A DNA stretch of 64,000 nt from an uncultured Clostridia bacterium. Lineage in GTDB: Bacteria; Bacillota; Clostridia; Oscillospirales; Ruminococcaceae. Shown here piece by piece: positions 1 to 64,000 of the stretch. The DNA is taken from the NCBI GenBank assembly GCA_947632025.1, contig CANRNN010000007.1:1-64000 (forward strand), given 5' to 3'. The notes under the pieces are model-generated. The model was given only the letters and a program-made list of their open reading frames with translations, searched no databases and was not told where the DNA came from. Position numbers and translations under genes: made by a program. Numbering within the stretch: position 1 is the first letter of the stretch; the number at the start of each line of letters is the position of its first letter.

Positions 1-126
1 TGATTTTGAAGAATTGTTTGCCTTATTCCTGCTGGACTATGTTGCTATCATGAGACTGTTCGTTTGCGTGGGGTATTTTTTGGTAGCATGGTTTCTGTCC
101 GTTGTTTCGGCAAGTTTGATGCTTCC

Positions 127-300
127 ACATAGGTCTTAGGGTGTCCCTAACAAGGTATTTGTATGACTGTCCGTTTGTAGACAACATAATACCTTACGCC
201 CGTGTTCCACAGGGGCATCCCGTGATTGTTGATTATTTCTACCACGAGGAAATCCGATGATCTGACAATTGTGACCGCCGTGAAAAGAGCGGTAAATTAG
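127..300 (+). ncRNA. Structured non-coding stretch, possible mobile-element guide RNA
   Basis: There is no convincing reading frame in the first 499 bases, but this stretch folds well. I see a 6-bp hairpin TTAGGG-TGT-CCCTAA (136-150), an 8-bp perfect helix AAGGTATT/AATACCTT (152-159 with 188-195) enclosing a TGTC/GACA hairpin, a GC hairpin around 198-222, and a terminal ACCGC/GCGGT hairpin (274-293). The position beside an IS200/IS605-type element and the compact multi-helix layout recall the HEARO/omega RNAs that accompany IscB. No iscB or tnpB reading frame follows it. The family assignment is a guess; the helices are seen directly. Confidence 0.35.
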
Positions 301-324
301 AAATCTTGTAATAAAAGCATCAAA

Positions 325-366
325 AAGCTCCTCACCTCCGATGCGGAAGTGAGGAGCTTCTTTTGT
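325..366 (+). terminator. Intrinsic terminator-like hairpin
   Basis: An 11-bp perfect stem, AAGCTCCTCAC at 325-335 with GTGAGGAGCTT at 349-359, is followed by a short T-rich run (CTTTTGT). It would end any transcript reading rightward through 1-324 and separates it from the IS element. Confidence 0.6.
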
Positions 367-434
367 CGCTTCAGCACAAAGGAACCACCGCTTGAAGCGG
401 TGGGATAAAAATCTTTAGATTAAAGCAAAAAAAG

Positions 435-494
435 ATCCTCCTATGATATAATAGGTGTAGGTTTGGCGACCACATCTAAGAAACAAAGGAGGAT
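435..494 (+). promoter_or_regulatory. Stem that hides the tnpA ribosome site
   Basis: ATCCTCCT at 435-442 is the perfect complement of AGGAGGAT at 487-494, which is the Shine-Dalgarno site of tnpA. A TATAAT lies between them at 447-452, so only transcripts entering from upstream would contain both arms and be silenced. Such sequestration of the tnpA ribosome site is known for IS200. Confidence 0.5.
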
Positions 495-499
495 GTCAA

Positions 500-988
500 A
501 TGATTGACAATCATAGTTTATCACATTCAAAGTGGAATTGCAAGTACCATATAGTGTTTGCACCAAAATATCGTAGGCAAGTAATATATGGACAGCTAAA
601 AGCGGACATAGGGAAAATCTTGCGGCAGTTATGTGAGCAGAAGAAAGTAAACATAATAGAAGCAGAAGCGTGTCCGGACCATATACATATGTTGGTAGAA
701 ATACCGCCGAACATAAGTGTAGCAAGTTTTATGGGATACCTGAAAGGAAAAAGTTCGTTGATGATATTTGACAGACATGCGAATTTGAAGTACAAGTATG
801 GAAACCGACACTTTTGTGTGTACGCATTATTTGCCTGCGGCGAATAACGCTGGTGCTATGTAGACACGGTTGGAAAGAATAAAAAAGCGATAGAAGAGTA
901 TATACGCAATCAACTAGCAGAAGACATAGCAAATGACCAATTAACGTTGAAAGAGTATATAGACCCGTTTACGGGTAGCAAGAACTAA
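500..988 (+). pseudogene. tnpA: IS200/IS605 Y1 transposase TnpA, interrupted
   Basis: TnpA is an HUH-family single-strand transposase of about 150 residues. The first 115 codons are intact from an ATG with AAAGGAGG upstream and include the metal-binding HUH motif in CPDHIHMLVEIPP. A TAA at 845-847 then stops the frame. The same frame continues past it through YVDTVGKNKKAIEEYIRN to a stop at 986-988. The catalytic tyrosine in EEYIRNQ (codon at 899-901) lies downstream of the stop, so the truncated product cannot cut DNA. The stop sits inside a 27-base (9-codon) hairpin at 824-850. Removing it would leave an open 153-codon frame of normal family length. Confidence 0.9.
824..850. repeat. 27-base triloop hairpin inside tnpA
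   Basis: GCATTATTTGCC, loop TGC, GGCGAATAACGC: a 12-bp stem with one A-C mismatch and one G-T pair, closed by a three-base loop. It carries the premature TAA of tnpA and is in frame (nine codons). It resembles the other small-loop hairpins in this window in shape, not in sequence. Confidence 0.7.
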
Positions 989-998
989 GAGTCAAAAA

Positions 999-1020
999 AG
1001 CAGCTGCTTAAGCGGCTGCT
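999..1020. terminator. Palindrome after tnpA
   Basis: AGCAGCTGCTT followed directly by AAGCGGCTGCT forms an inverted repeat with one mismatch, ten bases after the tnpA stop. It may end the tnpA transcript or belong to the IS right end. No good T-run follows it. Confidence 0.4.
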
Positions 1021-1052
1021 TGTGAATGAGATGCGGTTGCCAGACCATTCAA

Positions 1053-1122
1053 TGCGCCTTCAGGCGCAAGCCGGTACCAGGCGCTTGAAGCGCCAGAGCA
1101 AACCACGCGTTTCACGCGTGGT
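1053..1122. repeat. Cluster of three small-loop hairpins
   Basis: Three short perfect palindromes stand in a row: TGCGCCT-TC-AGGCGCA (1053-1068), GGCGCT-TGA-AGCGCC (1080-1094) and ACCACGCGT-TTC-ACGCGTGGT (1102-1122). The second shares its core with the palindrome at 385-403 and probably marks the IS right end. The third lies ten bases from the tRNA 3' end and could act as the tRNA terminator on the minus strand. Confidence 0.7.
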
Positions 1123-1131
1123 TTTGATTTT

Positions 1132-1207
1132 TGGAGCTGGTGAACGGACTCGAACCCCCGACCTGCGCATTACGAATGCGCTGCTCTACCGACTGAGCTA
1201 CACCAGC
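1132..1207 (-). tRNA. tRNA-Thr (anticodon CGT), weak T-arm
   Basis: Read on the minus strand this gives a 76-base tRNA with CCA encoded. The acceptor GCTGGTG/CACCAGC pairs fully, the D-arm GCTC/GAGC is normal, and the anticodon stem GCGCA/TGCGC closes the loop TTCGTAA with anticodon CGT, so it reads ACG. The T-loop TTCGAGT is normal, but the T-stem GGGGG opposite CCGTT has a G-G clash and two G-T pairs. Function is therefore less certain than identity. A tRNA-Thr with anticodon TGT elsewhere could cover the same codon. A decayed tandem copy follows at 1328-1398. Confidence 0.85.
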
Positions 1208-1327
1208 ATATTAAATTGTTTGGCAACCAAAACTGCCATTTGGTAACGCCGAATAAAAACCTGTGTTGCTAACTGTAATAATCTACAAGACCGCGAACCG
1301 CTGCCGTATCTCCTTATTAGTAGCACA

Positions 1328-1398
1328 CGACCTGCGCATTACGAATGCGCTAGGGATTTGCGAAGCATATCCCGTCTACACGACTGAGCTACACCAGC
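1328..1398 (-). pseudogene. Decayed tandem copy of tRNA-Thr
   Basis: This repeats the anticodon arm, D-arm and 5' acceptor strand of the tRNA-Thr at 1132-1207 and the bases beyond it (ATATTAAATTGTTT). The T-arm and 3' acceptor strand are gone. A 21-base hairpin (1353-1373) is inserted between the anticodon arm and D-arm. It cannot fold as a tRNA. Confidence 0.8.
1353..1373. repeat. 21-base triloop hairpin in tRNA-Thr copy
   Basis: GGGATTTGC, loop GAA, GCATATCCC: a 9-bp stem with one T-T mismatch. It closely resembles hairpin GGATTTGC-AAA-GCAAATCC at 58746-58764 and interrupts the tRNA-derived sequence. Confidence 0.65.
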
Positions 1399-1528
1399 AT
1401 ATTAAATTGTTTCGACAGCCAAAGTTGTCATTCGGAACGCTGAACAGATTGTTCATCATACTCCTGCCACCGGACTGTTAATAATTTACAGGAAATTGAG
1501 TATTTTTTGTGAAAAATGTAAAATCCCC

Positions 1529-1557
1529 TTGAAAATAAAATCGAAATATGTTATAAT
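1529..1557 (+). promoter_or_regulatory. Sigma-A promoter for the SipW-like/ComEA operon
   Basis: TTGAAA at 1529-1534, a 17-base spacer, and TATAAT at 1552-1557 with a TGT just before it (extended -10). The leader is about 75 bases long. Confidence 0.85.
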
Positions 1558-1637
1558 CTATATTAGGATTTTATCAACGACTATTATATTATAATACATT
1601 TTTTTATTTTTGTCAAGTACCAAAAGGGGGTTTTTTT

Positions 1638-2807
1638 ATAAATTTCCGAAAAAAATTTTTGCGCGGACTGGGATACGGATTTTGCGCTTTGCTTGTAATA
1701 TTGTGCATTATTTTGATCCTTGCGGCTGCCGCTTTCGGCTCAAGAAACACTGTAAGTACTTTCGGAGCCAATATTTACCTCGTTCAGACTGACGGAATAG
1801 AGGGCGCTCCGAAAGGAAGCGCGGTATTTGTGACTAAGGTTTCCGCATACGACCTCAGCGAAAAATACGGAAAGCTTGTACTTTACGCCAATGACGACGA
1901 ACAAAACAGCTGCTCTCTCGGTTATGTCCGGAACGTTTATGTGGTTGACGGAATTTATTATCTTACCGTTTCAGAGTCAGAGAATTCCGTATCTGCTGAA
2001 ATTCCCGAAACACGTCTGATAGGATTGGCAGATAAGGCTTCAGTGCCTTTGGGGGCAATTATCGGATTTATCAAGACTCCGTTTGGAGTTTTCTGTATGG
2101 CTGTACTTCCTTGTATCGCCCTTATTTTGTTTGATGTAATAAGAGCCGCTGCTGCAAAGCTCCCAGACCCTGAGGTCGAACCGCAGCTTAAAAACCGTGC
2201 CGACGAGGAACGTATTTCTCCCGTGAATATTGCGGTAAAAAGCGACGGGAAAGCGGTTTACTCCAGAAAAATGCCCGAAAAAGCGAACAATACAAACGGC
2301 GTTTTGTATAATTATTCAGTGAAATCCCAAAAAGCAGAACGACCGATCATTCCGCTCACCAATAAAACGGAACCGCCCGTTGCCGAACAGAAAAAGCGAG
2401 TAAATCCCGTGTCTGTTCAAACGGATAACGAAAAACACGAAACAGCAAAAACTCCCGAAAATGTCGGCATTTCACGTTATATCAAAAACAACGAGCCTGC
2501 GGAAAATGAAAAAACAAAGACCGCAGAGATTCCTCAGATCTCCAAAAAAAATACAAGCGACGCGTTCTTTACACAGACAAACGTTTCATCTATCGGAGGA
2601 CGCGGACAAGCTCCACAAATAGGACGGCAGATCCCGCATAAAACTTCTGAGGAAAATCCGCTTCAGAAAACTTCCGGGAAACGCAGCTCCAGTATTCTCG
2701 CTTCCAAACGTGTCGACGACCTTATTGCCGACGATGATGACACACGCGATAAAAATCGTATCAATGACAACGTTATTGATGACATTATTGCGGGACTGAA
2801 AAAATAA
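1638..2807 (+). CDS. Degenerate SipW-like signal peptidase homologue, membrane protein
   Basis: The N-terminal half has the layout of an archaeal/SipW-type signal peptidase I. It has one membrane segment (about residues 13-36), a beta-domain with KGSAVFVTKVSAYDL (compare the family's GD-x-V-x-V-x-K-V), and a second membrane segment opening with VPLGAIIGFIKTPFG. The catalytic Ser of the family's GSMEP motif and the following His/Lys are absent, so it is probably not a peptidase. The C-terminal 190 residues are a charged, disordered-looking cytoplasmic tail. AAAGGGGG at 1623-1630 points to an ATA start at 1638; the first conventional start, TTG at 1659, is too far away and cuts the basic N-terminus. 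It is followed by comEA with a 1-base gap. Confidence 0.7.
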   Translation: MNFRKKFLRGLGYGFCALLVILCIILILAAAAFGSRNTVSTFGANIYLVQTDGIEGAPKGSAVFVTKVSAYDLSEKYGKLVLYANDDEQNSCSLGYVRNVYVVDGIYYLTVSESENSVSAEIPETRLIGLADKASVPLGAIIGFIKTPFGVFCMAVLPCIALILFDVIRAAAAKLPDPEVEPQLKNRADEERISPVNIAVKSDGKAVYSRKMPEKANNTNGVLYNYSVKSQKAERPIIPLTNKTEPPVAEQKKRVNPVSVQTDNEKHETAKTPENVGISRYIKNNEPAENEKTKTAEIPQISKKNTSDAFFTQTNVSSIGGRGQAPQIGRQIPHKTSEENPLQKTSGKRSSSILASKRVDDLIADDDDTRDKNRINDNVIDDIIAGLKK

Positions 2808-2808
2808 A

Positions 2809-3342
2809 ATGAAAAAGAAAATACCATTTTTTCAGATTTTTAGATATGGAATGATAATAATCATATTGTTAGCAACGTTTAATGTCTATATGAAAAACTT
2901 CTTTCCTTATAGAAATGATGATCATATAATTTATCACGTTGCTAACAGTGATTATGAGTATGATGAAGATTCCTCTCCCGAAAACATATCGGAGGATAAC
3001 GACACTGTAATTTCTTCGGAAAACACTTCTGACAAAACAACAAGTGCTTCGGAGATCTCAACCGAAAGCAGCGTTGAGCCTAAACCTTATGAAGAGTTTT
3101 TGCATTCTTCAAGCTTTATAAGCTTCACGAACCCGATACCTGACGAAAGATACAGAATAAACATCAATACGGCGTCAGCTTTTGAGCTTACAACTCTCAA
3201 AGGAATAGGAGATGTGAAAGCCAGAGCCATAATTGAATACCGTGAAAAGAACGGAGATTTTGAAAGTGTTGAAGATCTTACCAAAGTCAAGGGTATAGGC
3301 GAGAAAACTCTGGAAGCAATAATTAACGATATCACGGTTTAG
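2809..3342 (+). CDS. ComEA-like helix-hairpin-helix DNA-binding membrane protein
   Basis: ComEA proteins bind incoming double-stranded DNA at the cell surface during natural transformation. The protein is 177 residues: one N-terminal membrane anchor (about 9-30), a long Ser/Thr/Glu-rich linker, and a C-terminal tandem helix-hairpin-helix domain of about 62 residues. That domain opens with ININTASAFELTTLKGIG and repeats the G-I-G hairpin in VKGIGEKTLEAI. The SLBB domain common in Bacillus ComEA is not visible. It starts one base after the preceding stop. No comEB or comEC lies nearby, so a role in uptake is an inference from the domain. Confidence 0.8.
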   Translation: MKKKIPFFQIFRYGMIIIILLATFNVYMKNFFPYRNDDHIIYHVANSDYEYDEDSSPENISEDNDTVISSENTSDKTTSASEISTESSVEPKPYEEFLHSSSFISFTNPIPDERYRININTASAFELTTLKGIGDVKARAIIEYREKNGDFESVEDLTKVKGIGEKTLEAIINDITV

Positions 3343-3363
3343 AAAAATCTAATAAAAAAGAAA

Positions 3364-3397
3364 ACGGAACGCTTGAAAAAAGCGCTCCGTTTTTTTG
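3364..3397. terminator. Bidirectional terminator after comEA-like gene
   Basis: ACGGAACGCT (3364-3373) pairs with AGCGCTCCGT (3381-3390) with one mismatch, followed by seven T. The other side is A-rich, so it also serves the convergent minus-strand gene ending at 3412. Confidence 0.85.
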
Positions 3398-3411
3398 CCG
3401 CCGATCCCCAA

Positions 3412-3696
3412 TCAGGTCGTACCGAAAATAGCTTCCATAAGCCAGATATGCGCCGCGTCAAGAGCCTGATAAAAACCCGTGAATTCTCCCTTGCGCTCTT
3501 TGTTGGCAGAATTGCTGTTATTCTTTCCGAGAAGCTGCACCATTATCTTGTTGGGGACTTGCTTTTCACCAACGGTCTTATAATCCTTGATGGTAAGTCT
3601 GGTAGCAATCCCGTCGCCGCAGCAGCCATAGTAGAGAAGATTTTCGCTCCTTATAAGCGGGAATCCCCTGTAGTAAAAAAGTTTGTTTTCCGACAT
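3412..3696 (-). CDS. Conserved-looking small protein of unknown function
   Basis: A 94-residue soluble protein that I do not recognise. It begins MSENKLFYYRGFPLIRSEN, contains a GCCGDG turn and a mixed basic/acidic middle, and has no signal peptide or membrane segment. A strong GGAGG lies 7 bases before the ATG, which supports real translation. It is the last gene of the long minus-strand block, 63 bases after the DUF4340 gene, and ends just before a terminator. Its location suggests a link to the Gld-type ABC system, but nothing in the sequence shows one. Confidence 0.7.
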   Translation of the reverse strand: MSENKLFYYRGFPLIRSENLLYYGCCGDGIATRLTIKDYKTVGEKQVPNKIMVQLLGKNNSNSANKERKGEFTGFYQALDAAHIWLMEAIFGTT

Positions 3697-3759
3697 ATTA
3701 TTATCCTCCGTTTCCCTGTGCCCTCTTTTTTCTCCCGCGAATCACAGGATATCCGCGGG

Positions 3760-5196
3760 TCATTCCCTACCGAGAGCCTTTACGCTCTCAACAAGGTCGT
3801 TTACTGTTATTTCGCCGACCTTGAAAATTGTTTTGCCATTAAAGTTTACCGCATATTTTCTGCCGTCGAAAGAGTTGAACGACAACGTATCGGAGCTTCC
3901 TCCGTAAATCGCGGTACAATCGCTTTTATAGTTGAACCGCACAGTCAGTACGGGAGCGCCGTCCGTCTGAGTTAAATAAAGCTCTTCGCCGAAAGAGCCG
4001 GTCAATTTCGTGTAAAGCTCCTTGAATTCCGCAGACGGGATCTCCCTTCCGTTCATATAGAAGAGTTTACTTTCATCGTCAATCGTGAATCTCAGCTCCT
4101 CTTCCGGAAGAATTACGTCAATGCTCTCACAATGATAAATATAAGCGCCTACAGGGCGTTTTGAAATAACCGTGAAAAGATTAAAACCGACCCACGGAGC
4201 GCGGCTTTCGGCAATTGAAAATATGCCGTCTGTGCCGCTTAGAGCCGCGTAATAGCCGTCGCCGCACTTATTTCCGATAAGAAGCTCCGACTCCTTGCCG
4301 TTATACTTATAAGAAACTCTCACGGCGGGATCGTCAAGTCCACAGGCTGCGAGATTCTCATCGGATTTTTCCAAGAACTCACACGCATTCATCATCAATC
4401 CGCAAAGCCCGCTGTAAAGCTTTCCCCCGCTTTCCGAGTCCAGCTCGATCGAAAAAGGACTTTTCAGCCGATAGGAATTTTTAAGCACCGTATCATCAAT
4501 ATCTTTTCTTGCTTCTATAAGCTCAAGCTCGACAGGCTCGGTATTATCCCGACTTTCGATCTTAATATATTCCGGATAGCCTGTGTCCTCATTATATGCC
4601 TCCGTAAGGATAAGCTCCGCGAACGAACGAGCGTCATGAAAAGCCTTTTCCACCGCCGAATAATCCACAAGATAAACCGTATTTTGATAGCGGCAGTAGA
4701 CCAGATTATCTTTCAGAGGATTTCGTATTCCCAGATCCACCTCAGTACTAAGACCATCGTCAAAATCAAGCTCAACGACAGCCCTCGGCGAATCAAGTCC
4801 GTATCTTGAAAGGTTTTCCGTACCCTCCTCAACCACGCTTTCCCCGACAAGTCCCGCGAAAGTTTCCACGAAATATTTCAGTTGAAGCTCATCGGGAGCA
4901 ACATTCCCCAATGCGTCTGTTTTCCAGAAGTATTCCTCCTTGCCGTCAGCATTTGTCCGAGAATCGCGAAGTATCTCAAACTCGCCCTCGCTGTTTTTTA
5001 CACAGACCCTCAATGCCGAATCGACAAAATGCTTTGTGATATTTACCCCATCATCCTCGTCCCAGCCAAAATCTATCGGCAGGCTCGACGATGAGTTTTC
5101 TTCCTTCGGAGCGGTAAAAAGCACGACCGCAAGAATGATACCAAGCGCTGCCAGTACTCCCGCTGCGATAAGGACAGACCTCAGCGAACGTCCCAT
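3760..5196 (-). CDS. DUF4340 protein of Gld-type ABC system
   Basis: A 478-residue protein with one N-terminal membrane helix (about residues 6-26) and a large extracellular region of repeated alpha/beta units, as in DUF4340 proteins that accompany GldG. The start is set at the ATG giving MGRSLRSVLIAAGVL, with GGAGG upstream and a TAATG overlap with the gldG-like stop. A longer frame exists but lies inside that gene. Family members are found beside gldA-F-G type transporters in non-gliding bacteria; the substrate is unknown. Confidence 0.8.
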   Translation of the reverse strand: MGRSLRSVLIAAGVLAALGIILAVVLFTAPKEENSSSSLPIDFGWDEDDGVNITKHFVDSALRVCVKNSEGEFEILRDSRTNADGKEEYFWKTDALGNVAPDELQLKYFVETFAGLVGESVVEEGTENLSRYGLDSPRAVVELDFDDGLSTEVDLGIRNPLKDNLVYCRYQNTVYLVDYSAVEKAFHDARSFAELILTEAYNEDTGYPEYIKIESRDNTEPVELELIEARKDIDDTVLKNSYRLKSPFSIELDSESGGKLYSGLCGLMMNACEFLEKSDENLAACGLDDPAVRVSYKYNGKESELLIGNKCGDGYYAALSGTDGIFSIAESRAPWVGFNLFTVISKRPVGAYIYHCESIDVILPEEELRFTIDDESKLFYMNGREIPSAEFKELYTKLTGSFGEELYLTQTDGAPVLTVRFNYKSDCTAIYGGSSDTLSFNSFDGRKYAVNFNGKTIFKVGEITVNDLVESVKALGRE

Positions 5197-6797
5197 TATC
5201 TGTGCCTCCTGCGGACGTATACCGCAATTCCAAGACCGATAACGGCGACAGGAAGCACAATACACAATGTCACCGCAAAAGTGTTGGCGGTTTTTGCGTC
5301 CATTTCAAAATAGACATTTGCTGCGGCTTTGGGGGTAATTGTGATCCCCTCCTCCTTGCCCGAAATGAAATTGAACATATTAACGAACAAGTCGCCGTTG
5401 TTGCCATTGTTGAATGAAAGTAGGTAGCTGCTTGACAGCTGGTCGGATCCGAACACGAAAACTCTGCTTGAAGCGCCGCTGTCAGATTTTTTCTCGGAAA
5501 CAGCTGCGACATTGAAGATACCGCTTTCCGCGGAATTTATGTCAAACTCCCCCTCGAAATCGAACGGGTATAGAAACGCGCCCTCAAACGTCTTTACAAG
5601 CGCTTCGGTATCCGCAGTGGTACCGCTCGTAAACTCGACAGGACGCATATCCGCGCCTATGGTGTACAATCCCGAACCATAAGTCGAAGCTGTAAAATCC
5701 GTATCCTGTATTTGAACGAGATGCGCAAATCTTGTTATCGAAGTTATCATATAAAGGTCGTTTGACTGCCCTATATCGGAATACCCCACCGATAATCCCC
5801 AATCCGCGAGAAAAGAATCAATGTTTGGGGTCTGCGGCTGAGTTACCGCACCGAAATAAAAAACGTTCTTTCCGAATTTTCCCGAATTGTCAAGGAAAGC
5901 TTCAATTTTAGACAGCTGTTCATTATTAAGGTCAATTCTCGGAGCGTGAACCACCAGAATATCAATTGCGGGGTCGATAACGTCCGCTGTGAGAAGATTT
6001 ACATCTTCCACCTCGTAACCGTTTTTGGCAAGGAGATTTTGCAGCGCTGCACTGTCAGTTTCGCCGAATCCCTCCGTGAAAGCCACCCTTACCGGAGAAT
6101 CATTTGTGACGTACAGCATAGCGGAAATCACTTCCTGTTCGGTAAGGTATTCCGCAACGTAGCCGTAGTAGTAATAGTAATACGCTGCTTCCTCTGTCGT
6201 AAGACCGAAATAATCGCTTGGCGAAATAAGCTTATGCCGTCCTGTTTGGGCGCACTCGACAACAAGATAATTTGTATCGGGACTTTCGTCCTTGAATCTG
6301 GAAATGTAATTCGGATCACGGTCTATATTGACATAATCAATAGAAATATGCTCCCCCACGAGGGACATTCTCCGCAATATCTCGCTTACCTGCTTAAAAT
6401 TCCTGTCAAGTACAAAATCCTGCTCGGTATTAAGTACTGTAACAGTAACGTCCTTATCAAGAGTGTTTTTGAGGAAATCCTCGGTTTTAGGGTCAAGTGT
6501 GTAAACGCTGTTCCCCGTGAGATCCGCAGAAGCGTCTATTCTGTCCGATATAAGTGTCACTATAACGTTCACGACCACTATCGACGCTATTATCAGCACC
6601 GTAAAGATAGTCGAATACGCTCGTTTTTTTATTGCGCGTTTGTTTAACTTGCGCTTACGTCTGAACTTCTTTTGCTCCTCTGCGGGAATATTTGTTTCAG
6701 ATTCCGAAACCTGCTCGACTTCGTTATTTGAATTTTCGGTATCATTCAGATCGGAAACATCTGTTTTAATTTCCTTTTCGTAAGTGTTTTTCTTCAC
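5196..6797 (-). CDS. GldG-like auxiliary subunit of ABC exporter
   Basis: A 533-residue protein with a charged cytoplasmic N-terminus, a membrane helix at about 60-82, a large extracellular part of the GldG/ABC_transp_aux type and a C-terminal membrane helix ending in an RRRHR tail. A run of six tyrosines sits near residue 208. It starts at GTG (6795-6797) with GAGGGGG nine bases upstream. It lies between the permease and the DUF4340 gene. In Bacteroidetes GldG works with GldA and GldF in gliding and secretion; here the role is unknown. Confidence 0.8.
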   Translation of the reverse strand: MKKNTYEKEIKTDVSDLNDTENSNNEVEQVSESETNIPAEEQKKFRRKRKLNKRAIKKRAYSTIFTVLIIASIVVVNVIVTLISDRIDASADLTGNSVYTLDPKTEDFLKNTLDKDVTVTVLNTEQDFVLDRNFKQVSEILRRMSLVGEHISIDYVNIDRDPNYISRFKDESPDTNYLVVECAQTGRHKLISPSDYFGLTTEEAAYYYYYYGYVAEYLTEQEVISAMLYVTNDSPVRVAFTEGFGETDSAALQNLLAKNGYEVEDVNLLTADVIDPAIDILVVHAPRIDLNNEQLSKIEAFLDNSGKFGKNVFYFGAVTQPQTPNIDSFLADWGLSVGYSDIGQSNDLYMITSITRFAHLVQIQDTDFTASTYGSGLYTIGADMRPVEFTSGTTADTEALVKTFEGAFLYPFDFEGEFDINSAESGIFNVAAVSEKKSDSGASSRVFVFGSDQLSSSYLLSFNNGNNGDLFVNMFNFISGKEEGITITPKAAANVYFEMDAKTANTFAVTLCIVLPVAVIGLGIAVYVRRRHR

Positions 6798-6809
6798 TCA
6801 AGCACCCCC

Positions 6810-7526
6810 TCAAACGCGGCGGCGCTCGACAAAGCGCATCGTAAGAAAATTAAATATTACGATAATGCTCACGAAAAACAAAACATTCTTAAAACTGAAA
6901 ATTCCGAGAGTAAACTCATAATATCTGTAAAACACCGAAAGCCCGCTGATAATTGATTTAAGCACATCGACTGTCACGAAATTGTTTATCATATCGAACA
7001 TACAAAGCAGTATGTTCACGCCTATAGAGCCTATTGCCGCTATCATCTGATTTTCCGTGAGATTTGAAATGAAGATCCCTGCCGAAGTGAAAACTCCGCC
7101 CATAAGCGCAAGTCCTACGAAATTTCCCCAGAAAGCCGTCCATGAAAAGACGCTCTCCGTCCGTCCGACTGCCGAAGCGATAAATGCCGCATAAACAAGC
7201 AGAATAGCCGCCGCACACATAAACAAAGCATATGCTGCGAGGAATTTTCCCATTATAAGCCCAAAAAGACTTACCGGACTTGTAAGAGTAAGCTGGTCGG
7301 TCCTGCGGCGTTTTTCCTCTGCCATTGTCCGCATTGTAAGCACGGGTATGATAAGCAGAATGACATAAAACATCATCACGAAAACTCCGCTCATATCCGC
7401 CGAACCCGCAGACAGGCAGTTCATCCACAAGAACAGCCCCGAAAATCCGTAGAACACCGCAAGGAAAACGTATCCCAACGGCGACGTGAAATAGGACAGA
7501 AACTCTCTCTTGAAAATAGCATTCAT
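6810..7526 (-). CDS. GldF-like ABC-2 permease
   Basis: A 238-residue membrane protein with six predicted helices, beginning MNAIFKREFLSYFTSPLG, which is typical of the ABC-2 permeases of the GldF group. It contains the cytoplasmic EEKRRRTDQLTLTSPVS segment after the second helix, a hallmark of this group. The ATG overlaps the stop of the ATPase gene by four bases (ATGA). Permease, ATPase, GldG-like and DUF4340 proteins would form one envelope complex. Confidence 0.85.
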   Translation of the reverse strand: MNAIFKREFLSYFTSPLGYVFLAVFYGFSGLFLWMNCLSAGSADMSGVFVMMFYVILLIIPVLTMRTMAEEKRRRTDQLTLTSPVSLFGLIMGKFLAAYALFMCAAAILLVYAAFIASAVGRTESVFSWTAFWGNFVGLALMGGVFTSAGIFISNLTENQMIAAIGSIGVNILLCMFDMINNFVTVDVLKSIISGLSVFYRYYEFTLGIFSFKNVLFFVSIIVIFNFLTMRFVERRRV

Positions 7527-8485
7527 ACTGCCGCACCTCCGTCCTCGGCGCGGAATTCTCCTGCCGTGAGCCTGAGGAATATTTCCTCAAGCGACAGTTC
7601 ATTGTTTTTCATAAGAAGTATCGGGTAATTTCTCGCTGCAAGCCGCTTAAAAGCTTCACGTCGGATATCCGCTCCCTCTTCAGTGTCCAGCTCGTACTCA
7701 AAAACTCCTTTTTCAATTTCACGCAGCATTCGCACCGAAACGACTCTCGGAATCCCGCCTAGAAGCGTCCTTACCTCATTTTCCGCGCCCTCTATCTGCA
7801 TTATAAGCTTATTGTCAGCGGACAGCTTATGCGAAAGATTTTCGGCGGTATCGTCCGCGACGAGTTTTCCCTTGTCTATTACGACGACCCTGTCGCACAC
7901 TGCCTGAACCTCCGACAAAATATGTGACGACAATATCATCGTATGATTTCGTCCGAGCTTTTTTATTAGCGTTCGTATCTCGATTATCTGCTTTGGGTCA
8001 AGACCAACTGTCGGCTCGTCCAAGATAAGCACAGGCGGATTTCCCACCAGTGCCTGCGCCAAGCCCACTCTCTGCCGATAGCCTTTTGAGAGATTTCCTA
8101 TCACCCGGTCATTTACATCTTCGATTTTTGTAAGCTCGCATATTTCGCCGAGATGCGAACGTTTCGGCATTCTGCATTTTTTCAGCGAGTAAACAAAATT
8201 CAAATACTCTCTCACCGTCATATCAAGATAAAGCGGCGGCATTTCCGGAAGATAGCCGATATTTTTTTTTGCGCCTATAGGATTTTCAAGAATATCCTCT
8301 CCGCATATCAATGCCTGTCCTCCCGACGAAGATATATACCCTGTAAGCATATTCATCGTAGTGGATTTTCCCGCACCGTTAGGTCCGAGGAATCCGAGTA
8401 TCTCCCCATCGCCTACAGAAAAACTCACATCGTCCACTGCAAGCTTCGAGCCATAGCTTTTGCTTAAATTCTTAACTTCTATCAT
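7523..8485 (-). CDS. ABC transporter ATPase, GldA-like
   Basis: A 320-residue ATPase beginning MIEVKNLSKSYGSKLAVDDV. It has Walker A GPNGAGKST, signature LSKGYRQRVGLAQAL, Walker B VLILDEPTVGLDP and the switch His in ILSSHILSEV. The region after about residue 215 is the C-terminal extension seen in export-type ATPases of the GldA group. The start was placed at the ATG six bases after GGAGGACGT. About 80 bases separate it from gltX, with no promoter that I can see, so it may be read from the nusA operon. Confidence 0.85.
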   Translation of the reverse strand: MIEVKNLSKSYGSKLAVDDVSFSVGDGEILGFLGPNGAGKSTTMNMLTGYISSSGGQALICGEDILENPIGAKKNIGYLPEMPPLYLDMTVREYLNFVYSLKKCRMPKRSHLGEICELTKIEDVNDRVIGNLSKGYRQRVGLAQALVGNPPVLILDEPTVGLDPKQIIEIRTLIKKLGRNHTMILSSHILSEVQAVCDRVVVIDKGKLVADDTAENLSHKLSADNKLIMQIEGAENEVRTLLGGIPRVVSVRMLREIEKGVFEYELDTEEGADIRREAFKRLAARNYPILLMKNNELSLEEIFLRLTAGEFRAEDGGAAV

Positions 8486-8567
8486 ACGTCCTCCAAAACA
8501 TATCACGGACCTTCTGCAATATAATTATAATCTTCTTCCGTGAAATCTATGTGAACCGCGTATGAAA

Positions 8568-10022
8568 TTATTGGGTCGACAAAAGCTCTATTCCTTTTCT
8601 TATTCTTGACAGGGTATCCTCTTTTCCGAGAATAGTCGCAAGCTCTATGCCGCCGCCCGGAGTAAACTGCTTTCCGCTGAGTGCGACTCTAAGCGGGAAC
8701 AGTATAACACCGTTCTTTACGCCCTCTTTTTCTATAAGCTTGAAAAGCTCCTCGTGTATTTTCTCCTGCGTGAAATCCTCAAGGTTTTCGAGTATCGGAA
8801 GTATCTTCTTCAACGCGTCCAGAGAAGTTTCAGCGTTGGTTTTCATTTTCTTGTTATTGTAAAGTTCCGTCGAATATTCGGGAAGTTTGTCGATAAAATC
8901 CACCTGCTCCGGAATATCCGTAAACAGCTCCGCACGAGGCTGCAAAACGCTGCAAAGAAGCTTTATATCAACGTCCTCGCGCTTGCAGGTCTGACGAATA
9001 TACGGCAGCGCACGCTCCATAAAATCATCAAGCGGCAAAGCACGGACGTAATGTGCGTTTATAGCCTTCAATTTCAGTGGGTCGAAAATCGCGGGCGACT
9101 TTGAAATTCCGCTTAAATCAAATGCTTCCACCATCTCGTCAAGTGTGAATATCTCGTTTTCACCTTTAGGTGCCCAACCGAGAAGCAGAATATAATTGAG
9201 TACAGCCTCGGTAAGATATCCTTTATCAAGCAGATCCTGAAACGACGCGTCGCCGTCACGCTTTGCAAGCTTGTGTTGAGCATCTTTCATAATGTGTTCG
9301 ACGTGGATATACATCGGCGGCTCCCAACCGAACGCCTCATAAAGCAGGTTATACTTCGGCGCGGAAGAAAGATATTCGTTGCCTCTTACAACGTGCGTTA
9401 TTTTCATGGTGTGATCGTCGACGACATTCGCGAAATTATAGGTCGGCATTCCGTCGGTCTTCAGCAGTATCTGGTCGTCGAGAATGGAGTTCTCGACCGT
9501 GATATCGCCGTAAATTTCATCGTGGAATGTAGTCGAACCTTCTTCGGGAATTGCCTGACGAATAACGTAAGGAACGCCCTCAGCGAGATTTTTATCTATT
9601 TCCTCTTTTGAGAGATTACGGCAGTGGCGGTCGTACATCGGAGAAATGTTGCTGGCTTTCTGAACCGCTGCAAGCTCCTCCAGACGTTCCTTTGTGCAGA
9701 AGCAGTAGTAAGCCTTGCCTTTTTTTACAAGCTCCTCGGCGTATTCCTTGAACATTCCCATACGCTCGCTCTGAACATAAGGACCGTAATCTCCGCCGAT
9801 ATCAGGACCCTCGTCCCAATTAAGCCCGCAGTCGCGAAGCGTCTTATAGATAACGTCCACTGCCCCGTCGACATAGCGCTCACGGTCTGTATCCTCAATA
9901 CGGAGAATGAATTTTCCACCGTTTTTCTTTGCGAGAAGATATGTGTAAAGCGCCGTTCTTAGGTTGCCTATATGCATATATCCCGTAGGGCTTGGCGCAA
10001 ATCTTGTTCTTACCTCTGACAT
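8568..10022 (-). CDS. gltX: Glutamyl-tRNA synthetase
   Basis: A class I synthetase of 484 residues that charges tRNA-Glu in the cytosol. The HIGH-type signature is [19 protein letters not shown] (residues 8-26) and the KMSKS counterpart is KLAKR near residue 250. The C-terminal helical anticodon-binding domain is present. In Clostridia with GatCAB a single GltX often also charges tRNA-Gln; that cannot be decided here. The ATG directly follows the ribF stop (TAAATG), and the ribosome site AAAGGTGAG lies inside ribF. Confidence 0.97.
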
Positions 10023-10931
10023 TTATATCTCACCTTTCTGTATTTTCTCAGCCGTTTTTATATCCTCGGCGATTTGATCTTTAAGCACGGACAGGTCTTT
10101 GAATTTTCTTTCGGGACGCAGAAATTTCATAAGCGACACTGTGATTTTCTCTCCGTACAAATCACCGCTGAATCCTATGATATGCGTTTCCATAACCACA
10201 CAGCCACCGTCCGAAACCGTAGGGCGTATACCGATATTCGTAATTGCACGATAGTGCCTTCCGTTCACCTCAACAGAGCTTGCATAAGCCCCAAAGCGCG
10301 GAATTACATTCGTCGCGGGGATTATCTGATTGATGGTCGGATATTCTATAGTCCGCCCAAGCTCATTCCCGTGGACTACCGGCAGTCTGAACGAAAGCTC
10401 GTAGCCGAGAAACCTGTTTGCTTCTAAAATATTGCCCCTTCGGATAAGCTCACGGATATGTGTGGAGCTTATCATCTGCCCGTCAAGGCAAACGTCCTCC
10501 ACTATTTCCACGGAAATACCGAAGCGCACTCCTATTTTTGCCAGTCTTTCGGGAGTTCCTCCTCCGCCCAGACCGAACCTGAAATTCCGTCCGCAGCAAG
10601 CAAAGCCCGCGTTTATCTTCCCCACAAGAATCCTTTCGACGAAATCCTCATCGGGCAGATCGCACACCTCCGCGAAATCGGGCGCGAATATGTATTCCAC
10701 GCCGATTTTATCGAGCATTTCGCACTTATAATCAAAAGAAATGATATCCTCTTGACTTCGGAATTTCGGCAGCGTCGTATCGCAGTTGAATGTGAACACT
10801 GCCGGCTTTAATTCCTTTTGAGCCAGAGCCGCGTTTATCACTCCGATATGTCCGAGATGAAGCCCGTCGAAATATCCCAACGCGACCGCTGTCTTTTCTT
10901 TTGGAGCTGTGCCGTATGTTATATCTATCAA
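10023..10931 (-). CDS. ribF: Bifunctional riboflavin kinase/FAD synthetase
   Basis: RibF phosphorylates riboflavin to FMN and adenylylates FMN to FAD. The N-terminal nucleotidyltransferase domain has GYFDGLHLGHIGVI (about residues 19-32) and SSTHIRELIRRG. The C-terminal flavokinase domain begins near 180 with GNELGRTIEYPTIN. At 302 residues it is full length. It starts at TTG with AGGTGA seven bases upstream. It lies between truB and gltX, as in many Gram-positive translation operons. Confidence 0.95.
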   Translation of the reverse strand: MIDITYGTAPKEKTAVALGYFDGLHLGHIGVINAALAQKELKPAVFTFNCDTTLPKFRSQEDIISFDYKCEMLDKIGVEYIFAPDFAEVCDLPDEDFVERILVGKINAGFACCGRNFRFGLGGGGTPERLAKIGVRFGISVEIVEDVCLDGQMISSTHIRELIRRGNILEANRFLGYELSFRLPVVHGNELGRTIEYPTINQIIPATNVIPRFGAYASSVEVNGRHYRAITNIGIRPTVSDGGCVVMETHIIGFSGDLYGEKITVSLMKFLRPERKFKDLSVLKDQIAEDIKTAEKIQKGEI

Positions 10932-10961
10932 ATTATTTCACCTGTTTACTGTTACAGCCGC

Positions 10962-11864
10962 TCAAGGCTGAAATTGCTTTACGGAAACAAGCTCGCCCTG
11001 CTCGTTTATCTTTCCCAGACCCAGCAGACAGGGGGAGCTTTCTTCGTAGACCAACAGCAATTCCCCTGCCGGAATATTCGTCGGAGCATATATATTGGTG
11101 CTTTTGAGTCTGCCTGCGTCAAGCCTTACGCCATTTAAATAGAGCCTTTTCTGAACTTCGTCAAGGACGATCGGAAAATATCCCGAAAGCGCCCTTTCGA
11201 CCGACCATACAGGTATCTCGTCTACAGGCTTGTTTTTTATATCTTCCACCGAAACGCACTCTAAGAGCTTAAATCCGCAGCTTTTTGTCCGTACAAGGCT
11301 TGACATCACGGCGTTTGTGCCGAGAGCTTTTCCTATGTCGTCCACGAGCGAACGGATATATGTTCCGGTCGAACAATCAACCTCTATCACGCCGTCCCTG
11401 CCGTCGAATTCTGCGATCTCCAAGCGGGAAATCGTTATCTCTCTCGGCTTGCGTTCGACCTCTATCCCCTTTCTGGCAAGGTCGCAGAGCTTCTGCCCTT
11501 TTATCTTAAGCGCAGAATACATCGGAGGTACTTGATTTATCTTTCCTCGGAATTTTTCGAGAATTTCCTCAAGCTGTTCGCGTGAAACGCGCACATCCTG
11601 CTGTTCGGAAAGCTCCCCCCATATATCGAGAGTGTCGGACGAAATACCCAAACGGAATCCCGCACGATAGCTTTTGCTCTTATCATAAACAAGGTCGACT
11701 GCTTTGGTGGCGTTCCCTATAAAAACAGGCAAAACTCCCGTTGCCATAGGGTCGAGCGTACCGCCGTGCCCAACTTTTTTCGTGCCGAATTTTTTTCTTA
11801 CTATAGCCGTTATATCAAACGAAGTAAAATTCTGCGGCTTATTTACGCAGATAACACCGTTCAT
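10962..11864 (-). CDS. truB: tRNA pseudouridine(55) synthase
   Basis: TruB converts U55 in the tRNA T-loop to pseudouridine. The catalytic Asp is in GGTLDPMATGVLPV (about residues 35-48), and the motif YRAGFRLGISSDTLD follows. The C-terminal PUA-like part is present. Length is 300 residues. The ATG overlaps the nrnA stop in ATGA, showing translational coupling. Confidence 0.96.
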   Translation of the reverse strand: MNGVICVNKPQNFTSFDITAIVRKKFGTKKVGHGGTLDPMATGVLPVFIGNATKAVDLVYDKSKSYRAGFRLGISSDTLDIWGELSEQQDVRVSREQLEEILEKFRGKINQVPPMYSALKIKGQKLCDLARKGIEVERKPREITISRLEIAEFDGRDGVIEVDCSTGTYIRSLVDDIGKALGTNAVMSSLVRTKSCGFKLLECVSVEDIKNKPVDEIPVWSVERALSGYFPIVLDEVQKRLYLNGVRLDAGRLKSTNIYAPTNIPAGELLLVYEESSPCLLGLGKINEQGELVSVKQFQP

Positions 11865-12823
11865 TCAAGTCCTGCCTTTTTCAGAGCGGCACTGCAAGCT
11901 TCGATGAGCTGCTTTTCCGCTTCTTCATAGCCGCACTCAAACGAACAGCCTGCCGCACGATCATGTCCGCCTCCGCCAAATTCCTGTGCTATTTCAGCGA
12001 CGTTTATTTTTTCACTTGAACGAAGTGAAGCCTTGAAAACTCCGCCTTTCTTTTCCTTGAAAGAAATACCTATCTCCACGCCCTCGATCTGACGCGGTAT
12101 AGAAGCCATAGAGCTTACGTCATCACTGTCCACATTGACAAGTCTTGACATATCGTCCAGAGTAATACGAATGAGAGCGATTTTTCCGTCCTCAAAGAAT
12201 TTCATTCCTTTATAGATGTGTTGCTCCAGTGCGAGTCTGCCCTTTGTTTTCAAGTCGAAATGCAGATAGTTTATTTTGGAATATTCTGCGCCAAGCTCCA
12301 TAAGTTCAGCCGCATATCTGTGTGTCTGCGGCGAAGTGTTGCTGAACTTGAAGCAACCCGTATCGGTAGACATTCCCGTGTAAAGGCAATTTGCTATCTC
12401 CCGGTCTATTTTTACGCCGAGAGCCTTTATCACCTCATACACCAACTCCGCGTTAGCCGCATATTCCGCACGAAGAAGAGTGCGTTTAGCGTAATTCAGG
12501 TTGGAAATATGGTGGTCTATACAAAGCTCCGCCTTATCGCCAAGCCCTTTCATATCGCCGAGAAGCTTGCTGTCGGCAATATCCACACAGATAATATTTT
12601 GATATTCAAATTCCTGTTGACGGATCCCCTCCCGAAGATAATCGAATTTTGCGGGAATATGATCCGGACATTCTGCTTTTGCATTTTTTCCCATTCTCTG
12701 GAGCGCACCGCAAAGAGCGAAACCGCACCCCAAGGTATCTCCGTCGGGATTTCCGTGCATAAGAATAAGGTAGTTATCGTTTGCTTTGAGGAATTCAACT
12801 GCCTCCAAAATTTCAATCATCAT
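11861..12823 (-). CDS. nrnA: DHH/DHHA1 phosphoesterase, NrnA-type oligoribonuclease/pAp phosphatase
   Basis: NrnA degrades short RNA oligomers and dephosphorylates pAp. The DHH domain shows HGNPDGDTLGCGFAL, ICVDIADSKLLG and CIDHHISN, and the DHHA1 domain ends with FGGGGHDRAAGC, so the metal-binding and substrate motifs are complete. The start is taken as the ATG at 12823 (or the next codon, 12820), nine bases after GGAGG. A longer frame would run deep into rbfA. It overlaps the end of rbfA by 11 bases. The order rbfA-nrnA-truB-ribF is common in Firmicutes. Confidence 0.92.
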   Translation of the reverse strand: MMIEILEAVEFLKANDNYLILMHGNPDGDTLGCGFALCGALQRMGKNAKAECPDHIPAKFDYLREGIRQQEFEYQNIICVDIADSKLLGDMKGLGDKAELCIDHHISNLNYAKRTLLRAEYAANAELVYEVIKALGVKIDREIANCLYTGMSTDTGCFKFSNTSPQTHRYAAELMELGAEYSKINYLHFDLKTKGRLALEQHIYKGMKFFEDGKIALIRITLDDMSRLVNVDSDDVSSMASIPRQIEGVEIGISFKEKKGGVFKASLRSSEKINVAEIAQEFGGGGHDRAAGCSFECGYEEAEKQLIEACSAALKKAGLE

Positions 12824-13217
12824 GGTTTTCTTCCTCCGAAAGCTCGCTGTCACCGTTTTGGTGATCCTCAACATGTTTTGGGAGTTTAGAAATTATTTCC
12901 TCAATATGCTCACTGTATTCAAGCGAATTATCGGAAACGAAAATAAACTCCGGCATTTTTCTCATACGGACTCTCGAAGCAACACACTTCTTGAAATATC
13001 CCGAAGCCGCTTTCATACCCTCTACTGCCTTTGCAGTGCGCTCCTCGCCGCCCATACAAGCGACCCATACCTTACAATAGGACAGATCACTCGTTATCTC
13101 ACAGCGAGTTATCGTCACGAAGCCGTTTGCCACACGCGGATCTTTCACGCCGCCTACTGCTGCCGAAAGCTCCCTGCGAACGTCCTCGCTCAGACGTTTG
13201 ATATTAAAATTTGCCAT
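12813..13217 (-). CDS. rbfA: 30S ribosome-binding factor A
   Basis: RbfA helps mature the 3' and 5' ends of 16S rRNA and is needed in the cold. The 134-residue protein has the KH-like core, with IKRLSEDVRRELSAAV at the N-terminus and RMRKMPEFIFVSDNSLEYS towards the end. The C-terminal 30 residues are acidic and less typical. AAGGAGG precedes the ATG. It follows infB as expected. Confidence 0.95.
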   Translation of the reverse strand: MANFNIKRLSEDVRRELSAAVGGVKDPRVANGFVTITRCEITSDLSYCKVWVACMGGEERTAKAVEGMKAASGYFKKCVASRVRMRKMPEFIFVSDNSLEYSEHIEEIISKLPKHVEDHQNGDSELSEEENHDD

Positions 13218-13251
13218 TTTCTTACCTCCTTATCAGAAGTAAAGGGAATTC

Positions 13252-15954
13252 TTACTCGTCGTGGTATTCCTCCGTAATATATGCCTCGAAAATATCGCCT
13301 TCTTTGATATCTGTGAATTTTTCAAGGCTTATACCGCACTCAAAGCCCGCTGCAACTTCCTTTACAGCGTCCTTAAAGCGCTGAAGTCCCGCGATCTTGT
13401 CGTCGCCGACAACAATACCGTCACGAACGATACGCACCTGTCCGTTTCTTGCGACCTTGCCGTCAAGAACATAAGAACCCGCGACAACACCGACTCCGGT
13501 AATTTTATAAACCTGACGAACCTCCACACGTCCGAGCTGAACCTCGCGGAATTTCGGCGCAAGCATACCCTTCATAGCAGCCGATATATCCTCGATAGCG
13601 TCATAAATGACACGATAAAGACGAATTTCAACTCCGTCACGCTTTGCATTTTCTTCCGCAGACGGGTGTGGTCTTACGTTGAAGCCTACAATTATAGCGT
13701 TCGATGCCGTAGCCAGCATAACGTCGCTCTCGCTTACAGCGCCCACGCCTCCGTGAATCACCCTGACGTGTATCTCATCATTAGACAGTTTTTCAAGCGA
13801 TTGCTTTACAGCCTCGACCGAACCTTGAACGTCGCCCTTTACAATGATCGGCAGTTCCTTTATGTCGCCCTGTTCTATAGACGAGAACAGATTGTCGAGC
13901 GTAACTTTCTGATATGATTTAAACTGTTCTTCCTTAGCTTCGTGCTTACGCTTCTCGACAAGCTCACGGGCAAGTTTTTCATCTTCTACAGCCGCGAACG
14001 TATCTCCCGCCGACGGCACCTCAGAAAGTCCCATGATCTCAACGGGCACAGACGGACCTGCTTCGGTAACGGTTTTGCCGTTGTCGTCACGCATTACGCG
14101 AACGCGTCCGACAGAAGTTCCCGCAATAAGGATATCTCCCGTATGGAGAGTACCGTTCTGCACAAGAAGTGTTGCGATAGGACCTCTGTTCTTATCAAGA
14201 CGGGCTTCTATAACAGCGCCCTTGGCAAGTCTGTCGGGATTTGCCTTTAGCTCCATAACGTCCGCCGTAAGTCCCACCATTTCAAGAAGAGTATCCATAC
14301 CCTCGCCTGTTTTTGCGGAAACAGGAACGCAGATAACGTCGCCGCCCCACTCCTCGCATACGAGGTCGTATTTTGTCAGTTCTTCCTTGATTTTATCGGG
14401 GTTTGCGCCCTCTTTATCCATCTTGTTCATAGCGACGATTATCTGAACACCGGCAGCCTTTGCGTGGTTGATAGCCTCAACGGTCTGCGGCATAATGCCG
14501 TCGTCCGCTGCAACTACAAGTATCGCTATATCTGTTATCATTGCGCCGCGGGCTCTCATGGAGGTAAACGCCTCATGTCCCGGAGTGTCAAGGAAAGTAA
14601 TATCCCTGTCCTCTAAATGAACACGATAAGCGCCTATATGCTGCGTAATTCCGCCTGCCTCGGTCGTCTGAACGCTCGCGTGACGAATATAGTCAAGTAT
14701 AGATGTTTTTCCATGGTCGACGTGTCCCATAACGACAACTACCGGCGAACGCGGTTTCAGACTTTCGGGAGAATCGGGCGCGTCCTCGAAAAGGCGCTCC
14801 TCGATGGTCACGATGATCTCTTTTTCGACCTTTGCTCCAAATTCTTCCGCGATAAGTGACGCAGTATCGAAATCGACAGTTTCATTGATGTTTGCCATAA
14901 CTCCGAGCCCGAAGAGCTTTTTGATGACCTCCGAGGCAGTGACTTTAAGTCTTGTGGCAAGCTCTCCTACAACTATCTCGTCAGGTATCTGGACTTTAAG
15001 CTGCTGCTTTCTTGCCCGTTCAAGCTCCAGACGTTTCAGCTTCTGAGCTTCTGTTTCGTGCTTATTCCCGAACTGCTTGCCCTTCTGCTGAGATTTTTGC
15101 TGGATCTTCTGCTTGCTGCGAAAATTATCGCTGTTCATCTTGCTTGCGGGCGCTATGGACTCATATCGCTCGTTGTACTTATCGAGCTCGACATAGCTTC
15201 CGCGTGTATCGACGGTCTTTCTGACCTGCTCTCCGCGCTTGACGGTTTCGCCCTTTTGCTTTTGCTGTACAGGCGGAGTATTCACCTTTATTTTGCTGGA
15301 ATCTATAGCGGGTTTTGCCGCGTTTGTCTTTGCCACAGCGGGAGAAGCGGGTTTTCCCTGCGCCTTCGGACTTTTGTTATCACGGAGCTTATCCCGATTT
15401 TCTCTTGCTTCAACAGGACGTGTTCTGCCTGAATTCTCGGCACTTGCATGAGCAGCAGGCTTCGATTCGGGCTTTGCAGCGGACTTTTCAGGTTTGTGTT
15501 CGGATTTGATATTTTCCTGCTTCGGCTTTGCGGAAGTCTGCGGCTTGGAACGCTCGCTTTTGACCTCCGATTTTGTTTCCGATTTGGATTCGGTTTTTGC
15601 CGCAGGCTTCTTTTCCGCAGCAGCGGATTCAGCTTTAACCTCGGATTCTTCTTCCTTCTTAGCGGCAGTCTTTTTCTTCGCGGACGCGGCGGGCTTCTTT
15701 TCTTCGGTATCCGCCGGTCTTTGGGTCTTCATATCCCTTGTGGAATTAAATGTTTCCTGAAGATTTTTTACCGCATATCTTCCGGTAAAAACTTCAAGGA
15801 GATAATCGACCTCGTCGGCAGTTATAGCCGCCGTCGATTTTCTCGGATTAGCAAGAGGAAGCTCGGTATTCAGCAATTCGAGAAGCTCTGCCTTATCGAC
15901 TCCGAAATCCCTCGCAACGTCCTGTATCTTGTATTTTATCTGTTTACTTGGCAA
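13252..15954 (-). CDS. infB: Translation initiation factor IF-2
   Basis: IF-2 is the GTPase that brings initiator tRNA to the 30S subunit. An N-terminal IF2_N helical domain is followed by about 250 residues of Lys/Ala/Ser/Pro-rich linker, a second IF2_N domain, the G-domain ([29 protein letters not shown]) and the C-terminal beta-barrels that bind fMet-tRNA. I place the start at TTG (15952-15954), nine bases after GGAGG, giving [15 protein letters not shown]. An ATG at 15972 lacks a ribosome site. It follows ylxQ closely. Confidence 0.95.
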
Positions 15955-15971
15955 TGTATAGTTCCTCCACA

Positions 15972-16289
15972 TCAATTCAAATTCGCGTTATCAGCGGGTA
16001 TATGTTTCTGTATTGAGCCATAGAGTCCCTCGTCTTTTATAAGGAAAACTCCCGCTCTTTTTCCGAGTGCGCTTTCAGCGTCGTCCATAGTGAAACTCGC
16101 CTTTAGCACCTGCCTGTTGAATTTTTCGGCTTGAAAGCAAACCTCCTTCTCCGTCTTTGCAGAAACATCAGCCGCGAGTATCACGCCCGCGAAACCTTTC
16201 ACGGGAAACTCGCCTATAACCGCGTCAAAGCCCATTACAAGCTTTCCAGCACGTCTGCAAAGGCAGATGGTGGATAATTCTTTATTTAT
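15972..16289 (-). CDS. ylxQ: YlxQ-like ribosomal protein of the L7Ae family, apparent ATA start
   Basis: YlxQ is a small RNA-binding protein related to L7Ae, encoded between nusA/ylxR and infB in Firmicutes. The conserved motif [14 protein letters not shown] is encoded from 16259 leftwards, but the first ATG (16235) lies inside it. Reading upstream in frame reaches ATA-AAT-AAA-GAA (16289), ten bases after AAGGAG and overlapping the ylxR stop by eight bases, and would give a normal N-terminus of (M)[15 protein letters not shown]. No ATG, GTG or TTG exists between. The 105-residue length matches the family. Confidence 0.85.
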
Positions 16290-16551
16290 CCTCGGTCAGC
16301 TCCTTTTCGATCAAATCATATATTTCCGCGGGAATACGGCACTTGAACGAACGTTCGAGCTTCTTTCCCTTTATCGCCAGAGAAAGGCAGGCGGTGTCTT
16401 TGCATATATACGCGCCTCTTCCCGATTTTTTTCCTGTAGGATCCATTGAGATATTTCCATCCTTGTCACGGACGATCCTTAAAGCGCCTTTTTTGCCTAT
16501 CATCTCTCCGCACCCTACACACTTTCGCATAGGTACACGTTTTTCGGGCAT
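16282..16551 (-). CDS. ylxR: YlxR family nucleic-acid-binding protein
   Basis: An 89-residue basic protein with the family's MRKCVGCGEM motif, GRGAYICKD and a C-terminal helical part. YlxR proteins bind RNA/DNA and have been linked to transcription of metabolic genes and RNase P. The start is the ATG giving MPEKRVPMRKCVGC, with AAGGAG upstream. A longer frame would overlap nusA by more than 40 bases. It lies between nusA and ylxQ, as usual. Confidence 0.93.
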   Translation of the reverse strand: MPEKRVPMRKCVGCGEMIGKKGALRIVRDKDGNISMDPTGKKSGRGAYICKDTACLSLAIKGKKLERSFKCRIPAEIYDLIEKELTEDK

Positions 16552-16561
16552 TGTCCGCTCC

Positions 16562-17728
16562 TTACTCCGAAACACTGTCGTCGTCGGTTTCAAGCGGGAC
16601 AGTTTCATAATCCTCAGGAGTTACCGCGCTTTCAGCCTTGATATCTATCTTGAATCCCGTAAGCTTTGCCGCAAGCCAAGCATTCTGTCCCTTGTTTCCG
16701 ATAGCGAGCGAAAGCTGATTATCGGGAACAATGACCTTGCATGATCTCCTGTCGAGATTGGGATTTGTGATTATGACGTCCAGAGTTTCGGCGGGCTTCA
16801 GAGCTTGCTTTATAAACTCTTCCGGATCTTCGTTGTAAAGAACGACGTCGATCTTTTCGCCCTTTATCTCTTTTATTACGGCATTGATACGGCTTCTGCG
16901 CGGACCTATGCAAGCGCCCAAAGCGTCTACATTCGGGTCATTGCTTATAACGGCGATCTTGCTTCTGTTTCCGGGAGCTCTGGACACTGCCTTTATCTCA
17001 ACCGTTCCATCGTAAATTTCGGGACATTCAAGCTCGAACAGCCGCTTGATGAGCCACTTATCGGTTCTTGAAACCTTGAGGTACTGGCTCTTGTCGCCCT
17101 CTTTATAATTGCTCGAAACACCCGAAATATAAACCTTTACGACCTGCCCCACGGAGAATGTTTCTCCGGGGATCTGATCCTCCTTGGAGAGTGTTACCTC
17201 GTTGTTGTTGATTTCGAGAGTTACCTGTTTTGTAACAGGATCTATCTTTGACACAGTAGCGGATATAGCCTCGTTTTCATACTGTCCCCATATCTCGCTG
17301 AGATGCTGTCTTTCAGCGTTAGAAAATCCTTGACGGATCAAATCCTTCGCATTCTTGGCAGCGATCCTCTTAAAAGATTTCGGATCAATTGGGCAGCGTA
17401 CTCTGTCGCCCACCTCTGCCTGCGGATTGATTTTTCTTGCCTCCTCAAGTATTATTTCCTTGTCCGGCTCATAAAGAGTATCAACGACCTCTATTACCTC
17501 TTTCAGGACGCATACGTCAAAGCGCTTGTTTTTGATGTCGATATCGACCTGTACATAATCCTCTTCCTCATCGTCAAAACGAAGAGTTGTTTTCAGGCTC
17601 TTCTCGATAGCGTATCTGATCTTATCCGCGAGAATTTCGCAGTCGATTCCCTTTTCCTCGGCGAGAACGGCGAGATTCTCGAAGAAATCTCCATAATCTT
17701 CCCCTTTAGCAATCTTTCTTCTTGCCAT
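16562..17728 (-). CDS. nusA: Transcription termination/antitermination factor NusA
   Basis: NusA binds RNA polymerase and modulates pausing, termination and antitermination. The 388-residue protein has the N-terminal polymerase-binding domain, an S1 domain with GETFSVGQVVKVYISGV, and two KH domains (AVSRAPGNRSKIAVIS, IGNKGQNAWLAAKLTG). The C-terminal acidic repeats of Proteobacteria are absent, as in other Firmicutes. The ribosome site GGAGG is formed by the last codons of rimP. Confidence 0.97.
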   Translation of the reverse strand: MARRKIAKGEDYGDFFENLAVLAEEKGIDCEILADKIRYAIEKSLKTTLRFDDEEEDYVQVDIDIKNKRFDVCVLKEVIEVVDTLYEPDKEIILEEARKINPQAEVGDRVRCPIDPKSFKRIAAKNAKDLIRQGFSNAERQHLSEIWGQYENEAISATVSKIDPVTKQVTLEINNNEVTLSKEDQIPGETFSVGQVVKVYISGVSSNYKEGDKSQYLKVSRTDKWLIKRLFELECPEIYDGTVEIKAVSRAPGNRSKIAVISNDPNVDALGACIGPRRSRINAVIKEIKGEKIDVVLYNEDPEEFIKQALKPAETLDVIITNPNLDRRSCKVIVPDNQLSLAIGNKGQNAWLAAKLTGFKIDIKAESAVTPEDYETVPLETDDDSVSE

Positions 17729-17730
17729 TG

Positions 17731-18234
17731 TTAATCCTCCATAAGTTTATCAAAGTCGTCAAAATCGTCATAATTTATTGCGGAAATTTCCCCAAGGGAA
17801 ACTTCTTTGATTCCGAAATCACCCTCGACGGTTATTTTTTCACCGTCAAACGCCGTAAGTCTGCACTTTACGGATTTTTCAGGAAGTCCTTCAAGCAGCT
17901 TGTAAGTCCTCAGCTTGATTTTCTTTCCTATCGACGCAGGAAGCTGCTCGACACGTCTTACCGTTCGCTCCAGTCCCGCCGAACCGACCTCAAGAAAATC
18001 TATCTTGTCGATAAAATCCTGTTTATCAATAACCGCGTTGATCTCCCCATCAATAGATGTGCAATCGTCGATCGAAACACCGTTCGGCTTATCTATAAGT
18101 ATCCTCAAATACCACGCTGCACCTTCCTTTATAAATACAACGTCCCACAACGAAAAGCCGTGTTCTTCGACTATTCCGCGAACAGCACGCTCCGCGGCGG
18201 CTTCAACAGAGCCATATCCTTTTGCCAATGCCAT
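17731..18234 (-). CDS. rimP: Ribosome maturation factor RimP
   Basis: RimP assists 30S subunit assembly. The 167-residue protein begins MALAKGYGSVEAAAERAVR and contains the family motif YLRILIDKPNGVSIDDC and DFLEVGSAGLERTV, which corresponds to the conserved VSSPGLDRPL segment. The start was chosen at the ATG preceded by GGGGGTGG. It is the first gene of the nusA-infB operon, with a promoter at 18307-18335 and a hairpin in the leader. Confidence 0.94.
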   Translation of the reverse strand: MALAKGYGSVEAAAERAVRGIVEEHGFSLWDVVFIKEGAAWYLRILIDKPNGVSIDDCTSIDGEINAVIDKQDFIDKIDFLEVGSAGLERTVRRVEQLPASIGKKIKLRTYKLLEGLPEKSVKCRLTAFDGEKITVEGDFGIKEVSLGEISAINYDDFDDFDKLMED

Positions 18235-18251
18235 CAAACCACCCCCACTGT

Positions 18252-18291
18252 TCAAAAATAAACCGAAAGACCGAAGTTACCCTCGGTCTTT
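18252..18291 (-). promoter_or_regulatory. Terminator-like hairpin in rimP-nusA leader
   Basis: On the minus strand AAAGACCGA (18291-18283) pairs perfectly with TCGGTCTTT (18274-18266), eight-base loop, followed by a U-rich stretch (CGGTTTATTTTTG). It lies about 10-35 bases after the predicted transcription start and before rimP. It may be an attenuator of the operon that encodes NusA. Confidence 0.5.
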
Positions 18292-18306
18292 AGCTCTATT
18301 GTTTAT

Positions 18307-18335
18307 ATTATAACACAATATACACTAAAAATCAA
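18307..18335 (-). promoter_or_regulatory. Sigma-A promoter of the rimP-nusA-infB operon
   Basis: Minus strand TTGATT (18335-18330), 17 bases, TATAAT (18312-18307) with TGT before the -10. Confidence 0.8.
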
Positions 18336-18403
18336 GGGGGTTTTTAAATTTTCCGAAAAAACTTTTCAAGCCGAAGTATTTTGCGATTTTTATATCAAAA
18401 ACC

Positions 18404-18438
18404 TTAAAAACAACCGCCCGAATTGCTTCAGGCGGTTG
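18404..18438 (-). terminator. Terminator of the rplKA operon
   Basis: CAACCGCC (18411-18418) pairs perfectly with GGCGGTTG (18431-18438). Read on the minus strand it is followed by TTTTTAAGG. It ends transcription just after rplA. Confidence 0.85.
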
Positions 18439-18460
18439 AAATTATTCGATAGTAATCCGC

Positions 18461-19153
18461 TCACACACCGAATCTAAGCGTATTTACCTTAACGCCGGGA
18501 CCCATAGTGGACGAAACAGTGCAGCTCTTGATATACTGACCCTTAGCGGCAGCAGGTTTAGCCTTAGCCACAGCCTCCATCAAAGCATTGAAGTTCTCCT
18601 CAAGCTTAGACGCACCGAAAGAAGCCTTGCCGATAGGGCAGTGAATGATGTTCGCCTTATCAAGACGATACTCAATCTTACCTGCCTTAGCTTCCTGAAC
18701 AGCCTTAGCTACATCGGGAGTTACGGTTCCCGCCTTAGGATTAGGCATAAGTCCTCTCGGACCGAGTACCTTACCCAAACGACCTACTACACCCATCATA
18801 TCCGGAGTAGCTATTACGACTTCAAAGTCCATCCAGCCGCCCTGAATCTTGGTGATAGTATCGTTATCAGCGATATAATCCGCTCCTGCGGCTTTAGCGT
18901 CCGCTTCTTTTTCGGGCTTGCAGAACACGAGAGTTCTGACGGTCTTACCTGTACCGTTGGGCAGAACGACCGCACCGCGTACCTGCTGGTCAGCGTGACG
19001 CGAGTCAACGCCAAGACGAATGTGAAGCTCTACGGTTTCATCAAACTTTGCCTTAGCGGTCTTGCATACAATATCAAGAGCCTCGTTAGACTCGTAAACC
19101 TTTGCGGAATCAATGAGCTTTGCGCTCTCAACGTATTTCTTACCGTGTTTCAT
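18461..19153 (-). CDS. rplA: 50S ribosomal protein L1
   Basis: L1 forms the mobile stalk at the ribosome E site and often represses its own mRNA. It is 230 residues and begins [20 protein letters not shown]. It contains the signature [21 protein letters not shown] and a normal C-terminus ([16 protein letters not shown]). AAGGAGG lies before the ATG. A strong terminator follows, so rplJ/rplL are not co-transcribed here, unlike in many bacteria. Confidence 0.98.
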
Positions 19154-19203
19154 TTAATATCCTCCTTGTGGTAATGCGGAATAAATCCTCCCACTTAATA
19201 TTA

Positions 19204-19629
19204 TCAGTCAACTACTTCTACGCCCATCGAACGCGCTGTACCTGCGATCATAGACATTGCGGTTTCAATGGTAGCGGCGTTAAGATCAGGCATCTTGGTT
19301 TCCGCTATTTCCTTTACCTGAGCCTTGGTGATCTTTGCCACCTTAGTCTTGTTCGGAACACCCGAACCGCTCTCGATTTTGCAAGCCTTCTTGATAAGGA
19401 CGCTTGCGGGCGGGGTCTTAGTTACGAACGTAAAGCTCTTATCTGCGTAAACCGTGATAACTACAGGGATAACAAGTCCCGCTTTATCCTTGGTACGCTC
19501 GTTGAATTCCTTTGTAAACGCCATAATATTTACGCCGTGCTGACCGAGTGCGGGTCCTACAGGCGGAGCCGGCGTAGCTTTGCCGGCAGGGATCTGAAGC
19601 TTAATAAATCCTGTTACCTTCTGTGCCAT
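19204..19629 (-). CDS. rplK: 50S ribosomal protein L11
   Basis: L11 binds the GTPase centre of 23S rRNA. The 141-residue protein begins [20 protein letters not shown], has [21 protein letters not shown] and ends in the conserved helical rRNA-binding domain ([11 protein letters not shown]). It lies between nusG and rplA with TTGGAGGT upstream. Confidence 0.98.
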
Positions 19630-19691
19630 GACAAATTACCTCCAATAAACTTAAGACGATTGGACGCTTTGAGATTTTCGCTGCCGCGTCC

Positions 19692-20219
19692 TTAAATTTT
19701 CTTGATATCCGCGAGTCCCAGACTTGTCGGAGTGACCTCTCCAAACATATTGTTGACATTGACTATTGCGGAACGATTTTCGACATCAATCTCGACCACA
19801 TCTCCCTCGAAGCCTTCAAGCATACCCTGTTTTATCGCGACTCTGTCGCCGACTTCGATATTTACAGTCAAATCGTGTCTTCCCATTTCGAGATCTCTGA
19901 CCTCGTTCTCACTCAACGGAGTAGGCTTTCCCTCCGGACCGACAAATCCTGTAACGCCTCTGGTATTTCTGCAAATATACCAGCTCTCGTTAGTTTCAAC
20001 CATCTTGACGAAAACGTATCCCGGATAGAGCTTTTCCTCCACCTTTTCTTCTTTTCCGTCGTCTTTTTCAACGATTTTGGTGACGGTCGGGATAGTAACG
20101 TCTTCTATAAGGTGTTTGAGATTTCTGTTTGCAACGAGCTTCTTTATATCCGCCTCGACCTTTTTCTCATAACCGGAATAAGTGTGCAGGATATACCATT
20201 TCGCTTCCGAATCAGCCAT
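19692..20219 (-). CDS. nusG: Transcription antitermination factor NusG
   Basis: NusG binds RNA polymerase and, in Firmicutes, promotes pausing. The 175-residue protein has the NGN domain (KWYILHTYSGYEKKVEADI, YPGYVFVKM, GVTGFVG) and a C-terminal KOW domain (GDRVAIKQGMLEGFEGDV). CGGAGGG precedes the ATG. It is preceded by secE and followed by rplK. Confidence 0.98.
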   Translation of the reverse strand: MADSEAKWYILHTYSGYEKKVEADIKKLVANRNLKHLIEDVTIPTVTKIVEKDDGKEEKVEEKLYPGYVFVKMVETNESWYICRNTRGVTGFVGPEGKPTPLSENEVRDLEMGRHDLTVNIEVGDRVAIKQGMLEGFEGDVVEIDVENRSAIVNVNNMFGEVTPTSLGLADIKKI

Positions 20220-20233
20220 ATTACCCTCCGTAA

Positions 20234-20554
20234 TCAGTGGAACAGCAGTCCGTTAAGCAATCCGAACAAGGAATCGAAAGCGAACACAAAAAGCGCCGCG
20301 AGTGCGCACATTACCAAAACCACCACAGTATTATGTGTAGTTTCTTTCGGTGTAGGCCATACGACCTTTTTGAACTCGGATTTTGCGTCCTTAAAATACT
20401 TTACGATACTTTTTTTCGGTTTCTTAGCGGATTTTGCGCTCTTTTCCTTAGAATCTTTTTCGCCCTTGGATTTCTCCGATTTCTCGGACTTTAGGTTCTT
20501 TTTATCCTCGGTCGAATCGGGAGAGTTCTTTTCAAGCTCTGCTTCTTTCGCCAT
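20234..20554 (-). CDS. secE: Preprotein translocase subunit SecE
   Basis: SecE holds the SecY channel together. The core is at the C-terminal end: KYFKDAKSEFKKVVWPTPKE followed by a single membrane helix (about residues 79-100). The N-terminal 50 residues are an added Lys/Glu/Ser-rich, probably disordered stretch, which makes the protein 106 residues instead of about 60. GGGAGG lies upstream. It sits between rpmG and nusG, the standard order. Confidence 0.95.
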   Translation of the reverse strand: MAKEAELEKNSPDSTEDKKNLKSEKSEKSKGEKDSKEKSAKSAKKPKKSIVKYFKDAKSEFKKVVWPTPKETTHNTVVVLVMCALAALFVFAFDSLFGLLNGLLFH

Positions 20555-20569
20555 TCCGAATCCTCCCTG

Positions 20570-20719
20570 TTACTTTGTTTCCTTGTGAAGAGTGTGTTTC
20601 TTGCAGAATCTGCAGTACTTGTTCATCTCAAGTCTGTCGGGGTCGTTCTTCTTGTTTTTCATTGTGTTGTAGTTGCGCTGTTTGCACTCTGAACACGCCA
20701 ACGTAATTTTTACTCTCAC
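20570..20719 (-). CDS. rpmG: 50S ribosomal protein L33
   Basis: A 49-residue protein: GTG start, [19 protein letters not shown], then [17 protein letters not shown] at the end. The two CxxC pairs (CSEC, CRFC) are the zinc-binding form of L33. AGGAGGT lies eight bases upstream of the GTG. It is the first gene of the rpmG-secE-nusG-rplK-rplA operon and was found by reading the DNA, as it is short. Confidence 0.95.
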
Positions 20720-20757
20720 TTTTCGGCACCTCCTATATTATTTGTCCGTTCGGACAT
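20716..20757 (-). CDS. Possible 13-residue leader peptide coupled to rpmG
   Basis: ATG-TCC-GAA-CGG and nine further sense codons encode [19 protein letters not shown] lies four bases before the ATG, and the TGA overlaps the rpmG GTG as GTGA. The strong ribosome site and exact overlap suggest translational coupling. It could still be chance, since such a short frame needs comparison with relatives. Confidence 0.35.
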
Positions 20758-20853
20758 CTTGCCTCCCTCGGCGCGGAATTGCGGCTAAACGGAGCGGATT
20801 TTCATACATTTTTAAAAATGCACAAAAAAATATACCCCATTCGAGGTATCTAA

Positions 20854-20882
20854 ATTATACCACATTTAATATGACTTGTCAA
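20854..20882 (-). promoter_or_regulatory. Sigma-A promoter of the rpmG-secE-nusG-rplKA operon
   Basis: Minus strand consensus TTGACA (20882-20877), 17 bases, TATAAT (20859-20854), with TGG before the -10. A near-perfect promoter, fitting a ribosomal protein operon. The leader to rpmG is about 128 bases. Confidence 0.92.
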
Positions 20883-20911
20883 GTACTTTTTCACAATTTT
20901 ATAAAATTTTT

Positions 20912-21502
20912 TTATTTTTGCTGATTATTATCCTCCTCAAAAAGGACATCACAGAAATGTTCCTCACTTTCTACGAAACAGCAGCCGTCCTGCGCGTAGA
21001 TGACAATTACCCTCTCACCTTTCGGGATAAAACGCCCGTTTGCCGTTACTGCACGCATAAGATAGCTCTTAGATCCGTGTTTCACAGAGATAACCCCGAA
21101 CATTTCGTCGCTTATTTCCTCCACGACAGCAGCAGAAACCCCCTCCAGTTCCTCGCTGTCCGGCTCTTCGCTTTTGTGGAATTTATCATACACGGGAGAA
21201 AATATTACACTGATGAGAAAATTCACAAATATCCCTGCGATTGCACCCAACGGCAATGATATCCACCCCGCGAATCCCGCCGCGTCCATTATCACCCCTG
21301 CCACAGACCCAGCAAAGATAACGATAATAAGCCGCAGCATATTCTTCGGGAAAACCGTCTGCCACATATTTTTGTCCGATTTATCCGTAAACAGCTCGCC
21401 TGCGTCAGGAAAAAAGACCTTTCCCCAGAACACCCACGATACCAACTGTACCGCAAGATATAATCCCGAAGCCGCGATAAGCGCGATATAAAATAATCTC
21501 AA
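20912..21502 (-). CDS. Membrane protein with NfeD-like C-terminal domain
   Basis: A 196-residue protein. It has an N-terminal membrane helix, two further helices at about 58-105, then a soluble C-terminal domain of about 75 residues with beta-rich sequence (GVISVKHGSKSYLMRAV, PKGERVIVIYAQDGCCFVE) that resembles the OB-fold of NfeD proteins. NfeD proteins are membrane partners of flotillins and proteases. The similarity is inferred from pattern only. It follows the CorC-type gene by one base and so is probably co-transcribed with it. Confidence 0.65.
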   Translation of the reverse strand: MRLFYIALIAASGLYLAVQLVSWVFWGKVFFPDAGELFTDKSDKNMWQTVFPKNMLRLIIVIFAGSVAGVIMDAAGFAGWISLPLGAIAGIFVNFLISVIFSPVYDKFHKSEEPDSEELEGVSAAVVEEISDEMFGVISVKHGSKSYLMRAVTANGRFIPKGERVIVIYAQDGCCFVESEEHFCDVLFEEDNNQQK

Positions 21503-21503
21503 T

Positions 21504-22766
21504 TCATTCCTCCGCGGGCTTTTCTTTAAGCTCGATCTTCACTTTGTTTACACGAAGATTGGCGGATTCCATTACCGTAACGATAAAGTCCTCTGTTTCC
21601 TTTTTTGCTCCGTTTTTCGGAATACTTCCGAACAGCTCAAGCACCCACCCTGCGACGGTATGCGCCTCGCTTTCGATAGGAACGTTAAGATCTCTTGAAG
21701 CAAAAAATCTCCTGAGAGAATTCAGCGAAACCTCTCCGTAGACCGAATATATTTTGTTTGTTATCGCAGTTATCGGACTTTTGACCTCGTCGCTCTCGTC
21801 CCATATCTCACCGACAAGCTCTTCAAGAAGATCCTCCATTGTGACGATACCCAGTGTTCCTCCGTGTTGGTCAAGGACGACGCTCATATGGCACTTCTGC
21901 TTCTGCATTGTACGGAGAACCTCAGAAATTTTCAGCATACACGGGAAATATATCGTTTCCTGAACAAGCTCGCGCACCGTAAGCTTATTCCCCTTTTCCT
22001 CGTAAGCCTTAATAAAGTCCTTTTCGTTGATTATGCCTATGATGCTGTCGAGCGTTTTCTCAAATACCGGCATACGCGAATATTCTTCTTTGAGGAATTT
22101 ACGTCTTACCTCCTCGGCGGAATCATTCACATCTACCGCTGTAACACGCACCCTTGGCGTGATTATTTCGTCGACGGTTATTTCATCAAACTGGAGCGCC
22201 GAACGCACAAGTTCGCTCTCCTGTTGTTCGAGAACGCCCTCGTCCTCAATTTCGTCAATAATCGCCATAAGCTCTTCCTCTGTCACGGAAACGGATTCCT
22301 TGCTGTGAAAGAGCTTGCTTATCCCGTTCTTCAACAAAATAAAAAGTACCGAAAGCGGTGTGAAAATTATCATCAGGAACGTTATAACAGCCGAAACGCC
22401 GATGCAAACGCCCTCGGCATGATCTTTTGCAATACCCTTCGGCATGACCTCGCCGAAAACAAGGACCACGACCGTCGTAACAACTGTTGCCACAAGAGAA
22501 CCGTATTTTTCGCCGACAAGAGTTATCGCGAGTATCGTCGCTATTGACGACGACGCTATGTTTACGATATTATTCCCTATCAAAATAGTCGTAAGCGCCT
22601 TGTCGTATTTTTTAAGGATATTCAGCGCCCTTTGCGCACCCTTGGAGCCGCCGTCAGCCATATTTTTCAGGCGGATACGGTTTACCGAAGATATCGCCGT
22701 TTCCGAAGCGGAAAAAAACGCCGACATCGCAAGAAGCGCCACGATCAGTATAATTTGTCCTACCAT
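21504..22766 (-). CDS. HlyC/CorC family (CNNM-like) transporter
   Basis: A 420-residue protein with an N-terminal DUF21/CNNM membrane domain of four helices (ASETAISSVNRIRLKNMA motif near residue 22), two CBS domains (about 200-330, with MPVFEKTLDSIIGIINEKDF and LGIVTMEDLLEELVGEI) and a C-terminal CorC_HlyC domain. Such proteins are linked to Mg2+/Co2+ efflux or magnesium balance. Ribosome site CAGGAG. It lies between the HAD phosphatase gene and the NfeD-like gene. Confidence 0.92.
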   Translation of the reverse strand: MVGQIILIVALLAMSAFFSASETAISSVNRIRLKNMADGGSKGAQRALNILKKYDKALTTILIGNNIVNIASSSIATILAITLVGEKYGSLVATVVTTVVVLVFGEVMPKGIAKDHAEGVCIGVSAVITFLMIIFTPLSVLFILLKNGISKLFHSKESVSVTEEELMAIIDEIEDEGVLEQQESELVRSALQFDEITVDEIITPRVRVTAVDVNDSAEEVRRKFLKEEYSRMPVFEKTLDSIIGIINEKDFIKAYEEKGNKLTVRELVQETIYFPCMLKISEVLRTMQKQKCHMSVVLDQHGGTLGIVTMEDLLEELVGEIWDESDEVKSPITAITNKIYSVYGEVSLNSLRRFFASRDLNVPIESEAHTVAGWVLELFGSIPKNGAKKETEDFIVTVMESANLRVNKVKIELKEKPAEE

Positions 22767-22777
22767 ATTTTCTCCTG

Positions 22778-23575
22778 TCAGACCTCATTCAAAACATATC
22801 TTTTAATGCAATCAGTAACTCCGCCGCTGTTGTTGTCGGGGGCGGTAAAGCGGCAAAGCCTTTTCACGTCTTCGTGACCGTTTTCCATACAAAAGCTCCA
22901 ATCTGCCAGCCTCAGCATCTCAACGTCGTTAAAATAATCACCAAACACCATAGTGTTTTCTCTCGTTGTTCCGAGAAGCTGCATAAGCGATGCCAGAGCC
23001 TTTCCCTTGCTGACGCCTCCCGGCATTACGTCCATCCATATCTGTCCTGAAACCAATACCGAAAGCCGCTCGCCGAACACCTTATCCAATGCGGGTTTGC
23101 CGTGAGTCATCGTTCCAAGCATATCGCATACTGCCAATTTGTAGATATCTCCCATATCCTCAAGCAGACTGTCGACCGTTTTGTGGTTCCAATAATATTT
23201 TCCAACTTCAATATTGAACTCCTCAGTGTCGGGAAGGTGGAAAACTCCCTTCTCGGCGCAGACAACAAGCTTGAGATCGCCTATCTCCTCACAAGTACGC
23301 AGAAGCTCCTCAAATGTTTTTCTGTCAAGGGAATTCACGTTTACAGGCTTCCCTCCGTGATAGATACAAGTCCCGTTATCGCAGATATAAGATACCCTGT
23401 CCTTGTATTTTTCCGGAAAGAAATGTTCAACTGCTGTATATGTTCTGCCGCTTGCAACCGCAAAATGTATCCCGCGCTCAAAAAGTGCGTCAAGTACATC
23501 GAAAAAATCCGTCGGGAGCTGCTTTTCATCATTAAGGAGCGTGCCGTCCATATCTGTTGCTATCAGCTTTATCAT
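22778..23575 (-). CDS. Cof-type HAD phosphatase
   Basis: A 265-residue HAD hydrolase: motif I DMDGTLLNDEK (residues 8-18), motif II SGRT, Lys in KGKALASLM, and motif IV GDYFNDVEMLRLA. The cap is of type C2B as in YidA/Cof sugar phosphatases. Substrate unknown. I set the start at the ATG giving MIKLIATDMDGTLL, with AAAGGGA upstream. A few more codons upstream are open. It follows the TIM-barrel gene by about 20 bases. Confidence 0.9.
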   Translation of the reverse strand: MIKLIATDMDGTLLNDEKQLPTDFFDVLDALFERGIHFAVASGRTYTAVEHFFPEKYKDRVSYICDNGTCIYHGGKPVNVNSLDRKTFEELLRTCEEIGDLKLVVCAEKGVFHLPDTEEFNIEVGKYYWNHKTVDSLLEDMGDIYKLAVCDMLGTMTHGKPALDKVFGERLSVLVSGQIWMDVMPGGVSKGKALASLMQLLGTTRENTMVFGDYFNDVEMLRLADWSFCMENGHEDVKRLCRFTAPDNNSGGVTDCIKRYVLNEV

Positions 23576-23595
23576 TATTGTCCCTTTCCCTCCCG

Positions 23596-24558
23596 TCAAT
23601 TCAGAAACGCGCCGCGTCTGCCTTTAAGCAGCCTTTCATCAAAGAGAGAAACGTCAAAATGCTTTATAGCGTCCGAAATTTCCTCAAAAATATCTTCGGG
23701 TATCTCCTCCTCGTCCGCCATTTTTTCGAGAGCAGACACAAATGTTTTTTTAAGATACGCATTTTCTTTCAAAGAAACTCTAAGCGGCACTCTCCTGCCG
23801 GTATCGGCATTTCTCAAAAAATGAATATCGTAGTCGAGTCTGTTCATAACATCTATCAGTCCCTCGTTTTTCCAACGGAAGATGTATTTCTGAAAAACAG
23901 CCGCCTTACAAAGCGAAGAAAGCCTTATCTCACTTGGCAGGCTGTCATAAATTGTAAGAAGCGCGAAAAGAAATTCCTCAAGCTGACAATATCTCTCCGA
24001 TACCCCCATAGAAAGCGTAAGGCTTTCTATTCCTGCCTGAGCAAACTTCACAGCCATATCCAATGAATTTTTTCTTCCGTTCATCGGGCATATATCTATC
24101 GGCGCAGGAGTAATATTCCTAAGAAAGCCCACATACCTCGCCACTTCCGAACGGCTCATAAAATCGAAGCTCTTGCGTATCTTGAACGCCGAAACTTCAC
24201 CTTCAAGCTGTCTGCTGACAAATTCAAATGTCGAACGGCGTATTGCTGCCTCAGTCGGGATCATAAGCATTACGGGAATATCAGTGCTGAATTTCTTGTT
24301 AAGATCTTCCAAAGTCAGTAAAATATAATCGAATTTAAAAACCTCCGTAAAACGCATAAACACGGGGTCAAGGGGTCTGAAAATATACTTTACTCCCTCA
24401 GGAAGCGAGCCGAGCTTCATTATCGAACGGAAATCAAGCTCTATATAGCGCACTCCAGCATCACGGAGCGCAGAAATATACCGATAAATATACTCAGGTG
24501 TTGCATTATCCCTTATCGGGTATATACACAGACTGTTATCCGAAAGAGCAGTTTTCAT
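23596..24558 (-). CDS. Putative HMGL-like TIM-barrel protein of unknown function
   Basis: A 320-residue soluble protein that I do not firmly recognise. The opening IRDNATPEYIYRYISALRDAGVRYIEL resembles strand 1 of DRE-TIM (HMG-CoA lyase/isopropylmalate synthase) barrels, but the metal-binding Asp-Arg-Glu and HxH motifs are not clear. A later segment, DICPMNGRKNSLDMAVKFAQ, followed by GIESLTLSMG, reads like strands 6-7 of such a barrel. The C-terminal 80 residues are helical and acidic. It has its own promoter at 24596-24624 and starts the four-gene operon ending at 20912. Confidence 0.55.
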   Translation of the reverse strand: MKTALSDNSLCIYPIRDNATPEYIYRYISALRDAGVRYIELDFRSIMKLGSLPEGVKYIFRPLDPVFMRFTEVFKFDYILLTLEDLNKKFSTDIPVMLMIPTEAAIRRSTFEFVSRQLEGEVSAFKIRKSFDFMSRSEVARYVGFLRNITPAPIDICPMNGRKNSLDMAVKFAQAGIESLTLSMGVSERYCQLEEFLFALLTIYDSLPSEIRLSSLCKAAVFQKYIFRWKNEGLIDVMNRLDYDIHFLRNADTGRRVPLRVSLKENAYLKKTFVSALEKMADEEEIPEDIFEEISDAIKHFDVSLFDERLLKGRRGAFLN

Positions 24559-24595
24559 AAATGACCTTCCTTAAAAAATAATAACACTTATTATA

Positions 24596-24624
24596 ATTAT
24601 ACCATACCTCATTTATTTTTTCAA
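24596..24624 (-). promoter_or_regulatory. Sigma-A promoter of the TIM-barrel/HAD/CorC operon
   Basis: Minus strand TTGAAA (24624-24619), 17 bases, TATAAT (24601-24596), TGG before the -10. Confidence 0.85.
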
Positions 24625-24648
24625 GGTAGATTTCAAATTTCCCTACAA

Positions 24649-24676
24649 AAAACAAAACCACCCTTTCGGACGGTTT
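24649..24676 (-). terminator. Terminator after the NlpC/P60-like gene
   Basis: On the minus strand AAACCGTCC pairs with GGGTGGTTT (two G-U pairs, loop GAAA), followed by TTGTTTTTTG. Confidence 0.75.
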
Positions 24677-24679
24677 TAT

Positions 24680-25282
24680 TTAAGTTATGCTTATTCCACA
24701 GAAAAACCTCATGCCGTAATAATTTGTCGTGATATCGACCTCACGCACTTCCGTTCCGGGCATAAGGCAGGAGATCATTTTTCCTCTGCCGAGATAGATA
24801 CCGCCGAATCCTGCCGAATTCGGATCGTCGTTGTAGAAAAACACCAGATCTCCTTTTTTAAGTTCTGAAAGGCTGTTGTGTCTTGTTCCCATCTGAGATT
24901 GCGCCGACGTTTCTCTCGGACAGGTTATGAATCCGTTTTCGCGGAGTACATAGTAGATAAATCCCGAATTGTCGAAGCCTTCGGGTGTATCGCCGTTCTC
25001 AACGAACGGGACTCCGATAAGTGAATATGCTGTTTCCACTATGCTGTCGGCAATATCCCCGCCCGAAGAATTATCAGGTACCGAAACATTTGTTTCGTTT
25101 GAGCTGTAAGCAGGCTCGCTCTCGCTGTAGGAATAATCCGTATTTGAAGAATGGTCGCTGCCTGAGCTTGTATCCGGCGGGCGTTTTTCCGAATTATTAA
25201 GGACGCTTGCCAGAATTACTGTGGTGATCACGCCGAGTGCAACAATTGTCACTACGACAATAATCATTATATTGTTTCTCAT
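24680..25282 (-). CDS. NlpC/P60-like surface protein lacking the catalytic Cys
   Basis: A 200-residue protein with one N-terminal membrane helix (about 6-27), a 50-residue Ser/Asn/Asp linker, and a C-terminal NlpC/P60 fold. In active cell-wall endopeptidases the motif FDCSGF carries the nucleophile; here it reads FDNSGFIYYVL, with AAT in the DNA. The His of the usual HVGIYLG is also replaced (FGGIYLGRGK). The rest of the fold (LKKGDLVFFYND) is well kept, so it is likely a non-catalytic wall- or peptide-binding domain. It is downstream of fapA and ends the transcript. Confidence 0.8.
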   Translation of the reverse strand: MRNNIMIIVVVTIVALGVITTVILASVLNNSEKRPPDTSSGSDHSSNTDYSYSESEPAYSSNETNVSVPDNSSGGDIADSIVETAYSLIGVPFVENGDTPEGFDNSGFIYYVLRENGFITCPRETSAQSQMGTRHNSLSELKKGDLVFFYNDDPNSAGFGGIYLGRGKMISCLMPGTEVREVDITTNYYGMRFFCGISIT

Positions 25283-25340
25283 TTGTTGTCTCCAGAAAAT
25301 GCCTGTTTTCCCTCTATATTATCTGTTGTCTGTGGGAAAA

Positions 25341-26747
25341 TCAAATCGGAACAATTTGCAGTTTATCGTCCATAATCGTTACTCTTGAACGGGTAACAAC
25401 ATCGGGAATTTCAAGCGTAAGGAAATTTATCGTAAATTTTACGCCCGGATAAATTCTTCCCGTACATATTGCGGACAGAGCGTCTTTGTTCTTGATATCC
25501 TCGTCAAGCTGATCTATTATCGCTTGGATCTCGGTCTTGCGCATAGCGTGGAACAGTTTATTCTGAGTTTCGGTGCGGTACTGTCTTTGCTGTGCCTCGG
25601 TAAGCTCGCCGCCCTGCGCTATTCTTCTTTGTTTAAGGAATGTCAGATTTTTTATTGCGGAATCGAATATTCTTATAGATTCTTTCAGATCTGCCTCCGC
25701 TTCTCTCTTTCTCAAAAACAAAACCGAACCGTCACCGATATAAATATCGGTAGGCGTATATTTTGCCGAGCCGAAAATTCCTGCCGTTATATCGTGCATT
25801 GATGTTATCTTTCCGCCCATAATAACACCTGTCGCGGTTTTAGCGGTAACAGCCCCGTAGCAGAACGCGTTGCAGAACGCAAACTGTTTGGATTCGAGAT
25901 TTCCTTTTGCAAAAATCTCGGCGTTCTCGCAGAATCCGATGTCGGCGTTTCCGTCGCAGGTCACTTTGGAATTTATGCAGCCGCCGACGATGGTAACATC
26001 GCCGCCCGCTGTGATCTCTCCGCTGAACACGCTTCCGTCGATCTTGATGTTTCTGCCCGCGTTTACGGAAAATCCTTCCATAACATTGCCTTTAATATGG
26101 ACATCGCCGAAAAAGTTGATATTTCCGACAGACATATCGAGATCGGTCTTGATCACGACAGCCTCTTCTACCTGAAACGTTCCGCCGCCGTAAATGATAT
26201 GACCATCACAGGAAGCAACTATCTGAGTACCGTCAGTGGTAACGAGGGTATTTTTTCCAAGGTTTACTTTAGCCGCCTCGCCTTTTTCGGCGGGAATGGG
26301 CTTGCCGTATATATTCATACCATCTACGCCGTCGGAAGGCGGGATAATATCCGCAATGATATCGTTCTTATGGATCGGAATGATTGCGTTAAGCTCGCGG
26401 TAATTGGCAATGCCGAACTCGTTTTGGTGGGGTTTGAGCTTATGCTCCTTATCGAAACGGTAGTTGATATAGCCGTTTGCGCCTTTTTTTGGCGGAGTTG
26501 CGGAAGCCACGCACATAGACACCTCAAATATTCTCTCTTCCACCATTCTCCGAATATGAGATTCGTCAACGCCGCTTACAACGCCCTGCGCTCTCAGTGC
26601 CTCCATAACCTTCTCAAAAGTAATTTCCGCGCCGCCGAACTTTGCGCCGTGAAGCACGATCATCGCCGTTTTACCGTTTTCATCGCATACAACTTCCGCT
26701 CTGCCGTCAAGCTTCATTGTGTTTTGCTGTATTTTTTCTTCCGCCAT
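25341..26747 (-). CDS. FapA family (DUF342) protein
   Basis: A 468-residue protein of the FapA/DUF342 family. The N-terminal part includes PPSDGVDGMNIYGKPIPA, followed by a right-handed beta-helix (about residues 190-330) of repeated polymer-like turns (IDGSVFSGEITAGGDVTIVG). A coiled-coil of about 70 residues comes after (LRKREAEADLKESIRIF). FapA has been linked to flagellar placement or envelope signalling in Vibrio. No flagellar genes occur here, so the role is open. AAAAAGGAG precedes the ATG. Confidence 0.88.
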   Translation of the reverse strand: MAEEKIQQNTMKLDGRAEVVCDENGKTAMIVLHGAKFGGAEITFEKVMEALRAQGVVSGVDESHIRRMVEERIFEVSMCVASATPPKKGANGYINYRFDKEHKLKPHQNEFGIANYRELNAIIPIHKNDIIADIIPPSDGVDGMNIYGKPIPAEKGEAAKVNLGKNTLVTTDGTQIVASCDGHIIYGGGTFQVEEAVVIKTDLDMSVGNINFFGDVHIKGNVMEGFSVNAGRNIKIDGSVFSGEITAGGDVTIVGGCINSKVTCDGNADIGFCENAEIFAKGNLESKQFAFCNAFCYGAVTAKTATGVIMGGKITSMHDITAGIFGSAKYTPTDIYIGDGSVLFLRKREAEADLKESIRIFDSAIKNLTFLKQRRIAQGGELTEAQQRQYRTETQNKLFHAMRKTEIQAIIDQLDEDIKNKDALSAICTGRIYPGVKFTINFLTLEIPDVVTRSRVTIMDDKLQIVPI

Positions 26748-26811
26748 AATTCCAACTCCTTTTTCAATACTACGATACGCGAGTTATCTATAATATTTTA
26801 ATCGGGCAAAA

Positions 26812-27477
26812 CTATAACCCGGCAATTTGCTGTTTGATAAGAGGGATAACCTTATCCAAAGACTCTGCGTGCCCAGCCTTAAGAAGCCTGTTCAATTTTT
26901 CGTCAGGAGGAGACAGGTCGGGCACCATCACAGTCACGCACCCTGCTTCGGCAGCGGACATTACTCCGTTCGGGCTGTCCTCCAGAGCCATACATTCAAA
27001 TGGTTTCAAGCCAAGCTGTTCACAGGCGTATATGTAAATATCGGGGCGTGGTTTTCCGAATTCGACCATTGCAGCACAAATTATCTTGTCAAATCTGTCG
27101 AAAATTCCCACACGGGAAAGATAATCCTTTGTTCTGTCGAGATCCGTAGCTGTGCATATTGCCGCGGGAATATTCTCGCTTTTCAAGAAATCGAGCAATT
27201 CCAAAGCGCCCGCCTTAAGCTCAAGAGGGTGATTTTCGAGATAAGCGCTCATAAGCTCCATTCTTCGGGAACGTATCGCGATATAATCGAATCCTTCCCC
27301 GAACAGCTCCTTTAGATACGGGATCGCGAATTTTCTGTGAAGCGATCTTAATCCGAGTGCCTGTTCCCGTGTCATCGGATATCCCGCCTCGTTTGCCGCC
27401 TGCACCCAGAAGCGGATAAGCAGCTTTTCGGTATCGAGAAGCAGACCGTCCATATCAAATATTACGGCTTTTATCAT
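26812..27477 (-). CDS. HAD hydrolase, beta-phosphoglucomutase-like
   Basis: A 221-residue HAD protein: motif I DMDGLLLDTEK (about residues 7-17), a helical C1 cap, motif II in ICTATDLD, and motifs III/IV in KPRPDIYIYACEQLG and ALEDSPNGVMSAAEAG. This is the PGM/phosphatase subgroup; the substrate is not clear. I set the start at the ATG giving MIKAVIFDMDGLLL, with GGTGGG upstream. The longer open frame runs into the promoter region at 27571-27599 and is rejected. Confidence 0.9.
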   Translation of the reverse strand: MIKAVIFDMDGLLLDTEKLLIRFWVQAANEAGYPMTREQALGLRSLHRKFAIPYLKELFGEGFDYIAIRSRRMELMSAYLENHPLELKAGALELLDFLKSENIPAAICTATDLDRTKDYLSRVGIFDRFDKIICAAMVEFGKPRPDIYIYACEQLGLKPFECMALEDSPNGVMSAAEAGCVTVMVPDLSPPDEKLNRLLKAGHAESLDKVIPLIKQQIAGL

Positions 27478-27570
27478 AAATCCCACCAACCGTTTAATAA
27501 ATATTATACGTTTACGGCAATATCCGTGAATCCGCGAACCGAAAAACTCCAAAATTATTTACTCTTTTTA

Positions 27571-27599
27571 ATTATATCATATTTTTTTGAAATTGTCAA
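27571..27599 (-). promoter_or_regulatory. Sigma-A promoter of the HAD gene
   Basis: Minus strand TTGACA (27599-27594), 17 bases, TATAAT (27576-27571), TGA before the -10. Divergent from the secG promoter 60 bases away. Confidence 0.88.
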
Positions 27600-27660
27600 T
27601 CCATTCCTGCTTGTTTTTTTGATTTCCGCTAAAATAATGTGAAAAAGTTTTCAAAAGCAC

Positions 27661-27689
27661 TTGAAATTTTATTTGAGATGTGGTATAAT
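27661..27689 (+). promoter_or_regulatory. Sigma-A promoter of secG
   Basis: TTGAAA (27661-27666), 17 bases, TATAAT (27684-27689), TGG before the -10. The secG ATG follows 42 bases later. Confidence 0.88.
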
Positions 27690-27731
27690 TACAAAGTATG
27701 GTATTTTAAACTTTATTTTTCGGAGGAATTT

Positions 27732-28199
27732 ATGGGAATATTTGAAATTATCAGCGCGTTTGTGTTGATTTTCGCGTGTGTTTTTATAGTTGTCGTGGTC
27801 CTTATGAAGGACACCAAAACTCAAATGTCGCAAACCATTTCGGGTTCGTCGTCGGACAGCTTTTTCCAGAAAAACGCAGGAAGAACAAAGGAAGCTCGTC
27901 TTAATAAAGCGACTATAATCGCGGCTATCGTGTTCTTCGCACTCGCGCTCGCGGTGAATGTGATAAATGTCTACGGTTCCGGCAAAGAAACAGGGTCAGA
28001 TTCGGCAGGCAGCGATGTTTCGGCATCAAGCACGGTTTCTGACAACTCGGATACTTCAACGACATCTGATACCTCAACAACGTCGGACACTTCCGCTTCG
28101 GAAAGCTCCGATACTTCGGCAACATCAAGTACAGCCTCGGAAAACTCGTCAAGCGGGACAAGTACAGCCGCCTCTGATTCAGCTGCGGTTTCGGAGTAA
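27732..28199 (+). CDS. secG: Protein-export subunit SecG with long Ser/Thr tail
   Basis: SecG is the small SecYEG partner. The start is the ATG after CGGAGG, giving MGIFEIISAFVLIFACVF. Two membrane helices (about 3-24 and 59-79) flank the conserved loop VVVLMKDTKTQMSQTISGSS. A usual SecG ends here at about 75-80 residues. This one continues for some 70 residues of almost only Ser, Thr, Asp, Ala and Glu, with imperfect repeats of SDTSTT. SecG ends face outward in the known topology, so the tail should be extracellular. A terminator follows and rnr lies downstream, as in many Firmicutes. Confidence 0.92.
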   Translation: MGIFEIISAFVLIFACVFIVVVVLMKDTKTQMSQTISGSSSDSFFQKNAGRTKEARLNKATIIAAIVFFALALAVNVINVYGSGKETGSDSAGSDVSASSTVSDNSDTSTTSDTSTTSDTSASESSDTSATSSTASENSSSGTSTAASDSAAVSE

Positions 28200-28207
28200 A
28201 TACATCG

Positions 28208-28232
28208 GACAGGCTTTTTGCCTGTCTTTTGT
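28208..28232 (+). terminator. Terminator after secG
   Basis: GACAGGC (28208-28214), loop TTTTT, GCCTGTC (28220-28226), then TTTTGTTT. Confidence 0.88.
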
Positions 28233-28280
28233 TTAACAAATATTTTTCACATCGAATTGATATTCTGAAAGGAGTTTTAT

Positions 28281-30398
28281 ATGAGCAAGCTCAGAACGTC
28301 CGTTATTATACAGCTTTTCAACGCCGGCGACGAAGGGATCACAGCAAAAGACCTCGGCAAGCGTATGGAGCTTACAAAAAAGCTTATGAAAAAACTTGAA
28401 TCCACCCTCTCCGATATGAAAAAGGACGGCGAGGTCACAAATAAAAAAGGTGTATGGAGGCTTAAGGACTCTGATTCTTTCTTTAAGGCGGAAGTTGACC
28501 GCGTTTCCGTGAAGTCGGGTTTTATACGGTCAAATGAGGAGATCCCCGTTGAATATTATGTCCGCGGGCGCGATATGGCAGGAGCAATACCGGGAGACAC
28601 GGTCCTTGCGTTCAAAACCGCCGACGCTTTCAAGGACAGAAGTCCGGAAGCCGAAGTACTTACTGTTCTTGAAGAAAGCGACCGTCCGCTTTCGGGAGTT
28701 ATTGTTTCAGAGGGAAACAGGCTGATGGTTCTCCCCGATAAGCTCTGTGCGGAGCCGCTTGTTATCGCGAAAGTCCTCGGAGGAATTGTGCCGCATACAG
28801 GCGATAAAGTCGCGTTTTCAATAAAAAAGCGCGGAGAACGGCATTTCGACCATACGGTAACAATCGAGAAAATATTCGGTGCTGCCGAGGACGCAAAATC
28901 CGGCGCGGAAGCATATATGCTGGTAAACGGACTTCACGTCCGGTTTCCTGACGAGGTCCTCGCGGAAGCCGCAAAACTCGACATAGACGACCCCGACCCC
29001 GACGAGGTAGCACGCCGCCTTGACCTTCGCGGAGAGCCCATTTTCACCATTGACGGAGCAGATACAAAGGATATTGACGACGCTGTTTCCATTTCCCGTA
29101 CAGAAAACGGTTACAAGCTCGGAGTTCATATAGCAGACGTATCTCACTATGTGAAAAAAGGCAGCAAGCTCGACGAAGAAGCGTTTTATCGGGGGACTTC
29201 GATCTACTACGCAGACCAAGTCGTACCTATGCTGCCGAAAGAGCTTTCCAACGGTATCTGTTCGCTTAATCCGAATGTGGACAGACTGGCGTTCTCCTGT
29301 CTTATGGAGGTTTCCGCGCAAGGAAAACTTACGAGCTATCGTTTCGAGAAAAGCGTTATCCGAAGCCGTGTCAAGGGCGTTTACTCCGAAGTAAACAAAA
29401 TTCTTGACGGAACAGCCGACGATAATATACGAGAAAAGTATTCCGGAGTAATTGACAGGATACCCATAATGCACGAGCTTGCCGCTATACTCACGAAAAA
29501 CCGCGCCGACAGGGGCGCTCCCGAAATCGACACGGCTGAAGCCAAAATAATCACGGACGAAAACGGGCGGTGTATTGATGTTAAGCCCCGTGAACGCGGT
29601 GTTGCCGAGGGAATTATCGAGGAATTTATGCTTATGGCAAATAATGCCGCGGCAGCTCTGGCAATGAAGCAAAAAATTCCGTTTGTGTACCGTGTTCACG
29701 AGGCTCCCGCTGCAGAAAAGCTTCTGCAGCTCGGCGATACGCTTACCGCTCTCGGAATAAATCCTGAGGGAATAAACGAGCGCTCAACTGCGGGCGATCT
29801 GGCTAAGATCCTCCGTGCCAGCAGAGATTCTGATAAATACATCGTCATTAACCGCATAGTGCTGCGAACTATGATGAAAGCAAAATATTCCGACGAACCA
29901 CTCGGTCACTACGGTCTGGTGATGCCCGAATACGCTCACTTTACCTCACCGATTCGCCGTTACGCCGACCTGTCAATACACAGGATCCTTACAGACTACG
30001 TTTACGCTCTGAACATCGACAAACTTACTAAAAAATATAAAGCTTTCGCAGCGGAAGCTTCACTTCGGGCAAGCTCAACGGAACTTTCCGCTATACGCTG
30101 CGAACGCGAGTGTGAGAATTTCTATATGGCTGAGTATATGAAAAACCACATAGGAGAGAAATTTGAGGGATTTATTTCGGGAGTTTCTCCAAGCGGTATC
30201 TTTGTTTGCCTGCCGAATACTATCGAAGGAATGATTTCCGTCACAAAGCTACCCGAAGGAGAATATGAAGTACAGCACAATGTGATTCTCACGGGAGCGG
30301 CAAACGGGAAAGTTTTCACCGTCGGCGACAAAATAAAGATAAAATGTGTTTCCGTCAACGTAAACGGCGGATTCATTGACTTTGAGTTTGCCGAGTGA
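28281..30398 (+). CDS. rnr: Ribonuclease R
   Basis: RNase R is a processive 3'-5' exoribonuclease able to degrade structured RNA. The 705-residue protein has an N-terminal winged-helix region, cold-shock-like OB domains, the catalytic RNB domain from about residue 250 (metal-binding Asp residues in DGADTKDIDDAVS) with the family signature YAHFTSPIRRYADL, and a C-terminal S1 domain (FEGFISGVSPSGIFV). The basic tail of some RNase R proteins is absent. AAAGGAG precedes the ATG. It follows secG, an order common in Gram-positives, where smpB and ssrA often come next, but not here. Confidence 0.96.
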   Translation: MSKLRTSVIIQLFNAGDEGITAKDLGKRMELTKKLMKKLESTLSDMKKDGEVTNKKGVWRLKDSDSFFKAEVDRVSVKSGFIRSNEEIPVEYYVRGRDMAGAIPGDTVLAFKTADAFKDRSPEAEVLTVLEESDRPLSGVIVSEGNRLMVLPDKLCAEPLVIAKVLGGIVPHTGDKVAFSIKKRGERHFDHTVTIEKIFGAAEDAKSGAEAYMLVNGLHVRFPDEVLAEAAKLDIDDPDPDEVARRLDLRGEPIFTIDGADTKDIDDAVSISRTENGYKLGVHIADVSHYVKKGSKLDEEAFYRGTSIYYADQVVPMLPKELSNGICSLNPNVDRLAFSCLMEVSAQGKLTSYRFEKSVIRSRVKGVYSEVNKILDGTADDNIREKYSGVIDRIPIMHELAAILTKNRADRGAPEIDTAEAKIITDENGRCIDVKPRERGVAEGIIEEFMLMANNAAAALAMKQKIPFVYRVHEAPAAEKLLQLGDTLTALGINPEGINERSTAGDLAKILRASRDSDKYIVINRIVLRTMMKAKYSDEPLGHYGLVMPEYAHFTSPIRRYADLSIHRILTDYVYALNIDKLTKKYKAFAAEASLRASSTELSAIRCERECENFYMAEYMKNHIGEKFEGFISGVSPSGIFVCLPNTIEGMISVTKLPEGEYEVQHNVILTGAANGKVFTVGDKIKIKCVSVNVNGGFIDFEFAE

Positions 30399-30400
30399 GT

Positions 30401-30444
30401 AAATAAAAAAACCGCGATTCGTCTGAACCGCGGTTATTTTTTTA
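30401..30444. terminator. Bidirectional terminator between rnr and HD-GYP gene
   Basis: AACCGCG (30410-30416) pairs with CGCGGTT (30429-30435); flanked by AAAAAA on the left and ATTTTTTTATT on the right. It serves convergent genes on both sides. Confidence 0.88.
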
Positions 30445-31488
30445 TTCTTCGTAGAATTCCTTTGGGATACCGTCTTTAACCAAATTGTTAAGAGCTTTTA
30501 TCAACAACGGATTGAATACGCCACACTCGCCGCTGTTTATCATAGAAAGAGCGGTTTTCACGTCAAATGCGGGACGATACGGACGTTCGCTTACAAGTGC
30601 GTCAAACGCGTCGGCAAGTCCTGCTGCCTGTGCCCAAATTGGAATATCTTCACCCGCAAGTCCGTCAGGATAGCCTTTTCCATCATAACGTTCGTGATGA
30701 TAACGGCAGATATCCACAGCATAGCGAAACATATCGACATCGGAAAAGCGCCCGCTGTAATCCGTTAGGATATCACACCCGCGCTGAACGTGAGTTTTGG
30801 CTATCTCAAATTCTTCGTCCGTGAGCTTGCCATTTTTCTTGATTACTGTATCCGGAACGGCAATTTTCCCTACATCGTGAATTATTGCTGCCGAAGCGAT
30901 TTTCTCGATTTCAGAAGCTTCAATCTTATTTTCAGATGAAATTCTTCCTAATTCAGTAAGCAAGGCTTTGGTGATATTATGTACTCCGCCGATATTTACA
31001 TGAAGCTCTGTTCCCCTGAATTCGACCAAAGAAACAAGAGCCTCTATCAATCTGCTGTTGCGGATTCGAACCTTGCCAACGCTTTCCTCGACCATTTCGA
31101 CAAGCTCGTTGCGGTGTCGGAAAAGCTCGATAAAATTGCGTATACGCGACTTTATAAACACCATCTTGAACGGCTTTTCTATTATATCGACCGCCCCAAG
31201 TCCGTAAGCCGCCTGAAGCAGACCGTCGTCATCAGCGGCTGTTATGACAAATACGGGGATATGGTAGATCTTTCCTCGCCGATTCAGCTCCGAAAGCACT
31301 TCCATACCGTCCATTACGGGCATAATAAGATCAAGAATTATCGCCACGATATCGCTGCGCTCCGAGATTATTTTAAGAGCCTTTTTTCCGTCCTCAGCCT
31401 CAACTATATTGTACTCGTCCTTAAAAAGCTCCGCTATCAAAACGCGGTTGATTTCCTGATCGTCCACGATCAAAATTGTATCCTGCAA
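30442..31488 (-). CDS. Response regulator with HD-GYP output domain
   Basis: A 348-residue two-component regulator. The receiver domain has the acidic pocket VDD, phospho-acceptor Asp in ILDLIMPVMDG (about residue 53) and the conserved Lys in EKPF. The output is an HD-GYP domain (about 155-345) with IIHDVGKIAVPD and YHHERYDGKGYPDGLAGEDI, so both the HD pair and the GYP motif are intact. HD-GYP proteins hydrolyse cyclic di-GMP. Start TTG with AGGTGA upstream. It is the last gene of an operon with an Hpt protein and a FtsK-like protein. No histidine kinase is in view. Confidence 0.93.
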   Translation of the reverse strand: MQDTILIVDDQEINRVLIAELFKDEYNIVEAEDGKKALKIISERSDIVAIILDLIMPVMDGMEVLSELNRRGKIYHIPVFVITAADDDGLLQAAYGLGAVDIIEKPFKMVFIKSRIRNFIELFRHRNELVEMVEESVGKVRIRNSRLIEALVSLVEFRGTELHVNIGGVHNITKALLTELGRISSENKIEASEIEKIASAAIIHDVGKIAVPDTVIKKNGKLTDEEFEIAKTHVQRGCDILTDYSGRFSDVDMFRYAVDICRYHHERYDGKGYPDGLAGEDIPIWAQAAGLADAFDALVSERPYRPAFDVKTALSMINSGECGVFNPLLIKALNNLVKDGIPKEFYEE

Positions 31489-31515
31489 AAAACATCACCT
31501 GCAAAACGCTTGAAT

Positions 31516-31866
31516 TCAACTGTACTTCTTGATACAGTCAAGGACTTTCTCCTGCAGAACCAGTGTTTTGTCAAGTGTTGACTCCGCGCTTTTATAATCC
31601 TCTTCGCGGCAGTATTCTACTATTTGAGTATAATACTCGTGAAGCTTCATAAGAGAAAGATTCCCGACTACTCCCTTAATGGTGTGAGCATTAGAAAGCA
31701 CTGTTTCCATATCTCCCGAATCAAGGAATTCTTTTACGGGAGCCTTTGCTATGACCTCAGGAAGTTTTTTCAACATTCTTTCATATAACGCGGTATTATC
31801 CATAAAACGGTGCATTGCGTCCTCAATGTCAGCGTCAATTACCGCAATTTCATCAATCAAACCCAT
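31516..31866 (-). CDS. Hpt phosphotransfer protein
   Basis: A 116-residue helical protein. The phospho-accepting His lies in AHTIKGVVGNLSL (about residue 60), the standard HxxKG motif of histidine phosphotransfer domains. It stands alone as a single Hpt module, so it probably passes phosphate to the HD-GYP regulator encoded next, from a kinase outside the window. It starts 18 bases after the large FtsK-like gene. Confidence 0.9.
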   Translation of the reverse strand: MGLIDEIAVIDADIEDAMHRFMDNTALYERMLKKLPEVIAKAPVKEFLDSGDMETVLSNAHTIKGVVGNLSLMKLHEYYTQIVEYCREEDYKSAESTLDKTLVLQEKVLDCIKKYS

Positions 31867-31884
31867 TTTTTCACCAGCTTAATA

Positions 31885-34800
31885 TTATATGATATAAGCA
31901 GTCATTGTAAGCTCCTCGCTGTCATTGGAAACTCTGAACGAATTTTCCGGAAGCTCGCAAGTCGTATCACGAAGCACCTTTTCCGCGTCCGCCATAGCAC
32001 ACGGGAAAACGATCCTGTGTCTGAAAAGTGCCGTGAAACCTGTAGCGAAGTGAGAAAGCTCCGAAGTGACAAACATAAAATGCGCTCCAAGGCGAGAACC
32101 CCTTACCAAAGCACGCTTTAACTCGCCGAGGGATTCTTCCGAATGCATCTGAGCCATTAGCAAATCTCCGCCAAGAACGATCACAAACGTAGATATCCTC
32201 TTGCCCTCAGCGATCGCTGCTGAGATCTCACGGATACGCTTTACCGCAGCGTCGTCCTCAAGAACTGTGATCCCCATTAGCTGTGACCCCGACAAAAGCT
32301 CATTATAGATAGCGTTGCTTCTGTAAGCGAGTATCTCGGCAGTCTTTCCAAGCTCGTAGAGCGACGAAAGCGCCGAAAGGATAACGCTTACCGCGTCGGA
32401 TTTTGCAACAGCGGGAGCCGCAAGTATGATATTTTCGCCGAATCCGTCAACCAAACGTATCGGGTGTTCAGCCTCAAGACGGCGCGGCTCTCCTAAGAAC
32501 AGCATTACTTCGTCAGCGCCTATGCTTGAAGCATACATTTCACGTTTCTCGGCTTTATCCGCAAATGCCTTGCGCGCTCTTCTGTCGGAGAAAACAGGCT
32601 GCTTGTCGAAACAGCTTCCTGCCTCGGAAGAATAAACCGTCGACGTAGTGTACATACCCTTTGCCTCACGGGCAGCTACCGCGACTCTTGCCATTGATTT
32701 TACGCCGCCCTCGTCCGCCATAAATGCACAGCCGGGCAAAATATGTGACAAGGTTTCAACGTCGTTCTGATTCAGCTTGAAATCAATGAACAGTTCCCTG
32801 CTGCCCTCTGTTCCCGCAAGCGCTGCGACAGGACGCACAGAGCAATATTTCAGACAATTGGGCTTTACGATACTGTCGGTAAACAACACAAAATGTATTC
32901 CGTAATTTTCGCTCTTTCTAAGTACTCTTTCAAGACGCGTTAAAGTAGTCTTACCGAAAGTTGCTGCTCCGGCTGATACAATATCCAGAAATCCCGTAAA
33001 ATCGTTTATTATAACGATAATATGTGGCATATAGATGTTTTCGGGAACGTCGCTCATCATATTCCAGTCGTTGCTGACAAAATCCGACTCGCGACGTGAA
33101 AGCTCACCGGAAAGTGCGTCTACAAAATCAACGACGCTGTCGATGCTGTCGTCACATATAAGATATCTTATATGTGCGGGAGCATTTTCAGCACGGTGCA
33201 TAAAGCTGCCTGTGCAGTCGTATATCCACATTTCGGCATCGTCCGGATGAGTTTCCGAAGCGATGTGACTTACTATCATATCATACAGACCCACACGTTC
33301 CTTGCCGTCCTTACCGCAGACGTAAGCTACAGAGCCGCTTATATCAAAAGAAGCTCTCTTACCGCTGCTGTAAAGGTCATTTCCGATCTCAACTGCGGGA
33401 AGTGAACGTTTGCCTTTCGCGGCAGGTTCTTTTTTATGTGCAGGCGCAGGTGCTTCCTTCACGGGAACAGGCTCTTTTACAGGTTCCGGAGCTGGCGCAG
33501 GCATTACAGGCTCAGGTGCGATCGGCTCCTTGACTGGCTCCGGTTCGGGAAGATTTATGGGTTCCGAAGCTTCGAAATCAGGCATTATTTCGGAAACGCT
33601 TTCAGGTTCACGAACGATCTCAGGAGCGGAAGTCGGTGCAGGTGTTGCCTCCGCCGTAGGCTCGGCTGCGCGAGAAACAATCGCCTGCGCTGCCTGTGAA
33701 GCCATTCCACGGCGCTGCTCAACATAAACCTTACGAATCTCCTCAGGCAGATCGGACGGTGCAGAATACCAGAACAGGCTCTCACGAAATTTTTCTATCC
33801 AGAATCCGCCGTTTCTGCTCTTAACAGAAAGCGCAAGGTCGCGGATCTCTTTTTCAAGCTCGGATTCGGCTATAGAATTGTCGTGAGTGAGAACAACAAG
33901 CACACCCAGTTCCGATGCCTTTTTGCAAAGATTCAATATCTTATCCTTTACGGTAAAGGAATACTTTTCGGGGAACGAATGAAGCACGATGACCCGTGTG
34001 ACCTTATCTGGGGTAGCAAGAGCCTCCGCCTTGCTGCAGAATTCCAATACGGTATCCTCGATATTTTCAGCCGATTCGGGCAGATAAATAAACGGATTTG
34101 CTCCTTTTGCCAAAGCGGACAAATGTCCGAGGCAATCCGCGCTGAAATTATTCGGCTCGCAGAAGATCATCTCTGTGATCTCTTGCCCGAAATACTTTAT
34201 GATGTTAAGCAAAAGTCTTTGAACTCCGCCCAGAAGATACTGCTGATTTTTCTCGTCGTACTCAAGGCAAAGGACGCTGCCCTCATTCATCGGGATATGC
34301 TGCGGAGCGCCGATCGTATGTGCCGCCGAATTATATTCTCCCGACGACGACACAGACAGATCCTGCTCTATCTCCATAGGCACAGTGAGCTTCACTCTGC
34401 GCTGACCTATACTTACAAAAGTATTTTCCGAAAGCTGCACGGTGCTTATGCTGTTGAACGCAGTCTTATCGAAGCTCAACATTTTAAGGTATTCCTTAAA
34501 ATCGTCGGAATCTATGTAGTTACGAACGTCGTTTTCGTGCTGTGCCTTACGGGACGCAAGGGTGTTCATATCGCTGTCGTACTGACGCTTTGCCTGAATC
34601 TTGCTGCCCTCTATAAGCTGGCGGGTCTGTTCGATTTTCTGCTCGTAGAATTTTTTCATTCCCGTAGCTTTGGTATACAGTGATTCGGCGTTAATATCGT
34701 TATGGGATTCGAGCTTTATGGTCTGGCGAATACTTTCAAGCGTACCGTCGGAGGTTTCAAACGGCTTTGGAGCTTCTTCAAGCTCGCTTGCCATTGCGTG

Positions 34801-35001
34801 TTCGCGGGCGTAGTCAATGTAGTAGTCGAGCTTTCCCATTTTATCGCGGATTTCCTGAATTTTCCTGTTCAGGTCGTCCTCGGACGAAGCGCAATAGTCG
34901 TTATACTCCTTATAAGCGGAGTCCATAGCGGCTGTGATCTCGCGTTCTTCCTGAGCAAGCTCTGCGAATTTGTCCAACAGTTCACTAATTTTATCAGCCA
35001 T
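31885..35001 (-). CDS. Large protein with three degenerate FtsK/EssC-like domains
   Basis: A 1038-residue cytosolic protein. Residues 1-180 are coiled coil (DMNTLASRKAQHENDVRN). Three regions then look like FtsK/SpoIIIE ATPase folds: about 215-430, 540-780 and 800-1035. The middle one keeps the Walker-B neighbourhood (PHIIVIINDFTGFLD instead of the usual IDE) and the following GIHFVLFTDS. None has a Walker A loop in the right place, so ATP hydrolysis is doubtful. About 95 Pro/Glu/Ala-rich residues (440-533) separate regions one and two. EssC of type VII secretion has a related three-domain layout, but there is no membrane segment, FHA domain or WXG100 gene here. First gene of an Hpt/HD-GYP operon. 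Function unknown. Confidence 0.7.
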   Translation of the reverse strand: MADKISELLDKFAELAQEEREITAAMDSAYKEYNDYCASSEDDLNRKIQEIRDKMGKLDYYIDYAREHAMASELEEAPKPFETSDGTLESIRQTIKLESHNDINAESLYTKATGMKKFYEQKIEQTRQLIEGSKIQAKRQYDSDMNTLASRKAQHENDVRNYIDSDDFKEYLKMLSFDKTAFNSISTVQLSENTFVSIGQRRVKLTVPMEIEQDLSVSSSGEYNSAAHTIGAPQHIPMNEGSVLCLEYDEKNQQYLLGGVQRLLLNIIKYFGQEITEMIFCEPNNFSADCLGHLSALAKGANPFIYLPESAENIEDTVLEFCSKAEALATPDKVTRVIVLHSFPEKYSFTVKDKILNLCKKASELGVLVVLTHDNSIAESELEKEIRDLALSVKSRNGGFWIEKFRESLFWYSAPSDLPEEIRKVYVEQRRGMASQAAQAIVSRAAEPTAEATPAPTSAPEIVREPESVSEIMPDFEASEPINLPEPEPVKEPIAPEPVMPAPAPEPVKEPVPVKEAPAPAHKKEPAAKGKRSLPAVEIGNDLYSSGKRASFDISGSVAYVCGKDGKERVGLYDMIVSHIASETHPDDAEMWIYDCTGSFMHRAENAPAHIRYLICDDSIDSVVDFVDALSGELSRRESDFVSNDWNMMSDVPENIYMPHIIVIINDFTGFLDIVSAGAATFGKTTLTRLERVLRKSENYGIHFVLFTDSIVKPNCLKYCSVRPVAALAGTEGSRELFIDFKLNQNDVETLSHILPGCAFMADEGGVKSMARVAVAAREAKGMYTTSTVYSSEAGSCFDKQPVFSDRRARKAFADKAEKREMYASSIGADEVMLFLGEPRRLEAEHPIRLVDGFGENIILAAPAVAKSDAVSVILSALSSLYELGKTAEILAYRSNAIYNELLSGSQLMGITVLEDDAAVKRIREISAAIAEGKRISTFVIVLGGDLLMAQMHSEESLGELKRALVRGSRLGAHFMFVTSELSHFATGFTALFRHRIVFPCAMADAEKVLRDTTCELPENSFRVSNDSEELTMTAYII

Positions 35002-35064
35002 AACCGTATCTTCCTTTCACTTCGATACAATTGTGTGAGCAGGCAACAACCCGCCTATGTATTA

Positions 35065-35093
35065 ATTATACCTAAATTTTCAAAAAAAGTCAA
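35065..35093 (-). promoter_or_regulatory. Sigma-A promoter of the FtsK-like/Hpt/HD-GYP operon
   Basis: Minus strand TTGACT (35093-35088), 17 bases, TATAAT (35070-35065). Confidence 0.82.
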
Positions 35094-35130
35094 TAGATTT
35101 TATGAACTTTGTACAATTTTTTGTGCCGAA

Positions 35131-35163
35131 TAAAAAGCCCCGACAAATTATGTCGGAGCTTTT
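35131..35163 (-). terminator. Terminator after VanY-like gene
   Basis: AAGCCCCGACA (35135-35145) pairs with TGTCGGAGCTT (35151-35161) with one mismatch. On the minus strand TTTTTATT follows. Confidence 0.8.
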
Positions 35164-35176
35164 GATCAAGAGATAC

Positions 35177-36154
35177 TTATCCATTATAAGCAGAAAGGTA
35201 GTCGCCGCCCTCCACTCCGAGGAATTCCTCAAGCGTCAGACCGCTGTCGGAAACGAGTTTTGCGGTGCTTCTTCCGAGATAGCGCAGATGCCAGGGCTCG
35301 TATGTGTAGCCCGTAATATCCTCTTTTCCCTTCGGATAGCGGATTATAAAGCCGTATTTCCAACAATTTTCCGCTACCCACTTACCTTCCTCGGTATCGG
35401 CGTAATCCTCCTCTGTACGAGTAATATCTATTGTAAGACCGGTCTGATGTTCGCTGTGTCCGGGGCGTGACGAAAAAGTTTCTGCTTCCGAGATCCCATA
35501 CATCGAACACCAGTTATCAAAGATCTTGACCTGTGAATCATAATCACGGAATCCCGAAATTATCCTCATTTCATAACCGGAATCTCTCCGCATAGCCGCA
35601 AGTGCATCGAGCGTTTCTCCCGTAAGTCCTTTTCCGTAATCGCGGGAAATGGGCGTTTTCTTGTTGACGATGATAACTCCGCCTACCTTTGTAACTCCAT
35701 TCTCGGTGACGGCTTCCGGCGGGACTATTCTTGCCGTAAAATGTCCGGCGCAGTCAATATCGTCGAATGAACCGACGTAGACTTTTCCCTCACCGCTTAC
35801 CTCACCCGTCGATGAAAGTCCCATAACGCCGTTAAGTACAAGATCTCCGGATACGTTCACAACGCCGTTCACAAGAAGAGAACCTTTCGACCCGACGTTT
35901 ATAACGCCTCCCCGCTCGCAGTTAAGCGTTCCGTTGACCGAAATCGACTGTCCGTTACCGATAGTGAGTTCCTCTCCCGATTTGACTGTATAGACCTCTC
36001 CCTCATCAATAGTGGTCGGAACGGATACGTTTTCGGAAACGTCGGAAATATCAGTGTTGGCGTTATTTCGGTCATATTCGTGATTTTTTTCACTACAGCC
36101 CGCCATAACCGCTCCTATACAAATTGCGCAAATCAATGCTAAAATTTTTTTCAT
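35177..36154 (-). CDS. Lipoprotein D-alanyl-D-alanine carboxypeptidase, VanY family, with beta-helix insert
   Basis: A 325-residue exported lipoprotein (lipobox VMAGC, Cys near residue 20). Residues 50-150 are a polymer of short beta turns rich in V, N and G (GQSISVNGTLNCERGG; GSLLVNGVVNVSGDLVLNG), which reads as a small right-handed beta-helix. The C-terminal VanY domain has zinc motif GHSEHQTGLTIDI, a catalytic Glu and EPWHLRYLG, so all metal ligands are present. It likely trims D-Ala from peptidoglycan stem peptides. The start is the ATG with GGAGGG upstream (MKKILALICAI). Confidence 0.88.
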   Translation of the reverse strand: MKKILALICAICIGAVMAGCSEKNHEYDRNNANTDISDVSENVSVPTTIDEGEVYTVKSGEELTIGNGQSISVNGTLNCERGGVINVGSKGSLLVNGVVNVSGDLVLNGVMGLSSTGEVSGEGKVYVGSFDDIDCAGHFTARIVPPEAVTENGVTKVGGVIIVNKKTPISRDYGKGLTGETLDALAAMRRDSGYEMRIISGFRDYDSQVKIFDNWCSMYGISEAETFSSRPGHSEHQTGLTIDITRTEEDYADTEEGKWVAENCWKYGFIIRYPKGKEDITGYTYEPWHLRYLGRSTAKLVSDSGLTLEEFLGVEGGDYLSAYNG

Positions 36155-36312
36155 ATATTTCCCTCCGATTCTTTTCATGGATTTGCTGCAACTTAATTAT
36201 AGCAAATCCCGAAAGAAAAATCCTTGAGAAATACTTACGAAAAAAATAAGATTTTATTACGAAATAATTATAATTTTCTTAAATCCGCCCGAATCCTGCT
36301 GATTTATAACGT

Positions 36313-37737
36313 TTACGAGCAGAGCTTTACAATGACCTCCGCGAACAATACGGAATCCCTCAGCAATTCCGATGTCGTAACAAACTCGTTGTCGCCGTGC
36401 ATATGATAATCCGTATCGCCGCGCTCTGCTCCGAACGCCACTCCGCCTTCGATATTGTGAACGTATGTCCCGCCGCCTATCGCGACGCAGTGTCCGCGTT
36501 CGCCCTCGATCTCCTCATAAACGGAGAGCAGTTTTTTTACAAAATCGCTGTTTTCCGGAACAACGTGAGGTTCATCTTCAAGTGTTGTTTCAAATTCAAA
36601 ACCGTGTTCCGAAAAAGCTTTTCGGCACTTTTCCTTTACCTCGGAAAGTGTTACACACGTTGGGAATCGAATATCAAACTGCCCGACTGCCGAACGGCGC
36701 GTCATGGTGAATTTGCTGAACACGCAGGTAAGCGCGCCACTCTCGTCCGAGCATTTCAGACCGAGAGAACCGCCGTCTGTTTCCCCGAACGGGAACAGCT
36801 TTTCAATTTCCCGCAGAGTATCACGCTGTCTGCAATCTGAAAGCGGCAGTTTTCCTCTCTCGAAAAGCCTGTTTATCAAGGAAACCAGTGCCGTAAGCGC
36901 GTTTTTTCCTCCATCGGGAGTAGACGCGTGAGCCGCTTTTCCGACAGCCGAAACGTCGATAAATCTGTCATCATCGGGGTCTTGCTCTACCGTAAACTCA
37001 ACTCCCGACGCATCTGATATATCGCGGGAAATTTCCTCCAAGAGTGCCTCTCGCGATATTGACTGCAAAGTCGCCGAAGCGCCGTCAGGAACGGCGTTTA
37101 TGACCGTTCCTCCGCCCATTGACATAATATTTCCGCGCTCCGAAAGATTTCTGATAAAACAGCCGCGTATCATTCCCTTTTCAATGTTTATCACGGGAAA
37201 ACTCCCGTCAGGCGTAAACACGTTTTTCGGGAATTTGTCGTGCTTTTTGTAGATTTCCAAATCCTCCGAGCCGTTTTCCTCGTTCGTTCCGAAAATAAGC
37301 CGAACGCCCGTTTTCAGCGGGATTTCCAGTTCCTTTATACATTTTAGAGCGTAGAGCGCTGCGACAGCCGGTCCTTTGTCGTCGATAACTCCCCTGCCGT
37401 ACAAAACTCCGTCTTTTTCGACAAGCTCGAACGGGTCGGTTTTCCAGCCCGCACCCTCGGCGGGAACAACGTCCAAATGCGCGAGAATTCCAAGTTCTAT
37501 CGGTGCGCCGTTCCGGGAATAATCCACGCAAAGAACGGCGTTTTCGTAATTTGTGACCTCAAAGCCCATTTCGCGGCAGACTTTCTCCATATGCAGCAGA
37601 GCGTTTTTTGGTTCGTCGCCGAACGGAGCGTTGTCTGAAGATTTCCCCATAACGCTTGGGATTGCCACAAGCTCTCCCAACAGCTTTTTAAGCTCATTCT
37701 CGTGAGAAAAAATGTGATCGTGAATTTTCGTGTTCAT
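36313..37737 (-). CDS. pepV: Sapep/PepV-type M20 dipeptidase
   Basis: A 474-residue metallopeptidase of family M20. First metal site LAHLDVVPAEGAGWK, then GRGVIDDKGPAVAALYAL, and the catalytic Glu pair in GTNEENGSEDL. The dimerisation lid lies between about 180 and 380. PepV enzymes cleave dipeptides in the cytosol; here it starts three bases after the end of murC and is probably co-expressed with it. A link to recycling of cell-wall dipeptides is only inferred from that. Confidence 0.92.
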   Translation of the reverse strand: MNTKIHDHIFSHENELKKLLGELVAIPSVMGKSSDNAPFGDEPKNALLHMEKVCREMGFEVTNYENAVLCVDYSRNGAPIELGILAHLDVVPAEGAGWKTDPFELVEKDGVLYGRGVIDDKGPAVAALYALKCIKELEIPLKTGVRLIFGTNEENGSEDLEIYKKHDKFPKNVFTPDGSFPVINIEKGMIRGCFIRNLSERGNIMSMGGGTVINAVPDGASATLQSISREALLEEISRDISDASGVEFTVEQDPDDDRFIDVSAVGKAAHASTPDGGKNALTALVSLINRLFERGKLPLSDCRQRDTLREIEKLFPFGETDGGSLGLKCSDESGALTCVFSKFTMTRRSAVGQFDIRFPTCVTLSEVKEKCRKAFSEHGFEFETTLEDEPHVVPENSDFVKKLLSVYEEIEGERGHCVAIGGGTYVHNIEGGVAFGAERGDTDYHMHGDNEFVTTSELLRDSVLFAEVIVKLCS

Positions 37738-37740
37738 AGT

Positions 37741-39126
37741 TCAGCTCCGCGTTTTCATAATGTCTATCATCATATCCGCGACTTTGTAGACGTCGCCGCA
37801 GCCTGTGGTTATCACAAGGTCGCCCTCCCGGACGTTGTCGGTAACATATTTCGCGACCTCCTCAAACGTCGGGAACCAAACGCAGCCGTCGATTTTTTCG
37901 GCGAGGTCTTTCACGTAGATATTGTAGGTGTTTTTCTCGCGGCTGCCCATAATTTCTGTGAGAACAACTTTATCCGCAACAGACAGGGCTTCGGCGAATT
38001 CGTCAAGCAGCATTGCCGTTCTTGAATAAGTAAAAGGCTGATGGACGACCCACACGCGCCTGAAACTCATTTCCTTTGCCGTTTTAAGTGTAGCCGCGAT
38101 CTCAGCGGGGTGATGACCGTAGTCGTCCACGAACGTCACGCCGTCTATCTCGGCAAGCCGCTCGAACCGCCGCATAGCTCCCGTAAAGTCGGATAATCCC
38201 TTTTTCAGCGCTTCAACCGGAATTCCCGCCGAATACGCTGCCGCACAAGCCGCAACCGCGTTATAAACGTTATGCTCCCCCGGAACGTGAATGTCGACCT
38301 CGCAAAGCTCTTTTCCTTTATTCATCAGAGAAAAGCGTCTGTGGAAATCGGAAATTCTCGTAATATTTTCCGCATAGAAATCGCACGCGGGAGTTTTTCC
38401 AAAGGTAACTATCTTCGCCTTAGAACTGCATTTTTCGACAACTTCCATAGTGTTTGCGTCGTCGCCGTTCGCGACAATAATATCCGTTGTCATATCGCAG
38501 AATTTCCCGAATGAGCGTTTGAGATTATCCATATTTTTGAAATAATCCATATGGTCTTCGTCGATGTTAAGAATAATGGAAATATTCGGGAAAAGATGAA
38601 GAAACGTGTCCTTAAATTCACACGCTTCACAAACCATATACTCCGATTTTCCCGCACGTCCGCTGCCCTCAATCGCACGGAGCTTTCCGCCTATAACGGC
38701 AGACGCGTCTATTCCTGCTGCAAGAAGTATCATAGTGAGCATAGAGCTTGTAGTTGTCTTTCCGTGAGTTCCCGAAACGCACATTGCTTTTGAAAACTGC
38801 TCCGTCACAAGACCCAGAAGCTCACTTCTCTCGGCAAGCTTTACCCCGTGTTTTGAGGCTTCACGGGCAGCGATAAGTTCGGGATTATCCTCCATTATCG
38901 CGGCGGAAAAAACTATGCAGTCCGCACCCTCGATATTTTCGGTGCGCTGTCCCAGAGCAACGGGGATACCCATAGCCCGTACAGCCTGTAAGGTAGCTGT
39001 TTCGTTGTTATCCGAGCCTGTGAGATAATACCCCTTTGTATGAAGTATCTGGGCGAGCGGATACATTCCGCTGCCGCCTATTCCTATAAAATGGACGTGC
39101 TTCTTACCGCTGAGAAAATTCTCCAC
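37741..39126 (-). CDS. murC: UDP-N-acetylmuramate--L-alanine ligase
   Basis: MurC adds L-Ala to UDP-MurNAc in peptidoglycan synthesis. N-terminal Rossmann motif VHFIGIGGSGMYPLAQIL, central ATP loop SGTHGKTTTSSML, EACEFKDTFLH and C-terminal DDYGHHPAEI. About 461 residues. I prefer the GTG start at 39126 (MENFLSGKKHVHF) because GAGGA lies six bases upstream. An ATG at 39144 adds six residues but has no ribosome site. Confidence 0.95.
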   Translation of the reverse strand: MENFLSGKKHVHFIGIGGSGMYPLAQILHTKGYYLTGSDNNETATLQAVRAMGIPVALGQRTENIEGADCIVFSAAIMEDNPELIAAREASKHGVKLAERSELLGLVTEQFSKAMCVSGTHGKTTTSSMLTMILLAAGIDASAVIGGKLRAIEGSGRAGKSEYMVCEACEFKDTFLHLFPNISIILNIDEDHMDYFKNMDNLKRSFGKFCDMTTDIIVANGDDANTMEVVEKCSSKAKIVTFGKTPACDFYAENITRISDFHRRFSLMNKGKELCEVDIHVPGEHNVYNAVAACAAAYSAGIPVEALKKGLSDFTGAMRRFERLAEIDGVTFVDDYGHHPAEIAATLKTAKEMSFRRVWVVHQPFTYSRTAMLLDEFAEALSVADKVVLTEIMGSREKNTYNIYVKDLAEKIDGCVWFPTFEEVAKYVTDNVREGDLVITTGCGDVYKVADMMIDIMKTRS

Positions 39127-39259
39127 AATTCTTCCTCTTTTCATATAAAATCAAATACGGCTTGCCGCAGAAAGTATATGCGTTCTCCGAAAAAATATGA
39201 ATAATTGTAACAGCAACTGCCAAAATATTAAGGCAAACTTACACAAACGGAGGAGCGCT

Positions 39260-39517
39260 ATGGAAATAAGCGACATCAAAATCAGGAAAACAATGCATGA
39301 GGGCAGGCTTCGCGCCGTGGTATCCATTACCATTGACAACGCTATCGCTATCCACGACATAAAACTCGTTCAGGGGGACGAGAGAATGTTTGTGGCAATG
39401 CCAAGCCGCCGCGAAGACAGCGGTGTTTTCCGCGACATAATCCACCCCATTTCCTCAAATGTCCGAGAGGAGATCGAGGAAAAGATCCTTGAAGCCTACA
39501 AGAACTATATTCAGTGA
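39260..39517 (+). CDS. spoVG: Septation/regulatory protein SpoVG
   Basis: An 85-residue RNA/DNA-binding protein that is widespread in Firmicutes and affects septation and gene expression. The start is the ATG after CGGAGGAGCGCT, giving MEISDIKIRKTMHEGRLRAV. The core VVSITIDNAIAIHDIKLVQG and FVAMPSRR matches the family. The 3' end overlaps the convergent NUDIX gene by seven bases. It is isolated on the plus strand between two minus-strand operons; no purR or glmU neighbour is seen. Confidence 0.96.
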   Translation: MEISDIKIRKTMHEGRLRAVVSITIDNAIAIHDIKLVQGDERMFVAMPSRREDSGVFRDIIHPISSNVREEIEEKILEAYKNYIQ

Positions 39518-40056
39518 CCTTCAAGCTCAAGCATTATCTTTGTTTTGAGGATCGCCGTCTGCGTTTTAGCGTCGGCGATCTCTTTGTTCATTATCATTTT
39601 GACAGCCGTGTCAAGCGGGATCTTCTCGACTTCGAGAAATTCGTCCTCGTCAAGGTGCTGTTCGCCGCCGTGAAGTCCGCGTGCGAGATACATATGTGTG
39701 ACTTCCGTATTATAAGCGGGAGTGGGGAGCAGATAACCAAGATACTCAAAGCTGTCGCAGGTGCAGCCTGTTTCCTCGCGAAGCTCGCGGAGTCCGCACT
39801 CGCGGTGATCTTCACCGTACTCCAGCTTTCCTGCGGGAATTTCCAATAGGACTTTACCTATTGGATACCGAAACTGCCTTACGAAAATCACGTTATTATC
39901 CTCGTCAAGCGGCACGATACATACTCCGCCGGGGTGTTTTACCACCTCGCGAACGGCTTTTTCGCCGTTTTCAAGCTCGACCTCGTCGCGGAAGAGCTTG
40001 ACTATTCTGCCGTCGTACAGCTGCTCACTTGAAAGCTGTTTTTCAATAAGACGCAT
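39511..40056 (-). CDS. NUDIX hydrolase, ADP-ribose pyrophosphatase type
   Basis: A 181-residue hydrolase with the NUDIX box GLRELREETGC preceded by EIPAGKLEYGEDHREC, as in ADP-ribose pyrophosphatases (NudF group). It would cleave ADP-ribose to AMP and ribose 5-phosphate. It is the last gene of the ddl-argS-YfhO operon, two bases after the YfhO gene, and overlaps the convergent spoVG gene. Confidence 0.93.
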   Translation of the reverse strand: MRLIEKQLSSEQLYDGRIVKLFRDEVELENGEKAVREVVKHPGGVCIVPLDEDNNVIFVRQFRYPIGKVLLEIPAGKLEYGEDHRECGLRELREETGCTCDSFEYLGYLLPTPAYNTEVTHMYLARGLHGGEQHLDEDEFLEVEKIPLDTAVKMIMNKEIADAKTQTAILKTKIMLELEGH

Positions 40057-40058
40057 AA

Positions 40059-42611
40059 TTATCGCTCCTTATCATCATTGTTGTAATAAATATCCTCAAT
40101 ATCGGAAAATTCAATTTTATTGAGAGGCTCAAACACACCGCCGCTTCTTTCTGGGGCATTGTAGATCTGCTCGGTAAGCTGATGGATATATGAATTATGA
40201 GCCTTAACTCCACCCGCTCTGTCAAACTCAAGGAGATGAGAATATGCCGCGGGCTTGCGCTTCAAAATAACAACGATTACAAGCATATAAAGTCCCAGGG
40301 CCGCTATTCCCGCAAATGTCAGATAAAATCCGTATCTCAATCCGGGAGTTTCGTAGGAAAACTCAATCTCGCACGCACCGGCAGGCACCCTCAAAGCGCA
40401 GAAGCCGCCGTCTATCTTCTCAATCTCGGCTTTCTCGCCGTTTACGAGGGCAGACCAACCCTTACAGTACGGAACAGTGAACATAACAAGCTTATCCGTA
40501 TCATAATTTGTCGCCGCATCAAAGCCCTCTTTTGTGATCTCAAAACTTAAAACGCCCTCATTTATTCTTGCCATAGCGTCGATCTCAAACTGCGACTGTG
40601 AAATTACTCCCGCAAAATCGGGATCCTCGTGTTCAAGAATATCGGAGAATTTTTCAGCCTGTTCCTCGGTGAGGATAGCCGCACGGACCATAAGATTATC
40701 TACCTTCTTGTTGTCCTTTGCTTCCTCGACTGTATAATAACTGTCATACGCAAAGCCCATCGGAAGCGCGTATTTTGTTGTATAAATATCGTAATTTCCC
40801 TGAGTGTCCATATAATCATATATGGCAAGCTTTATAAGGTCGGCACGTTTGTTTTCTTCTTTTCGGGATTTAGGTATCATAATATACTTTACGCGTGTGA
40901 GTGCCCTCAGTGCGTATCTGTCAAGGTCGGGGGCAGAGTTTACAGTGCGCTTTTCATTATCTCCGAGAAGCTCATACATCTCAAAGGTAGACCCCGGAAC
41001 GATACTTGTGAAGCTCTTCAAAGAACTCATACCCCACAGCATATTTACATTGTTCGTTTCGGAAATTCCCTCAATACGGTAAAAATCGGGATCGTCAATA
41101 TTAAACTCGGCTTGTTCGACTTTATTGTACACGCCCGCTTCGCCGGTCAACTTTCTTCCATAACCGACAAAATAGTATGCCAAAAGCATTGAACATAAGA
41201 TCGTCGCAGCGGTCACACGATTTATCCATACTCCTCTCGGAAGTTTACGGCGTGACTTTACAACAAACCACAATACCACAAGGAACGCTGCCGCTATGCC
41301 CAGCTGTACCCAAACAGCGGGATTCATCTTCGCGTCCTTCATTGTTACCATAAAGCGCGGAACAAGTTCCTTGTGCGTTTCTCCCGCGTCGTCGGTCGTT
41401 GTATTCACGAACGGCGACAGTGTCGCTAGGACGCCCATAATAAGCGTTACAAATGTGCAGGTCTTTAATCCAAATTTCAGATCAAGATCCTCACGTTCCA
41501 ATGCGCAGACTGTCGCAAGGCAGCAGATAAGCTCCGGCATATACCACCAGCGTGTATAAAAATTATTGTTGAACATAGTAAATGCCGCGTTAAGTCCCGG
41601 AACAAGCGACATCAGAAGGCAGACAGGCAGCAGCACTCTTGCCCAGTGACCTTTTGCGTCTTTAATAAACGCCACAACACCCGCCATAGAGAAAAGCGGC
41701 AGGTAGAGCGCGACGCTCGACCATTTTGCGTCCGCTTCCGTGAACATATTGTTCCGTGCTGAAATTTCGGGCGGGAGGAAGATCCCCTCCAAAATAAGTC
41801 CATAGCGCTGTTCTCTCCCGTAAAAGAGGAAGTTCCAGTCCGTGAGAACGTTCTGAGAGCGCGGAACGTCCAGCACCTGATATATCGACGGCACAAACAG
41901 CACTCCCGCTATCATAACGCCGACGATGCTTTCAAACGCCAGGCACAAGAAGCATTTGAAATTCACGTCAAAACGCTTGTCCATAGCAAATCGGCAGAAG
42001 AAATAGATAACAAGGAACACGACTTCCTGAATGAAGAAGAAATAGTTTGCAAGTGCGTTTAACGCTACCGCAAGTGCGAAAACTCCGCGGCGCTTGTTTA
42101 TTACCGCTTCCTCCAGAGCTATCAGCAAAAGCGGGAACCACAGATACGCGTCCTGAAACTGAAAGAAAATATTATAGAGGTTAAATCCCGAAAACGTGAA
42201 CAGAATAGCGCCGATAAGCGCCGTTTGCGGCTTGTTGACGAATCTTCTGATATAAATGAACGAAAACAGCGACAGCAGCGCGAATTTCACACACAGAAGC
42301 GGCGCCATAAAATATGGTGCCCAATCTGCAGGAAACAGAGTCATAAACCAGAAAAACGGACTTCCAAGGGTGTAGTAGGTGTAGCTTCCTATGAAATTCG
42401 CTCCAAGGTCTGTGTGCCAATCCCAGCGGAGCATTCCATCGCGCACCGCCTGAACACACATTTTGAAAAACGGTATCTGCTGGGCGTTGTAATCACCGTA
42501 GAAAACGAAATATCCACTGTCGATTATTACAAACGGCAGGAACAACACCACTGCCATTATCAGAGCGATAAAAAAGGCTTTTTGGTAGTATTTTTTTTCG
42601 AGCTTGAACAT
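40059..42611 (-). CDS. YfhO family membrane protein
   Basis: An 850-residue protein with about 13 membrane helices in the first 530 residues and one near the C-terminal end (about 755-780). The large loop between them is extracellular. The N-terminal part, FVIIDSGYFVFYGDYNAQQ and FHMGWRWDWHTDLGANF-like spacing, is typical of YfhO proteins, which resemble GT-C glycosyltransferases and help to glycosylate lipoteichoic acid or other wall polymers. Ribosome site GGAGG. Found between argS and the NUDIX gene. Confidence 0.88.
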   Translation of the reverse strand: MFKLEKKYYQKAFFIALIMAVVLFLPFVIIDSGYFVFYGDYNAQQIPFFKMCVQAVRDGMLRWDWHTDLGANFIGSYTYYTLGSPFFWFMTLFPADWAPYFMAPLLCVKFALLSLFSFIYIRRFVNKPQTALIGAILFTFSGFNLYNIFFQFQDAYLWFPLLLIALEEAVINKRRGVFALAVALNALANYFFFIQEVVFLVIYFFCRFAMDKRFDVNFKCFLCLAFESIVGVMIAGVLFVPSIYQVLDVPRSQNVLTDWNFLFYGREQRYGLILEGIFLPPEISARNNMFTEADAKWSSVALYLPLFSMAGVVAFIKDAKGHWARVLLPVCLLMSLVPGLNAAFTMFNNNFYTRWWYMPELICCLATVCALEREDLDLKFGLKTCTFVTLIMGVLATLSPFVNTTTDDAGETHKELVPRFMVTMKDAKMNPAVWVQLGIAAAFLVVLWFVVKSRRKLPRGVWINRVTAATILCSMLLAYYFVGYGRKLTGEAGVYNKVEQAEFNIDDPDFYRIEGISETNNVNMLWGMSSLKSFTSIVPGSTFEMYELLGDNEKRTVNSAPDLDRYALRALTRVKYIMIPKSRKEENKRADLIKLAIYDYMDTQGNYDIYTTKYALPMGFAYDSYYTVEEAKDNKKVDNLMVRAAILTEEQAEKFSDILEHEDPDFAGVISQSQFEIDAMARINEGVLSFEITKEGFDAATNYDTDKLVMFTVPYCKGWSALVNGEKAEIEKIDGGFCALRVPAGACEIEFSYETPGLRYGFYLTFAGIAALGLYMLVIVVILKRKPAAYSHLLEFDRAGGVKAHNSYIHQLTEQIYNAPERSGGVFEPLNKIEFSDIEDIYYNNDDKER

Positions 42612-42629
42612 AATTCCTCCGCTTGACAG

Positions 42630-44423
42630 TTACATCTTTTCGGGAGCTTCAACTTTAAGGAGCGTGAGAACGTTCCTTATTACCGTTTTTGAAGCCTCAC
42701 ACAGCGCAAGACGGGATTTTTTTGTTTTATCATCGGGAGCGTCCTTTATGGGGCATACGTCGTAGAATTTATGATATATCTGTGCAAGCTCATAAATATA
42801 TTTCGTGAGCTTGAACGGACTGTATTCCGAAGCTGCTTCATTTATAAGTTCAGGCAGGGCGGCGATCTTTCTTATAAGCGCGTACTCCGCCTCGTCGGTA
42901 TAAACGACAGGCTCTCCCTCATATTTAACGCCGTCCTCAGCCATTTTTTCGAGAATACGGCATATCCTCGCGTGTGCGTACTGAACATAGAACACCGGGT
43001 TTTTAGCGCTTTCCTCGACTGCAAGATCAAGGTCGAAGTCAAGCTGGGAGTTCGTGTCGCGAAGGTTGAAGAAAAATCTTGCGTTATCAATAGGCACCTC
43101 GTCGAGGAGGGTCGCAAGGGTTATCGCTTTTCCCGAACGTTTCGAGAGCTTGACCTGCTTTCCGTCGCGAACGAGCATTACCATCTGACATATCACAGCG
43201 TCAAGGCGGGATTCGTCAATACCCATTGCCTTTAAGCAGACACGCATTCTCTTCACATAGCCGTGATGGTCGGCTCCGAGAACGTCTATCGCCCTGTCGT
43301 AGCCGCGGGTGACAAGCTTATTATAATGGTAAGCTATATCAGGAACGATATATGTCGGGAATCCGTTTGAACGCACCAAAACGAAATCCTGTTCCCCGCC
43401 GAGCGCTGTTGCGTTAAGCCAAAGTGCGCCATCCTTTTCGTAAGTGTTTCCACCCGCCTTAAGGTGTTCTATCACAGCCGCTACGGCTCCGCTCTCATGA
43501 AGAGAGCTTTCCTTGAACCAATTGTCGTATTTTATGCGGTATTTTAACAGATCGGTTTCAAGGCGCGCTTCGTTTATCGGCAGGGCGTATTCGGTAAGAG
43601 CCTTGCGGCGCTCGTCCTCAGGCTTGTCCGAAAAAGCCTTTCCGTTGATATCGTAGAAATTCTTTGCGTGTTCGATAATATCCGCGCCGAGGTAAACGTC
43701 GTCGGGCATATAGAACGGCGCGTTTTTATCAGCAGGCTTGTCCTCGGTATCAACGACAGTCTGAGCGTAGATAGTGTCGCATATCTTTTCGAGGTCGTTA
43801 TTGCAGTCGGCGATTATTTTCTGACCGGCATCGCTGCAAAGCTGCATAAAACGCAGATCAAGCGATTTTCCGAACTTTGCCACCTGATTTCCCGCGTCAT
43901 TGATGTAAAACTCGCGGTCGGCTTTATAGCCCGCTTCTTCAAGGATAGACGCCAGACAGTCGCCTATAGCGCCGCCGCGGGCATTGCCTATATGCATAGG
44001 TCCTGTGGGATTCGCCGAAACGAACTCCACGAGGACACGCCTGCCCGCTCCCAATTCCGTTTTTCCGTAATCCTCGCCGTAATCGAGGACATTGTCAACG
44101 ACTCCGGAAAACCAATTCTTCCCGAAAAAGAAATTCAGAAATCCCGGTCCCGCGACCTCTATCCTGTCAAAGCTCGTTCCGTCAAGCACGGCTGCCTCGG
44201 ATATCTGTGCCGCAAGCGCACGCGGATTGGTTTTTAGCGGCTTAGCGCAGACAAGCGCCGCGTTTGCGGCAAAGTCCCCGTGAGAGGGATCCTGCGGTGC
44301 CGTTATCTGAAAAGCAGGAAGCGGCTCGGCGGGGATCTTTCCCTCCGACACGAGCCGTCCGAGTGCGTTCATTATTATTTCTTTGATTTCGGATCTTGCT
44401 TCACCTACTGCGTTATAAAACAT
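42630..44423 (-). CDS. argS: Arginyl-tRNA synthetase
   Basis: A class I synthetase of 597 residues. The Arg_S N-terminal domain is followed by the HIGH-type motif NPTGPMHIGNARGGAIGD (about residue 135), the KMSKS-type KLSKRSGKAITL (about 425) and a DALR anticodon-binding domain (YVQYAHARICRILEK). AAAGGGA precedes the ATG. It lies 16 bases after the DUF1934 gene, a common pairing in Clostridia. Confidence 0.97.
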   Translation of the reverse strand: MFYNAVGEARSEIKEIIMNALGRLVSEGKIPAEPLPAFQITAPQDPSHGDFAANAALVCAKPLKTNPRALAAQISEAAVLDGTSFDRIEVAGPGFLNFFFGKNWFSGVVDNVLDYGEDYGKTELGAGRRVLVEFVSANPTGPMHIGNARGGAIGDCLASILEEAGYKADREFYINDAGNQVAKFGKSLDLRFMQLCSDAGQKIIADCNNDLEKICDTIYAQTVVDTEDKPADKNAPFYMPDDVYLGADIIEHAKNFYDINGKAFSDKPEDERRKALTEYALPINEARLETDLLKYRIKYDNWFKESSLHESGAVAAVIEHLKAGGNTYEKDGALWLNATALGGEQDFVLVRSNGFPTYIVPDIAYHYNKLVTRGYDRAIDVLGADHHGYVKRMRVCLKAMGIDESRLDAVICQMVMLVRDGKQVKLSKRSGKAITLATLLDEVPIDNARFFFNLRDTNSQLDFDLDLAVEESAKNPVFYVQYAHARICRILEKMAEDGVKYEGEPVVYTDEAEYALIRKIAALPELINEAASEYSPFKLTKYIYELAQIYHKFYDVCPIKDAPDDKTKKSRLALCEASKTVIRNVLTLLKVEAPEKM

Positions 44424-44439
44424 AGCTGTCCCTTTCTTT

Positions 44440-44853
44440 TTACATCTTTACTTTTATGTGGATCTCATTTTCAGTCATAAGACCCGAATTCACGTCGACA
44501 GTGTATTTTAAGCGTATTTCCCCGCCGCCCGACGTGAGGTTGTGCTTCATAAGCGATGTTGTTATCCCGACCATGCACTCCCCGTATTCAGTGCCGTAAT
44601 GGCAATAATGGCGCACTCCGTTCTCGAAAACAAGACCCGTGAAATTTGTCCCTGTGCGTGTCATAGTAAGCATATTGTCGTCGATCTTAAGCTGAGAATG
44701 GGAACCTTCGTAGCCCGTTGCTTCGCTTTCGTCGTAGTCGATATAATATGAGCCTTTACTGAAACGGAACTCGCCGCGGGTGTAAAGCTCCGACTCATCT
44801 GTAACGCCGTCGGCAGTCTGTTTTATTTTAAGAACGATTGAACAATTTTCCAT
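44440..44853 (-). CDS. DUF1934 family beta-barrel protein
   Basis: A 137-residue protein of the DUF1934 (YwiB-like) family, predicted to form a lipocalin-like beta barrel. Signs are KGSYYIDYDESEATGYEGS, LKIDDNMLTMTRTG and LKYTVDVNSGLMTENEI. Function unknown. It lies between ddl and argS; in Bacillus the homologue also lies beside argS. Confidence 0.88.
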   Translation of the reverse strand: MENCSIVLKIKQTADGVTDESELYTRGEFRFSKGSYYIDYDESEATGYEGSHSQLKIDDNMLTMTRTGTNFTGLVFENGVRHYCHYGTEYGECMVGITTSLMKHNLTSGGGEIRLKYTVDVNSGLMTENEIHIKVKM

Positions 44854-44880
44854 TTTTGTTCTCCCCGATTTTTGTTTTAT

Positions 44881-45948
44881 TTATCTCCCGCTTTTCTCTA
44901 TTGCAAGCTGGATAAGCCTGTCAAGGAGAGCGGGATACGAAATTCCCATATTCTCCATAAGTTTGGGATACATACTTATGGGTGTAAAGCCCGGAATAGT
45001 GTTTATTTCGTTAAGGATTATATCGTTTTCCGTCACGAAAAAATCCACTCTTGAAAATCCGGAGCAGCCACACGCTGTGAATGCTTTTTTAGCGATCTCA
45101 CGAAGGCGCTCAGTTTCGTCCTCTGAGATTTTTGCCGGAATATCGAGGACTGATGTTCCGAGCTTGTATTTAGCGTCATAATCGTAAAATTCCTCTGCGG
45201 GAGTGACCTGACCCGGAACGGACGCTATCAGATTTTTCCCGTTTCCGAGGACGGCGCACTCGACTTCTTTTCCTATTATTTCACGTTCTACGACGACTTT
45301 GTTTCCGTGAGCGAAAGCGACTTTCATTCCCGACTTGAGCGCTTCCCTGTCGGAGGCTCTTGAAACTCCCACCGACGACCCTGCGCTTGCGGGCTTTATA
45401 AATACGGGATAGCCGAGCTTTTCTTCTATCTCGCTGCACACTGCGTCCATATCGTCGAGCTGTTCGCTTTTTACGGCAACATATTCGGCGGTTTTTATTC
45501 CCGCACCGTCAAGTACAGTATGTGTAAGAACTTTATCCATACATACCGCCGAAGAGGTCATATCGCACCCTACGAACGGAAGTCCCGAAAGCTGGCACAG
45601 ACCCTGCACCGTTCCATCCTCGCCGTTAGCTCCGTGAAGCACGGGGAACACAGCGTCCACCTTACGCAGATAGACCTCGTTCTCTCCTATTATAACGATC
45701 CCCTCATGCAGAGCGTCCGGACTTAAAATAGCCGTAGCGCAGTCGGGGTCGGTTTCCCACTCCCCTGTTTTAATATTCTCGTACTCGCCGGGATAATACA
45801 GCCAGTGTCCTTTTTTTGTAATTCCAACGCACATTACCTCATATTTGTCCTTTGGAATATTCGTAAGCACGGAGTAAGCGGAAATGAGCGAGATCTCGTG
45901 TTCGCTCGAAACGCCTCCGAAAAGTACCGCTATTTTCTGTTTTGCCAT
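44881..45948 (-). CDS. ddl: D-alanine--D-alanine ligase
   Basis: Ddl makes D-Ala-D-Ala for peptidoglycan. The 355-residue ATP-grasp protein begins MAKQKIAVLFGGVSSEHEIS, has the loop GSSVGVSRA and the Mg-binding DFFVTENDIILNEINTIPG, and ends with PISMYPKLMENMGISY. The start is the ATG with AAGGG upstream; a longer frame would enter the promoter. It opens the ddl-DUF1934-argS-YfhO-NUDIX operon. Confidence 0.96.
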   Translation of the reverse strand: MAKQKIAVLFGGVSSEHEISLISAYSVLTNIPKDKYEVMCVGITKKGHWLYYPGEYENIKTGEWETDPDCATAILSPDALHEGIVIIGENEVYLRKVDAVFPVLHGANGEDGTVQGLCQLSGLPFVGCDMTSSAVCMDKVLTHTVLDGAGIKTAEYVAVKSEQLDDMDAVCSEIEEKLGYPVFIKPASAGSSVGVSRASDREALKSGMKVAFAHGNKVVVEREIIGKEVECAVLGNGKNLIASVPGQVTPAEEFYDYDAKYKLGTSVLDIPAKISEDETERLREIAKKAFTACGCSGFSRVDFFVTENDIILNEINTIPGFTPISMYPKLMENMGISYPALLDRLIQLAIEKSGR

Positions 45949-46008
45949 AACACAAGCCCTTCTTCCATAGTTGTCCGTTAAACGGCAGTACATAATACTA
46001 CATATTAC

Positions 46009-46037
46009 ATTATAACACAAACTCTCAAATTTTTCAA
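46009..46037 (-). promoter_or_regulatory. Sigma-A promoter of the ddl-argS operon
   Basis: Minus strand TTGAAA (46037-46032), 17 bases, TATAAT (46014-46009), TGT before the -10. Confidence 0.87.
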
Positions 46038-46158
46038 GTATTATTTTTGCTTTCAAAAGTCTATTCAAAAATAATACCATATGATTCGACAAATCGCTTC
46101 AGTAATTCCGCAAACTGTGCCATAATTAAAAAAATATCGTCATTTTTCATAAAAGTTA

Positions 46159-46187
46159 TTGACAATTGCAAGTCATTGTGGTACAAT
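46159..46187 (+). promoter_or_regulatory. Sigma-A promoter of galE
   Basis: TTGACA (46159-46164), 17 bases, TACAAT (46182-46187), TGG before the -10. Confidence 0.85.
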
Positions 46188-46260
46188 ATAACTATATCAA
46201 AAGGGGTAACTGTTTTCTGTCTGCAAAAAATATAAACATATAAACATGGGAGGTCTGACT

Positions 46261-47259
46261 ATGGCACTGCTGGTAACGGGCGGGGCGGGATTCATCGGCT
46301 CGCATACCTGTGTTGAACTGCTGAATTCCGACGAGGAGATCGTCGTTCTGGATAATTACTATAATTCATCGTCAAATTTTCTTGATGAAGTTAAAAAGAT
46401 AACAGGTAAGGATTTTAAAATTTATGAGGCGGATCTGCTGGATATGCCCGCTCTAGACAGGATTTTCGACGAGAACGATATTGAGGCAGTCGTACATTTC
46501 GCCGGATACAAAAGTGAAACAGACAGCTGCGCAAAGCCCCTTGTTTATTACTCGAATAATCTTCGCGGAACATTCAATCTTCTCGAAACCATGAAAACCT
46601 ATGGGTGTACAAAGTTTATCTTCAGCTCGTCGGGGTCAGTTTACGGGAATCCTAATAAATGTCCCGTTGACGAGGACGCGCCTCTTAAAGCGAAAACTCC
46701 TTATGCTTCCACGAAAATCATTATTGAAAACCTTTTGCGTGAAATGTATGACGCGGACAATACATGGACTATGCTGTCACTGAGATATTGCTATGCGGCG
46801 GGAGCTCATGCAAGCGGACTGCTCGGCGAAGAACATTCAAGGTTCCGCAAGAGCCTTATGTCGGAAATTCTTGATGTGGCGTGCAAAGAGCGCGATTCTC
46901 TGGAGATAGGCGGCGGCTATCCGACGCTTGACGGGAGCAAGATACGCGACTACATTCACGTTACTGACCTTGCTAAGGGTCACGTTGCCGCTGTGAAGAA
47001 GGCTCGCGAAACGAAAAGCGGCTGTCGGGCATATAATCTCGGCACGGGAAAGGGCGTTTCGTCAATCGTTCTGTTGGAATTGTTCCAGTCAATAAATAAC
47101 GTAAAAATCGACTACACTGTCGGTACACGGGAGGACGGCGTGGCGACCGAGCTTGTGCTTGACCCGTCAAGAGCAAACAAAGAGCTTAACTGGAAAGCCG
47201 AACACACTATTGAGGAAATATGCCGCGACGCCTGGAACTACCGAAAAAACAAACACTGA
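46261..47259 (+). CDS. galE: UDP-glucose 4-epimerase
   Basis: GalE interconverts UDP-glucose and UDP-galactose. The 332-residue SDR protein starts at the ATG after GGGAGG (MALLVTGGAGFIGSHTCVELL). It has the NAD loop GGAGFIGS, the catalytic Ser region SSSGSVYGNP, the YxxxK pair in PYASTKIIIE and DYIHVTDLAKGHVAA. Slightly diverged but complete. Monocistronic, with its own promoter and terminator. Confidence 0.95.
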   Translation: MALLVTGGAGFIGSHTCVELLNSDEEIVVLDNYYNSSSNFLDEVKKITGKDFKIYEADLLDMPALDRIFDENDIEAVVHFAGYKSETDSCAKPLVYYSNNLRGTFNLLETMKTYGCTKFIFSSSGSVYGNPNKCPVDEDAPLKAKTPYASTKIIIENLLREMYDADNTWTMLSLRYCYAAGAHASGLLGEEHSRFRKSLMSEILDVACKERDSLEIGGGYPTLDGSKIRDYIHVTDLAKGHVAAVKKARETKSGCRAYNLGTGKGVSSIVLLELFQSINNVKIDYTVGTREDGVATELVLDPSRANKELNWKAEHTIEEICRDAWNYRKNKH

Positions 47260-47263
47260 GATC

Positions 47264-47300
47264 AAAAGCCTGCCGTGTTAAACGGCAGGCTTTTTTATTT
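47264..47300 (+). terminator. Terminator after galE
   Basis: AAGCCTGCCGT (47266-47276) pairs perfectly with ACGGCAGGCTT (47282-47292), then TTTTATTT. Confidence 0.92.
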
Positions 47301-47348
47301 ATATCAAAAATGTAAACCGAAATTAACATTCCTGTAATTTCCGATTGG

Positions 47349-47377
47349 TTGAAAATCAACGGAAAATGCTTTATAAT
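47349..47377 (+). promoter_or_regulatory. Sigma-A promoter of the regulator-ABC operon
   Basis: TTGAAA (47349-47354), 17 bases, TATAAT (47372-47377). The ATG follows 17 bases later, so the leader is very short. Confidence 0.82.
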
Positions 47378-47394
47378 AATATTGAGGTGAAATT

Positions 47395-47781
47395 ATGGAC
47401 TTCAACAATCTCAAGCTTTACCGAAAGCAAAACGGTTTCACACAGGAGCAGGTAGCAGAACGTCTGGGAGTTTCAAGGCAGGCAGTCGCAAAGTGGGAAC
47501 GCGGCGAATCGCTGCCAGACATCGACAATATCATAGCGCTCGCGGATATGTACGAGGTGACTATTGATTCGCTCGTCCGCGACCTCACTTCCCTTCCCGA
47601 AAAAGAACACGGCAAGAAATATATGTTCGGCGTAACGCGGGTGGACGAGAAAGGTAAAATAACTCTGCCTAAAAAATGCCGCGAGGTATTTAAGCTGAAA
47701 ACAGGCGACTCGGTGCTGGTGCTCGGCGACGAGGACAGAGGAATAGCTGTGATAAAAATTTCCGAGATATTCGACAGGTAG
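47395..47781 (+). CDS. XRE-type HTH fused to AbrB-like DNA-binding domain
   Basis: A 128-residue regulator with two DNA-binding modules. Residues 5-60 are an XRE helix-turn-helix (YRKQNGFTQEQVAERLGVSR, then AVAKWERGESLPD). Residues 77-125 form a SpoVT/AbrB swapped-hairpin domain (GVTRVDEKGKITLPKKCREV and KLKTGDSVLVLGDEDRG). It precedes an ABC exporter by eight bases under one promoter, so it probably controls that operon, perhaps in response to a drug or peptide. GAGGTGA lies upstream. Confidence 0.9.
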   Translation: MDFNNLKLYRKQNGFTQEQVAERLGVSRQAVAKWERGESLPDIDNIIALADMYEVTIDSLVRDLTSLPEKEHGKKYMFGVTRVDEKGKITLPKKCREVFKLKTGDSVLVLGDEDRGIAVIKISEIFDR

Positions 47782-47789
47782 GTGATTTT

Positions 47790-48548
47790 ATGTTTAGCAT
47801 CGAAACACGTTCCCTTACGAAAAAGTACAAGGATAAGACTGCGGTAAATTCTATTGATCTTACCGTGAACGAGGGCGAACTTTTCGCTCTTCTGGGAGTA
47901 AACGGCGCAGGAAAAACAACAACGATACGCATGCTCTCCTGCCTTTGCAAGCCGACAAGCGGAGAATGTTTCATTATGGGGAAAAACTGCCTTACCGAAG
48001 CGGACGAGGTAAAGAAACTGGTCGGAATATCAACACAGGACACGGCTGTCGCGGAAAATCTCACGGTTCTCGAAAATATGAAGATGTTCTGCGGGATATA
48101 CGGGTATTCTCCCGAAAAGGCCGCCGAGATAATTGACAAAATGATATCTCTGTTCAATATGGAAGAAGTGAAAAATCAACGCGCAAAAACACTTTCGGGC
48201 GGGTGGAAACGCAAGCTCTCGATAACTCTCGCGCTTATCGGAGAACCAAAGGTGCTGTTTCTCGATGAGCCGACACTCGGTCTTGACGTTCTGGCACGGC
48301 GGGAGCTGTGGAAGGTCGTAAGATCCCTGAAAGGGAAAATAACAATGATCCTCACGACGCACTATATGGACGAGGCAGAACAGCTTGCCGACCGTATCGC
48401 TATAATGGCGAACGGTGAAGTTAAGGCTCTCGGAACACTTGAGGAGCTTGAAACATTAAGCGGCGAAAAGGGTTTGGAAAACGCGTTTATCAAAATACTC
48501 GGAGGTGGAGCAGATGAAAAAGAAAGCGTTCTCAATAAGAATATTTAA
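47790..48548 (+). CDS. ABC-2 type exporter ATPase
   Basis: A 252-residue ATPase: Walker A GVNGAGKTTTIRML, signature TLSGGWKRKLSI, Walker B KVLFLDEPTLGLD and switch His in LTTHYMDEAEQLADR. This is the DrrA/CcmA group used to export drugs, lipids or peptides. AGGTAGGTGA precedes the ATG. Its 3' end overlaps the permease gene by 35 bases. Confidence 0.92.
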   Translation: MFSIETRSLTKKYKDKTAVNSIDLTVNEGELFALLGVNGAGKTTTIRMLSCLCKPTSGECFIMGKNCLTEADEVKKLVGISTQDTAVAENLTVLENMKMFCGIYGYSPEKAAEIIDKMISLFNMEEVKNQRAKTLSGGWKRKLSITLALIGEPKVLFLDEPTLGLDVLARRELWKVVRSLKGKITMILTTHYMDEAEQLADRIAIMANGEVKALGTLEELETLSGEKGLENAFIKILGGGADEKESVLNKNI

Positions 48549-49275
48549 GGAAATTATCCGCGACCCGCTGAGTTTTATTTTCTGTTTAGGTTTCCCGCTT
48601 GTAATGCTTGTAGTTATGACGCTTGTCAATGACAGTATCCCAAAAGAAACGGGAATGACCATATTTCGGATAGACAACCTTGCGGGCGGGATAGCGGTTT
48701 TCGGACTGACGTTTATTATGTTGTTTGTGTGTCTTACTGCTGCAAAAGACCGTTCGGGAGCGTTTCTTGTAAGGCTTTACGCAACGCCCATGCGTTCGGG
48801 TGATTTTATTGTCGGATATACGGCACCGACATTTCTTCTCGCAGTTATCCAGACTGTTATCACGTTTGCAGCATCGGTAGTAGTTTCGCTTTTCACGGAA
48901 GTTGAGCTTGATTTTGTCGGACTTGCGCTTGCGGCTATCACACTTTTTCCGACAATAATAATGTTTATCTCGTTCGGACTTTTATTCGGAACGGTTTTCA
49001 GCGAAAAAGCCGCTCCGGGGCTTTGCTCAATAATCATCTCTCTGGCTTCGTTTCTGGGAGGAGTGTGGTTTGACGCCGAAACGACGGGCGGGGTACTTCT
49101 TAAGATCTGCAAAATACTGCCGTTTTATCATTCGGTGAAAGCCGCTCGGCTTGCAATAACGCTGAATTTTGAGGGATACGGTTTGCATCTTCTGATAACC
49201 GCGGTCTGGGCAGCAGTATTCACAATAGCAGCGGTATTCGTGTTCAAAGCAAGAATGCGCGCCGATATTCTATAA
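48514..49275 (+). CDS. ABC-2 type exporter permease
   Basis: A 253-residue membrane protein with six helices, beginning MKKKAFSIRIFKEIIRDPLS. The short cytoplasmic motif VRLYATPMRSGDFIVGY after the second helix is typical of ABC-2 permeases of the drug-efflux type. Start at the ATG eight bases after GGAGG; the GTG at 48505 overlaps the ribosome site. With the ATPase and regulator it forms a three-gene operon. Confidence 0.9.
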   Translation: MKKKAFSIRIFKEIIRDPLSFIFCLGFPLVMLVVMTLVNDSIPKETGMTIFRIDNLAGGIAVFGLTFIMLFVCLTAAKDRSGAFLVRLYATPMRSGDFIVGYTAPTFLLAVIQTVITFAASVVVSLFTEVELDFVGLALAAITLFPTIIMFISFGLLFGTVFSEKAAPGLCSIIISLASFLGGVWFDAETTGGVLLKICKILPFYHSVKAARLAITLNFEGYGLHLLITAVWAAVFTIAAVFVFKARMRADIL

Positions 49276-49289
49276 TAAATAATAAATAA

Positions 49290-49318
49290 AAGGCTCCCGT
49301 GAAAAGCGGGAGCCTTAT
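49290..49318. terminator. Bidirectional terminator between exporter operon and oppA-like gene
   Basis: AAGGCTCCCG (49290-49299) pairs perfectly with CGGGAGCCTT (49307-49316). T-rich on the right and A-rich (AATAAATAAATAAA) on the left. Confidence 0.9.
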
Positions 49319-49324
49319 TCATTA

Positions 49325-50944
49325 TTACATCATTTTCGCCGTCGTAAAATCCACGGTTTTGGTGAACGGATTAAAAACAATATCGTATGCGTCCTCGGCT
49401 ATGAAAAAGTACTCGTTTTTGTAGTAAAGCGGAATGAACGCGGCTTTGTCAATAAGCATCTGCTCCGCCTGCTTAAAAAGCTTCACGCTTTCGGAAACAT
49501 CGGAAGCCTGGTTTGCCCTGCTCATAATGGCTTCAAACTCGCTGTCGCTGTAGGAACTGTAATTTGCGGAATTGCCTTCGCGGAACTGTTCAAGGTACGC
49601 GTCCGGACTGTTGTAGGAACCTGTAAGCTCCGTAACTGCCATCTCGAAATCACCGCTTTGCAGACGCTTTGAAAATTCTGCGCTTTCCAGCTCTTCGACC
49701 ACGCAGTAAAAGCCGAATTCACGCTGCCATTCCTGCATAATATACGAAACGGCGCTTTTTGCTGCATCTTTACAAACGATGATTCTAGAACCCGTAAAGA
49801 GCTTTGAATTAAGCGACGACCTCGCTGCCCGGAAAAGCTCACCCGCTTTCACGGCATTATATTCGGGGATGGTGCAGGCTCCCACTGTTTCGCGATAGCC
49901 GCTGTCGGTCGTGGTAACGCCGTTCGGAACTATACCGTTTGCGCTTTCAAATTCCGTTACAGAAGCCGAGATCGCGTTTCTGTCAGCAAGAAGCGATAAT
50001 GCTTTAACAAAATCCTCATTTTGGAAAAGCTCGAAATTTCTGTTGAAGATCAATCCGCCCGTCGAACAGCAGAATTCCTCCGAAACGCTGTCCTTTGCCG
50101 TGACGAGAGCCTTATTATCGTTTGAAACGGAAATGCAGTCGGTTTCACCGGCATTAAAATCCGGAATCAGATCCTCGTCGTCCTCAATAAAGAAATTAAG
50201 TCCCGACGGGCATACTCCCAATGCCTCGGCGTTGAGCTTATTCCTGTTAAGTATCAGATAATTCACGTTTTCGGTGATGGCGTACGGGTCGAAATTCCAC
50301 ACGCGGACATAAAACGCTCCGTTTGATGGAGTACACTCTGCCGAAAGCCCGTATTTTCCCTGTGAACTTGTGAAAAATTTCTCACAGCACGGCATAGCGG
50401 ACGGCTCGGTAAGAAGTACGGGGAAACGGGGATTTGGCTCTTCGAGAGTTATCTCAAGCTCGAAATCGCTCAGGGCTTTTACTCCGACAGAATCCTTTCC
50501 GCCGTTATGATAGCTCTCCGAATCCTTTATACAATAATAATCCTTGGCACGCAAAGATTCGGTCACCGGCGAAAACAATCTCTCGAATCCGAAAACAAAA
50601 TCCTTTGCAGTACATTTTTCTTCAAAGCCTTCGGAATTTGTCCAGAAAATATCGTCACGCAGAGTGAACGTATATGTCAGACCGTCAGGCGAAACACTGT
50701 ATTTTTCGGCAACTCCGTTGTCTATTGAGCCGTCGGAATTTACCGTAAGCAGACCGAGGTAAACATTTTTTATGATAATATTTGAATTCGGCTCGTTTGC
50801 CTGCTGTGGGTCGAGCGTTACGGGATTCGCGGAAATGTCGTATCTGAAAATATAATTCTTACCGTCATTTTTTTTGCAGGCGGTCAAAGAAAGCGCGATT
50901 CCGAATGATAGTGCAAAAGCAATTATTTTTTTGAAAATACTGAT
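49325..50944 (-). CDS. Oligopeptide-binding lipoprotein, SBP family 5; unusual start
   Basis: A solute-binding lipoprotein of about 539 residues (lipobox LSLTAC; SBP_bac_5 core with AEKYSVSPDGLTYTFTLRDD and CTAKDFVFGFERL). It would deliver peptides to an Opp-type transporter, but no permease genes are adjacent. The start is unclear. GGGAG at 50993-50997 in mirrored reading lies at 50953-50957 on the plus strand, eight bases before ATC (50944), giving (M)SIFKKIIAFALSFG, a standard signal peptide. An ATG at 50986 has no ribosome site and lies only about 13 bases after the predicted transcription start. Confidence 0.85.
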   Translation of the reverse strand: MSIFKKIIAFALSFGIALSLTACKKNDGKNYIFRYDISANPVTLDPQQANEPNSNIIIKNVYLGLLTVNSDGSIDNGVAEKYSVSPDGLTYTFTLRDDIFWTNSEGFEEKCTAKDFVFGFERLFSPVTESLRAKDYYCIKDSESYHNGGKDSVGVKALSDFELEITLEEPNPRFPVLLTEPSAMPCCEKFFTSSQGKYGLSAECTPSNGAFYVRVWNFDPYAITENVNYLILNRNKLNAEALGVCPSGLNFFIEDDEDLIPDFNAGETDCISVSNDNKALVTAKDSVSEEFCCSTGGLIFNRNFELFQNEDFVKALSLLADRNAISASVTEFESANGIVPNGVTTTDSGYRETVGACTIPEYNAVKAGELFRAARSSLNSKLFTGSRIIVCKDAAKSAVSYIMQEWQREFGFYCVVEELESAEFSKRLQSGDFEMAVTELTGSYNSPDAYLEQFREGNSANYSSYSDSEFEAIMSRANQASDVSESVKLFKQAEQMLIDKAAFIPLYYKNEYFFIAEDAYDIVFNPFTKTVDFTTAKMM

Positions 50945-51005
50945 ATTGATCGCTCCCTTATTGATTAGTGACTGTACATTCAACATTCGACATTCAACAA
51001 TTTAT

Positions 51006-51034
51006 ATTATAACAGATTATATTCCGGATTTCAA
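51006..51034 (-). promoter_or_regulatory. Sigma-A promoter of the peptide-binding lipoprotein gene
   Basis: Minus strand TTGAAA (51034-51029), 17 bases, TATAAT (51011-51006), TGT before the -10. Confidence 0.85.
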
Positions 51035-51046
51035 GTCATAAAGCAC

Positions 51047-51550
51047 CTAAATTTCATACAAAATCGTGATTTTTTCCGATAGGCTTTTCTGCACGTCGAT
51101 AAGCCTTTGGTTTTCGCTTCCTCGGAACGGCAGTGCAAGTGTCCGTTTATCAAGTTCAAAACGTCCGTCAACAAGAATGTCCGTTATTGAAAGCAGTTTT
51201 TCCACGAATTCCTCGTGATTTGCTTTTTCGAGCAGCTCCTCGAAAGTCCAGCCGCTGTAGCACATAATATCATATCCGCGTTCTTTGAATTTTTTTCCGA
51301 GGACATAAAGCGGTTCGGGCTGACAAAATGGTTCTCCTCCCGAAAAGGTAACTCCCGAATTGAGGGGGTCGCTTGTACACTCCTCGAAAAGCGCGGACGT
51401 ATCTACAATTTTTCCTCCCGAAAAATCGTGAGTCTGCGGATTGTGACAACCCTCGCAGTTATGCGGACAGCCCTGTGTAAATATCACATATCTAAGCCCC
51501 GGTCCGTCGACTATCGACTCGGAAACCGTCCCTGCGATCCTTATTTCCAT
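51047..51550 (-). CDS. nrdG: Anaerobic ribonucleotide reductase activase
   Basis: NrdG is the radical-SAM enzyme that makes the glycyl radical on NrdD. The 167-residue protein has the iron-sulfur motif in FTQGCPHNCEGCHNPQTHDF and the SAM-binding GGEP (FSGGEPFCQPEP). AAGGAG precedes the ATG. It follows nrdD after 50 bases that hold a hairpin. Confidence 0.96.
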   Translation of the reverse strand: MEIRIAGTVSESIVDGPGLRYVIFTQGCPHNCEGCHNPQTHDFSGGKIVDTSALFEECTSDPLNSGVTFSGGEPFCQPEPLYVLGKKFKERGYDIMCYSGWTFEELLEKANHEEFVEKLLSITDILVDGRFELDKRTLALPFRGSENQRLIDVQKSLSEKITILYEI

Positions 51551-51565
51551 ACTAAACTCCTTCTG

Positions 51566-51595
51566 AAAAAATCAGCCGCGTGATGTACGCGGCTG
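51566..51595 (-). terminator. Terminator-like hairpin between nrdD and nrdG
   Basis: On the minus strand CAGCCGCGT (51595-51587) pairs perfectly with ACGCGGCTG (51581-51573), followed by ATTTTTTC. Partial readthrough would lower nrdG relative to nrdD. Confidence 0.75.
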
Positions 51596-51600
51596 TCAGT

Positions 51601-53862
51601 TTATTCTGCCGTGAATTTGTTGGGACGCTCTATCCTCTCCTCAATAATTTCACCCTCGTGGCGGTGACACTTCGGACACTCATCGTCGATTATTCCGGTA
51701 AAACCGCAGCAGGGATCGCGGTCGATCGGATGATTTATCGCTCCATAGCCTATCCCCTGTTCTTTCATATAGCGCACTATCTGCTCGAACGCGTCAAGAT
51801 TTTTCAGCGGATCTCCGTCAAGCTCCACATAGCTTATATGACCGCCGTTCGTAAGGGCGTGGAATGGAGCTTCTATGGCTATTTTCTTAAATGCGCTGAT
51901 CTTATAATATACCGGAACATGGAAAGAATTTGTATAATATTCCTTATCCGTGATACCTGCGATCTCTCCGTAGCGCTTCTTGTCGATTGCTATAAATCTT
52001 CCCGAAAGCCCCTCCGCGGGAGTAGCGAGCAGACTGAAATTGAGCTTGGTTTTCTGCGCCTGAGCGTCGACCTTTTCACGCATATGCGTTACTATTTTCA
52101 TACCAAGCGCACGAGCTTCCTCGCTTTCGCCGTGATGCTTTCCTATAAGAGCTATAAGACATTCCGCAAGTCCTATAAATCCGACCGAAAGGGTACCGTG
52201 CTTTAATATCTCGCCGACCTCATCGTTCTCGCCGAGCTTTTCAGAATCTATCCACACGCCCTGCCCCATAAGGAATGGATAATTCTTCACACGCTTTTTG
52301 CTCTGGATTCTGAATCTTTCAAGCAGCTGCGCAAATACAAGCTCCATCATATCGTCAAGAGATTTGAAAAATTTGTCGATATTGCCGGAAGCTTCAATTC
52401 CGAGACGGGGGAGATTTATAGTCGTGAAGCTCAGATTTCCGCGTCCGGGAGTAATTTCTCGCTGCGGGTCATACACGTTTCCGATGACGCGTGTACGGCA
52501 GCCCATATAGCACACCTCGGTGGTATAATCGCCTTCCTTATAATATTGGAAATTGAAAGGTGCGTCAAGGAAACTGAAATTCGGGAACATACGCTTTGCG
52601 GAAGTTTCCATTGCAAGCTTGAACAGATCGTAATTCGGGTCGTTGGGGTTATAATTTACCCCCTCCTTGACCTTGAATATCTGCACGGGGAATATCGGAG
52701 TTTCATTGTTGCCCAGACCCGCCTGTGTCGCCAGCAGCAGATTTTTTACCACCATACGTCCTTCGGGTGACTTGTCCGTTCCGTAATTTATTGACGAGAA
52801 CGGGACTTGCGCACCCGCGCGGGAGTTCATCGTATTAAGGTTGTGGATAAGCGCTTCCATTGCCTGAAAGGTCGCGCGGTCGGTTTCGGCTTGAGCGATT
52901 TTTTCGGCTTCGTCCTGAAGTTTTACAAAATCTCCCTCAAACTCCGAAGCGAGTATCTCCCACTCCTTAGCTTTATAATCGTAATTGTCGCCGAGCTTCG
53001 GATACAGTCCATACTCGGTTTCGATTTTATCCGCAACGGCTTTAAGCTTTTCAAGTATTGAAGAAAAATCTTCTTTCCCGCAGGAATACAAGACAGCTTT
53101 TGCGAGATTGGAAATATACATTCTGCGGTAGGTCTTTTTTACTCCCTCCGCCATAGCGTAATCAAAATTCGGGACGGACTGTCCGCCGTGCTGGTCGTTC
53201 TGATTGGACTGGATAGCTATACACGCAAGCGCGGCATAGCTGGCGATATCGTTCGGCTCACGCAAAAAACCGTGACCTGTCGAAAATCCGTTTTGAAAAA
53301 GTTTCAAAAGGTCTATCTGGCAGCAAGTGGTGGTGAGGGTAAGGAAATCAAGGTCGTGTATATGAATATCGCCCTTGATGTGTGCTTCGGAATGTTCGGG
53401 GTCGAGGACATACATCTCGTTGAACTGCTTCGCGCCCTCGCTTCCGTATTTGAGCATTGTACCCATTGCGGTATCGCCGTCGATATTGGCGTTCTCGCGC
53501 TTGATATCGGAATCCGCCGCCGAGCTGAACGTCAGATCCTCATATATCTTCATAAGCTTGGTATCCATCTCGCGGACGCGTGTTCTTTCCGCTCTGTAGA
53601 GGATATATGCTTTTGCAGTCTTTGCGTGACCCGATTCGATAAGGACGTGTTCGACCATATCCTGAACTTCCTCGACGGACGGGTTTCGCCCGATTATGGT
53701 TTCGGAAAGCTTCTGGCACACCTCGTCGGCAAGCTCCATAGCCTCCTTATAGTCCTTGCCTCCGACAGACTGTGCCGCCTTATAGATAGCGTTTGCTATT
53801 TTTTCGATATTGAACGTCACTTGTCTGCCGTCACGCTTTTTTATCATCGTTATCATTGACAT
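51601..53862 (-). CDS. nrdD: Anaerobic ribonucleoside-triphosphate reductase, atypical C-terminus
   Basis: Class III ribonucleotide reductase, 753 residues. An ATP-cone (KKRDGRQVTFNIEKIANAI, about residues 8-95) leads into the barrel (HIHDLDFLTLTTTCCQID; FSSINYGTD; GRGNLSFTTINLPRLG). Near the end, RDPCCGFTGIIDDECPKCH resembles the zinc site, but the usual first Cys is Asp. The protein then ends in RIERPNKFTAE with no RVxGYL glycyl-radical motif, and no alternative frame restores one. Either the radical glycine is at the unusual CCGFTG, or the end is lost. Promoter at 53959-53987. nrdG follows. Confidence 0.92.
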   Translation of the reverse strand: MSMITMIKKRDGRQVTFNIEKIANAIYKAAQSVGGKDYKEAMELADEVCQKLSETIIGRNPSVEEVQDMVEHVLIESGHAKTAKAYILYRAERTRVREMDTKLMKIYEDLTFSSAADSDIKRENANIDGDTAMGTMLKYGSEGAKQFNEMYVLDPEHSEAHIKGDIHIHDLDFLTLTTTCCQIDLLKLFQNGFSTGHGFLREPNDIASYAALACIAIQSNQNDQHGGQSVPNFDYAMAEGVKKTYRRMYISNLAKAVLYSCGKEDFSSILEKLKAVADKIETEYGLYPKLGDNYDYKAKEWEILASEFEGDFVKLQDEAEKIAQAETDRATFQAMEALIHNLNTMNSRAGAQVPFSSINYGTDKSPEGRMVVKNLLLATQAGLGNNETPIFPVQIFKVKEGVNYNPNDPNYDLFKLAMETSAKRMFPNFSFLDAPFNFQYYKEGDYTTEVCYMGCRTRVIGNVYDPQREITPGRGNLSFTTINLPRLGIEASGNIDKFFKSLDDMMELVFAQLLERFRIQSKKRVKNYPFLMGQGVWIDSEKLGENDEVGEILKHGTLSVGFIGLAECLIALIGKHHGESEEARALGMKIVTHMREKVDAQAQKTKLNFSLLATPAEGLSGRFIAIDKKRYGEIAGITDKEYYTNSFHVPVYYKISAFKKIAIEAPFHALTNGGHISYVELDGDPLKNLDAFEQIVRYMKEQGIGYGAINHPIDRDPCCGFTGIIDDECPKCHRHEGEIIEERIERPNKFTAE

Positions 53863-53958
53863 TTTCTTCCACCTGCTTAATTCTTTTTATTCCTGTGCGA
53901 AACGCAAAAGTTCGTTAAACTTCTCACAATATCTGGTATAAATTCCGCGAACAATTTC

Positions 53959-53987
53959 ATTATACAGTATTTTTCAGACTTTGTCAA
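53959..53987 (-). promoter_or_regulatory. Sigma-A promoter of nrdD
   Basis: Minus strand consensus TTGACA (53987-53982), 17 bases, TATAAT (53964-53959). The leader to nrdD is about 90 bases. Confidence 0.88.
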
Positions 53988-54033
53988 GAGCATTTTCATA
54001 TATATTTCACCAAACTCCGAATTTTGCATAAAA

Positions 54034-54068
54034 AAATACAGCGCTGAATGATCCGGCGCTGTATTTTA
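54034..54068. terminator. Terminator after the 124-residue membrane protein gene
   Basis: AAATACAGCGC (54034-54044) pairs perfectly with GCGCTGTATTT (54056-54066). On the minus strand it is followed by a T-run. Confidence 0.9.
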
Positions 54069-54079
54069 CACACAACTGA

Positions 54080-54454
54080 CTATTTTATCAAGGACTCAAA
54101 ATTTCCGCCTGTAACGGTCATATAATGATTTATGATTATTGCCGTAAGCATGACGTTGAAAACATTCGTTATCGAGATATATGTGATTTTTGTACCTTTA
54201 TTCTTCAGACCTCCCGAAGCCGCACCTATCCACGCCGCAGAAAGCGCCACAGCCGCAACCAGTACGAGAATAGCCCCAAAGAGCTTTATTGGCGCGTGAA
54301 ACAGCCCTGCGACGGCATATTCCATCACGAAATTCGCGAGCGGGACTACCATAAGCGGCAGAACCGCCAAAGCCCACTCCCTGCGCTTCCTTCTGAAATA
54401 AACAAACGCCATCAGCAGAAAAAGTCCGGCGATAACGATACTTTCAATTGCCAT
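54080..54454 (-). CDS. Small four-helix membrane protein, unknown
   Basis: A 124-residue, very hydrophobic protein with four predicted membrane helices: 3-19, 29-50, 56-80 and 92-112. A basic loop, YFRRKRREW, follows the first. I do not recognise a family. GAGGTG lies upstream of the ATG. It is the last gene of the SGNH-DUF4358 operon, 16 bases after the lipoprotein gene, and probably serves the same surface function. Confidence 0.75.
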   Translation of the reverse strand: MAIESIVIAGLFLLMAFVYFRRKRREWALAVLPLMVVPLANFVMEYAVAGLFHAPIKLFGAILVLVAAVALSAAWIGAASGGLKNKGTKITYISITNVFNVMLTAIIINHYMTVTGGNFESLIK

Positions 54455-54470
54455 GATACACCTCGATTTA

Positions 54471-54974
54471 TCAGCCGAGAATTTCCTCCGCCTTTGAATT
54501 ATCTGCGCAAATTGCGTAAATGACCGTATTTCCGTTCATTTTGACAAAGCAATTATCCAATTTGTACATCTCGTCGGGAGTATAGGTTTCGTAAGTAGAG
54601 CGCTGATTCTCGACGCGGGCATCAAGTTTGTCTTTGATGTCGGCGGCTTTTGACTCGTCTTTAGCCACAAATATTCCGAACTCGTCGGGATACGCTCCCG
54701 TAGGGCAGATATAGACCGAATACTCGCTCAGATCGTCTGTGCTTATTCCGAAAAGAGTATCAAGAAGGCTTTCGGAAGCTGCATTCATTTCGGGAAACTC
54801 TACCGTATCGAGCAATGATTGTGTCTTGTCCGAAATGGAAACCGAGTTATCAGTCTGCTTGCTGTTCACTGCGGAACTGTTGTCCGACGAATTTTCCGTT
54901 TTGTTATCACAGCCCGCAAGCATAAGTACTACCGCAAGAGCCGCAGCTGTTATACATTTGTTGATTTTCTTCAT
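54471..54974 (-). CDS. DUF4358 lipoprotein
   Basis: A 167-residue lipoprotein: signal peptide with lipobox LMLAGC (Cys near 22), a short Ser/Asn/Asp linker and a DUF4358 domain. Signs of that domain are the acidic GISTDDLSEYSVYICPTGAY, DEFGIFVAKDESKAADIKDK and a C-terminal VKMNGNTVIYAICADNSKAEE. Such proteins are common in gut Clostridia beside SGNH hydrolases and polysaccharide O-acetylation genes. Exact function unknown. Confidence 0.82.
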   Translation of the reverse strand: MKKINKCITAAALAVVLMLAGCDNKTENSSDNSSAVNSKQTDNSVSISDKTQSLLDTVEFPEMNAASESLLDTLFGISTDDLSEYSVYICPTGAYPDEFGIFVAKDESKAADIKDKLDARVENQRSTYETYTPDEMYKLDNCFVKMNGNTVIYAICADNSKAEEILG

Positions 54975-54989
54975 AAGATTTTCCCCTTT

Positions 54990-55958
54990 TTATGTTTTAG
55001 TTTTTTCATAAAGCCTGCCGAGCAGGTATTTATAAGCACTGCCTTTAAAATGAAGTCCGTCCGCCTCCGCATACGTTCCGTCGAAAAATCCGTCGGTATT
55101 TTTAAGCTCGGAATTCAAATCAAAATATGTGCCGTACTTGCCCGCGAAGCTTCTTATCATAAAATTCATGTTGTCGATAATTCCGTTGGTGATGCCCGAT
55201 TTTGATGCCAAAGAGCTGTCCTTTGTCACAGGCGGGATCGAAATTACCACTATCTCGCTTTTTGGACACGCCTCCTTTAATTTTTCAAGAAACGTTTCGT
55301 ACTGTTTAGCTATAGCGTCCGCATCTGTACCCGCCCCAACTGTGTTAGAACCAAGCATAATGAAAATGCGCTTTGGCTGTTTTTCCTTGGCGTAATCAAC
55401 AGCGCTGCCGCTGTAGGACGCTCTGAACGTTGAATTCATCGCCTTTGACGGGGTATATCCCACCGCAGCCGCGACATTATCCATAGGGATATATTCATAC
55501 AGATAAAGTCCCGTAAAAATGCTGTCGCCGATAAACAGATCGCTCGCGAACCAATCCTCCGGATAAGCTGTCGGTGTGACGGGTGTCCAACTGCTTGATG
55601 AAGTATCTGAACTGTTTGTATCAACAGATTCCTCAGAGCTTTGCGTACTTTGTGAGGACGAGCTTTCCGTACTATATGTATCGGAAGAGCTTTCGGTTTT
55701 TGACGAACTTTCTTCAGAGCTTGAGTACTCAGACTTGTCCGTAGAAACCGATGTATCAGAAACCGTAGAGCTTTCAAAGCTGTCCACATTCTCAGACGGC
55801 TGTGTATTATCAAGGGTTATCTTAAAAATGATAAAGCAGATCGCCAAAATGAGAATTATCGCAATAATATAGATAACGACGACCGCCGTAGGGACCTTTT
55901 CCTTTTTTCTTCTTCTGGGAGGGCGTCTGCCGTTATAATTTCCGTTATACTGCGGCAT
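54990..55958 (-). CDS. Membrane-anchored SGNH/GDSL hydrolase
   Basis: A 322-residue surface hydrolase. A basic N-terminus with PPRRRKKEK precedes one membrane helix (about 25-47), then a Ser/Thr/Glu-rich linker of about 80 residues and the SGNH domain. Catalytic Ser is in FIGDSIFTGL (about residue 145), the Asn block in MLGSNTVGAGTD, and the Asp-His pair in ADGLHF (about 300). Likely an esterase that removes acyl groups from a wall polymer. It opens a three-gene operon with a DUF4358 lipoprotein and a small membrane protein. Confidence 0.88.
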   Translation of the reverse strand: MPQYNGNYNGRRPPRRRKKEKVPTAVVVIYIIAIILILAICFIIFKITLDNTQPSENVDSFESSTVSDTSVSTDKSEYSSSEESSSKTESSSDTYSTESSSSQSTQSSEESVDTNSSDTSSSSWTPVTPTAYPEDWFASDLFIGDSIFTGLYLYEYIPMDNVAAAVGYTPSKAMNSTFRASYSGSAVDYAKEKQPKRIFIMLGSNTVGAGTDADAIAKQYETFLEKLKEACPKSEIVVISIPPVTKDSSLASKSGITNGIIDNMNFMIRSFAGKYGTYFDLNSELKNTDGFFDGTYAEADGLHFKGSAYKYLLGRLYEKTKT

Positions 55959-55997
55959 TTGGAACTTCCTTTCATTATCCTTGTCATTTACTTTAGT

Positions 55998-56026
55998 ATT
56001 ATATCATAGTTTTTCCGAAATTTCAA
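55998..56026 (-). promoter_or_regulatory. Sigma-A promoter of the SGNH hydrolase operon
   Basis: Minus strand TTGAAA (56026-56021), 17 bases, TATAAT (56003-55998), TGA before the -10. Confidence 0.85.
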
Positions 56027-56062
56027 GGGCATTTTTAAATTTTCACAATTTCTTAATAAATT

Positions 56063-56692
56063 TCAAGTGAATTCTTTTCCGTTTTCGAGGAGGATTTTTG
56101 TTCTCATTATCTTAAGATGTGAAATACTCTCGCCTGTTTGCGTCTTGAACGCGTCGAGGACGAGCGTCGGATTTATGTTGAATTCGTTTCCTGCGGGCAG
56201 TCGGAGCGTTATCCTATCGGAAATTTCAACGAAAAGCAGATGCTGTTTCAAATCTACTTGTGTTATTCCTTTTTTGGTTTTTTTCTCGGTGAGGATCTGT
56301 TCCTGTTCTGTAAATTCGCGGAATTTTTTAAGATCCATATCTGCTGTGATCTCATATTCCGCAGCGGCTACATCGGTATTTTTATGCACAGGGACTGTAG
56401 TTTCTATCACCCGAATATCTTCGGGAAGCGCGGCGTTGAGCCTGTCTGTCACCTCACTGTGAGGAATTTCTTCAAGAAGCCGAAAATCCGCAGCTTCGCG
56501 AAGGCTCTCTTGTCCGAGCGACAGCGGCAGCATAAACTGAATGTACAGCCGCGGATTGAATCCCTCTGTGTACCACACCGGCAGCTTTGCACGCTTTATA
56601 GCCCGCTGCATTACGCCGCTCAAATCAAGGTGTGAGATATATTTCGCTCTGTCAAGTTTCGAGAAAAAAACTCTTGTATTAACCGATGGCAC
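56063..56692 (-). CDS. TIGR03936 family (DUF2344) radical-SAM-associated protein
   Basis: About 209 residues. The core FFSKLDRAKYISHLDLSGVM, followed by YTEGFNPR and LPLSLGQES, is typical of DUF2344 proteins, which stand next to or are fused with TIGR03960 radical-SAM enzymes. Proposed role: tRNA or rRNA modification, not settled. I favour the GTG start at 56692 (MPSVNTRVFF), with GGAGG about 11 bases upstream and a 14-base overlap with the radical-SAM gene; the longest open frame starts deeper in that gene. Confidence 0.88.
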   Translation of the reverse strand: MPSVNTRVFFSKLDRAKYISHLDLSGVMQRAIKRAKLPVWYTEGFNPRLYIQFMLPLSLGQESLREAADFRLLEEIPHSEVTDRLNAALPEDIRVIETTVPVHKNTDVAAAEYEITADMDLKKFREFTEQEQILTEKKTKKGITQVDLKQHLLFVEISDRITLRLPAGNEFNINPTLVLDAFKTQTGESISHLKIMRTKILLENGKEFT

Positions 56693-58544
56693 GGCAGATC
56701 TCACCTCCGATTTGCGAAGAAACTCCGCAGTTTGCGCACTTTTCACGGCAATTTTGTGTCGGTATGCCCTCGTGGGCTTTTTTGTTCTCGTTTATAAAAA
56801 ACTCCCTTGAAACAAGATAATTCATATGTGACCAAGGCGCTGTTTCATCATATCCGCGGCGGCGGTTGGCGTAGAATCCCATATCAAGACCGCACTCTGC
56901 GAACGCTTCCTTCCACTTTTCAAAATTGAAATATTCATCCCAACCGTCCAGAACGCAGCCCTTTTTCCAAGCAAGGTAAACCGCCTTTCCGACACGTCTG
57001 TCGCCCCTTGCAAGAACAGCCTCCAGAAGAGATACATCGTATTTCGAGCGCGAAAACGTTATCTTTCTGTCGGTCGCGTAATCCATCAAGAGCTTCTGAC
57101 GGCGCTTTATTTCTTCCTCGCCGAGCTGCGGCTCAAACTCAAACGGCGTGAACGGTTTGGGAATAAAGGTTGAAAGCGACACCGAAACCGACGGGGACTT
57201 TCCCTTTTTTCTGTCGTGATTAGCATAAAACTGCTCTACGACCGACTTTGCGAGGTCATAAATTCCGCGTATATCGTCGTCGGTTTCTGTCGGAAGTCCG
57301 AGCATAAAATACAGCTTCACAGCCGTATAGCCTCCCTCGAACGCTATCCTGACGCCGTCGAGGACGTTTTGTTCGGTTATATTCTTATTGATAACGTCGC
57401 GAAGTCTTTGAGTTCCCGCTTCCGGAGCAAAAGTAAGTCCGCTCTTGCGAACGTCGGTAATTTTCTGAAAGACCTCCTCGCTGAATCTGTCTATTCTGAG
57501 CGATGGCAGAGAAAGATTTATGCCGTTCTTTGAAGTGTACTCCGTAAGTCCCGAAAGCAGTCCTTCAATGTCCTTAAAGTCGCTTGTAGAAAGCGACGAC
57601 AGCGAAACCTCATCATATCCCGTGTTTTCACACAGGCACTTCGTCTGGGAGATTATCGTATCCTTACCCTTTTCGCGGAACGGACGGTAGATGAATCCCG
57701 CCTGACAGAATCTGCACCCGCGTATGCACCCGCGAAGCACTTCCACAACGGCGCGGTTATGCACAATATCGCAGAAAGGCACGACAAAATTTTCGGGAGC
57801 GTATACTTTATCAAAATCACGGATAACACGCTTTTTAACTGTTTTAGGAGCGCCGTTTTTAGCCGTTATTGTTTTCACCGTGCCGTCCTCGTTATAATCA
57901 ACATCATAAAATGACGGGACATATATGCCCTCGATCTTCGCGGCTTCCCTTAAAAACTCATCTTTTGTGGAATTATCTTTCTTACACTGCTCCATCAGTG
58001 CCATAAGCTCCAAATTTACTTCCTCGCCCTCTCCTATCACGAAAATATCGAAAAAGTCGCACAGGGGCTCGGCATTGCACACGCACGGTCCGCCACCCAC
58101 CACTATTGGCGTAAGCTCTTTTCTGTCCGATGCAAGCACGGGTACTCCACCAAGATCAAGCATTTCAAGTATAGTTGTGTAGCAAAGCTCGTACTGTATC
58201 GTGAACCCGATAAAATCAAACTCATTTATCGGATCAAGACTTTCGAGAGCGTAGAGCGGGATATTGCGCTTTCGCATCTGCTCCTCCATATCGGGCAGCG
58301 GCATAAAAACACGTTCGCACCAATAATTCGGGACTTTATTTTTCAGACCGTAGAGTATCTTCATTCCGAGGTGCGACATTCCGATCTCGTATGTATCCGG
58401 AAAGCAGAACGCGAATCTCACATCGACCTCGGACTTATCCTTCATAACCGACCCTGTTTCCCCGCCGATATATCGCGCAGGCTTTTGAATCTCCGGCAAA
58501 AACTCATCAAGTTTTTTCATCATCTCGCTGTTTTTGTAGAGCAT
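56679..58544 (-). CDS. TIGR03960 family radical-SAM protein
   Basis: A 621-residue enzyme with an N-terminal B12-binding-like domain (FCFPDTYEIGMSHLGMKILY; VGGGPCVCNAEPLCDFFD) and a radical-SAM core whose iron-sulfur motif is in RGCIRGCRFCQAGFIYRP (about residue 275). The C-terminal end has CREKCANCG, a further metal-type site. In Clostridia it is paired with DUF2344 and often precedes rng or the L21 gene. Those are not here; the operon ends at 56063. The ribosome site is AGGAG. Confidence 0.92.
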   Translation of the reverse strand: MLYKNSEMMKKLDEFLPEIQKPARYIGGETGSVMKDKSEVDVRFAFCFPDTYEIGMSHLGMKILYGLKNKVPNYWCERVFMPLPDMEEQMRKRNIPLYALESLDPINEFDFIGFTIQYELCYTTILEMLDLGGVPVLASDRKELTPIVVGGGPCVCNAEPLCDFFDIFVIGEGEEVNLELMALMEQCKKDNSTKDEFLREAAKIEGIYVPSFYDVDYNEDGTVKTITAKNGAPKTVKKRVIRDFDKVYAPENFVVPFCDIVHNRAVVEVLRGCIRGCRFCQAGFIYRPFREKGKDTIISQTKCLCENTGYDEVSLSSLSTSDFKDIEGLLSGLTEYTSKNGINLSLPSLRIDRFSEEVFQKITDVRKSGLTFAPEAGTQRLRDVINKNITEQNVLDGVRIAFEGGYTAVKLYFMLGLPTETDDDIRGIYDLAKSVVEQFYANHDRKKGKSPSVSVSLSTFIPKPFTPFEFEPQLGEEEIKRRQKLLMDYATDRKITFSRSKYDVSLLEAVLARGDRRVGKAVYLAWKKGCVLDGWDEYFNFEKWKEAFAECGLDMGFYANRRRGYDETAPWSHMNYLVSREFFINENKKAHEGIPTQNCREKCANCGVSSQIGGEICRAIG

Positions 58545-58607
58545 TTTAATTCTCCTGTTACATTATTTCGTGTACATATCATTTACTTCAAACGAAGATC
58601 ATTTTTT

Positions 58608-58626
58608 ATAGTATACTGTATACTAT
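58608..58626. promoter_or_regulatory. Perfect 19-base palindrome, possible operator
   Basis: ATAGTATAC-T-GTATACTAT, a 9-bp inverted repeat with one central base, lies 64 bases before the TIGR03960 start codon. The spacing and AT-rich symmetry fit a dimeric repressor site of the GntR type. No such repressor gene is nearby. Confidence 0.45.
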
Positions 58627-58634
58627 CACACGAC

Positions 58635-58776
58635 GGCGGGGCGGGCGCTCCCGCTTCGCGGGAGCAAGCCGTAAGCGCAGCAAAACGAGTTCCGTGCTTT
58701 TGCACGGAACTCAGCACCGTGAAACGGTGCCTGCGCTTACGGCTTGGATTTGCAAAGCAAATCCGCCCGCCCCGCC
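58635..58776. repeat. 142-base two-tier cloverleaf of perfect palindromes
   Basis: All helices are perfect. The outer 12 bp (58635-58646 with 58765-58776) enclose three arms: hairpin A GCTCCCGC-TTC-GCGGGAGC (58647-58665); a 15-bp helix (58666-58680 with 58731-58745) that itself carries hairpin B (11 bp, 58687-58712, TTTT loop) and hairpin C GCACCGT-GAA-ACGGTGC (58714-58730); and hairpin D GGATTTGC-AAA-GCAAATCC (58746-58764). Fewer than 25 bases are unpaired. It lies between ftsK and the TIGR03960 gene. It is far beyond a simple terminator and looks like nested small palindromic elements or a structured RNA/DNA element. Confidence 0.9.
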
Positions 58777-58808
58777 CTACCCCCGACGCCGAACCGTGAA
58801 CGGGAAAT

Positions 58809-61712
58809 TCAACTCCTCAGGCGCTTTTCATTCCACTCCTGACGAGTCATAAGCACTTGTCTGGGCTTTGAACCCTCGTATGGACCTACCACGCCCATTT
58901 TCTCCATAGTGTCTATAAGTCGAGCCGCTCTGCCGTAACCGAGCTTCAAATGACGTTGAAGCGCGGAAGTGCTGGCTTGTCCGGCAGTCACCACAAAATC
59001 AATAGCTTCATCAAGCTTTTCGTCCGTGTCGCCGTCGTCAGCATCTTCGGAAACGCCCTTGTCGCCGGAGCTTACGTTCTCCGCTCTGCGTTCAATATCC
59101 TCCATAATGCCTTCATCATATTCCGCCTTGAATGTCTGTGTGATAAACTCGGCGACACGTTCGACTTCATCGTCGGAAACATAGCACCCCTGCAAACGTA
59201 TCGGTTTGGAGGTACCGACCGGCATATATATCATATCGCCGTTTCCGAGAAGTTTCTCCGCACCCGATTCATCAAGAATAACGCGGCTGTCTATCTGCGA
59301 CGCCACCATAAGCGCGATACGCGACGGGATATTTCCCTTGATAAGTCCGGTGACTACCTGCACAGTCGGCTTCTGCGTCGCAATAACCAGGTGCATTCCG
59401 GCAGCTCTGGCTTTCTGTGCCAGACGCACAATGCTGTCCTCCACATCTTTTGGAGATGCCATCATAAGGTCTGCAAGCTCGTCAATAAAGATCACTATCG
59501 ACGGCATTTTCTGCAATTCGTCATTTTGTTTGCACAGTTCGTTAAATCCGTCGATGTTCCGGACATTATTTTCCGAGAAAAGCGTATAGCGACGCTCCAT
59601 CTCGGTAACTGCCCAAGCGAGCGCTCCCGCTGCCTTTTTAGGGTCGGTGACTACGGGGATAAGAAGGTGCGGTATTCCGTTGTACATCATAAATTCAACC
59701 TGCTTAGGGTCGACCATTATAAGGCGAACGTCCGACGGCGTAGATTTCATAAGTATGCTCATTATAATGGAGTTTACGCAGACAGATTTACCCGAACCTG
59801 TAGTTCCCGCTATAAGCAGATGCGGCATTTTCGTGACGTTGCAGGTAACGGTATTGCCGCTTATATCTTTTCCGAGAACTGTGTCAAGCTTTTTGTCAAA
59901 GGTCCTTTTGAATTCGGGAGTATCTACAAGCTCGCGGAAAAACACGGTGTCCTTGATTTTGTTTGGTATCTCAACTCCAATTGCCGCCTTATCCGGAACG
60001 GGAGCGATCCTCACGTCACTTACCGCGAGCGCCAATGCGAGGTCGTCCGCAAGGCTTGCTATCCTGGCTATCTTTACTCCCGGAGCAGGCTGAAGCTCAT
60101 ATCGGGTCACGGAAGGTCCGCGGCTTGCGCCGATATAGGTCGTCTGTATCTTAAAGCTCTGCAAAGTTTCGACGAGCTTTGCAGCGTTGGAGCTTATCTC
60201 GCTGTTGATATCCGACTGTGCAACAGGTTTTCTGACGGGATTCAGCAGCGACATAGGCGGCAGTGTATAGACCTCCGAAAGCGTCGGCTGTTCGGGTTCG
60301 GCACGTTCGACTTTGACCTCGTTTAGCAAAACGATCCCTTTGTCGTGATCACCGTCATATTTCAACGGCTCTTGAAGTCTGCCCGAAGCGGAATCGGGAG
60401 CAATATCGTTTATATCGAACGGAAGCTCCGCCTCGTCGGTTTCGGATATGTCAGTTATCTCGTCGGGAATGTCGGATCCCGTTTCGGAAAGAGAATCAGA
60501 AGTAGCCTTGTCCTTTTCCGGAGCATCAATGATTTTTGACACTCTTGCGGGTAATTTCTCCGAATTCAGCTTTTCGAGCGCGTCTATTATAGGTACAAGC
60601 TCGATATCGTTATCCTCATATTTTTCAACAGGCTTCGGCTCGTCGCGCATAATGGGGTGGCGTTTTTCCATATAACGCTTAAGTGCCTGATGATAATCGC
60701 GGCTGTCTTGTGCCTGTTCTTCCAGAATTTCGGGCTTTTTGCCGCCGAGAAGCTCTATTCCACCATCGGATGGTGATTTTTCAATGGGCTTGGAATTATT
60801 TTCAGAAACCTTTTTCGGCTCATTTTTAGGTTTAACGGAAGGCGCGAGGCTCTCGGAGGTATCCTTAACGCTGTCAAACACAGCTTTCATTTCGTTGACC
60901 TTCTGACGCTCACGCTCGTTTTCGATGACACGCTGCTCGAATCGGCGCTGTTCCTCGATCTCTTTCTGACGGCGCTTTTCCTCTTTGATTCTGGCATATT
61001 CCGCGTTTGCCGCGGCGGATTCCTCGCGGCGGCGATCGTGATATTCCTTAGCGGTCGCGCCTGCGTTCTTTACTGCTCCGCCCATTTTCGAGAGCATTTC
61101 ATTAAGCGGCATATTTATCAAAAGAATTATGAATCCGAGTGCAAGTATTATAATAAGTATGGACGCTCCGAGTTTTCCGAGAAACAACAACGGAACTCCG
61201 AGAAAAAGAGCGAAAAATCCACCGCCCTTAAATGTTCGTCCGCCCTCGTAAAGATTTCCGGCAAGCTCGCCGAAATTCTCGCCGTTTACCTTTCCGACTG
61301 CAAAAATCTCCACTGCTGCGCAAAGCATAAGTATTATCATTACGATCTGGAACACCCTGAACGCTATGCCCCTTTTCGGCTCTTTTGCAGAAGTTATGAC
61401 CGCGATGTAAATAAGCGCAGGTCCGACAAGATACGCCGAGATGCCGAACAACCCGTGAACAACATTATAAAGTGCATTCCACCCCTCGCTGCCCGGAATT
61501 ATCGCAAGCAGAGTAAAAAAAGCTCCCAATATAAAAAGCACCACTGAGGATATCATTCTACGCTGTGCGCTTTTTCTCAGAGCTTCCTCGCGAAGCCGCT
61601 GCGCTTCAAGCTCCGCAGCCTTTTTCGAGCGCGGCTTGGTCGATGTCTGTCTTGTTTTCCCCGTATATCCCGAAGATGTTCTGCCTCCGGATGTTTTCTT
61701 TTTTTCTTCCAT
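58809..61712 (-). CDS. ftsK: DNA translocase FtsK/SpoIIIE
   Basis: A 967-residue septal DNA pump that moves chromosome ends through the closing septum. Four membrane helices lie in residues 50-215, then an acidic linker of about 250 residues. The motor domain has Walker A GTTGSGKSVCVNS (about 640) and Walker B IVIFIDELADLMMA (about 740). The gamma DNA-reading domain is at the end (LQRHLKLGYGRAARLIDTME). All motor residues are intact, unlike in the FtsK-like protein at 31885-35001. Upstream are uppP and a TepA-like gene. Confidence 0.97.
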   Translation of the reverse strand: MEEKKKTSGGRTSSGYTGKTRQTSTKPRSKKAAELEAQRLREEALRKSAQRRMISSVVLFILGAFFTLLAIIPGSEGWNALYNVVHGLFGISAYLVGPALIYIAVITSAKEPKRGIAFRVFQIVMIILMLCAAVEIFAVGKVNGENFGELAGNLYEGGRTFKGGGFFALFLGVPLLFLGKLGASILIIILALGFIILLINMPLNEMLSKMGGAVKNAGATAKEYHDRRREESAAANAEYARIKEEKRRQKEIEEQRRFEQRVIENERERQKVNEMKAVFDSVKDTSESLAPSVKPKNEPKKVSENNSKPIEKSPSDGGIELLGGKKPEILEEQAQDSRDYHQALKRYMEKRHPIMRDEPKPVEKYEDNDIELVPIIDALEKLNSEKLPARVSKIIDAPEKDKATSDSLSETGSDIPDEITDISETDEAELPFDINDIAPDSASGRLQEPLKYDGDHDKGIVLLNEVKVERAEPEQPTLSEVYTLPPMSLLNPVRKPVAQSDINSEISSNAAKLVETLQSFKIQTTYIGASRGPSVTRYELQPAPGVKIARIASLADDLALALAVSDVRIAPVPDKAAIGVEIPNKIKDTVFFRELVDTPEFKRTFDKKLDTVLGKDISGNTVTCNVTKMPHLLIAGTTGSGKSVCVNSIIMSILMKSTPSDVRLIMVDPKQVEFMMYNGIPHLLIPVVTDPKKAAGALAWAVTEMERRYTLFSENNVRNIDGFNELCKQNDELQKMPSIVIFIDELADLMMASPKDVEDSIVRLAQKARAAGMHLVIATQKPTVQVVTGLIKGNIPSRIALMVASQIDSRVILDESGAEKLLGNGDMIYMPVGTSKPIRLQGCYVSDDEVERVAEFITQTFKAEYDEGIMEDIERRAENVSSGDKGVSEDADDGDTDEKLDEAIDFVVTAGQASTSALQRHLKLGYGRAARLIDTMEKMGVVGPYEGSKPRQVLMTRQEWNEKRLRS

Positions 61713-61744
61713 TTTATTCTTCCTTTGTATGTATTATCCCGATT

Positions 61745-62614
61745 TCACATTCCGAAAAGCGACGAGAGCGAGTTTCCGGAAATATGCTCCCATAAACCTC
61801 CCACGACACACGCTGTTCCTATCAGCAAAGTATACACTCCGAAAATTTTGAATCTGTCCTTCGCCAGAAGCCATTTCACTAGCTTTATTGCCAGAAATCC
61901 GACAGCCGCCGCGACTATGAAGCCTATTCCGAGATAAAGCCAGTTTATTTCCATATCCGAATGGAGTGCGTCGCCTATTTCAAGGACTGACCCGCCAAGT
62001 ATCGCGGGTATACCCAGAACAAACGCAAACGTCACAGCCGTGTTTTTGTCAAGTCCGCAGAACAGTCCCGCTGCTGTCGTAGAACCGGAGCGCGATACTC
62101 CCGGAAAAAGCGCCACGCACTGGAACAGTCCGACCGTCACAGCGTCGGAAACCTTCATCTTTCCGCCTGTTTTCGTTCCGGAGCACCTGTCCGACAAAAA
62201 CAACAAAAGCGCCGTGAACAGGAACGCTATCCCCTCAAAAACTATATCTCCGTCGCCCTGACGTGCAGTGAAAAAATCCTTGACAAGGTACACCGGTATC
62301 AGTATCAGCGTCGCAATTATTACCATTATCATCATACGGCGGGTAGGATTCATTTCCCGCCACGAGAATTTTCCCGTGAAAATATCTCCTACAGTCAGGA
62401 AAAATTCCTTTATCATACCCCATATAGTACTCCAAAAAGCGGCAAAAACAGCCACCAGAGTTCCCAGATGAAGCACTATCGACAATACGAGAGCAGTTTC
62501 CCCCGAATATCCCGTTATGTGCTGTATCACCGACAAATGCCCTGAGCTTGACACGGGAAGAAATTCCGTCAAACCCTGCACTATTGCCTGAATAATTACG
62601 CTTACTATGTCCAT
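61745..62614 (-). CDS. uppP: Undecaprenyl-diphosphatase UppP
   Basis: UppP (BacA) dephosphorylates undecaprenyl pyrophosphate to recycle the peptidoglycan carrier lipid. It is 289 residues with about eight membrane helices. Motif 1 is QGLTEFLPVSSSGHL and motif 2 is FPGVSRSGSTTAAGL; both are complete. The start is the ATG giving MDIVSVIIQAIVQ, with AGAGGGG upstream; a longer frame exists but lies before the ribosome site. It sits between a 49-residue gene and ftsK. Confidence 0.95.
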   Translation of the reverse strand: MDIVSVIIQAIVQGLTEFLPVSSSGHLSVIQHITGYSGETALVLSIVLHLGTLVAVFAAFWSTIWGMIKEFFLTVGDIFTGKFSWREMNPTRRMMIMVIIATLILIPVYLVKDFFTARQGDGDIVFEGIAFLFTALLLFLSDRCSGTKTGGKMKVSDAVTVGLFQCVALFPGVSRSGSTTAAGLFCGLDKNTAVTFAFVLGIPAILGGSVLEIGDALHSDMEINWLYLGIGFIVAAAVGFLAIKLVKWLLAKDRFKIFGVYTLLIGTACVVGGLWEHISGNSLSSLFGM

Positions 62615-62640
62615 ATTGTCCCCTCTATGTATGGCGGACA

Positions 62641-62790
62641 TCAGCCGCCGTTCGTTCTTAAAAATTTGTTCGGATCGCCCGAAATCACCTTGCGTATACG
62701 CTCTTCCTCGTCAGTCACGCAGTTAAAGCGCTTGTCGTGCTTGTTCGGGTCGAGGATTTCGTCGTCAAGCTCACCATTAAATATTCCCAT
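62641..62790 (-). CDS. 49-residue conserved-looking protein between tepA and uppP
   Basis: A short gene found by reading the [19 protein letters not shown] at the start, a middle with CVTDEEERIRKVISG, and an NGG end. GGAGGG lies nine bases before the ATG, and the ATG overlaps the stop of the ClpP-like gene as TAATG, which supports translation. It is acidic and has no membrane segment. I do not recognise the family. Confidence 0.6.
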   Translation of the reverse strand: MGIFNGELDDEILDPNKHDKRFNCVTDEEERIRKVISGDPNKFLRTNGG

Positions 62791-63623
62791 TACATTTCCC
62801 TCCGTTTCTCGCGGTTTTCGGAGGACTTTTTCGGTCGTCCGCGCTTTGCTTTTACGGGAACGGCTTTTACTGTGGTATCTTCCGAAGCCTTGCGGGAAGG
62901 CTTTGCCTTTTTGTTCTCGTCGGATCTTTGCTTTTCAATAAGTTTGTAAAGCCTGTTCACCGCAGCGGATAGCGACCCCAGACGGTCGATAAGTCCCTCC
63001 TTTACGGCGGTTTTTCCGTCAAGCACCGTTCCGATGTCGAGTACAAGCTCGTCGCGCTCCATCATCAGTTCCTTGAAACGTTCTGGCTTCATCTTGCTGT
63101 TTGAAGTAACGAATGTCGTTATCCTGTCCTGCATTTTCTCGAAATAATTCATCGTCTGCGGAACGCCTAGCATCATACCGTTCATTCGCACGGGGTGAAT
63201 AGTCATGGTCGCGGACGGGACTATAAAGCTCTCCCTTGCGGAAACAGCAAGCGGGACTCCGATAGAATGACCGCCGCCGAGGACTATAGATACCGTAGGC
63301 TTTGACATTCCCGCAATAAGCTCGGCGATCGCAAGTCCCGCCTCGACATCGCCGCCGACCGTATTCAACACAATAAGGAGTCCCTCTACCGATGTATCCT
63401 CCTCTATTGCCACAAGCGCGGGTATGATATGCTCGTACTTTGTGGTCTTGTTCTGCGGCGGAAGGATATAATGACCCTCTATCTGTCCGATTATAGTTAA
63501 ACATCTGATATTGTGGAGTGAATTGTTGGACGCGATTATTCCGGTATCAATCAGCTGCTGATTCTGTTCCTCCGAAAAAGGAGCGCCGTTTTGTTCATTA
63601 TTTTCGTTTTCGTTATTGCTCAT
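62790..63623 (-). CDS. tepA: TepA-like ClpP family serine protease
   Basis: A 277-residue ClpP-fold protease of the TepA (YmfB) type. The Gly-rich loop [15 protein letters not shown] binds substrate, the catalytic Ser is in [12 protein letters not shown] (about residue 120) and His in TIHPVRMNG (about 144). An added basic C-terminal tail of about 40 residues ([19 protein letters not shown]) resembles an AT-hook. TepA lies next to spoIIIE in Bacillus, and here it is in the same operon as ftsK. It acts in the cytosol, perhaps on signal peptides or misrouted exports. Confidence 0.88.
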
Positions 63624-63754
63624 TACTTACTCCTTGAACTTGTACGATTCTTGTAAATAGTATATCTCAAGGAGCGGAAAATATTCCGAAATGACAGAAC
63701 GTTTGCTTTTAAGACCCATCTATATTAATCCGTATTCACACCAATACATTATAT

Positions 63755-63783
63755 ATTATACCACAACCGAAATCAAATTTCAA
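63755..63783 (-). promoter_or_regulatory. Sigma-A promoter of the tepA-uppP-ftsK operon
   Basis: Minus strand TTGAAA (63783-63778), 17 bases, TATAAT (63760-63755), TGG before the -10. It diverges from the DUF3794 gene. Confidence 0.85.
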
Positions 63784-63877
63784 TAATTTTCAAAAAAATG
63801 TCCAAACTATCATACTCCCGAAAATACAAGCATACACTACTACTGAAAAACATTCACAAGCCATAAGGAGGATCATT

Positions 63878-64000
63878 ATGGAAGAAGTAAACAAAAACGC
63901 CGTACATATCGACGAGACTGTGTTTGACGGTCAGATCGAACAAGGCGTGGAACTGAGCTATGTTCTGCCAGACTACTGTCCGGATATTTTCAGGATACTG
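63878..64000 (+). CDS. DUF3794 (SPOCS) domain protein, 5' part only
   Basis: The first 41 codons of a gene cut by the window edge: MEEVNKNAVHIDETVFDGQ, then VELSYVLPDYCPDIFRIL. The motif DYCPDI is typical of the first DUF3794 repeat, found in the spore-envelope protein SipL and in related LysM proteins of Clostridia. AAGGAGG lies seven bases before the ATG. Upstream, CATACACT near 63830 could be part of a sporulation promoter, but I cannot define one. Confidence 0.85.
   Translation, partial: MEEVNKNAVHIDETVFDGQIEQGVELSYVLPDYCPDIFRIL

Follow-up and report, generated by a model that had tools for sequence, protein, structure and literature searches.

A two-tier cloverleaf beside ftsK in an uncultured Clostridia bacterium, a candidate member of a dispersed family of multi-arm palindromic elements

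Palindromic elements with one or two hairpins are known from organelle DNA. Going by the titles of two reports (PMC5910586, PMC7218506), these double-hairpin and palindromic elements are mobile palindromes and in this respect resemble the element described here, although they belong to another kind of genome. In bacteria, the REP, BIME and REPIN sequences associated with RAYTs are, in the available parts of PMC6006769, PMC3733652 and PMC2817692, short, dispersed, intergenic palindromes, sometimes clustered, that are thought to be moved in trans, and all of these features have a parallel here. REPs, as set out in the excerpted text of PMC6006769, are single hairpins of 20-40 bp that mostly carry a GT[AG]G foot, whereas here three to four perfect arms sit in a closing stem; no constant GTAG foot was seen on inspection of the element flanks. 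Bacterial MITEs are similar as well, being non-coding, short, dispersed and palindromic (PMC10969869, PMC2229807, both as excerpted). The inverted terminal repeat of AAV2 carries two arm orders inside a closing palindrome (PMC1131931, available portion), and we draw on it as an analogy rather than as a sign of membership: the present element is an internal, dispersed bacterial sequence and not a genome end, and it has no known Rep protein, nick site or replication starting from it. Finally, template switching between inverted repeats has been described as homogenising their arms and inverting the spacer between them (PMC8604942) and as able to create, perfect and maintain stems (PMC8794818); the accessible text of these two sources deals with single short inverted repeats and RNA stems, whereas here a dispersed element with many arms has been perfected at several levels, nested in one another. 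We found no published description of such elements in the open-licence literature, and a family of perfect multi-armed cloverleaf repeats in uncultured Clostridia is apparently undescribed.

The window is the whole stretch of DNA that was analysed, 64,000 nucleotides from an uncultured Clostridia bacterium of the Ruminococcaceae (assembly GCA_947632025.1, contig CANRNN010000007.1); its genome is labelled G000, and G009 and G025 are two sister genomes. Positions 58635-58776, between ftsK and a gene of the TIGR03960 family, form a two-tier cloverleaf of six perfect helices (12, 8, 15, 11, 7 and 8 bp). Its parts and neighbours are listed below, with the strand where one applies and the basis of each call in brackets.

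58635-58776: two-tier cloverleaf, whole (RNA and DNA folds; copies elsewhere)
58635-58646: outer stem, left half, 12 bp, pairs with 58765-58776 (fold)
58647-58665: arm D, 8-bp hairpin GCTCCCGC-TTC-GCGGGAGC (fold; exact-arm search)
58666-58680: inner stem, left half, 15 bp, pairs with 58731-58745 (fold)
58681-58686, plus strand: six-base linker CAAAAC, which marks the orientation of the inner module (fold; comparison between species)
58687-58712: large inner arm, 11 bp, loop TTTT (fold; counterpart arm in G009 and G025)
58714-58730: small inner arm, 7 bp, loop GAA (fold)
58731-58745: inner stem, right half (fold)
58746-58764: arm A, 8-bp hairpin GGATTTGC-AAA-GCAAATCC (fold; exact-arm search)
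58765-58776: outer stem, right half (fold)
58809-61712, minus strand: ftsK, upstream neighbour, 967 aa (best NCBIfam match NF007615, DNA translocase FtsK, E 6.4e-132, under the curated cut-off of that profile)
56679-58544, minus strand: TIGR03960 family B12-binding radical SAM protein, downstream neighbour, 621 aa (profile match of 960.6 bits, exceeding the cut-off of 462.3)

The initial annotation had described this region as a cloverleaf of perfect helices with almost nothing unpaired, arms closed by short loops (TTC, GAA, AAA and TTTT) and a negligible probability of chance origin. Folding agreed on each point, with 20 of the 142 bases unpaired and all four loops present, except that the helices number six and not five as first counted. 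The same two-tier fold was predicted for the plus strand as RNA and for the minus strand as DNA, with a minimum free energy of -116.8 kcal/mol for 171 nt of RNA (z -13.4) and of -75.8 for the 142-nt minus strand of the element as DNA (z -16.2); none of 200 shuffles equalled either value. The cloverleaf was also the sole multi-arm structure in a structural scan of the whole window, one shuffled copy of which gave none. An intrinsic terminator was rejected, as the first reading of the locus had anticipated: no T-run lies 3' of the element on either side, and the single terminator-like pattern between 58500 and 58900 is internal, with the arm at 58687-58712 followed by TTTTGC on the minus strand, and fits only a loose pattern. 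An assembly artefact is unlikely, because two other genomes have an element of this kind in the corresponding position. An AT-rich palindrome, ATAGTATACTGTATACTAT (58608-58626; 9-bp arms around a one-base centre), adjoins the element upstream of the TIGR03960 gene and is absent from the ftsK-TIGR03960 intergenic regions of G009 and G025; it is possibly an operator.

When the element was compared with its own genome by BLAST, four more loci were recovered (C4:43524, C4:26085, C11:28051 and C2:73075-73233); 13 rows at E >= 0.014 were dropped, being matches of the element to itself, fragments of copies already counted, or short. Among 60 relatives, matches at E <= 0.001 occurred only in G009 and G025, and the copies in the three genomes share ~71-77% identity with the full length of the window copy. 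A covariance model built from six copies, R1, matched five loci in G000, three each in G009 and G025 and, weakly, one in G016 (E 0.003). The search of the genome and its relatives that the initial annotation had suggested uncovered a dispersed repeat. The outer-stem ends, GGGCGGGCG and CGCCCGCCC, retrieve other copies of this clade, with one mismatch in the copy L021. Further copies lie downstream of gyrA (L004) and upstream of dnaE (L003), and G009 and G025 have short one-tier copies that separate ychF from thiD, two genes in divergent orientation. One divergent two-tier copy in G000 (L006:1500-1661, contig C2) has three inner hairpins rather than two. The proposal that palindromic units had inserted into each other did not hold for the exact outer arms as free palindromes: exact arm A occurs at eight places in 43 genus genomes, all of them inside elements, and exact arm D also at eight, seven inside elements and the remaining one in G031, in searches that took exact arms only.

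ftsK adjoins the TIGR03960 gene in 21 of 30 loci read, and the element is present in three of these, namely the window copy, G009 (contig C29) and G025 (contig C74). The two genes are separated by ~1-78 nt in 16 of the 21 loci (some ends were extrapolated from the alignment) and by 429-432 nt of other sequence in G033 and G014; a structural scan of the 18 element-free loci found no multi-arm structure or cloverleaf. Since 18 of the 21 genomes lack it at that site, the element is an insertion there, which would most simply have occurred in an ancestor of the three sister species. The filled and empty flanks look, by inspection, too diverged to align. A second site, between plsY and gpsA, is filled in the same three species (L002, L022 and L023). 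The initial annotation would have been contradicted had relatives shown a unique sequence without pairing here, and no further copies anywhere; instead, the element has copies elsewhere, and in most relatives the site is empty. Dispersed copies combined with empty orthologous sites are the pattern of a MITE.

Two non-mobile explanations bear on this distribution. A host protein, such as a nucleoid, recombination or replication factor, could bind the element as a structured DNA site, and selection could keep it at certain loci. This would be consistent with two sites being filled in all three species, with neighbours that include ftsK, gyrA and dnaE, and with stem positions varying less than loops (G009 and G025 differ, over two sites, at 10 of 242 stem and 12 of 52 unpaired positions). 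Its absence from 18 of 21 genomes at the ftsK-TIGR03960 site and its patchy occurrence (17 of 43 genomes matched, one of them 88 times) make such a site improbable in our judgement. Alternatively, a chance hairpin could have been enlarged and perfected by repeated template switching without any dispersal, a process that, in the available text of the two sources, can create and perfect stems (PMC8794818) and invert spacers (PMC8604942). However, related arms, their order and the outer stem recur at unlinked loci in several species, and since a local process gives no sequence-related copies at new sites, this by-product is strongly disfavoured and we consider it very improbable.

The orientation of the inner module differs between species. 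At both shared sites it runs one way in G000 and the opposite way in G009 and G025: the window copy and L020 (G009) scored 31.5 inverted against 14.0 direct (best of 200 shuffles, 12.5), and the window copy and L021 scored 25.0 against 7.0 (11.5). At plsY-gpsA, L002 scored 37.0 inverted against 6.5 direct with L022 (best of 200 shuffles, 23.0) and 32.5 against 4.5 with L023 (25.5). The order of the outer arms relative to the genes is unchanged at the shared sites. We infer that the lack of strand preference among mismatches, detailed below, and these inversions are signatures of template switching; gene conversion with a different copy as donor, or separate insertions, could also have produced the inverted inner modules.

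With laxer filters, R1 also detected one-tier cloverleafs of ~80 nt in G036 (E 4e-4 to 0.05), G016 (0.003) and, weakly, G031 (0.9). Five one-tier copies were used to build a second model, R2, which at E <= 0.05 and with 109 candidates scored per genome matched 17 of 43 genus genomes, G000, G009 and G025 included, with 88 matches in G064 and 14 in G063; matches exceed loci, as a palindrome can match on both strands, and the source copies of R2 match by construction. The fetched copies mostly consist of a closing stem and three arms with short loops: arm A (AATTCGC-like), a GC-rich middle arm and arm D (GTTTTGCGC-like). Across copies the multi-arm structures span ~70-160 nt. From this architecture and from short similarities between arms, the two-tier and one-tier elements appear to be related, and in the window element the second tier would take the place of the middle arm of a three-arm cloverleaf. 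A smaller hairpin is nested at the tip of some arms (L189, L193, L195 and L203), which suggests that arms can grow by nesting.

Scans for structure recovered the same elements. In 1,264 kb scanned with an energy cut, three strong multi-arm structures were found, all of them already-known copies and two in stretches picked for hits (G036 C127 and G009 C2 are among such stretches), against none in shuffles; without the energy cut the same scan gave four real and five shuffled structures, and a stricter scan gave two real and no shuffled ones and missed the G009 copy. In 400 kb picked around hits in G064, G063 and G066 there were 26 multi-arm structures against none in shuffles, a density biased by the choice of stretches and by the double counting of four of the 15 G064 structures (L233 and L234 overlap). 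More widely, a search of 394 genomes of the order with R1 gave no match outside the window genome (two congeners were among the genomes listed; eight candidates scored per genome), and a third model, R3, matched G032 and G109 among 297 genomes of the family (ten candidates scored per genome). Such wide searches miss much, because R2 matches 17 genomes within the genus. G109, from another genus of the family, has a perfect three-arm cloverleaf (L224, ~855-955) with a closing stem of ~16 bp, so that the family would extend beyond the genus, to judge by a likeness in shape alone. Queries with one G063 composite and one arm pattern gave no match in the phages, plasmids and viral_contigs collections.

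These composites consist of a cloverleaf and a companion hairpin, which directly follows the cloverleaf in copies from G063, G066, G021, G014, G034, G031, G036, G016, G032 and G064. The hairpin is not part of every copy: by inspection it is missing from some copies, L191, L195 and L202 among them, and from the window clade. In 22 copies chosen for having it, GA faces GA in the internal loop of the hairpin in 20, the exceptions being L204, which ends at a contig end, and L203, in which the stem is shorter. In an alignment of eight sequences, the GA bases were constant in all eight, as was the U·G pair next to them, and many of the other pairs covaried; in G016 and G032 the U·G position reads G·G. 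Relative to the companion hairpin, the arms run A-middle-D in 10 of the 22 copies and D-middle-A in eight, with both orders within G036 (labels were assigned by a letter rule; L079 was unparsed and three copies were incompletely labelled). Two arm orders in a closing palindrome, the flip and flop of parvovirus-type terminal repeats, are therefore found here too, as a likeness in how the element works only.

In G064, cloverleafs are built into a unit of ~450 nt, composed of cloverleaf II, the G·A hairpin, a conserved middle and cloverleaf I (eight units aligned, two with an extra stretch); examples lie at L226:12545-12980 and in L228, L232 and L233. Within its middle, GATAAGG and CCCTTATC are candidates for a long-range pairing. 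The unit may be a large structured RNA; L177, which holds one, gave no Rfam match.

Since the initial annotation had left open whether this was an RNA or a DNA element, the mismatches tolerated in the helices are informative. When paired positions change in RNA, the common view is that they do so by way of a G-U intermediate (PMC8794818, as excerpted); read from the opposite DNA strand, that intermediate is A-C. Single helix mismatches in 11 cloverleafs of the window clade were three G·T, four A·C and one other, beside 614 Watson-Crick pairs, and in 18 composite cloverleafs one G·T, no A·C and nine others (five of them T·T), beside 639 pairs; summed, four G·T, four A·C and 10 others show no strand preference. 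Wobble pairs, when allowed, made up 7 of 621 pairs on this strand and 11 of 626 on the other in the clade cloverleafs, and 7 of 643 and 4 of 636 in the composite ones. In 19 G064 copies there was no helix mismatch among 587 Watson-Crick pairs, a perfection that is partly selected, as the pattern used to pick them required intact outer ends and arm A and D edges and left the middle arm free. That middle arm exists in three versions in the 19 distinct copies (10, 5 and 4 copies), fully paired but for an outermost T/T in two copies.

Paired changes themselves are frequent. In an alignment of six copies, A2, 28 of 60 pairs have double changes, with three wobble cells, and none of 500 shuffles reached as high a count; some of these changes reflect the alignment of arm A with arm D where the two are swapped, and pair types, at 32, were no more numerous than in shuffles (mean 35.0; 474 of 500 shuffles reached that count). 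Composites have double changes in 32 of 64 pairs. The earlier suggestion of a structured element kept by selection is thus borne out as far as a real and conserved structure goes.

A structured non-coding or cis-regulatory RNA between co-directional genes, kept for its RNA fold, would account for the very stable fold, the many compensatory changes, the co-directional ftsK and TIGR03960 genes and, in other species, the companion hairpin, with its constant U·G pair (8/8) and tandem G·A motif on one strand. Against it, the cloverleaf helices show no preference for G·T over A·C, the inner module and the arm order invert, short copies lie between the divergent ychF and thiD, and 22 type I copies in the examined G064 stretches split evenly into 11 with and 11 against the 5' ORF (simple ORF calls). 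Nor did an Rfam search reach a gathering score: the window site gave MIR820, bxd_4 and Leu_leader, and 16 loci gave Rubella_3 three times, all below it. We therefore regard such an RNA as unlikely, and a transcript-level role of the window copy is not supported here. Because mismatches have no strand bias, arms invert and the examined G064 copies have no orientation bias relative to 5' genes, the evidence for the cloverleaf favours upkeep at the DNA level over upkeep as RNA.

The companion hairpin behaves differently. Its single mismatches were 21 G·T, one A·C and four others, and wobble pairs, when allowed, made up 26 of 388 pairs on this strand against 11 of 361 on the other. As its motif is strand-specific, selection there acts on a folded single strand, which may be RNA. 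Compensatory change is usually taken as proof of RNA structure; here, the changes and flips of the cloverleaf are strand-symmetric and DNA-like and the adjoining hairpin is strand-specific, so that the two causes are separable within one element.

With moderate confidence, we interpret the window element as a copy of a dispersed, non-coding, MITE-like and non-autonomous palindromic element that inserted between ftsK and the TIGR03960 gene and is kept perfect at the DNA level. Unlike MITEs, the cloverleaf is paired over nearly its whole length and not at its ends alone. No shared terminal repeat or parental transposase came up (the transposase profile searched was PF01797), and no target-site duplication was seen in flanks that look too diverged to align. 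Movement of a REP/RAYT-type element by a Y1 (IS200-like) transposase would fit copies that are palindromic, intergenic where neighbours were identified and sometimes clustered in twos or more. RAYT systems use a Y1 transposase, however, and PF01797 was matched at the Pfam cut-off in nine of 43 genus genomes, with none in the copy-rich G064, G063, G036, G066, G024 and G016, nor in G009 and G025 (these eight genomes and G000 are 73-100% complete). Together with a multi-arm cloverleaf in place of one hairpin, this leaves a REP/RAYT-type origin extremely doubtful. A Y1 transposase was rejected as the mover on the same absence from copy-rich genomes and on the stop-containing state of the only match in G000. 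That match, to an IS200-like Y1 transposase (PF01797, E 3.7e-32), lies at 530-913 of the window, with a TAA inside it.

For the MITE-like element, dispersal follows from the copy number and the empty sites, and a trans-acting enzyme, probably working on the folded single strand, would be what disperses it. During replication, the inverted repeats would promote template switching, by which one stem half is copied into the other and which would occasionally invert the sequence between the two halves; the pattern is observed and the process is our proposal. Such switching would keep the helices nearly perfect and flip the arms. Current mobility in G000, G009 and G025 is unproven, because the copies are ~71-77% identical and two sites are common to the three species; the window copy is probably a mere spacer for the neighbouring genes. 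A bolder proposal, which we regard as speculative and improbable, would see here a mobile DNA of a new class in bacteria. Its unit would be a multi-arm cloverleaf of single-stranded DNA, to which many species attach the G·A/U·G recognition hairpin. By analogy with parvovirus terminal repeats, a putative enzyme would copy it by hairpin-primed or fold-back synthesis, each cycle of replication or transposition re-perfecting the helices and flipping the arms. Under either reading, the family would add a dispersed multi-arm palindrome to the Clostridia.

A tRNA-like cloverleaf was also rejected, as ARAGORN found no tRNA in 15 element loci and, in the window, only a tRNA-Thr at 1132-1207. Close to this intact gene, a partial second copy of the tRNA-Thr region at ~1327-1402 is broken by GGGATTTGCGAAGCATATCCC (1353-1373), a sequence similar to arm A in a degenerate hairpin form.
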